NCBI GenBank assembly: GCA_009602725.1
Contig: WELB01000017.1
Location: forward strand, 218,667 to 264,436
Direction: 5' to 3'
Source of the DNA: Spirogloea muscicola
Taxonomy: Eukaryota; Streptophyta; Zygnematophyceae; Spirogloeales; Spirogloeaceae
Length of the DNA: 45,770 nt
The number at the start of each line of letters is the position of its first letter. Positions within the stretch are counted from its first letter, which is position 1. A program made the translations under genes and the position numbers. Below the pieces are notes generated by a model. It made no database searches, was not told the origin of the DNA, and was given only the letters and a program-made list of their open reading frames with translations. Of this stretch, positions 1 to 45,770 are shown one piece after another.

Positions 1-3000
1 CCGGCGCCGCCGTCGGCGGCGACGGCGATGCTGCGGCGGGCCAGCTGGATGCGCGCGCCTTCGACGACCCGCCGGCGCTGCCCCGGCGCAGACTCGTCGA
101 CGACCGCCACGACGGGGCCGCCGCGGCGGACGAGAACCCGGAGCACTACGACGAGGACATGGAGGGCAAGGACGCGGCGGCCAAGGGCGGCGAGGACATG
201 CAGGCCACGTTCAACAAGATGCTGGACAGCCTGGAGGACGTCGAGGAGCAGGTGAGCGCTCCACCGCCGCCGTGCTACCGGCTTCAGTGGCGTCGTGGCT
301 TTGCGAATCGGACGGCCCCGACGGCCTCCGCCGCGGCCCGGGGAACGTCGAGGCGCGCGTCGTCACACGAGGCCGTCGTCCATCTGTGCCGCGAGTTGCC
401 GATGGACGCGCCGGCGAACTGCTGACAAGAAGCGGCGGGGCTTATGGCTTTCGGTCGAGTGCGAGATTGTCAGCTGCCTGCGGCGGCGACACCGTCTCCC
501 GCTCTCGTCTGCGGAGGCAGCTTCGGTCGTCCTCGCTGCACTCGATCCAGGGCATGGCCTGCGGTAGCTCGTCCGTCTGACGGTCCCGGCTGCGCCGCAT
601 CTAACGGCAGCGTTGCCCATTGGGAGCGGCCAGGGAGCTGGCCGCTTCAACGAGACCCTGGAGAAGCAGGAGGCGGTGCTGGAGACCGTGGCGCGCGTCG
701 GGAAGCACCACCACAGGTCAGCTTGTCGTCATCAGGGATTGATGCTGGCGGGTGCTCTGACGCCTTACTGGACCGACCACGGTTGCATGTCATTCTCGGT
801 GCTCGTTCAGTGTTCGTTGTAGTGCTGCAGTGTCCGGCAGAAAGCTCGAGAGCTCTGACAACCCACTTCGTCACACGAGTGTTGTCAGATGAGTGGCCAG
901 GCAAACCTGGCGTTGGCTGAGTCTCTTGCTGTGTTCACAGGGTTCCGGCCATGCCCCCGCCGACAAACGAGGCCGGGAGCGAGGACGACGGCCAGGCTAG
1001 GGCAGCTGATGGCGGTAGCACAGGAGCTCAGGGGGCTCTCGTAGAGAAGGAGGAGGAGAAGGAACGAGACGGTGGTGGTCAAGCTGGGTCCGGGGACCGC
1101 AAGCCGTGGCTGGAGACGTTCTTCGGGGGGGCCTCCAAGGAGCAGCTGCGGCCCAAGGTCAGCATCCGCTACTAATCTAATGCGTGCAGATATGTTGATG
1201 TAATTGACTTTGACTTTATTGATTTTGATTGATGTTATCGACATTTTAGGGCTCTTATCCTAAATTGGTTATCGTGAAATATGTGACCTTAACGAATCGG
1301 CTCTCACTGTCGTGTGTGCCGCCAGAATGACACTGCTGTCAATGCTTCTGAGGTTGCGGTGGCAATGGGCGGCAAGTCGGCCGAGGAGCTGGGCAAGGAC
1401 CAGGCCAAGGCGAAGGATCTGGACGAGGCGGCCAAGCAGAAGCAGAGCGAGAAGGAGGAGAACGAGGCCGTGGACGACCTCCCCCGCCTCATCGACTCCA
1501 AGGTGCACTGAAACAGGATGTTTGTCAGCAGAACACAGTAGAGTTTTCGATAGCTGCTAAAAAAGTACGTTACATAACCCTTTCTCTAGTAGCTCAGCGG
1601 TCAGAGCAAATGGCTGTTAGCACTGATTGAATCAGTGCAGCTAACAATTGATGTAGCAGCAGCAGCTCCCTCCTCCTTCCAGAAGAGCAGAAGACTTGCT
1701 GAGCACCCCATGCCTGTGCATGCTCGTGGAGGCGCAATCCTGCTTGCAAGCTTACGCGCCAAGCGTACTTTACTGTTGCAGGACAATGAGTACGTCATCA
1801 GCAACCCAGGCAAGGGCTCCCAGATGCAGCTGCAGGAGGATCTGACTCTCATCTCAGACATAGTGAAGGTAAAAGTTGAACTCATGCTTGTCCGGCATGT
1901 CAGAGGGCTGAGATTCATCCAAGAGTGCAAGATGCCATTACATATTGCACTGATGGGAAATTGGCAGGCATGCATGGTGAAGGAGCTCAGTGATGCAGAT
2001 AGAGCTCTTTTGCCGGCACCTGCTGCTTGCCCAGGGTCTGAGTCTCCTCAGCTCCTCTGGAGGTGCAGATCATTGTGGCAGCAGCTGTCGGCGGCTTGAT
2101 CTGCGGCATGCTCGGGCAGCCACTGATTCTGGGCTACCTCGCCGCCGGCATGGTCGTCGGACCTGGTGGGCTCAAGCTGATCCATGAGCTCGTTCAGGTG
2201 CGAATGCACTCATGCGCTGAGTGCAAGATGCCAGCAGCTTGTAGCTTCTTCACCCAATGGCTTACCTGGAGTGCTGTCATGCGTTGTCGCCCTCTGATGA
2301 TGATCAAGTTCCTGTCAAGGCATAGTTTTCCCATGAGAGATCCTCACTCCTCAACACATGCCGTCGACAGAGCTAGCTTCACATGGCTTGTTTGCACATT
2401 GACTCTTGGCCTTACATTCCCATCTGAGTCAAATTGTCATGCAGGTGGAGACGCTGGCGCAGTTTGGAGTCGTGTTCCTCCTCTTTGCGCTGGGCGTGGA
2501 GTTCAACATCTCCAAGATGCAGGGCGTGCACAGCGTCGCGCTGGGCGGAGGAGCGCTGCAGATTGGCTTTGCTATACTCCTGGGCGGCCTGCTGGGGTCC
2601 TCGGCTCCTCAGGGCATCTTTGTAGGTACGGCTCAGGCTGTTGTAATGGTAGCATCAGGCCCCATGCTTTTGTCATTTACTCCTCAGTTATACATAACTG
2701 GTACACTACATCAAGTCAAGGACTTGATATATTGTACTTGCAGAAATTCATGCCTTGATGATTGCCTGACATAAGCGTTGAGTTTGGAGATCACAAGTCA
2801 CAGCTCTGAAGCACAGTCCTCGTTACAAGCAGGTGCCTTCTTGTCAATGTCATCAACTGCTGTTGTGCTCAAGTGCCTAATGGATTCCAATATGAGCAAC
2901 ACAGAGCATGGCCAGGTGAGGACTCAACCATTCCTTAATCTCAAGCGCCCTACAATGTGCATGTCAGTCTTCCTATCTATCATCATATTCTGAACTATGT

Positions 3001-5450
3001 TAGGTATACCTGCAATTGTGGCAGCTGAACTGACACGTTGTGCTCTGTTGTCATACCTTTTTATCCCCCCAGAAACAGCTTGATTCCTTGCATTGTGGCA
3101 GTGTAACAGGACTTACTAGGCCACTCCACCACTAACCCCTGCTTGGCGTTCATCTGCAGATTATGCTGGGGACCCTCATCCTGCAGGATTGCGCGCTTGG
3201 CATCCTCCTGGCGGTCATGCCGGCGCTGGCATCCAAGACAGGCGGCGTTGTTGCCATCCTGTACGCCCTGGGCCGGGAGCTTGTGCTTCTCGTTGCCTTT
3301 TGCCTCCTGGCCTGGGCGGCCGCGAAGCTCCTCATCCCCCGCTTCCTGCGCACTCTCATGCGGCTCGTCAAGTGCAACTCGGAGCTCTACCAGATGGCCG
3401 TTGTCGCTGTATGCCTCTCAGTTGCGCTCCTCAGCGAGTGGACCGGCCTCAGCCTGGAAGTTGGGGCATTTGTTGGTGGCCTCATGCTGTCAGGTACGCA
3501 CTTGCGTTGCTGCTCTGTGTACAGCATAGCCCTGTTACGTTCTTAGTGCCTGGCATTGTGCACCTTCTCTTATTGCAGCTGAGGTCATTGCACACAGATT
3601 GATGCAACTGAAGTTGGGGCTTATGGCACTATTTGATAGAAGTGCAGATCATGTAGAGCTTGGCATCTAGGGCTGATCATCTTACAGTTCTAAACCCTGG
3701 ATGCTAAGCCTGAAGACCATCTTCTTAGTCTTGACCTTCAAAGCCTAAAGCCAGACTATCTTATGGCTGGGGTGCAAGCAGGGAATGCTTACAGCGAGCG
3801 GACTCTGCACCAGGTCGAGCCAATTCGCAACATGTTCGCAGCGCTCTTCCTGGCGAGCATTGGCATGGTCATGCACCCCGTGTTCCTGTGGCAGCACAAG
3901 GACATACTTCTCACCGCCCTCGCCGTCGTCTTCTTTGGCAAGGCGCTCCTCATTGCTGTTGTGGTAAGAACGTTGTCTTGACTCATCATACACCTATATG
4001 CAATTGCACAATTTCATGGCTCTCCTTATATGAAGAGAGAATGTACAGCAATTGCATTAGTCTTTGTAGGATTTGACTACGTGAGCAATGGGTGGATCAG
4101 TATCGATATCATCTCATCGACCTCTGGGATAGCAGCTCTTGATTGCTGCTTGCATATCATTCTTAAGAATGGCTTTGCACTGACGCCGATGTCCTCGCCC
4201 ATGTCCATGGTCTGGCTGCTGCCTCATGCCTCATGCTCTTATGCCTTTTCGAGGCCGCAGGTGAAGGTCTTTGGGTACACGGCGAGCACGGCAGTAAGCG
4301 TGGGCATCGCGCTCGCGCAGATTGGGGAGTTCTCTTTCGTGCTCCTTAGCCGTGCCCAGGCTCTCAACCTTGTGTCTCGCCAGGTGTACCTCCTCCTCAT
4401 GGGCACCACGGCGTTGTCGCTGGTGCTCACGCCCTTCGCTTTCAAGCTTGTGCCATACATCCTTGCGACCCAGGTATGGAAGATTGCCACTACTCATTCA
4501 GCTGCCTGTAATGCCATTACGCCCCACGGGCATGATCTAGCTCGCCTGCCAGTTGCCACCCGCATGTTCTCATTGCTCAACACTGATGAAGTAGCGTAGC
4601 CCAAGATCGAGTTTCATAGGCCATTTTGGCAATCCTTATGGGAGCTGTTGGGAGCAGCTACCGTTGTTACTCTTGATTGTTTCTATTCCGAGTTGGGCTT
4701 AGCTGGTGCAGCAGAGGTGCGCAGAGCATGTCAGAGCTGGGATTGAGGTCCTCCGCTTGCCTTGTTCTGCATTGGGAGCAGAGCCTTGGAGGCGGCAAGA
4801 AAGTGCGCTACAGCGGCAGCGACAAAGACCACCAGATGCTTCCACTAGTCATCACGAACCACCGGGAGGAGGCAGACTCGATGACCAAGCGGCCACGTGG
4901 CAGCGCCAAGGCCGCTGCGGCACTGGATGGCCTGGACGTTGCGGCATCCCCACAGACCCCTCTCATGCAGTCCCAGGGGGCCACCGACTACTCTCCCAGG
5001 TGAGCCTCAGCTTCACTGTGACTCCACTTTGCTGCAAGGTTGGCAGCGTGCTTCACAAATTGCAAATGGGTAGTATTATCAAAGTCGGATGTGACTTAGA
5101 TTCTTGGGGTTTGGCTTGGTTAGTTGGTCTAGAGCAATTAGTGGATGCACTGCCGCACGCACGTATTTACGGATGTTGACGCGCGTTGTTGCAGCGACTA
5201 CGCTTCGTCACTCACGAGGAGAGACTCGGGGAGGGCCGATGAGGGCCGGGAGGAGGAAGCGGAGGAGGTGGGCGAGGAGGCGGGAAGTGGCGGCGGGGGA
5301 GTTGGGAAGGCAGCACTCTTGTCGCCGACCACACCCAGCCGGGCGATGATGCGGCGGCCCCTGTCAGCGATGCTGGGCATGGGTGGTAGCGGTGGCAGCG
5401 GCAGCAAGAGCTGGCGGGGCGGCTCCGAGAGCGAGCACCATCACAGGTGA
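1..5450 (+). CDS. KEA: K+ efflux antiporter, KEA4/5/6-type CPA2 family (5' partial)
   Basis: Endomembrane monovalent-cation/H+ antiporter of the CPA2 family. Exons: 1-251, 634-716, 941-1157, 1326-1502, 1782-1868, 2069-2197, 2445-2625, 2833-2915, 3160-3493, 3782-3963, 4261-4473, 4782-4999, 5195-5450; all phases agree and all donors are GT. At least 802 residues remain, and the signal peptide and first residues lie upstream of the window. The N-terminal third is acidic, with EKQEAVLETVARV matching the conserved luminal segment of plant KEA4-6. The transporter core shows GQPLILGYLAAG, VVGPGGL, QFGVVFLLFALGVEF, FLSMSSTAVVLK, LILQDCALG, HQVEPIRNMFAALFLASIG, AQIGEFSFVLLSRA and LLMGTTALSLV, all family hallmarks. 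There is no C-terminal TrkA-N domain, as expected for KEA4-6. The last two exons encode a roughly 157-residue Gly/Ser/charged tail that I do not recognise from plant relatives, so the 3' end is the least certain part. Confidence 0.93.
1616..1645. repeat. Hairpin in KEA intron, next to a tRNA A-box-like stretch
   Basis: Inverted repeat of about 13 bp per arm with a small bulge (GTTAGCACTGATT paired with AATCAGTGC..CTAAC). About 20 nt upstream, at roughly 1588-1604, the sequence TAGCTCAGCGG resembles a pol III A box. There is no convincing B box, so I do not call a tRNA or SINE. Confidence 0.4.
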
Positions 5451-6232
5451 CGTAGGGGGGACAGAGCCGACGCTCGGACCATGCTGGACTCGGCGCCGGA
5501 AGCTTCGCAGTCCCCCAGGTACATACATACGGCAAAGTGGGCCATGTGAGCCGCTGTGCTGAGTACAACCAGTCGAGCTTACTGCTTGTCATCTGATTTT
5601 GGCAACAACTACTGTGTGCACCAGAGCCGTTTGCACTGAGCCTACCCCAAATTCTCAGTCTGCCAGCTTCGTGTAAGCATGCCCACATAGTCATCTGCAG
5701 GCTCGCTTGCCTCGTACAGGTCCCTAGCGAGCCCCCCTTGTCAGCGTTCAGACACTTTCTTGCCTTTGCTCTGTCCTGCGACACCTTCCCCTCCTTCCTA
5801 GCAGGATAGAAGGCACATTCATTCATTGATCTATTTAATGCTTCCCTCGCCCAATTTGGAGCTTTTCGCTCTGCGAATCCTTCATGCCAGGCACATCTGT
5901 GATGCGCACACAATTTCCTGATGTTGTCACTGAGAAGCAGATATCATATTGGACGAGCTCCGTCACTAGTGCCAGGAATGACGCACATCTTGCTGCTCTC
6001 ACAAGCCATGAGTGTCCAGAGGTCGCTCCCACTTGGTCAAGACGAAGAGTTGGCTTTCCAGCTGTATTTAAGATGCTCTTGCTGAAAGATCTCGGAATAA
6101 TGGACAGGGTCAAGTGCATAAAGACGGGAGTCGACCAGCACAATTTAATTGCACTGCACGAATCAACTTAGATGATGGCCAGATCGCCTCCCCTAAGAGG
6201 AAGTGACACAGCTCTGAGAATCTACAAAGCAT
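5451..6232. other. Intergenic stretch between convergent KEA and dnaE genes
   Basis: No coding sequence with recognisable homology. It should hold the 3' UTRs of the two convergent genes. A TGTAA motif, the poly(A) signal known from green algae, lies at 5672-5676 on the KEA side, but a five-base motif is weak evidence. Confidence 0.5.
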
Positions 6233-9200
6233 CTAGACTGCCAAAAATTCTGAAATTGTCTGGCCTGGGGTGCCCGGAGCAGCCTCAGCTGCAAGTGACT
6301 GGCTTTTGCAGTTGCTGTGGATGGGTGGCTTCTGCGGCTTATGGGAACGTTTGGCTGATGCGAGCTGCTTGTCCAAGAGCAAGGGCCTGACGTCAACCTG
6401 AAAACCTGCATCTCTAAGCTTTCCTGCCGTGGCGTCTGCATCATCCTGGAGACAGAAAACAAGGCTGCATTTATTTTCAGCACAGATGACAATGCAGACT
6501 GCAGACAACATTGCAAATACGGAGCATGAGAATACAGAGCCATGGAACTGTCATAGAACCAGGTTGCCACAATTGCTATTGCAGTAATGGCCTTTGCTTA
6601 CTGTGTTGGAAGTGGGGCCGAAGTAGACGTACTCCAAACAGCCGGCCTCGCCCAACCTGGTTAGGTCGAGTGCCCTCTCGCCCTCATCCCCGAGCTGCTG
6701 TGTGGTGGTAGCACCATCACCCTCCCGAGTTCCCAAGCGGAAGGAGGCCGTTTCATCCAGCCCCAAGGCATTGTCGCCCTCGGCCCCAGGGATGATTGTG
6801 ATGACAACAGGGACGGTGTGAATTACCTGGTTCTTCCGCCGCCTGCCTCGCTGCTGCAAGCCCCTCCCAGCTAGGACCCGCTCCAGGATGTTCTGCTTGC
6901 TCTTATCAGTGGCCTCGGCGGGCGTCAGCTGCACGCACACGATGCGCGCCTTGTCAATCTCCACTGCGCCGCGCACCATGATCTGCATGTCGGCTGGGCT
7001 CGCAGCTGCCAAAGCCAAGCCAAGCCCCAGCTCGTCGCTAGCAGCCTCCTCTTTCATCCCGGCACTCTTGCGGTCCCCCCGCCGCTCCAGCTCGCCATAC
7101 ACCAGCAGCAGCGCGTCCTCCCTCAAGAGATCCTTGACGCTGGTGTACGCGGGGTCAAATATGACGCCCTCCAGCTGCCCCGTGCAGTCATCCAACTGCA
7201 CTGTGGCAAAGTGGCGCCCAGCCTTGGTCACCTTCTTGGTGACCTCCCCGACAAGCACCGCCATCGTCACGAGCTTCCCTTCGTTCTCAGTCTCGCCTAC
7301 ATCGCAAAGCTTCAAAGGCACCGACCACTCCGGCAGGCGCTCCAGCAGAGGGCCTATTGGGTGGTCTGGCCAGTACCCCAGCAGGTCCTTCTGCTCCTTG
7401 CACCGCTCCTCGCGGCTCTGCTGCACCCGCGCGGCCTGCCTCCTCTCCTCCTCCTCCTCCTCTGGGCTTGCCACTGCTTCCGCAATGCTTGCCGCCGCAT
7501 CAGCAATGGCACTTGCTTTCCGAGGCCTCCCTTTTCTCTTTGCGCCCTTCTTCAAAGCTGAGCCCTCACCATCTTCCCCTGTTTTGGCCTCCACTACTGA
7601 CAGGTTCGTGGTGGCCTCGGCCGTTTGTGAAGCTTCTCCAGCAAGCAGCAATGCACCATCTACCTCTTCATCGCCCCCGTCGTGTGGCCTGGCGCATGCA
7701 CTGGACAAGCTATTGCTGCTACTTGCTGCTGTTCCATTCGGCAGGCTGTCCATATCCTGCTTTTGCTTCTTCTCTTCCTTCGCCGCTCGCCGTCGTTCCT
7801 TCAATGCCTCCTTCGAGCGTCGGTCAAGTTCTTCCTCAAGTACTTTCCACATCCAGGCCCGATTCACCCCCCTCCTTCCATCTCCATCCTCGTCATCGTC
7901 AAGATAATCAGCGCCCAAGCAGTCCAGTGCGCCGCTGCCAGAGAGGGCTTTGAGAGCCCGCTTCGGCACCACCTTCACATCCACTCGCTCGCACAAGGCC
8001 ATCACTGACTTGAACGGGCCACCTTCATCTCGGATTTTGAGAAGTGCTACCACGGGTCCCTCGCCAATGTGCCTCACTGCCGTAAGGCCATGCCGTATAG
8101 CCCCAGTTGGATATTTGCTCAACATTTCAGCTGACAATGAATCGGCCTCCTTCCCTCCTCCGTGCCCTACGTCTGTGATCTCAACGGCAGCAGACAATGC
8201 ATCATTTGCAGAGCTCCCTTGGTCATCGTGAAGCCCCTCCAGGTGTCCAGCTGCTGGTCCAACTCGTGCGATGGTGAAGTCCTCTCTTGATTCATTCAGG
8301 CAAGGAAGGAGGAGCTCAATCCTCATGGCTTGACACGCTGCAATGTAGCGCCTTATCTTGTCTGTGTCACTGGTGGCACAGCTCATAAGAGCAGCCATGT
8401 AGGCAACTGGGTAATTTGCTTTCAAGTATGCTGTCATGTAAGTAATGTACCCATATGCAGCACTGTGGCTCTTGTTGAAGCAGTACTCTGAAAATTTTAC
8501 CTGTAAACCAGAAATTACCAAGAATCATTCAGCAGAATCAAGTACATGGCCCCTCTGAAAGGAAGACACAAGCAAGTCGTCTGTGCTCCTGCTGATCAAT
8601 ATGTATGCAAAGCAGCCATCTCCGTGTCTTTGTGTCAGTTTGTAGAGTTCACCATTAGTGTGTCAAGGGCTGAGTAGGCAACATCTAGCATACATGCGAT
8701 GCTCTAGCTCAGGTGCTCACCATGGTTTCAAAAAGCTCCTCAGCAACCTTGGCCTCAACACCCCTGTCAATGGCCCCCCCCACAAACCTCTTGCGCTCCC
8801 TCTCCATATCTTCTCGCTTCTTCTTCCCCATAGCTCGCCGCAGTAGATCTGCCTGGCCAAGGCTGTAGCCTGCCAAGTCCCTGGCCATGCGCATAATCTG
8901 CTCTTGATAGAGGAGCACGCCGTATGTCTCCTTCAGAATGGGCTCAAGCTCTGGAGTGGCATATTCAACCTATCAGGACAAGATCAGCACCACAGTTAGC
9001 GGCACTTGACAAAGACAACCCAAAAGCAATACTATGCTGGGCATGGAGCAGAACATATAGCGGTCACATGATGGCAGGTAGCTGCTTTGGTTGATTTGGG
9101 CAAAGTTGGTTGATACACAGACCAAGGTCAGGGTCATTGCATGCCTGCTTTACACCGTGCTTGCGATTGATGTACTCCTGCACCAGACCAGCATCCAATG

Positions 9201-12200
9201 GTCTGTTTGCAGGGCATCAGACATGGCCACTATCAAGCTACAGCCTTGCATGAGGGAGAATTTTGTCAAGCTACAGCTGCCGAAGTCAGTAAACGAAGAT
9301 GCCATACCCAGGACGGTAAAGGGCCAGAATGGCAAAGATGTCCTGGATGCGGGAAGGCTTCAGGTCTCTCACAACGTGCCGCATGCCACCAGATGTCTCC
9401 AGCTGCAATATCAGCGGCCATTGCGAAATTGGTGTGGAGCAATATCGACAGGTTTTTGTTTACAGGTCAGACGCAAAAAAACACAAAAAACCCAGGAGGG
9501 CATGAGCTATGGCCATACCCTGCGCCTTAAATCTGAGAGCCACCCGGCGAGGCGGTGGCACTCAGAAACTCATGCATCCAGGAAAGCAGAGCAATGCAAC
9601 AGACCTGAAAGATGCCGTCAAGATTGCCCGAAGCAAGGAGCTCGAAGGTCTTCTTATCATCAGTGGGCAGCTTTTCCATTGGGGGCAGATCGTCCCTAGA
9701 GGACTCTTTAACAAGCTCATAAGCCTTCCTGATCACTGTGAGGTTCTTTAAGCCCAATAGGTCCATCTTCAGAAGGCCCAGGGACTCAATGTCATCCATA
9801 GCATATTGGGTCACAACTGCCCCCTGGTTGCCTAGAGCTCGCTGCAGCGGAACTGCCTGCATTGATAAAAGAAGAAATCAGTTGCATATTAAGCATTAGC
9901 CAAAATCATTCCTGTCTCTTGTGACCTCGGAGTGTTACAATCGTTAATATGGACAATGTGACCTACCTGTGCAGACCCTAAAGCTTGTCACTGCGGCCTG
10001 CAGGTTTGTGTTAGTGTGTAGTGTGTTTTCTGCGGCAAAGACATCACCCTGATTGTTTGCTAACAAAAGCAAGTGTGTGCATGGACTGAGTACCTCATTG
10101 AGCGGACGCGCAGCATTTGAAATCACAACACCGGCAGCATGGACCCCGAAAGATTTGTGGGTTCCTTCCAAGCATATGGCCATGTCGACCCATTTCTTGG
10201 TCTATGTTGCATAACAAAGGGGTATGTCAGTTGGAATTGCATCTGCTAGTTGTCGCAGGTGAGCACTTTCAAGTTTGTCAGCTTGTGTCCTTCTCACAAG
10301 CAACTGTTGGATGTTCTTTCTCCAATGCAATTATGATAACGTTCTGATCAGATGTAAAGCATTTGCGTACCTCTGGGTCTTGGTATATGTGAAGGAAGTC
10401 CTTGGAGGGTGAATTGTCAGACACCATAGCCTCTAGTCTCGTTGCCTTGCCCCTCACAGTTGGAACCTAATACCAGGGAGCAACGCCGTGTGCCTCTTGG
10501 AAATTGTGAGAGGACCATTGCTGATCCGAGGTCTTAGGTATCACATACCCTGACATATGTGACATAGTCTACTAGACTAGATTCACCTGTGTAATACACT
10601 ATGAGAATAGATACTCACCATTTTGGCAATTGAATTAGTCTCAGCATAAGACAGGCCCATCACTCTGCCAACATCCTTCAGTACTGCTTTTGAAGTGAGC
10701 CGATTGAAAGTTGCAATTTGCGCAACTCTCTCTCTCCCATACTTTGTGGTCACATACTCAATAACCTGCACCATGATCCTCGGTCATTACCATGACAATC
10801 TGGCAGTACCTTAGTATTAAGGCCACTGGGCTCCCCAAAGCATGCCTTTATAGCATTAGGGCCCAGAGCTATTAACACAACGCCCTTTCCACTTCGATGC
10901 AAGCCTTCTTGACCAATTCAAGACTGTCATAAGTGGTTCTACTAAAAACGAACAGTCTGCCAAGATATTCACGCCCAGCCCATTGATTATTATGTCATAC
11001 TGGCACTCGCTCGAGTTCATTGATACCTTGTCTCGTTGTTCTGGACAAAAGTCGGTATCAATATCTGGCAATGAACGCCTCTCCTCATTCAGAAAACGCT
11101 CAAAAAGGAGCCCTGGCATTGAAAATGTCCAGTGTATAATAAGACAGGCATTAGAAGCCCACACCTACAGGAGGGCCAGCAGGACATCTGCGCAAAGATT
11201 GACAGCATAAGTTCCTTGTAGTATGTCAATGAGTGTCCAAGATCTGACATACCATGCTTCACAGGGTCGATGTTGATGATGGATAGGGCATAGGCGACCA
11301 AAGATCCAGCAGCTGAACCCCTGAAGAGAAGTGCCCCGTCAAGTTGAGAGATGTGACATGATCTGGCAAGCTCAACACTCACCGCCCCAAATCCAACATG
11401 ACATGGGAGGCAATTTACTGCACCTGCCAGGTCCAACCGGGATGTTGCAGTCACGAGCAAACTTGATAATGTCCCACACCACCTGGGGAGAGCAAGGGGC
11501 TTGCTTCTCAGCTGCACCTCCTCCAGTCTCTTGTCAATGCACGGTGCAAGAGACTGAAGGACTGCAAGCTGAGCTCACAGTAGCAGACTTGTCAGGTAAT
11601 ATAAGACAATGCAGCTTTGACACCAAAGACGAACAGACAAGCCCCTGATAAGCAAGTAGCTTGCTTCGTGACAGCCATCAATACAAGGGCCAAGTTGACA
11701 AAATAGGCAGCTATACAAGGAAATATGCTGAGAAGCCCTGAGAAGCAATGACTGCCAACTCCGTTCTCAAGCGGTCCAAGTACACGGCAGGTACATCTAT
11801 CATGGATTCCACCTCCAATTTCTTGCACAGCCCCTCCTGAGCAACAAGCTGGCCGAGTAACAGAACACCGCAAAGGTCACAGATGCTTAATGCTACCGCT
11901 CTTGTCATTCATGCAGATTGTTGTCTGTCAAATGTTGGAGTGCTCCAATTTCTACTTCACCCCAGTGTTGTGCTGCTGGATGCTGTGATCCCATCCCACT
12001 CAACTTACTTCGAGATAAGAGCTTTCGTCATGGCCAGGTGGTACATCAAAGTTAGGAAGTTGAGGTGCTTTGAAGAGTTGGTAATCTGACACCTGAGAAC
12101 ATTGCAGAGGCATATTCAATATTGCTCTGTCTAATATGTCAGTGTCACAAAGTACACTTCTTAAAACACCACTTCGTAGATTCAAGATGTTATAGCATCC

Positions 12201-15200
12201 CTGTCAATACAACCATGCAATGATCTACAGATACAAGATCTCTGAAGCAACACAAGGTGCATGTCAAACACCTTGGAGGCAATAACAGCAGTGTTGGCAA
12301 TTGCAGATTGAACAACTTCTTGAGGCAATGTCTTAAATGAAGCTATCATCTCGTCCCTTGATTTCAGGTACTCTTGCCCACTGCCACAAACATGATCCCC
12401 ATATTTCAAAATTGCATGAGCAAAATTTTTCACAGGTGAACTGATGCATGGAAGCTGACCTGCACCTGCTTACCTGTATACTAATTTTGGCTTCTCAGTC
12501 AACTTTGAGCCCGTCTGCCAGTGAGGAGAAATAACACCACAATCTGTCAAGGTCAGCTTGTTGAAGGGTCATAAGAAGATAGGTCATATGTCAGGTCTTG
12601 AAAGGGAGCATTCCCTCAGCATGCTGTTCACACTGATCAGAGTTGGTGGGCTTCACATGAGAAGCTGCTCAATATGCGGTTAGCAACACATGATTACGCC
12701 CAACGAGCACTGAAGATGCACCTTAATGCAGATCAGGGCCTTGTGCGAATCAAAATCACTGCAATGTGTAAAGTGAGAGTCATTGGTAGCAACTACATCT
12801 ATATCCTGAGAACCACAAACACAAGGGTAGTCAGTTATTGGCATTTGTCTGGATAGATAACGTGCATAGAGGATGTGCAGATTGCTGGAACAACTTGTTC
12901 AAGTTGCTATTTGACCTATCTTGCAGTCACAATAATTCAGTGTGCTCTTCAATTTGAAACGCAACGTACCAATTGTTGAGACAACTTGAGGATGCCTTTA
13001 TTGATAATTTCATTGTCATGCCTGCTGTGGTCCATAACTTCTAAGTAGTAGTCTTCACCAAACACTTTCTTGTGCCTAATGTCACAAAATGCAGCAATCT
13101 GCATTCAGTAATGCTTCCCCTCCTTGCACAAATGAGAGACTTTTCAGGTGGGAAGAGATACTGGCAAGGACATGTGCTAAGAACGCACCAGCTTGCAATC
13201 TCCTCAGCCCTAACCATGTCCTGCTTCAGTAGCGCTTGGGCCAACTGATATCACCAGCATGTCACATGTACATGGCAGGTGCAACTTTCAGTAGGTGCAA
13301 CTTTCAGTTAGTGCTTTCAATGCTCCAACAATGGAGCTCCAAAAGACTACGACAACATCTCCTTCCAGGTTGAGACCAACTGACTGGGCTGTGCAATGTT
13401 CAATTACTGCTCTCTCATATGAGACATGCTGCAGGGAAGGAGTGACTAGCAGTCACCTCTCCAGACTGACAACCAGAACAAATAATAAGGCCCTCACTGT
13501 GAATCTGAAGTAGCTCTCTGCACATCACCCAGTTATTCTGAATCACGGCACGTTATGATCAGCGAATCAGCTCACAGATGACAACATGAAGCTATATAAG
13601 ATAACAGTATCTGCATTTATAGTTCATGGCATCAGGGTGGACAGTATGTGACAGAGTATCTACACTTATCTGCAAAAGCACAGGTCACCACTTTTCTTGT
13701 CACTACTTTGAGAACAAGAGCAATTTGCAAGCCTGACTAGGAGGACAAAGTATCTGCCAAATGTACGCATAGTGACCACATATAGCAGTACATGTGGAGC
13801 GGAAATTGCCTGCTGATGCAAGGCCTGCAAGGCCTGCCCTGCAGAAGAACATTGAAGAGGTTTGTATTCTGTGAGTCGCTGTTGAGGCACAGTGACCTAG
13901 CCCAGGCTTGACCAAGTAATATGAGGACAACAGATTCAGTTGGTGCAATCTGACCTTACCCCAAAAATTTTACTCTTTGTGTGAGACTTGACCTTGAGAA
14001 TGCAAGCATCTCAAGACAAACGGACAAGGTTTTCATGAGGTGCCTTGATTTGTGCATGTCCTACATCTCACAAGCAATCAATTACTCTACCAAAGAGGTG
14101 ACAAGCTGACACCTACCTCCATTCCATGCAAGTGGGATTCACTGGTTAGCTTCACAAGGTTCTTGTACCCGTTGACGTCCTTTGCAAGAACTGTCAAATG
14201 GTACCTACAAGCAGATGCAAGGAGTTTGTTAGCTCTGCCAATCCAGAAAACGTTTTTAAGATCTGATTGCAACACGATGTTGGCCTTCTTATGACGGCCT
14301 TAGGGAATGCACAGCAGCCCTACACTTGCTCTGACCTTTTGCGTTCCTCCTGCTGTCCCTCGTTTCCATGTGCTATGTACATCTCATTTCCAATTATAGG
14401 CTTAATGCCAGCTGCTTTGCAAAGCTTCACAAGCTCTATTGCTCCGTACATAACTGCAAACATGGGCAAACAGTGGTGATGTGTTCATCATGGAATCTGC
14501 AGTATAACAATGATATACGGTTGAAGCACCAGGAACACGTTTAGAAGAGCAAAGCGACAAGAGCCTGTCCAACAATACAACAATGTGGCCTGCTGCAACA
14601 GTATCTTGGTGCTCAGCTAAATGCATCACCAGAGGAACTTGCACCACCAAGTAGGGGTAAGAATCCCTCCAGACTCACCTCCATGGTCTGTAAGGGCCAG
14701 AGCTTTCATCCCCAGCTCCTTAGCCCTCTCCACTAGAGCAGGCAACTGCCCAAATGTTAATGCAACCAACACAATTAGCAGGTCAATCAAGAGCCAGGAA
14801 CTCTCCATCACCTTCATGTAGAGCAGACTGATGATGCTGACAGATTGAGAAAAGGAGTTCAAAGATCAACAATTATCTTGTCATTCAGTGTCAGCAATTA
14901 TCTTTGTATCTGCATCCTGGAAGCGTCTTACTTCACACTCTTATCCTGATAGTGACCGAGCAATACATTCAGGCAGCACACCTGGCTCGCACCGTCAAGC
15001 AGGCTGAAATCGCTGTGCACATGGAGAGGGACAAAATCCAGCGTTGCCACCTCTGATGAGGTGCCCTCTGCCGGAACCTCTGTAGCTGCTGCGTTGGTCA
15101 AAGTCGTGTATGGCCCTGAGCTGCTTGACTGTATGGCAGCTAACGAAATAGGCCTCCTGAGCAGAGCCGGAGAACCAGGTAGCGCTGCAGATACGAAGGA

Positions 15201-15398
15201 GTATCCTCGAGGCCGGCAAGGCCTTGGGAAAGCGCCTGCACCGGCGAGGCAGCGGCTGGCCGGTGGGACGCTCTTGCGGACAATCACGTGGAGCACAACC
15301 GCGACTCTCGCTCCGAGGGCGTGTAGGCCTCCGCGCCACATGGCGCGGCACCCCGCGCCGGCTGCGACGGTGGCGCCGGGCGGGCCGCCGAGGGACAT
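6233..15398 (-). CDS. dnaE: Bacterial-type DNA polymerase III alpha subunit (family C), spliced and organelle-targeted
   Basis: Replicative family-C DNA polymerase catalytic subunit. I model 24 exons (- strand): 15398-14982, 14745-14679, 14453-14336, 14204-14117, 13504-13457, 13244-13189, 13075-12970, 12805-12722, 12514-12474, 12380-12272, 12092-12009, 11836-11717, 11482-11424, 11320-11253, 11112-11027, 10765-10619, 10466-10371, 10201-10094, 9856-9605, 9402-9308, 9202-9154, 8969-8721, 8500-6602, 6445-6233. Phases close to 1552 residues; every donor is GT. Residues 1-120 are Arg/Ala/Ser-rich and nearly free of acidic residues, like a transit peptide. The PHP domain starts at [16 protein letters not shown] (~122). 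The palm carries PDIDTDFC (Asp507, Asp509) and [12 protein letters not shown] (Asp666), matching the catalytic triad of E. coli PolC-III alpha. Also seen: [56 protein letters not shown], an HhH region and an OB fold. A segment between exons 4 and 5 looks short, so a small exon may be missing there. Head to head with the NYN-LOTUS gene. Confidence 0.94.
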
Positions 15399-16040
15399 GA
15401 TGCCGCCGCGAACGCATGGGCTAGCTCAGCCGTCGGCCCGCGCCGCCGGCTGGCCCCCCGGCGGCACTCGTCGCCGTGAGACGGACGGGACGGCGCGGCT
15501 GCCCGTGCAGCAGCTGAGCGCGGGCGAGCATCCTGGCGCGTCTCCGCGGGCGCTGCCCCGCCGCGCGTCGCGACGCGCCGGCTGGAGCTGCGGCAGCGGC
15601 GCCTTGGGGTAAACGCAGTGTATTGATGAGCAATGGAGGGCCAGAGTGGCCAAGTACACGGCAGGGGGAGCGAGGCTGCCGGCAGGCCCTTAACGGCGGC
15701 CGCTGGCATGCAGGCGGGAGGGGGGCCAGGCAATAAAACAGATCAAACAATGCGGCTGCTGCTGTACAGGACTGCGGCTGGAAAAGCCCAGGAAGGTGAA
15801 TGTAAAGAGGCTGTTTATATAAGCGGCGCGATAACGGAGGCCCGTCAGGCACATAAGGCCGCCGACGTGGCAGCCACGGTGGCGCGCGGCCCTGGTCGCC
15901 GCGCGGCCAGCCGCCGCCACATCTGGCGGCGGGCCCCCGGTTGGCGAGCGCCGCGCCCGCCGCTCGCGGCGCCGCGGCGCGGCCAGGCCATCGCCTGTGT
16001 CGACAAGGCGCTCTCCCTCTCCGGCGCAGCAGCGACGAAG
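15399..16040. promoter_or_regulatory. Shared promoter region between dnaE (-) and the NYN-LOTUS gene (+)
   Basis: The start codons of two divergent genes are about 640 bp apart and no other gene fits between. A TATA-like TATATAAG lies at about 15815-15822, roughly 220 bp upstream of the NYN-LOTUS start codon. The flanks are very GC-rich and CpG-rich. Whether transcription of the two genes is coupled cannot be read from sequence. Confidence 0.45.
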
Positions 16041-18815
16041 ATGGCTCTCGCCGGAGGCTCCGCGGCGGCTGCTCCGCTTGCCGCCGCCGCCGCCGCCGGG
16101 CCCATGGCGATCCTCTGGGACATCGAGAATTGCGGCGTGCCTGGTAAGCACGAACGCTGGGAACTGTCTCGCCATCGTCTCGCCTCGCCGTTGGAGGTCC
16201 CTTTGATTGTGAGGAAAGCCATGCTCGCGGCTGATGGGCGCGGCTGGCTGGTCTGTCGGTGGAGCCCGGCAGGGCAGGTGCCGCCGGAGGACGTGGCCGG
16301 CAACATCCGCGGCGCGCTGCGCGGCCACCCCGCGGTGCGCGGCGCCGCCGTTACGGCCTTCGCCGCCTACGGCGACTTCAACATGTTCCCCAAGAAGCTC
16401 CGCGAGGGCTGCCAGCACACCGGCGTCAGCCTCATCGACGTCCCCAATGGCAAGAAGGACGCCGCAGGTCAGCTGGAAACTGCCAGTGTCCGATAGATAT
16501 CACCTCTGATAATTAACGACCTCCCTCGTGGCAGCCAGCAGCAGGTAGCCACTGAGTGCTGTCGTGACACCGTCCTCCATTGGCGGCGAGTGCAGACAAG
16601 GCCATCCTCGTGGACATGTTCCTCTTTGCGCTCGACAACCCGCCGCCGTCCACCATCCTCCTCATCTCCGGCGACGGCGACTTCTCCCCCGCGCTGCACA
16701 AACTCGCGCAGCGGGGCTACGCGGTGCTGCTGGCGGTGCCTGCAGGCGTCGGCGTCTCGCCGGCGCTCGTCAGGCATGATTCCACCTCCAGATCACGGCA
16801 CAGCCTTATGCAAGAAACCCATATGCTCAATCGACGTACAAATTATCCCAGGGCCTTGTTATCAGATGCAATGGCAAGAAGTGCGCCCAATCTGCCGGAG
16901 GCACGTGCAGCTTAACATCACTAAGCAGGCAGCTGACTACGCTTATTAAGCTCACACATGCTGCGTTATGGCTATCCTTCCTGGCCGCAGAGCTGGCAGC
17001 TACGTGTGGGACTGGCCATGCCTGGCAAGGGGGGACGGCTTAGTACCGGCCAAGTGCGCAATTCCGTACCGTCTCAGAACGACCTCAACATGTGGGCCAC
17101 TCCACGGCACGCCGCCACCACACCAGCCGCCGCCGCACCTGTCACAGCGCAGCGAAGGGGGCCATCCAGTCTGCGTCAATGGCCAAGTTGGCCAAGAGAG
17201 GTTGTGTGTCTATGCCTCAGCACACAGCAATTTGGTCGCGGCAGACTACAGCTTGGAGTCAGACCAGAACGAACGGGGCCAGCCACCAAATGATGGCCAT
17301 TCTTCAGTTCATGGAACTGGTCACAGGTGGTCTCCTGCTGCCGTAGAGGGTGGAGCGTTTCAAGATGTCAGCCCGAAGAGCCTGGCAGCCTATCTAGCAG
17401 GAGCCCCCTTGACAGGCCTTGCTGGCCCGCACGACATCGCACACAGTGCGAGCACCGGTGCATCAGTGGCCACGTCAGCGCCCGGTGCAGTCTGCGATGA
17501 TGGAAGAGGCGGCGGCCATGAGGCCGTCCCGGCATCTTGCGTAAGGTACAGCCAGCAGTCCGTGCAGCGGTCGTTCCAGGCCTGGGAGATGCACCCCAAG
17601 TACCATCCCCTGACCAGCACTGGCGCTGGAGGTGCCACTGCAGCAACGCCTCCTGCTGCTGGCGGCATCGGGCTCGAGGGAGACCCTACTGACAGACAGG
17701 GCAGCGTCGGCAGCGCCTTCGTCCAGCCTGGGGACCTGCAGGGCCTGAAGCGCCAGCTGGTCGAGCTGCTGCGGCTCCATGGCGGCCGGCTGGCACTTGT
17801 GCGGGTGCCGACCGAGTACCGGCGGCACTATCAGCGGCCGCTGTACCTTACTGAGTATGGCGTCCCTAAGCTCAAGTACCTGCTAGAGCGGATGAGGGAC
17901 GTGCTGGACGTGCAGGGCATTGGCGTCCGGAAACTGTTGGTTCTCAGAAACCCAGCCGCGAGGCAGCAGTTGCTGAAGCTGCAAAAGCACGGGGTGGCGA
18001 ACGACGGCGACCAGAGGGTGGTCAAGGAGAGAGCCGATGCGGAGGCACAGACGAGCGGGACTGAGGAGGAGAGAGAAGTGGCAGCACCCGAGAATGCAGA
18101 CGAAGTTGACGTGAAGTTGGGCAGGATCAGTGATTCGTCCCAGGTTGTCATCGTCAACACGACGCTGCAGGATACGACCTCGGACCCAGAGGAGACAGAG
18201 GAGAGCGAGGTAGAGGACCCGGACGCGTTTGCAGCAACCGAGGCGTCCTTGACAGCAACATCTGAGCAGAAGCTGCTACAAGCTGGAGGTGGACTGGAGG
18301 AGGCAGCCAGCTTGAGCTACGGGGCCGAGGAGGCAAAGGGCTCAGCTTCATTGAAGCTTGGGGAGCTACAGAGCGGCAGGGAAGGCGAGAGTGAGATGCC
18401 TCCCACCTGTGCACCAGTGCAGCACTCACACTCCCCCAGCATTCCTTTGGAATTGCCAGCGGCAAAGCTGGTCGATGAAGGCGATACCGCTGAAGATGAC
18501 GGCAGCGTGATCAAGCGGGAGCAGCTGGAACAGGCACAAGAAGGGGGCATGGCAGCGGATAGCAGAGGCGTGATGCCTAGCGGACGTGAATTGGATGCAT
18601 TTGCGTGGGACCTTATCGAGCTGCTCGTGAGTTTTGGAGGTCTCCTACCCATGCATGCATTGGAGGACCTCTACCTGCAGAGGTACTCCCGGCCCGTAAG
18701 CCTGGTGTCGCTTGGTGCTCGTGACTTAGTCAGCTTGTTTCATATGTACAGCCATGTGGTTCGGTTGGAAACAGTGGACGGCTTCCAGTGTGTAGTCTTG
18801 AGAGGATATGATTAA
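16041..18815 (+). CDS. NYN-domain nuclease with two LOTUS/OST-HTH domains (MARF1-like)
   Basis: Putative RNA-directed ribonuclease. Exons 16041-16143, 16273-16467, 16596-16773 and 16991-18815 give 766 residues. The NYN (PIN-like) domain spans about residues 20-170: AILWDIENCGVP with Asp27, then LLISGDGDFSPALHKL with Asp126 and Asp128, the acidic residues expected for metal-dependent catalysis, and GSYVWDWP closing the domain. A long low-complexity linker follows. The first LOTUS domain is near residues 405-480 (LKRQLVELLRLHGG, then PKLKYLLERM) and the second near 688-766 (AWDLIELLVSFGGLLPMHAL). LOTUS domains bind RNA, including G-quadruplexes, and recruit partners in animal MARF1/TDRD5/7; plant NYN-LOTUS proteins exist, but their roles are poorly known. 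The third intron needs a GC donor (AG|GCATGA) to keep the conserved frame. The start is the first Met with a good lead into the NYN domain. Confidence 0.88.
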
Positions 18816-19030
18816 AAATTGTACATAGATGTCATTATCTTGCAGCCCATTTTGCCAGCACATTGCTGGCACAGTGTGTCTATGCAGGCATTCATGCCGG
18901 CTCAGTGTTCACATCATTTGTCATACAGAGCCGTTATGCCAATGAGCTCGGCCCAACTTGTATCTGTAATTGTGACGGTCATTGCTGAGTCGTCACTGGC
19001 ATTTCAATAAGCGTCTGAAGTACTTGGACA

Positions 19031-21766
19031 TCAGATGATGCGAAGCTCTTTGCCTGTGTATGTGAACGCTTCCACAGCCTTCTCCAGCTGCGGTTCTGTG
19101 TGTTCCGCAGAGAGCTGCACGCGTATTCGTGCAGCCCCCTTGGGCACAACCTGTAAAATACTTCACCATGCTGGATAAGTCTCAGAGTAATCACTTGCAT
19201 GGCCATCAGAACAATCTTCTTCACTCAGCCACATTTGTCTTCAGTGGTCAAAAGTGCAGCAAAAGTAACTGCAGGCCTCTGAGTTTCTCAACGACAGCAA
19301 AGACTCCTAGTGCAGACCAACAACCTTGCATACCATGTTGTTTTAGCAAAGCTGGAGAAGGGGGTGGGGTAGGGGTACCCATTACCGGATAAGAGAAGCC
19401 AACCACATATACACCCCTCTGGAGCATCTTGTCAGCAACCTCGTGGGCCAGCCTAGCATCCCCAAGCATGATTGGCACAATTGGGTGATCACCCTCCTTG
19501 ATCTGGAATCCTGCCCTCGTCATCTCTCGCCTAAAGTAGGCCGTGTTGGCTGCCAGCCTGTCACGCAGCTCCGTGCTGCATAGGAGAGATAATGAAGTTA
19601 TGCATTAATATTCTGACCCCACTTCAGGTGCACACCTCCAGATAGATGATCCTACTAAGCGATAGCCGTCTACTGACCTCTCCATGAGGAGCCCAAGGGC
19701 GGCAATGCTTGCGGCTGCAACTGGCGGCGCAAGCGTGTTGGAGAAGAGATATGGCCGGGCTTTCTGCCGGAGCAATTCCACCACCTCCGCTTTCCCCGTC
19801 GTGTACCCGCCTGTCGCGCCTCCCAGCGCCTGCACTCAACTGGCTCGACCAGCCCACCGGTGAGCCGTGGCAGGCAGAGACAAGCAGTAGTTGGCGTAGT
19901 CCTGATAGCAACGCTAAAGCATCCTAGCCCAAGTCCTGGAATCTACCAGACATGTCTGCTTGAAAGAACACGCAATGGAGCTCACGCCCATTGCTGGAAA
20001 ATGATGCAACGATGGTGATAATTCCTTCTCATACCCAACCCGGTGACCTGATGAATGCAGGCTTGCCAGTCACCATATTGGAGCTTACGGACGGGTTCAG
20101 AGTAAGGCTCTCAGATCTCTTTCAGTGATTTGTGGAGCACCAAGAGAGGTAGGGATGTGAAATGCAACCTTGCCCAAGGTCGAGTTGATGATGTCCATCT
20201 GGCCAAAGACGCCGCAGTGCTCGTCCGTACCCCTGCCGGTCCTGCCTAGGAAGCCTGTCGCGTGGCAATCGTCTACAAAGACCGCAGCATTGTATGCATC
20301 CGCCAGCTCCCGGATCCTGGCCAGCGGGGCTACGTGGCCATCCATGGAGAAGACGCCGTCTGTGGCTATCTGCAAGAGCAACATGACCAGGAAGCAGCTC
20401 CAGCTTTGTAGTACGTTTTCAGGGCATTGCGCCTGCTGCTGTCAAGGCATGCAGCTTAATGCTGCAGCTAAAGAAGTGTGGTCAAGATGTTGCATGGTTG
20501 CAAAGTACGCATTGGAGAGCACAGCCTGTACACAGGTCTGCCATCTAGAGGATAATAGAAATGTCACTATCTACAGCTTCTCAATCAGGCAGAGTGCATA
20601 TAGGCAGATAAGTTCGTCAATTTTAACAGCTTGTCGAGCCATTGCAAGTGCAGGTTGATGCTTCTGCCAACAGGGAGTGCAGGTTCACCAGCCGCAGTCG
20701 CTCTCCTTGGGTCTCGGCTAGGCAGCGCTCAAGATCGGCCATGTCGAGGTGCTTATACCGCAGCCGCTTTGCCTTGCAGAGGCGGATGCCGTCAATGATC
20801 GATGCGTGATTGAGCTCGTCGCTGATCACTGCATCCTCGGCAGTAAGGAGCGCCTCAAAGAGGCCGCCATTTGCGTCGAAGCAGCTGCATGGATGATGTC
20901 CAGGCAACCAATCCGTGAACCATTAGCTTTTAGCCCCACAAGAGCTTCAGCAGAGCAGCTTGAGTTTGTGGACGAACACCAAGTGCTGTTGTTGGGGCTC
21001 AGCATTCGCAGACCAAGTCTTGGGCTTGCCTGGGGAAGAGAATGGTGTCCTCAGTGCCGTGGAAGTCAGACAGCTTCCTCTCCAGCTGCTTATGCAAGTC
21101 CTGCTCGTACAGGGAGGGAGATGGACGTGCCTCAGCTGCAGAGCCGCTGCAGCTTTCTCCAACATGGGCACGTAGCGAAGACAGTCCTCTTCTGACTGCA
21201 GTGGCGGGACCCTCAGCTGGTCAGCTGAGGGTCAGGGTCCGGCACGCCCACCTGCGTGCCGCAGATGAAGCGCACGGAGGAGAGGCCGAAGCCGCGGGCA
21301 TCGAGCGCTTCGCGGGCGGCGGCCACCAGCCGCGGGTGGTTGCTCAGCCCGAGATAGTTGTTGGCGCACAGATTGAGCACCTCGCCATCACTGCATCGAG
21401 AGGCGAGCATGGCGCAGGCAAGCGGCCACATGAGGCTGGCCTCCGGGGGCCGGCGCCGCTGCCTCCGCACAGCTCGCTGGCCATGAGCTAATTGAATTGG
21501 CTGAGCTTGCATGAGGCGTATAGCAATTATAACATCAAATGTATGTTATAATTGTAGCTCAGCTCAGCTCAGCTCGGCTCAGCTCAGCTCAGCACGGCTC
21601 AGCTCAGCTCGGCTCAGCTCGGCTCAGCTCGGCTCAGCAGAGAGCGCTGGCGGGGACGCACATGCCTCTGCGCGACGGCGACGGACGAGCCCTGCGGCGA
21701 CGTGATGACGCGCTCCGCCTTCCACGTCCCCGCGCCGCGCACCTCCTCCAGCTGCCGCCGCACTAC
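19031..21766 (-). CDS. KBL: 2-amino-3-ketobutyrate CoA ligase / glycine C-acetyltransferase (5' end in assembly gap)
   Basis: PLP enzyme of the alpha-oxoamine synthase family, second step of threonine breakdown to glycine and acetyl-CoA, normally mitochondrial. Exons (- strand): 21766-21666, 21390-21252, 21100-21030, 20884-20689, 20369-20169, 19829-19678, 19575-19386, 19150-19031, giving 389 residues in phase. It tracks E. coli Kbl throughout: [107 protein letters not shown] with the PLP lysine, [25 protein letters not shown] is favoured over AONS or ALAS by [10 protein letters not shown] and SCFDANGG. Two introns need GC donors (AG|GCATGT after 21666, AG|GCAAGC after 21030). The start codon and transit peptide are missing; they probably lie in or beside the 21909-22191 gap. 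Confidence 0.93.
21524..21554. repeat. Perfect 12-bp inverted repeat in a KBL intron
   Basis: CAATTATAACAT at 21524-21535 faces its exact complement ATGTTATAATTG at 21543-21554 with a 7-nt loop. It abuts the CTCAG microsatellite and sits in an otherwise GC-rich stretch. Confidence 0.85.
21556..21639. repeat. Pentanucleotide microsatellite (AGCTC/GGCTC)n
   Basis: About 17 units of five bases, mostly AGCTC with GGCTC variants, inside the second-from-5' KBL intron. The variants are themselves arranged in runs, as if larger blocks were duplicated. Ordinary replication-slippage sequence with no sign of function. Confidence 0.9.
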
Positions 21767-21908
21767 CTGCGCAGCGGGGCGGTGGCGGCCGCCCGGTCAG
21801 CGCAGCTGCCTCCGGCAGCTCCGCGCCCGCCGCCGCCGTCGCCGCCGTGAGAGGCGGCGCCTCCTGCGGGCGTCCGAGGGAAGGCGCACTTCGACGAGCG
21901 CCTGGCCG

Positions 21909-22191
21909 NNNNNNNNNNNNNNNNNNNNNNNNNNNNNNNNNNNNNNNNNNNNNNNNNNNNNNNNNNNNNNNNNNNNNNNNNNNNNNNNNNNNNNNNNNNN
22001 NNNNNNNNNNNNNNNNNNNNNNNNNNNNNNNNNNNNNNNNNNNNNNNNNNNNNNNNNNNNNNNNNNNNNNNNNNNNNNNNNNNNNNNNNNNNNNNNNNNN
22101 NNNNNNNNNNNNNNNNNNNNNNNNNNNNNNNNNNNNNNNNNNNNNNNNNNNNNNNNNNNNNNNNNNNNNNNNNNNNNNNNNNNNNNNNNNN
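21909..22191. other. Assembly gap (283 N), flanked by a poly-C run
   Basis: A run of N followed directly by about 19 C at 22192-22210. It lies in the divergent space between the KBL and COA5-like genes and probably hides the first KBL exon and both promoters. Confidence 0.98.
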
Positions 22192-22333
22192 CCCCCCCCC
22201 CCCCCCCCCCGCCCGCTCCTCTCGCCGCCGTCGGCGCCGCAGTCCCCGCCGGCTGCGCCGCGCCCGCCGCGCGGCAGGCCTACCCGCGGAGAAGAATGGT
22301 CGTGGTGGCGGCGGCGGCGACGGCGGCGGCGGC

Positions 22334-23019
22334 ATGCCTTCGTCCTGCAAGGGCCTGGCGCTGGAGCTCGTCAAGTGCCTCGCCGACAGCGACTGCGTCA
22401 AGGCGAGGCTCCTCAGCTCCTCGCCCGCGACGGCGCGGCGCGGCTGCTCCGCGGCCGCGGCGAGGCCTACGCCGCAGACGGCCACGTCCATGGCATCCAG
22501 GCTCCGCGGCCGCTCTGCCGTGAGCTGATCTGGTGGCAATGCCTGCCATGTGCTGCGGCCATCGCCAGGTAGAGAAGCGGAGCTACAAGGAGTGCGCCGG
22601 GGAGGCCCCGCCGGCCGTGCCCGCGCGCTGCGTCGGCCTCCGCGAGACCTACTTCAATTGCAAGCGTGGCCAGGTGCCCCCCGCTAGGCCGCCCGAGCCT
22701 TGCCCTGCCGCCAACCACTGCCTGCAGCCCGGTGGTGGCTGCAAACGATTGCCATGGATCGGGGGCCCGCCTGAGAAGAACCTGGCAAGCGGCAGCTGTG
22801 TTGTCCTGCCGCTGCATGGACGTCAGATCAGCATGCAATGCTGCAAAGAGCCAAGCCTTTTGGCTCAAAATCCAAGCAGCAGCCTAACCTTACCGAGGGG
22901 CTGGTCCTTATATATCACATTAAGGTGCTGCTCTTGGGTTCCATCAGTTAATATTCCCTCTATACTGGTGGTTGCAGGTGGACATGCGCACGCGGATCAA
23001 GGGGAACAAGGGCTACTGA
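22334..23019 (+). CDS. COA5: COA5/PET191-like cytochrome c oxidase assembly factor, twin CX9C
   Basis: Small mitochondrial intermembrane-space protein needed for complex IV assembly. Three exons, 22334-22402, 22569-22673 and 22978-23019, give 71 residues, the normal length for the family. It starts MPSSCKGLALELVKCL and ends DMRTRIKGNKGY, both hallmark segments. Cysteines form CX9C pairs: Cys5-Cys15 and the pair in CVGLRETYFNC. Such proteins are imported and oxidised by the Mia40 pathway and need no cleaved presequence. Matching the family consensus at SDCVK|VEKRSY requires a GC donor (AAG|GCGAGG) at the first intron; a GT donor 5 nt upstream would delete two residues. The stop codon is only 111 bp before the pyruvate kinase start codon on the same strand. 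Confidence 0.92.
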
Positions 23020-23130
23020 GCTCCCAGTAGGCGGCTCGCAGCTGAGTCACAGTGGTCGGCGCCCCTTGGTACAAGCGAAGCACAGGCTGACGACCACGTC
23101 CGAGGGGTGGGGCCGCCTCTGAGAGCCAAG

Positions 23131-25890
23131 ATGGCGATCACACAGGCGGGCCACATTCTGCTGCAGGAGCCCATCAAGCTGGGCTCCATCCTGCAGCCGT
23201 CCCCCCCCACGCACTTCACGTCGCTCACCAAGGTCATGTGCACGCTCGGCCAGCAGTCCCGGTCCGTCGAGGTCATTGAAGACATGCTCGAGGCTGGCAT
23301 GTCAGTCGCCCGCTTCGACTTCTCCCAGGGCGATGCAGCGTATCATCAAGAGACCATTGACAACCTGCGCCAAGCTGTCCGGAACACCGGCAAGATTTGC
23401 GGGGTACTTACCCAATAATAATCTGGCTCTTGTAGCTTGGCTCCATGCAGTGGCTTCAAACGCAAGTGTGTTGTCATAGTCTGGGAGTTACTGCAAGCTG
23501 TGCTTTATTACTTAATTGCATTGTGCATGGCATACCTGCAAGTACTTAATTGGTTACTTGCATCACTACGTCATCAATTTGTCGCAGGTGATGTTGGACA
23601 CCATTGGTCCAGAGTTGCTTGTGATGAACAAGGCGGCAGACAAGCCTATCGACTTGGCAGCAGGAGCGGTGGTCCGCTTCACTCCCGACCTCTCGCAGGC
23701 TGCCTCTGCGGAGGTGCTGCCGGTCAATGCCACGGGACTGGCACAGTCGGCCAAAATTGGCACCACCATCTTCGTCGGCCAGTATCTCTTCACCGGCAGC
23801 GAGAAGAGCTCAGTCTGGTTTGAGGTACATTGACATTGACAGTGTGCTGGTACTCCTTGTTTGGAATGTCTTTCAGTTGCCTTTGCCTCCATGCACTCGT
23901 GCAGCCTGTTGTCCTTTGTCTACGAATGATGTGGAGGTCAAGTCACTGCAGTAAGTAGCAAGAGGCCGTTCTTCATTGTTTTAATTAGTTTGTTCTACCA
24001 GACTGATTGTGGACCGTTGGATTCTATAGGTGCTGGAGATACAAGGCGATGACGTTATATGTCGGGCAAAGAACAGCACAACACTGGCCGGTGCTCTCAT
24101 CACTGTCTTTGCCGCTGGAGTGCACATGGATCTCCCGACCCTGAGTGAGCAGGACAAGGATGTCATATTCTCCTGGGGCGCACAGAACTGCATCGACTTC
24201 CTGTCACTCTCCTTCACACGGAATGCGGAGGACGTGAAGATAGCACGGAACGCCCTGAAGGATAATCCTCTGCTAGCGAGCACCCTCATCTTCGCCAAGA
24301 TTGAGAGTGCGGAGGGCCTTGCAAAATTCGACGAGATCCTTGAGGAGGCCGATGGCATCATCCTTGGACGTGGCAATCTTGGCATTGATGTTCCACCAGA
24401 GAAGGTGCACCTTTGCCATCTCATGTTGGAATCTGTGTGTGACTAGTGTGCATCTACTGCTTCGCTTCTTACACCGACCATGTACAGATGTTACGGACAG
24501 GCTTAATACTAGCAGGGAGATTCATTCTTACCTGTGCATAACTCATAAATGGTTATCCTTCAATGCCACTCTTCTTCCACTGTTTCCGCAGGTGGATCCC
24601 TGAAGAAGATGGCTCTCACGAAGTGCTGTATGGTGGGCAAGCCAGGGATCATTACCCGAGTTGTTGACACAATGACTGACACTCCCCGTCCTACACGGGC
24701 AGAGGCAACTGACGTTGCAAATGCTGTTCTAGATGGTAATTACTCAGGAGTCCCTCTTCTCTGCTGCTTTAGTCACTCTGATTTGTTGTCGCTTGCCAGG
24801 GAATTGACAAGATGAGAAAGGCAGATGATCTCTACTTCTCACAATGGCTTGACTGCTCTCTGACTTATACAGCTTCACTCTGACTTGTACCCAACTTCTG
24901 TACACCTCATTGTGCCTAATTGCAGGAGCCGACGGCATAATGCTTGGGGCAGAGACCTTGCGGGGTTTGTATCCAGTCGAAGCAGTTGCCACAGTTGTGC
25001 GCATCTGTTCTGAAGCAGAGAAGGTGTACAACCATGGGCAGCACTTCAAGAAGGTCCTCAAATTTGTGGGCGAGCCCATGACCCACCTGGAGTCTATTGC
25101 ATCGTCAGCGGTAAGTTAACCATACAATTTTGTAGCTTGCCCCGTCCATCAGAGTCTGTGTTTTCATGCCTTCATCGACTTGCTGTGCATTTTTGCTTGT
25201 TGCCAGTCTGCAGGCTCTGTCATTGCTGCTCCTTCTGCCAATATGATAGGCTGCACCAAGTAAGCTTAAGCCCCTGGACCTGCCACGACCAGGTGAGGGC
25301 GGCTGCCAAGGTGCTGGCATCAGTGATCATCGTCTTTTCGTACTCCACTCGAACTGCGCGCCTCATCGCCAAGTACCGGCCCTCCATGCCAGTCATAGTC
25401 GTTGTGATTCCTCGGCTGGTCACCAACCAGCTTTCATGGACTTTACTTGGACAGACTCAGGTGACATTCTTTTCTGTATTACTTAGCTTGAACAAGCCAC
25501 AGACTGCTCAACACAGTAGCAACTGCAGTCAGATTGCTTCTAGACAGATATAGCTGCAGCTATTCACAGCACACCTCCTAATGAGATTACCACACAAAGA
25601 ATTGCCGAATGTAGGAAGAGGAGACCACGGCTTCTCTAACTAGCACTTATTGTTCCTTGAGATGTATGTGACTGCAGGCCAGGCAGGTCAATGCGAGTAG
25701 GGGCCTATTCCCGCTACTTGCAGACCCGAAGGTGCAGGCGCCGGGGTCCACGCACTCCAACGAGTCCATTCTGAAGGGAGCAATCATGCACTGCCGCTCC
25801 GTGGGCATCGTGCAGCCAAATGACCGAGTGGTTGTCTGCCAACGGCTTGGAGGCCACCAGGTCATTAAGATCGTCGAGTTGAGTGGCTAG
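23131..25890 (+). CDS. PK: Pyruvate kinase, plant cytosolic type
   Basis: Converts phosphoenolpyruvate and ADP to pyruvate and ATP in glycolysis. Exons 23131-23403, 23588-23824, 24030-24404, about 24600-24735, 24926-25110, 25293-25460, 25678-25890. Landmarks: [69 protein letters not shown] (the active-site signature, Lys260), [81 protein letters not shown], and a C terminus like plant cytosolic isoforms. No transit peptide is visible. The junction after PPEK (24404) is unresolved: the expected VFLFQ-like bridge is missing, and a straight GT-AG join to 24595 gives an immediate stop. Either exon 3 runs on through V-H-L and uses an odd donor, the acceptor is the AG just before 24606, or a micro-exon exists. 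Confidence 0.92.
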
Positions 25891-27730
25891 ATCTGACTTG
25901 CACATGGCCCAGAGGCTCACACGACATCTTAGGACCTCAGAGGCCTTCCGATAAGCGCAGTCGATGCATTGGCCTGCAGCAGGCCAATGTAAAAGTCCTC
26001 GTCTGTGCTTGTCCATGGCAGCCCACTGCCTGCACATATGTGCAGCGCCTGTGGCCAAGGATGTGTATAGTTGGCATCAGTACATATTCTTACTTCCATC
26101 TCCGTCTTCTTGGCCAGGGCCGATTGGGCCTTTCTTCAGTGTCAGCTCTTATTCCTGTCTTATGAACCACTGCATCCAATTGACATGCTGCAGCACACCA
26201 TGCCAGCAGGAAGTATGACTTTGATGTGGGCTGCTGCGAACCCGCTACATGGTATCGATTTAGACTGCAAGGGCTGTTCAGCCCTGTCATACTGTAAGAC
26301 CAAGGCAAAACTGCGTGGATTACCCTATGAATTTCTGGGCCTGCACAATGGGTAGGCATGTGCAGGTTTCTAGCTGTGCTACGCCTTCCTTTGGTCCCGA
26401 GGAAAGGCATGCCCTGGAGTAGGCCACATGCCGTCCTCCACTTGACTGCCTTCAGATTTACATGTGGTGTTGCCTACTAAGTAGTCACTCGCGCCACTTT
26501 GTAGACTAGCCTCTTCTGGACCAACATGTTAGTGCAGGTGAAGCCAGGTCGATCACTTGCCATCCCTGAGCTGCACAATTGCAAAAGTGGACAACTGAAA
26601 GCCCTAGCCATGAACTGGGGTAAGTCGAGAGGGAGGCAGGCACCAGAGGGGTCCACCAGGTACAGATTGAGCAGGATATGCGCTTTCAGTGGATGGATCA
26701 GAATGTCAGTAAATAGGCTGCAAACGGTAAAACGATGGCAGGTCAACGATGCTGAAAGGACGACGTGACTCGGAATGCCCCAGGATGCTGTTGTAATTAT
26801 GCCTCCCTTGTTATACAGTATTGGTTACTCGTACCTTGGCTAGAAATGAGGCACAAGGCGTGAAGCAGCTTGATGCGCAGCTGAGCCCCTTGAGGAGCTT
26901 ATTGTGCTTCGCCTGTGCATGTGGGAGGTCACTGTCAAACGGGTACATTCAACAACCAGATCAGAATCAAGCATGAGTTGACACCGCACTGCTGTACTTG
27001 GTGACATGCAAGCCCTGACAGGAGGACGCATCTTCAGATGATCATCATCTCACGTTATACTCACTTGACGAGGCTGTGCAGGTGCTTAGGTCAGAATTAC
27101 TTGGAACATGGAAAGTGGTGCATGCCTGAAAAAACCTGCTCCTGCGTTATAATATATGGCTGCATGTCATGGGACACTGAAGGGACCGAGAACGTCGAGG
27201 GTGCCCCGTCGCAAGCCTAGTGTTGCTTACTGTATATACATGACGCAAGATACTGTTACTACTGCGAAGCCAGCAGCAGGAGAACATTGTTCAAGACGAT
27301 ATTCAGGAGAAGCATAGCTGAATCTGCCACTTGGTTTGTAGAAAGGGGATGACGATCCTCTTGGATCTTCTTGAGGCCTGAGGCCTGAGGTTGGGATGAC
27401 GCGTAGTTGGGCCAGCTTCACAGCAGTATGGATGAAGGTCGCTACTGTCAGAGTATGCATCTCACTAAGGAGGATACAGCAGAGTGCTGAATGTTTGGAT
27501 CAGGCTTGCAAAGCGTTTCACAGGAGTGGAATATAAGTTGGAAGGGTGGTTGCCACTTATCAACCAAGGAGCTGCTACCAAAGTTCCTAAAGGGAGCTCG
27601 GCTGGTTCCACTCGCGTCTGGTCTCCAGCCATGGTCAGTCTCGCCGCCGCCACAGCTGGAAGCTGCCAGCTCCAGCCAGCTCCAGCAAGTACAAGGAGAC
27701 CGTGGCTGTGCCCGACGAGAGAGACGCTTC
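25891..27730. other. Gene-poor stretch downstream of pyruvate kinase
   Basis: I read both strands and saw only short open frames with no recognisable protein family, no splice-linked homology and no structural RNA. The first part should be the pyruvate kinase 3' UTR; a TGTAA motif lies at 25988-25992, about 100 bp after the stop codon. Confidence 0.5.
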
Positions 27731-27734
27731 CAGT

Positions 27735-29700
27735 AGAGGGCGATGGCTGTGAATGGCCAGCCCAGAAGAAAGAATGAGCAAAGTCTGACTCTGCCACAAC
27801 GGCCAGTCAAGCTGCCGGCGACGATAGCTGTGTGGTTTTGGCATTCCATCCGGCCCCTTCAGACCTTTTTTACTCCTTTGGCTGGCCTCTCACAGCCACC
27901 AGTCAACTTAAGAGCGCTGTTTTTCTATGACGCCTTTCCTTGTCCATTCTTTTCTGGGCTGGCCATTCACAGCCCCCGCCCCCTTCCGAAGAGATCACTT
28001 CTAATCTTGCGGCCCTTCGAGAGAAGGCGCGCGGTGCCCTTCGGCCCTTGTTCATGACGAGGCCCACCACGGCCCCATCACGGCCCCAGCGGCGGCGGCT
28101 CCAATGTGGGAGCGGCCGCTGCGCCGTCTCGGGCCCGCCGCTTCGCCTCTCCCTCGTGGGACCGGAGCGAGCCACTTGTCGCGCTCCACGTCGACGAGCC
28201 TGAGCCCAGCTCGAGCGGCCAGCCGGCCGGCCGAACAGCTTTCCCCCGACGTTCTCTGGCACATCTGGCCATCGATCGTCGGCACGATCAGCAAGGTGAG
28301 CTGCCCGGCTTCAACCAGCTCTCACGTCACGCCATCGTCCGCCGCTTCCATTGGGAGCCGGTTTCATGCAGCCGGGTCGCTAGCGCAGGTGTACCGCATG
28401 CGCTTGGCCGTCTCGCTGCAGAAGAAGTGGCACTCCCAATGGGGGCAAGGGCTGCGAAAAGCCAGCCCAAAGCTGCAGAGGTCTATGGCCCGCGCACTGC
28501 ACCTGCGTGCCGGCAGAGCCCTCGCTGCTGCCTCTGGTTCTGGCCAGGGCACCCGCTTCCAGGAGCCAAGTTTCTCTGACCTGAGGCTGCTTAGCAGGGG
28601 TTACTGATTGCTTCGTAGCTGCTTAGTTTCTTTTTGTGCTTGTTATTCTTTGTGCTTCCCCTGGCCCCTTCTCGTACTTTCTTTTTTCTTTTTTGGGCTG
28701 GCTTTTCCCAGCCCCTACCCGCAATGGGCGAGCCTCTTCTCTTTCAACGCTGCTGGATCGCTAGCCCAAGTACTCCGCATGCGGCTCTCTGTCTGCTTCC
28801 AACGCTCCCTGGCTCACGCCGTGCACTTGCGGGCAGGCCGCACTACGGCTGCTGCCTCTGGGTCTCGTCGGGGTGCCTCCTTTTCAGCTGCAAGTTACTC
28901 TGACTTGCTGCTGCTAACTCGGGGATAATAAGCTCCCCTCCGCTGTACTCTGGTGTAAAGCTTTGTGGTTTAGGCGCCTCTCGGCCTCTTTGGACCTTGT
29001 CCGTTATTTATGGGCTGGCCTGTCCCAGCCATTGCCTTGAATTGGAGAAGCTTTTTCTTCTCTAACCTCGTCCATACATTTCGAGCTGGCCTTCCTCTTT
29101 CGGCCCCTACAGATCTTATCCAGTCTTTTTGGGCTGGCTTTCACAGCCTTCGCCCCTTTTGGATGAGCTTACTTTCACAGCGAGTAAATTTCGACGCCCA
29201 GGTCCGGATTTATATTATACGGCTTGCTCTACCCTGTACAATGCGCTTTCGCTTAGATTGCAGTGCTCCAAAGATCTGACTATGAACCAGCGTGCTCGAC
29301 GCCCTCTAGTTTAAGCCACTCACCTCTGTGGCCATGCCCCGGCTCCCCAACTTAGCCTATCGATTTCGTATGTGCTCACTCGTACTATAATCACACTGTT
29401 ACACTAGCCACCTTAGCATAGGGCTTCGTGTTTTTTATAGCCCCACTGTTTGCCTTAGCTTTTGCTGGAACAGTGTACTGGCTTAAATTGGCCACCCTTT
29501 CATTTCATGCACACCGCGTGCCTTCATTCTTTGCCTGCAGCGTTCTCTGGCAAACGCCTTGCACTGCGTGCTGGTTGTGACCTGGCGGCCGCCTCAGGCT
29601 CTGGGCGGGGCGACTCCTCTCCGGCTTTCATTTCAATTTTCCCGCCTTCATGAGCTGGCCAACGCACAGCCGCCGTCCCCTTCTGGAAGAACTTTCTTTC
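27735..29700. repeat. Cluster of a dispersed hairpin-bearing repeat (about 60 bp unit, both orientations)
   Basis: At least eight related units share TGGGCTGGC, then 4-8 nt, then CACAGCC, a C-rich tract, and GGAAGAGCTT..TTTC. Approximate positions: 27735-27775 (-), 27875-27900 (+), 27945-27990 (+), 28428-28475 (-), 28690-28745 (+), 29008-29060 (+), 29125-29175 (+), 29648-29700 (+). The GGGCTG..CAGCCC arms can fold into a short stem-loop. Larger blocks between units are also duplicated: the segment at 28375-28607 reappears, diverged, at 28755-28925 and partly near 29555-29640. I know no named element that fits; a degraded MITE- or SINE-like family is possible. Confidence 0.65.
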
Positions 29701-30260
29701 AGACTGCTGCTTTGCCAGGTTTGCAGCTGCTGACTAGGCTTCTCTTTCCGACGGGTAGAACAGCCTGCTTACCCGTGCTCCTTGCCCTCTTGACTGCGGA
29801 CTTTCGCTTTGTGTGGTCCCATTCTTGCAAGCACTTTCGCGTTTTGCATGTCCAGTCTATTTGCTTTGTCTTACTTCCATGTCACAACACCGCGCGGATT
29901 CTCTTTCCGACGATTCGTGTAGACTTCCAGCTTCCTCGCCGTCTTGGGCGCCCACGCAGCGGGGTGGCTTTCGGCCCGATCTCCCGTCGCGATAACTATC
30001 GGCAAAAGGCGAGCTGCAGGCCGCGCCCCCCCCCCCCTCTCGGGCGCCACGACCAGCCATGGCCGCCGCCAGAGGCCCGCCCCCCCTTCGACGGCGCCAT
30101 CGATGGCGGCCGCGCCGCGGGCCTTGTTGCCGCCGCTCGTNGGCCCGCCAGCGCGTCCTCGGACCCCGGCCTAGCGCCGCCGTCGGCCGCCGGTGGTGGC
30201 GGCGGCTCGGATCGCGGCGGCCGTGCGCTGCAGGAGCTCGATGAGCAGGAGTGCCTGTAC

Positions 30261-33159
30261 ATGGACGGCGCCGCCGCAGCCGCCGCCGCGCTGCGCCGCA
30301 GCAATGGCAGCGGCGGCGGCGGCATGTACGTCGTCACCAGCAGCCTGCTCAGCATCCTGAGCTGCGCGGAGCAGCACCGCCACTTCCGCGTGAACCTCGA
30401 CGCGCAGATGCAGCACGACGGCCAGCCGGCGCCGCCGCCGCCGCCGCAGGAGCTGCTGCTGCAGGCGGCCAGCACCTCGCATGGCGGGGCCAGCGACGAG
30501 CTCTCGTACCACGACGACCAGCTGCACGGCCTCGCCTTGGGCGGCGCTGCCATGGACCCGGACCAGGACGACATGGCGTCCATCCTCGAGGCCTTCTACG
30601 TGGCCGACCCCGGCCAGTCTGAGGGCAACAGCCGCGTCAGCACCACCTCGGCTTCGGCAGCCACAGACCCCGCAGGTCGGCCAGTTGCATGTGGAGAGAT
30701 AACGGAAGCTGAAGCTGCCTGAAAATGTCTAGGCCGACAAGCACCATGGCTCCTGCCTGTGTATACACTGATGTACATGTTCATCAGGCTTTCTGACTGG
30801 TTTGGATGTCCAGTCTCCAAGCTGCGTCTGGTCACAATAAGATTGGCATATCTCACACGGAGGTGGTGCCGCAGACTCAGGCCTTGATCGGCCGAGGCTG
30901 GCCCGCCGCCGGGTGTCCGAGAGGAAGCGGCCGGCAAACAGCACGAGCTGCTTCAGGGGCGTCACGCACCACTGCCGCACTGGGAGGTGGGAAAGCCATA
31001 TCTGGTGAGCTTTTCTGCCACTCCAAATCTCCTCTTATGCGCACCAGCTGTCTGGCCGGAGTCTGATTGCAAAGTCGTCACAGCCTGTCTCGAGGAACTC
31101 GACTAGTTTGTGACGAGGTCGTTACGGATGCTATAAGGGGCACGCACAGCAATTACAGCGGTCAGCATGCGCTCAATTAGTACCTCCATGTGTAGGGAAA
31201 ATGGAAGGCAGCTCTACCTCGGTGGCTTTGACTCTGGTAAGCTTGAGTGTCAGACCTCTCAGGAGCTACTCTAGACCAGCATGTCCAGCAGCAGCACTTG
31301 CTCAATGTCGATGATGAGAGTGAGCTTAGCAGAGCAGCATCGAGGCCCTATATTTTGGGTTTGACAGTTCGCTATCATATTAAGGGACATGTTGTCGAGG
31401 CAAGAGACTGCCAGGTCGGCAGGTCCTGTCCATCTCTGCTGTGGGGCTCCCTTGTGTTGTCCATGTGCAGAGGAGCAGGCTGCTCTCGCCTATGACATAG
31501 CTGCCATCAAGTGCAGGTAGGCAAGCTGCACATTCTGGAGTCCCCTGGCAGCCTTACATCAGCAAGTTGCTCGTGAATGACACAACTTTGTGCAGTCGAA
31601 GCGGTTTATGAGTATTCAATCATTCAGTGCTGAGACTTGCATCTCGCTAAGGTCAACCTCAGCTTTCTTTACTGTCAATTACATGTTTAAGGACCTGCAC
31701 AGTCAACAACTAACAAGGAAGGTATGGCCACCTTGGGGTCATCGACCTACTGTGTGCAGAGGAACTGGTGCTGTCACGAACCTGTCCATTGACAACTACC
31801 GCCCCCACTTTGCTGAGATCTGTGAGCATCCTGGAGCACCAACATGCAACCTGCTCTAGCCGTGTGAGCTAAGAGCATCAAGCTGTGCGTGCCCCACCGC
31901 GGAATCGGATCTCTGGGGTATCCGTGTCAAGTCCTTCACGCAGAATAGGTGACAGGACAAGCATCAAACCTGTTGGTAGCTGCGGTGTCAAAGGAGGAGC
32001 TGGTCATATCCCTTCGCCGACATAGCAAAGGCTTCTCGCGGGGTTCCTCTCGCTATCGAGGAGTCACACGTCATCAGAAGGTCGATGCAGAGCTTTTGCT
32101 AAAATAGTTTTAGTCCTTGACTTGCCAGCTGCTTCAGCACTAAATCATGCAAGTCCTGCTTGCACGGATTCTGCTCAGTGCAACTGGACAACTGACATAT
32201 ACTTCGACGCAAGCACATTACTGTTGCTACTGCATGCCTAGCTGATAAGTGATTGGAGTCATCCTTCGCCTATCAGGCGACAACCAGAGATACCTTCTGA
32301 TCGCCCACTACCGTCTGTACAGGGCAAATGGGAGGCAAGGATTGGTCAGCTTCAAGGGAAAAAGTATATGTACTTAGGCCTGCACGACACCGAAGAAGAG
32401 GCTGCAGCCGCCTACGATTGCGAAGCCATCAGGTATCATCGGCTTGCCAGCGCGGCTGCAGCATGCCTGGCCCGTGCCTGCAGCTCTGATTACCAACAGT
32501 ACAGTCAGACTCATCCCAGTGTGACTCACGGATGATGACCACACTGAGCAGGCAGAAAGGGCAACAAGCGGTCACCAATTTCGATATTGCCCTGGTCAGC
32601 TGCTGATCTCCAGCTCTGCGTAGCTTGTGTTGCTTCAAAGGGCTTCTGGCTGCGCAAGCTACTGCTGAGTTCTGCGACAGAAAGAATAATATAGCCACAT
32701 CGCCCTCATCCAACATTCTTCTCAATATCGTTGTTGGATCACGATAGTCACCTTTCAATTCCAGATGATTTTGGGGGCAAATCGTTGATGAGAAACACTG
32801 GTGTATGCATGGTTGCTATGACTGCCGATGGACAGTACTCGGCGGCGCCCAGTAGCCAGCACCAGCGATCCCAGGAGGAGATGGCTCTGCATCATCACCT
32901 CCAGCACCAGGAGCTCCTTGGTGAAGCCCAGGGCGAGATACTGGCAGACCACCCCTCCTTCGGGCAGCCCTCGGACCCGGGGGGCGGGAGGCAAAGTGAG
33001 AGCGACAGCCCACCATTCCTCTCAGCCTGCTTCGAGAGCCGACCCTTGGGCCTGGCAGCCAAGAGGCGGATGCTGAGGAAGCAGAAGCAGCACCTGCGAT
33101 GGCCATCTGTTGAGCAGCGTGCGAGGGCACGGCATGACACCTCCTCTGCTGGCAACTGA
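30261..33159 (+). CDS. Two-AP2-domain transcription factor, euAP2-like
   Basis: DNA-binding regulator of the AP2/ERF superfamily, AP2 subfamily. Exons 30261-30675, 30875-31004, 31196-31236, 31471-31516, 31760-31821, 31980-32080, 32323-32432, 32552-32594, 32695-33159 close in phase at 470 residues. Repeat 1 is built from three small exons: [48 protein letters not shown], then [13 protein letters not shown]. The linker [20 protein letters not shown] is typical of the subfamily. Repeat 2 reads [59 protein letters not shown]. Repeat 1 lacks the roughly 10-residue insertion of AINTEGUMENTA proteins, so it is closer to euAP2. Basic residues before repeat 1 ([12 protein letters not shown]) may be a nuclear signal. 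The first Met is uncertain: the frame is open upstream and an ambiguous base sits at 30141. The acceptor of the last exon is also less sure. Confidence 0.88.
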
Positions 33160-33912
33160 AGAGCGCTGACTCACCCAGCTTAAAGCGGTTTACTCTTCGA
33201 GCTAGTTAGCACCTATTCTGTGCAAGGTCAACCGTAATTACAGAAGAACGCTTGCACTTGCAATCATTTGCACTCTTTGAGCTGATCTCAATAATGCATG
33301 CTGCATCAAGCTCAACCATGGTCCGTGACTATGGGAGGCTTCCTGCAGCATGTACTCTTCCCTTCTGGAATTTAGTAAATGGAGAGGCTCCAAAGGTTCA
33401 TCAACACATCACAATATAGGAAGATCTGCAATATCCTGCTTCCCTGAAGCCTCCCTGGGGGTCGACTTGAGCTTCTTAGCTGTTGGTGCAGAACGTTGTC
33501 TAGTTTTGGCAAGAACTAAGTAAAGACCTTGTCCTGATGTCGTCAACCACAGAGCAGAAGTCATGGAGGCAATGCGAAGCTTCCTGAAGATATCTCAAGA
33601 AAAGTTAAAGACCTCATTGGATGCTGAGATGTACACATAAACAAGTACGCCGCAACATGAGAATAATGTCAAATAGTAGGCAATGACTTGTGCCTGTGCT
33701 GGTTCATACAGAGAAATTGATGAGGCAATTGACTTGTGCAATTCCCAATAGCGGAACTACGAGCAGGCCTCACTCAGTGCACAGTAAACTCCATCAAAGG
33801 TTGTGCAAGCTCGTCCAGATCTCAGGTGCTTTAGGAGCACAGCCAACGATACAACCACAACATTGCCGTCCCATAGGTCCTAGCTGCACCTGCTCACATG
33901 CACACAACAACT
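33160..33912. other. Intergenic stretch between the AP2 gene and the THI4 riboswitches
   Basis: Convergent 3' ends. No gene or structured element recognised beyond the likely 3' UTRs; the THI4 transcript must pass at least to 33913 to include the third aptamer. Confidence 0.45.
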
Positions 33913-34002
33913 CGGCACACTCCCTACGCAGGAATTATCCTGATCAGGTGACAGGGTATAATCTCAGCCCGAGCACTGATGCTCGAGCACCCCTGGTGCC
34001 AA
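33913..34002 (-). promoter_or_regulatory. TPP riboswitch aptamer, third (distal) copy behind THI4
   Basis: Read on the - strand: P1 formed by TTGGCACC and the closing GTGTGCCGA, then GGGGTGC, a compact P3 hairpin (CGAGCATCAGTGCTCG), the invariant CTGAGA in GGCTGAGATTATACCC, ACCTGATCAGGATAAT, and CTGCGTAGGGA. All conserved THI-box blocks are present in order, so the aptamer looks intact. Confidence 0.93.
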
Positions 34003-34091
34003 AAGTGAGTCAGTACAGGTGTCGTCAAAGACATCAAAGAATGACAGAGGCAGCCTGTTTCCTGGGAACACAAATAAAGAACACAACCCAT

Positions 34092-34183
34092 TGGCACACT
34101 TCCTTCGCAGGCATTATCCTGATCAGGTCTTGGGGTATGATCTCAGCCCAAGCAACAGATCTGCTTGAGCACCCCCGGTGCCA
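34092..34183 (-). promoter_or_regulatory. TPP riboswitch aptamer, second (middle) copy behind THI4
   Basis: Read on the - strand: TGGCACCGGGGGTGC, a P3 hairpin with arms CAAGCAGA and TGTTGCTTG, GGCTGAGATCATACCCC, ACCTGATCAGGATAATGCC, CTGCGAAGGAA, closing GTGTGCCA. The core matches the other copies, but P3 is unrelated in sequence, so the copies are not a recent duplication or assembly artefact. Confidence 0.93.
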
Positions 34184-34256
34184 GATGGTCGTACGTCAGT
34201 ATCAGAACAGACACCACAAGCAGCATAGACCACCAGACAATGAGATCAAGACAGAC

Positions 34257-34368
34257 AAGGCACTTCCCTCCGCAGGCATTATCCTGATCAGGTTGTAAGG
34301 GTATAATCTCAGCCCGCATCATGCAAAGGCCAAAAGCCTTGCAGTATGCCGGGCACCCCCAGTGCCAA
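34257..34368 (-). promoter_or_regulatory. TPP riboswitch aptamer, first (proximal) copy behind THI4
   Basis: Read on the - strand, about 190 nt after the THI4 stop codon: TTGGCACTGGGGGTGC, a longer P3 arm (GCATACTGCAAGGC..GCCTTTGCATGATGC), GGCTGAGATTATACCCTT, ACCTGATCAGGATAATGCC, CTGCGGAGGGA, closing AGTGCCTT. All ligand-binding blocks are conserved. TPP aptamers control THI4 in several green algae and fungi through splicing or 3'-end choice. Confidence 0.94.
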
Positions 34369-34560
34369 CCAACCAAAGCAAGCACACTGACAACAAAGAC
34401 AATACTGTCCGCCTGTCTGTCAGGCTCACGCCTAGCACTCCTCACATCCATCACTGTGCACACTATTGCTCATTGTTTTTACTACTGATGCAAGCAATGC
34501 AAATGATCAGTCTGGCAGGAAATAGTGCAGCACAGGAGGAGGGTAAGGCATAGTTGGCGG

Positions 34561-36230
<1,670 letters not shown>

Positions 36231-37021
36231 AGATGAGTGCAAGCGAGAGGGAGGGCTGAGAGCGGCAGGAGCGGCGGCGGCGGCGGCGGCGGCGGTCGTC
36301 GCGGCGGCGGCGGTGTGGAGCTGAAGGAGAGTAATGGCTAATAGAGGCTTGGCACTGCACCGCAGCCGCAGAATTAAGGGGAAAGCAGGTGCCTGCTGCC
36401 GGGGCCCATCGCGGCCCGTGTCCATCAGCTGCCTGTCACTATCACTGTGCTTTCCCGTGCGTGAAGTGAGCACTTTCAAGTGTGGGCCAAGGGCTGTGAA
36501 ACGAGAAGGGGCTGTGAAAGGCAGGCCAGCCCAATAACAAACTTGAATGGCAGTCTCCAGCTAGCGGTGCAGACACGGGACGTCCCTCCAGCAATGCGCG
36601 CTTGGCCCCCTTCTGCCAAGACCGGCCCCGGGTGCATGCGCGACGAGTGACGTGTCGCGGTGATGGCGGATGCCGTCGTCGTCCCGTCGGTCGTCGTCGC
36701 GACCGCTCGAGATAGAATCCGAGCCCTGGGCTGATCCCTCTCGACGGGGGGCCCTTGGCATCCCGCCGTCGTCGTGGCTAATGCCGCCTCACGCCGTCAC
36801 TGCTCGGGCTCGTGCTCGCCGCGGCGATCCCGACCGCCTCGTCTCACTGGTGGGAGCGGGTCTTCTGAGAACAAACGGGCTCCGACGCTAGCTCCCTTCT
36901 AATTTAGGGCCTGTTTACACTTGTGAGAAAGAGCCCCCCCCCCCTTCCACTAGGGGTCCCGTCTGAGGACGACGAACATCGAGAAAGCATCAGTGTGTCC
37001 CCGCCTCCCTCCCTCCGCGCC
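36231..37021. promoter_or_regulatory. Shared intergenic region of divergent THI4 and THIC
   Basis: About 790 bp between start codons, holding both promoters and 5' UTRs. It contains one reverse-oriented unit of the dispersed hairpin repeat (see 36485-36536) and a C-run at about 36934-36944. I recognise no TATA box or operator with confidence. Confidence 0.55.
36485..36536 (-). repeat. Unit of the dispersed GGGCTGGC/CAGCC hairpin repeat
   Basis: On the - strand it reads TTGGGCTGGCCTGCCTTTCACAGCCCC, matching the units clustered at 27.7-29.7 kb; a second CACAGCCC follows. It lies in the THI4/THIC promoter region. Confidence 0.6.
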
Positions 37022-41009
<3,988 letters not shown>

Positions 41010-41411
41010 TTGGACTACTAAATACGTGAGTGGCCTATAACCACCATATACATGAGTGCGTGCAAATCCGGTATGTCTCCTTCTGCATTCCAGATATGTG
41101 CAGTGTGCATGCTTCAAGCATCTGTTGTGCTGTAATCAAGAACTCTGCAACTTGCCATAATCTCCTTCGTCCCCTACGTTCTCAGTCGTCTCTACTATGG
41201 GCTTTTGCAGGTACCAGAGCATCACGCATATGCAGCTCAGGGCTGATTTGAGTTGGATGCTCGTTTTCAGAGGCTGCTGTAGTCTGCATGCTGAGTCGTA
41301 CTGGTCATAGACTGCTCTTGGATGCGCCACAGGAGGCTTGTCTGCCCTAGACCTTGGAACAGCAGGTTGCATTGGATTGTTTTCCATTTGAGAAGAGTTG
41401 TGGCTAACTAT

Positions 41412-41535
41412 TTCGGCACCGGGGGTGCTTGCTTGAGGTTCACCATCCCCAATACAGGGGGTGGTGACTGAGAGCAGGCTGAGAGAGTCCCTTACAACCT
41501 GACCAGGTTAAGACCTGCGGAGGGAGTGTGCCGAA
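41412..41535 (+). promoter_or_regulatory. TPP riboswitch aptamer downstream of THIC
   Basis: P1 pairs TTCGGCAC (41412-41419) with GTGTGCCGAA (41526-41535). Between them: GGGGGTGCTT, a long P3 arm (GGTTCACCATCCCC..GGGGGTGGTGACT), GGCTGAGAGAGTCCCTTA, ACCTGACCAGGTTAAGACC and CTGCGGAGGGA. Every conserved block is present. In land plants TPP binding here changes 3' UTR splicing and gives an unstable long transcript; a TGTAA motif at 41752-41756 could be the distal poly(A) signal. Confidence 0.94.
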
Positions 41536-42000
41536 TATTCGTTGTGGTTTGTGCTGTGCAGGACTTTGCAGACGTTCATGTGCAGGTCGTAATCAAGTGG
41601 AGGACTGCAATTACTGTTTCACATGTCAGGCATCTTGCATTGATAGCTTGCTATGTTCACTTTCTTTTGTTGCATCGTTACGCTCTTGCATGCAAGAGCG
41701 TCCTTGACTAGTAAGGTGGTTGCATCGTGTTAGATCAAGCATCTGGCCAACTGTAAAGCGTGTGGTCAGTGGGCGTGGTTTTAGTCTAGTAGCAAGGATA
41801 GCTGGATGGGCTGACTAGCACCTCCGTTTTGTCAAGTGGACGGGATGCGACGTCCCTCTTGCTGCTTGTATTGAAAATAAAACGAGACAACCGCTTTGCT
41901 ATTCTGAGACATAGCTTGGCATAGGCTGGGTTGTTGTCTGCGCTGCAGCGCAGGAAGTACTTAGCTTCATGTAAGAAGCAGCGTGGTATTTGTCTCCTTT

Positions 42001-42133
42001 ACTGCCTCTGTACAAGTCTCTCCATTGACCAGCCTTTCAAAGAGGAACACGTACTAGTGTTATGATACTACCTCTGTACAAGTCTCTCCACTGACCAGCC
42101 TTGCAAAGAGGAACAATTACTAGTGTTGTGATA
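42001..42133. repeat. Two-copy tandem duplication, about 67 bp unit
   Basis: The block beginning CCTCTGTACAAGTCTCTCCA and running through GACCAGCC, AAAGAGGAACA and TACTAGTGTT is repeated directly with a handful of substitutions. It is non-coding. Confidence 0.85.
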
Positions 42134-42179
42134 GGACCGCCGAATCCTTGCACCTGAAGAACAGGCTGTTGTGGCCTTG

Positions 42180-42365
42180 GTTAGACTGGCCTCTCCCAGC
42201 CACCGCTCCTGGAAACGTCTTCTCCCCCCCCCTTTCACAGCCCCCGTCCCCTTTGGAAGAGCTCAGTTAATCTGATAACCATTTCTCACAGCCGACGCCT
42301 GACTGTACAAGAAGAAGCGGCACTCCCAATGGGGGCAAGGGCTGTGAAGAGCCAGCCCGAAAAGA
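42180..42365. repeat. Two or three units of the dispersed hairpin repeat, opposite orientations
   Basis: At 42185-42215 GACTGGCCTCTCCCAGCCACCG matches the unit near 27877. At 42230-42255 a half unit (CACAGCCCCCGTCCCC then GGAAGAGCT) follows. At 42322-42362 the reverse strand carries GGGCTGGCTCTTCACAGCCC and CCCCCATTGGGAGTGCC, nearly identical to the reverse unit at about 28428-28475, about 14 kb away. Confidence 0.65.
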
Positions 42366-42686
42366 ATTGGCAAAGGTTCGAAGGGGCCAAACGACGGAGG
42401 GGCCTAAAGCGCTTGGCAGCTACGAAGGGGCCTGGAGATGCTGTGTCAGAACGGGTACAAGAGCTGTTTCTTTGGCGAGGACGACCGCAGTGGAATGGAG
42501 TGTGTTATGAGTGATGGAGGGTCTGGGTGAGGCAAAATCCAGTGGGCTCCAGTGGTGGGAGCCGACCGTGAGGCACTGTCGGGGACGTTGGCGGCCAGGA
42601 CCCAGTTCCGGAACTGAGGGCGAGTGCTGTGCCCGCCCGCGCGCCCCGCGCGCCGCGAAGTGCGGCGCGCCGCGCGGCGCGCCCNC

Positions 42687-42935
42687 GAGGCGCGGAGGCT
42701 GGAGGGCGACCTGGACGTCAAGCTCTCGTCCTACGCCAAGCTCGGCGGCATGCTGGCCCACGGCGGTGCGGCGGCGCGCGCCGCGCTCTCCGCCCTTCTG
42801 CTTCTGCTCGCGCCGCCGCAGCCATTGTCGTGCCTTTGCCGCCTGCGCCGGCGCTGACGGCGAGTGGCTGGCGGTGGCGGCGCCGGGGGCTTAGGCAGTG
42901 TACGTGGAGTCCGGGCCCGGCGGCGGCGGGCCAGG

Positions 42936-42975
<40 letters not shown>

Positions 42976-44331
42976 GTGGGGTCGTGGAAGAGCATGGAGA
43001 TGGAGATCGAGGCGCTGCTGGAGAAGCTGCTGGACGTGAACGACGCCATGGGCCGCTGCATCGCCGCCACCACGTCCACCACGTCCGTCACGCAGAAGCT
43101 CGCCCGCCACCGCGACATCCTCCACGAGTTCACGCAGGTCTGTCCCAGCACGCCCCATGCCACTGTGCTTGCCTATGCTGCGGCCATGGAGACGGCGGCG
43201 ACGACGACTGCCCACGTCTCACGGCGGTGCTCATGAAGGAGGCCGGTGATGGAGGCCTCCATGGTGACATTGTGTTGGCGGTCGGTGCTGGAGCCGACTG
43301 CAGGAGTTTCGACGGACCAAGGGCAACATCCGCTCGCAGAGGGAGCACGCGGAGCTGCTCGTCTCGGTCCGCAACGACATCAGCGAGTACAAGGTGGCTC
43401 CTTCCGCCTGGCTCGCATGCCAACCTTCAGCTTGGCCTGCATACAAAGACTGCCGAATGCCAAAGTGGCGGCAAGTCCATTGCAGCGTCCCTGGCTGTTG
43501 ATGGTGGCTTCCCGAGCATTTCTGAAGTTCTGTATTGAGCATGGCCAGCTTTTGATCCTGACGTCCTCCCTGTCCGCCAGCTTAGAACAAGCACATAGCT
43601 TGTCAAAGACAGGTCATTGTTCACATATTCCGTAGCAAGGTCTTGAGCCAACTGTCTGCTTCAGCACCAGCTCCGTGCAGATTCCGCAATTTACAGCAAC
43701 TTTGCATGGTTCATCTCTATATTGTCAGCAGGCCTCTGCAGGGGGCGCATCTCCCATGCCTGGCCTGCTCCGTGAGCGGGGCGCCATCCATGGTAACATT
43801 GCGCAGGTACTGTCCAGGTCGTGCATGCAGCACTATGCGCCAAGATACACAACCTTGCACCACTAGAGTAGGATTCTGTCACTGATTTTGAGTCACTTGG
43901 TCTGCAGATTGACGAGGTCATCAGTCAGGCGGAGGCCACCAAGGGGGCGCTGGCGGCACAGAAGACCCTGTTCCTGGATGTTCAGTCCCGGCTTAAGGTC
44001 CTCGGAGACCGCTTCCCAGTTGTACGAAATATACTAGGCAAGGCCCTCGACTTGCCTACCATGATGGCCCATCATGCATCTTTTGATGTGCTGCCATTTT
44101 GGTCCTCAGTCCAGAATCAGCATCACATTGTCTCATCCAGCCCTCACCTCATGCTCGCCAGTCAGGCAATCCACAGCATCAGCTCAGAACCTGGTCAAAA
44201 CTCCTCAGCCTGCATCTGCAACGCGTGGTGCAGGTTCGATTCGGAGACGACGGAACAGGGACACAATTATCCTTTCGGCTGTCATCACGGCCTGCACGCT
44301 CTTCCTGATCATCTATTGGTTATCAAAATGA
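42687..44331 (+). CDS. GOS1: Golgi Qb-SNARE, GOS1/GOS12-like (5' end missing at an ambiguous base)
   Basis: Tail-anchored SNARE for transport to and within the Golgi. Exons 42687-42765, 42899-43137, 43304-43393, 43732-43806, 43908-44037, 44234-44331. Landmarks: EARRLEGDLDVKLSSYAKLG at the N terminus, SWKSMEMEIEALLEKLLDVN, TTSVTQKLARHRDILHEFTQ, EFRRTKGNIRSQREHAELL, RNDISEY, LLRERGAIHGNIAQIDEVI (SNARE motif), VQSRLKVLGDRFPVVRNIL, and the C-terminal anchor DTIILSAVITACTLFLIIYW. The fit to plant GOS12 is close except for a poly-Gly run (about 42940-42970). The start codon and first dozen residues are absent; the sequence breaks at an N at 42685. The last intron has a GC donor (TAG|GCAAGG). A TGTAA poly(A)-type motif lies 100 bp after the stop. 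Confidence 0.92.
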
Positions 44332-44925
44332 CACTCTTGCATCTATTGCGACCTGTGCCATCTGCCTGGCTGTAGCGGCAACCAAAGCCAATTGTGGAGT
44401 ACCGCGGTCAAGCACCACATCTTAAAAGTGTGTAAAATCTGTGAATTCAGTGTCACATATGTACAGACACTGTGAACCCCGTTTAAGACAGTGTTTGAGC
44501 AGAGCATGTGTCAAGCGAGCAGCTTTTAGAAGCTGAAGTCCTTAAAGGCTTCTGCAAGCGGCAGGGCAATCCCAACACCTGACCACACTCAGATGCAGGC
44601 TTGGTAAAGGTTCTCAGCTTGGGCATCATTGCAGACTGCTGGATTGGCACGGCGGTGCGATGATTGTATCATGGATGGCATTATTGAGTCGATTGGTGCC
44701 GATGGCAGGCGGATATTGCAGGCAAGAAATGACTTGCATAGCCAAACATGTAAACCCGTAACCTCACAACTTGAAATCGTTGTCTTGGCAATTTGTGTGC
44801 AACATCGGGGGCGGAACAATGACTGCAGAGCTTGGAAAGCAGAAAGAAGCAGACAATTGGGACTTGCACATCCTTTCCCCCTGCTTGGTATGTGCAGCAT
44901 GCCTCTGCAAGGTATTGCTGTAAGC
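44332..44925. other. Intergenic stretch between convergent GOS1 and PPP1R11-like genes
   Basis: 3' UTRs of both genes; no other feature recognised. Confidence 0.5.
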
Positions 44926-45738
44926 TTATGCCTTAGCAGGGGCCCCATCCCCACGCCGTCCATCCTCGCCCTGGCTCCGAGTGGAGCAGGAGCCGTTGTG
45001 GTGGTCGCGGCAGTGGCTGCTGCCCTCCTCGCCTTCGTCTGCAGAGCTGGACTCGTCGCTGCTACTCTCGCCCACTGGCTTCTCCTTGTGAAAGATGCAG
45101 CACTCTGCAGCAAACGCAGGCGAGCAGCAGCTTGCGCGTTCAGCTGTATCTCAGCCTCCGCAGATTTGTCAACCAAGGCCTGCCCAACACTATTGTCGCC
45201 CGGCTTGTCACTGCCAGCATAAGGACGAGTCCAGGTCTAGTTGGACATGTAAGAGTATTGGAGGAGCAAGAGCTACCACAAGAAGGACTGTCTACCCTCG
45301 GTGGTATTAAACGGCAGCACCGTGCACGGTCTCCGGTTCTCACTTTTCGAGCTTTTGCGTCCGAGGCCCTCGTTGTCGATGGTGTCCGGCTGCCACGTCA
45401 CGCGCTTCTTGCGGCGCGGCCGCAGTCGCAGCACGACACGCTCCTCTGCACGCCGCCAGGCGAAGGCGTCGGGGATCAGCATGGCCCTACCCTAACGGAG
45501 CCGGCAGCGGCGTTTCCGCGCGACGTCCCAGAGATGGTCGGACCGGAGCCGCAGGCGAGACGCTGCACCGGCGGTGGCATCGGAAGCTCCATACCTTCGA
45601 AGCTCCGGAGCCGGCGCACTCACCTGGCGGCTTGTCCTCCACCACGCAGGTGAGCGTGGCGCTGGCGCTGCCGGCGGCGGCGGCGGCGGCGGCGGTGGCA
45701 ATGGGGACGACGCTGCCGCGGCCTCCCGCCTGCGCCAT
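44926..45738 (-). CDS. PPP1R11 / protein phosphatase 1 inhibitor-3-like protein
   Basis: Small, largely disordered regulator of protein phosphatase 1; the animal orthologue also acts as an E3 ubiquitin ligase. Exons (- strand) 45738-45624, 45445-45344, 45104-44926 give 131 residues in phase. A poly-Ala N terminus leads to TLTCVVEDKPP, then VVLRLRPRRKKRVTWQPDTI, where RVTW is the PP1-docking RVxF-type motif, then DNEGLGRKSSKKCCIFHKEK, the family signature. The acidic Ser-rich tail contains HCRDHHNGSC, in the place of the Cys/His cluster of the animal protein. The whole gene lies within the window, with about 30 bp of 5' flank. Confidence 0.93.
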
Positions 45739-45770
45739 GCACCAAGGCGGCTCCCGGCGGCGGCCCGGCC

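Follow-up and report, generated by a model that had tools for sequence, protein, structure and literature searches.

Three complete TPP riboswitch aptamers stand in tandem behind the THI4 gene of Spirogloea muscicola, on the strand of the gene, in the 45,770-nucleotide stretch of DNA that we analyzed as a whole (hereafter the window). As judged from sequence comparison, the triplet is real, old and conserved, and its function as a riboswitch is putative. The first-pass annotation of this DNA had proposed such a triplet but had overlooked a fourth aptamer, which lies 3′ of the neighboring THIC gene. According to a 2022 review, TPP riboswitches are the only class convincingly shown to function naturally in eukaryotes (PMC10043782), and in the accounts covered here the eukaryotic examples are mostly single. 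Relative to those accounts, in which TPP tandems are already known from bacteria and a pair from Saprolegnia, a eukaryotic TPP array of three is new; no other eukaryotic triple was found in the open-access literature searched, outside which most subscription journals fall. The triplet has the look of a known gene switch in a natural form with several sensors. Being natural and present in three copies of the locus, it makes the stacking of eukaryotic riboswitches for a steeper or wider response testable, and it is relevant to thiamine-controlled expression in algae.

Genes and aptamers of the thiamine locus

The window contains two thiamine-synthesis genes, both of which have TPP aptamers 3′ of them:

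34561..36230, minus strand: THI4 (thiamine thiazole synthase) coding region, 5 exons (36230-35982, 35833-35462, 35293-35198, 35094-34882 and 34725-34561)
34259..34366, minus strand: TPP aptamer 1, P1 to P1, with a long P3 arm and a P2 without AG (RF00059, 72.0 bits)
34093..34182, minus strand: TPP aptamer 2, P1 to P1, with P2 = CACCGGGGG, without AG (RF00059, 63.1 bits)
33914..34000, minus strand: TPP aptamer 3, P1 to P1, with P2 = CACCAGGGG, containing an acceptor-like AG that ends at 33993 (RF00059, 63.8 bits)
37022..41009, plus strand: THIC (phosphomethylpyrimidine synthase) coding region, 10 exons
41415..41532, plus strand: THIC TPP aptamer, P1 to P1 (RF00059, 55.9 bits)

The exon borders of THI4 and THIC were set by eye and checked by open frames and protein matches. 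The spliced THI4 model (364 amino acids) matches the Pfam family Thi4 with 379 bits and has 1rp0, Thiazole biosynthetic enzyme, as its top PDB match (1e-162); the spliced THIC model (653 amino acids) matches ThiC_Rad_SAM with 605 bits and PDB entry 4s25 with E = 0. Both reading frames are open in all three genomic copies of the locus (see below), and in all three the genes are arranged head to head, with 791 bp from start codon to start codon (36230-37022), possibly forming a two-gene thiamine cluster with a shared promoter. The THIC intron 3′ of the seventh exon, at 39878, is seemingly of the GC-AG type (AAAG/GCAAGT, with the slash marking the splice junction).

Two further features flank these genes. 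An open frame on the plus strand (32731-33159) is convergent with THI4 and has an end that is well conserved between the copies, as seen by eye; a Pfam search gave no match for it. Should it be a gene, the THI4 3′ UTR would be at most ~1.4 kb long. On the other side, exons at 42991-44331 resemble a Golgi Qb-SNARE, which we take to be of the GOS1 type; the one short piece of these exons tested against Pfam was without a match.

Family membership and structure of the aptamers

When the whole window was scanned with cmscan and the Rfam TPP model RF00059 (gathering score 54.3), a check that the first-pass annotation had itself suggested, three matches and not fewer were obtained on the minus strand (34370-34248, 72.0 bits; 34186-34082, 63.1 bits; 34004-33903, 63.8 bits). 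All three score above the cut-off and cover model positions 1-105 in full, and their E-values (2.4e-12 to 3.5e-10) rule out a chance origin. The same scan of the window identified the fourth aptamer on the plus strand (41411-41543, 55.9 bits). The limits first assigned to the triplet, 33913-34368, proved right within 2 nt, and the spacing, estimated at about 181-185 bp, agrees with the start-to-start distances of 184 and 182 nt. Aptamer 1 starts 195 nt after the THI4 stop codon and aptamer 3 ends 647 nt after it; from strand and distance, the aptamers are probably within the THI4 mRNA.

Among the motifs initially described as common to the triplet, CTGAGA, ACCTGATCAGGATAAT and CTGCG are indeed present in all three aptamers, but the AGGGA block is not, as aptamer 2 has CTGCGAAGGAA (the AGGAA form) where aptamers 1 and 3 have AGGGA. 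We considered whether aptamer 2 is decaying through this form and rejected the idea: the same A occurs in 36, and G in 82, of the 118 exact matches listed for this P4/P5 motif in prokaryotic genomes, a set that may include duplicates, with at least one pair seemingly identical. The pyrimidine-binding CUGAGA and the pyrophosphate-binding GCG motifs, with functions as given in PMC9544697, are found in all 12 aptamers of the three locus copies. The cores had also been called nearly identical; they are alike, but with P3 left out only 61 of 70-71 positions agree (61/71 for aptamers 1 and 2, 61/71 for 1 and 3, and 61/70 for 2 and 3).

In all 12 aptamers, every pair of P1, P2 and P5 and pairs 1-3 of P4 are standard, while P4 pair 4 is non-standard in nine of them. 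All six P3 pairs are standard in aptamers 2 and 3, and pairs 5-6 are non-standard in aptamer 1; in the THIC aptamer, whose longer arm was kept in the same register as the others, P3 is non-standard at four of the six positions tried. At the first pair of P2, aptamer 1 and the THIC aptamer have G-U, aptamer 2 has G-C and aptamer 3 has A-U. At the fourth pair of P3, aptamers 1 and 3 have G-C where aptamer 2 has A-U. Predicted pairing is thus kept between paralogous aptamers despite sequence change. By score and motifs, the THI4 and THIC aptamers are members of RF00059 and are predicted to bind TPP.

Age and constraint in three genomic copies

A search of the genome (153 Mb in 471 contigs) found the locus three times. 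The copy in the window is on contig C17 and the other two are on C33 and C285, and every one has three THI4 aptamers and one THIC aptamer. The genome yielded 12 TPP matches up to E = 1 from the 49 candidates scored out of 3764 at first look, and in a separate scan all eight aptamers on C33 and C285 reached at least the RF00059 gathering score. The order of the THI4 aptamers is identical across the copies and their spacing nearly so. Sequence identity between the copies, which may be homeologues or diverged alleles, is 92.6-93.3% over 10 kb with gapped columns excluded, and between them THI4 and THIC have a dS of 0.055-0.101 and a dN/dS of 0.03-0.15. Since the same triplet is present in all three copies, the tandem duplication predates their split, in line with the old duplication originally suggested for it. 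GRAS-domain matches in the genome number 92 (counted as exon pieces), and several groups of them are seemingly threefold by eye; GRAS proteins are a sign of a streptophyte and not of a chlorophyte alga. The host lineage appears to belong with land plants, and a genome triplication in Spirogloea muscicola is mentioned in PMC7994812.

To compare rates of change, we counted variable columns among the three copies, excluding gapped columns and setting the aptamer limits within 1 nt of those listed above. Variable columns make up 1/106 of aptamer 1, 4/90 of aptamer 2, 3/86 of aptamer 3 and 3/117 of the THIC aptamer. The corresponding counts are 5/78 and 10/89 for the linkers between the THI4 aptamers, 26/187 from the THI4 stop codon to aptamer 1, 152/632 downstream (33879-33200) and 309/2553 for the introns of THI4 and THIC. 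Pooled, the THI4 aptamers (8/282) have fewer variable columns than the introns (Fisher, p = 1.4e-7) and fewer than the two linkers (15/167; Fisher, p = 0.007); linkers against introns gave p = 0.27 (Fisher). Taken singly against the introns, aptamers 1, 2 and 3 have p = 3.8e-5, 0.029 and 0.010, respectively (Fisher, uncorrected). The first-pass view that all three have been under continued constraint is therefore borne out by the pooled test but less so for aptamer 2, for which constraint by itself is only nominal and would fail correction for three tests. Five of the eight variable aptamer columns, placed by eye, fall in P3 arms or loops. Gene conversion among the copies could mimic constraint.

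Splice-like and poly(A)-like signals around the aptamers

Splice-site matrices were built, with two pseudocount settings, from the 13 donors and 13 acceptors of THI4 and THIC in the window, so few that the scores are rough. All splice scores quoted here come from one setting; as a reference, the genes' own acceptors score 3.9-10.8 and their own donors 6.0-10.4. The following candidate sites lie around the aptamers:

34195..34199, minus strand: CTGAC, putative branch-site-like element 5′ of aptamer 2, in all three copies
34062..34064, minus strand: CAG/G, putative acceptor-like site 3′ of aptamer 2, lowest score over the copies 6.3
34009..34013, minus strand: CTGAC, putative branch-site-like element 5′ of aptamer 3, in all three copies
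33993..33995, minus strand: CAG/G, putative acceptor-like site inside P2 of aptamer 3, lowest score 5.1
33890..33892, minus strand: CAG/G, putative acceptor-like site 3′ of aptamer 3, lowest score over the copies 7.2
41404-41408, plus strand: CTAAC 5′ of the THIC aptamer
ending at 41561, plus strand: CAG/G 3′ of the THIC aptamer

CTRAC, the usual plant branch-site form, has a background of 0.00175 per base. In all three copies it ends 12, 8 and 6 nt before P1 of aptamer 2, aptamer 3 and the THIC aptamer, respectively, and an acceptor-like AG ends 31, 24 and 29 nt after P1 of the same aptamers. For aptamer 1, the preceding 25 nt lack CTRAC and the 41 nt that follow lack CAGG. Behind aptamer 1 runs an AG-free tract of 92-93 nt, which is suggestive only (0.9-1.7% of mononucleotide shuffles are AG-free).

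Acceptor-like sites scoring at least 6 in all three copies number 5 per 5072 intron strand-bases, true acceptors excluded, and one such site lies directly behind each of aptamer 2, aptamer 3 and the THIC aptamer. Conserved sites of at least 6 number four in the THI4 stretch 33200-34560, where those at 33694 and 33584 are not behind any aptamer, and seven in the THIC stretch 41005-41800, where the sites other than 41561 are 41210, 41365, 41506 (inside the aptamer), 41571 (just behind the aptamer, additional to 41561), 41585 and 41629. With acceptor-like sites so frequent in these 3′ UTRs as a whole, those by the aptamers are less remarkable than the intron rate suggests, and as the pattern of CTRAC and acceptor was spotted post hoc and aptamers 2 and 3 are paralogues, we treat the sites as leads. 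The unequal distribution of these elements among the aptamers leans toward the first-pass idea that each alternative splice or poly(A) site has a decision of its own.

Another difference concerns P2: aptamer 3 has an AG there in every copy of the locus, and aptamer 1, aptamer 2 and the THIC aptamer have none. In green algae and plants, this P2 AG is an alternative acceptor (PMC9544697).

On the donor side, the sole GT between the stop codon and aptamer 2 that is aligned in the three copies and scores at least 2.5 is at 34233, a conserved but weak (4.5) donor-like CTG/GTGGTC behind aptamer 1. Its GGUGGU can pair, by eye, with ACCAUC just 5′ of aptamer 2, which could also lengthen P1 of that aptamer; constrained folding gave no consistent switch for this pairing.

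For poly(A) signals, AATAAA is absent from the searched THI4 3′ flank, and TGTAA, the usual signal of chlorophyte algae, occurs behind THI4 at 33675 in two copies, with no position common to all three. Around the THIC aptamer, TGTAA is kept in all three copies at 41131 and 41752, before and after it. The THIC 3′ UTR also has a strong, conserved acceptor-like TTTTGCAG/G that ends at 41210, ~200 nt past the stop codon, with a lowest score of 10.3; GTGAGT at 41026 or GTATGT at 41071 are candidate donors for it, as if there were a separate 3′-UTR intron ahead of the THIC aptamer (41010-41415).

A putative plant-type switch with three sensors

When TPP is low in plants, the THIC aptamer blocks a 5′ splice site that lies upstream of it, the intronic poly(A) site stays and expression is high; at high TPP, the 5′ splice site is freed and the poly(A) site is spliced out, giving a longer, less stable mRNA (PMC10226581). 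The THI4 aptamers are likewise 3′ of the stop codon and on the sense strand, the position of the plant type, and this position together with the likely lineage leads us to expect the plant THIC outcome for THI4. We consider it fairly probable that the THI4 3′ flank is a plant-type 3′-UTR TPP riboswitch with three sensors in series, although with a P2 AG in one aptamer of three and no donor singled out it would be a variant and not a standard member of that type. Our confidence is kept moderate because the aptamer of diatom PtTHIC, the sole diatom 3′-UTR TPP aptamer tested in PMC9544697, looked sound and yet gave no regulation.

By analogy with plant THIC, TPP binding would favor splicing in the THI4 3′ UTR at the expense of an early poly(A) site, and the spliced product would be a longer, less stable THI4 mRNA. 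THI4 would thus be made only when TPP is short. The enzyme is a single-turnover (suicide) enzyme (PMC9544697), for which tight control is of obvious benefit.

We looked for the switching region in silico. Complementarity between the stretch from the stop codon to aptamer 1 and P4/P5 was within that of mononucleotide shuffles in eight of nine comparisons (shuffle fractions 0.04 to 0.60; one of nine beats the 5% level). The best GT window, GTGAG near 34429 paired with aptamer 1, reached -20.0, -19.2 and -12.2 kcal/mol in the three copies, as raw energies uncalibrated against shuffles. When the 3′ UTR was folded under constraints, there was no donor or acceptor with a consistent change of exposure in the three copies, except for the P2 acceptor, which is masked by construction.

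On weaker grounds, the aptamers may do different jobs. Aptamers 2 and 3 and the THIC aptamer, each between a branch-site-like CTRAC and a CAG/G acceptor-like site, could gate an acceptor: the TPP-folded aptamer would hide the inner AGs and bring the branch site and the downstream acceptor together, and folding of aptamer 3 would also mask the acceptor-like AG in its P2. Aptamer 1, without such sites, may control a donor or simply be an extra sensor, and the response through two or three serial gates would be steeper or wider than through one. We put forward only tentatively this array of divided labor, in which two sensors gate their own 3′ splice sites and the first either gates a donor or adjusts the other two. 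If true, it would let a gene with spliceosomal introns respond to the vitamin in a graded or cooperative way.

Possible, but to our minds doubtful, is an arrangement in which three sensors of equal rank act pseudo-cooperatively on one shared decision and so steepen the response, as has been suggested for many TPP tandems of bacteria. One ligand class is represented three times on one strand, and reviews interpret tandems of riboswitches for a single ligand as pseudo-cooperative or more digital switches (PMC9481103, PMC2258182). However, the local signals are unlike between the aptamers, and in bacterial TPP tandems each aptamer apparently has its own expression platform (PMC2258182).

It is rather unlikely that only one aptamer switches while the other two are redundant or passive. 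The switcher would then be aptamer 3, the only one with a P2 AG in all three copies, and aptamers 1 and 2 would have been left over from the duplication, with a minor role or in slow loss, which would suit the p = 0.029 of aptamer 2, the weakest single evidence of constraint. Yet aptamer 1, which has no acceptor, is the least variable of the three (1/106, p = 3.8e-5); all three score above the Rfam cut-off in each copy with all P1, P2 and P5 pairs kept; and the THIC aptamer also lacks a P2 AG.

Quite improbable is a triplet that binds TPP and no longer regulates THI4, for which PtTHIC provides a precedent (PMC9544697) and with which the failure of complementarity and constrained folding to reveal a switching region would agree. 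Such a loss fits poorly with the retention of all three aptamers, less changed than introns, in three copies, and with a lineage that apparently belongs with plants, whose 3′-UTR TPP riboswitches do regulate (PMC10226581). Finally, the chance that the triplet is an assembly artefact of collapsed or duplicated reads is negligible, as the same three diverged aptamers sit on three separate contigs of ~93% identity, whereas artefactual copies would be alike.

Comparison with known TPP riboswitches

At least two complete aptamers of the same class adjoin one gene on one strand here, as in a tandem riboswitch. In bacteria, 213 representatives of tandem TPP riboswitches have been reported, including one triple (PMC9481103), and TPP triples are also listed for some thiamine genes of Bacillota, at a frequency of a few percent (PMC12452182). 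Like these tandems (e.g. in Bacillus anthracis), which have several aptamers per transcript, the array favored here is multiple, but the bacterial ones are in front of the gene and this one is behind a spliced eukaryotic nuclear gene. As candidates for an expression platform of their own, aptamers 2 and 3 have an acceptor-like site behind them and aptamer 1 does not.

Among eukaryotes, Saprolegnia NMT1 has a pair of TPP aptamers thought to have originated by duplication (PMC5882874); they are two and are in 5′-UTR introns of an oomycete gene, against three in the 3′ flank of THI4. Micromonas clade D genes have TPP riboswitches in both UTRs (PMC4260697), so that more than one per algal gene occurs there as here, but at opposite gene ends and not in tandem.

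The closest counterparts are in plants. The 3′-UTR riboswitch of THIC in Arabidopsis and others shares with the locus both the aptamer family and the place 3′ of a thiamine gene, and the THIC aptamer of the window matches it in gene as well as position. The differences are that plant THIC has one aptamer per gene in the accounts covered here (PMC10226581) and there are three behind THI4 here, and that the P2 acceptor AG of the plant type is missing in three of the four aptamers. The THI1 (THI4) riboswitch, lost in angiosperms and some gymnosperms, occurs in other plant taxa (PMC10226581), and in the non-seed plants it accompanies the same gene as the triplet. With a host lineage that apparently belongs with land plants, the locus bears on the origin of the plant THIC switch.
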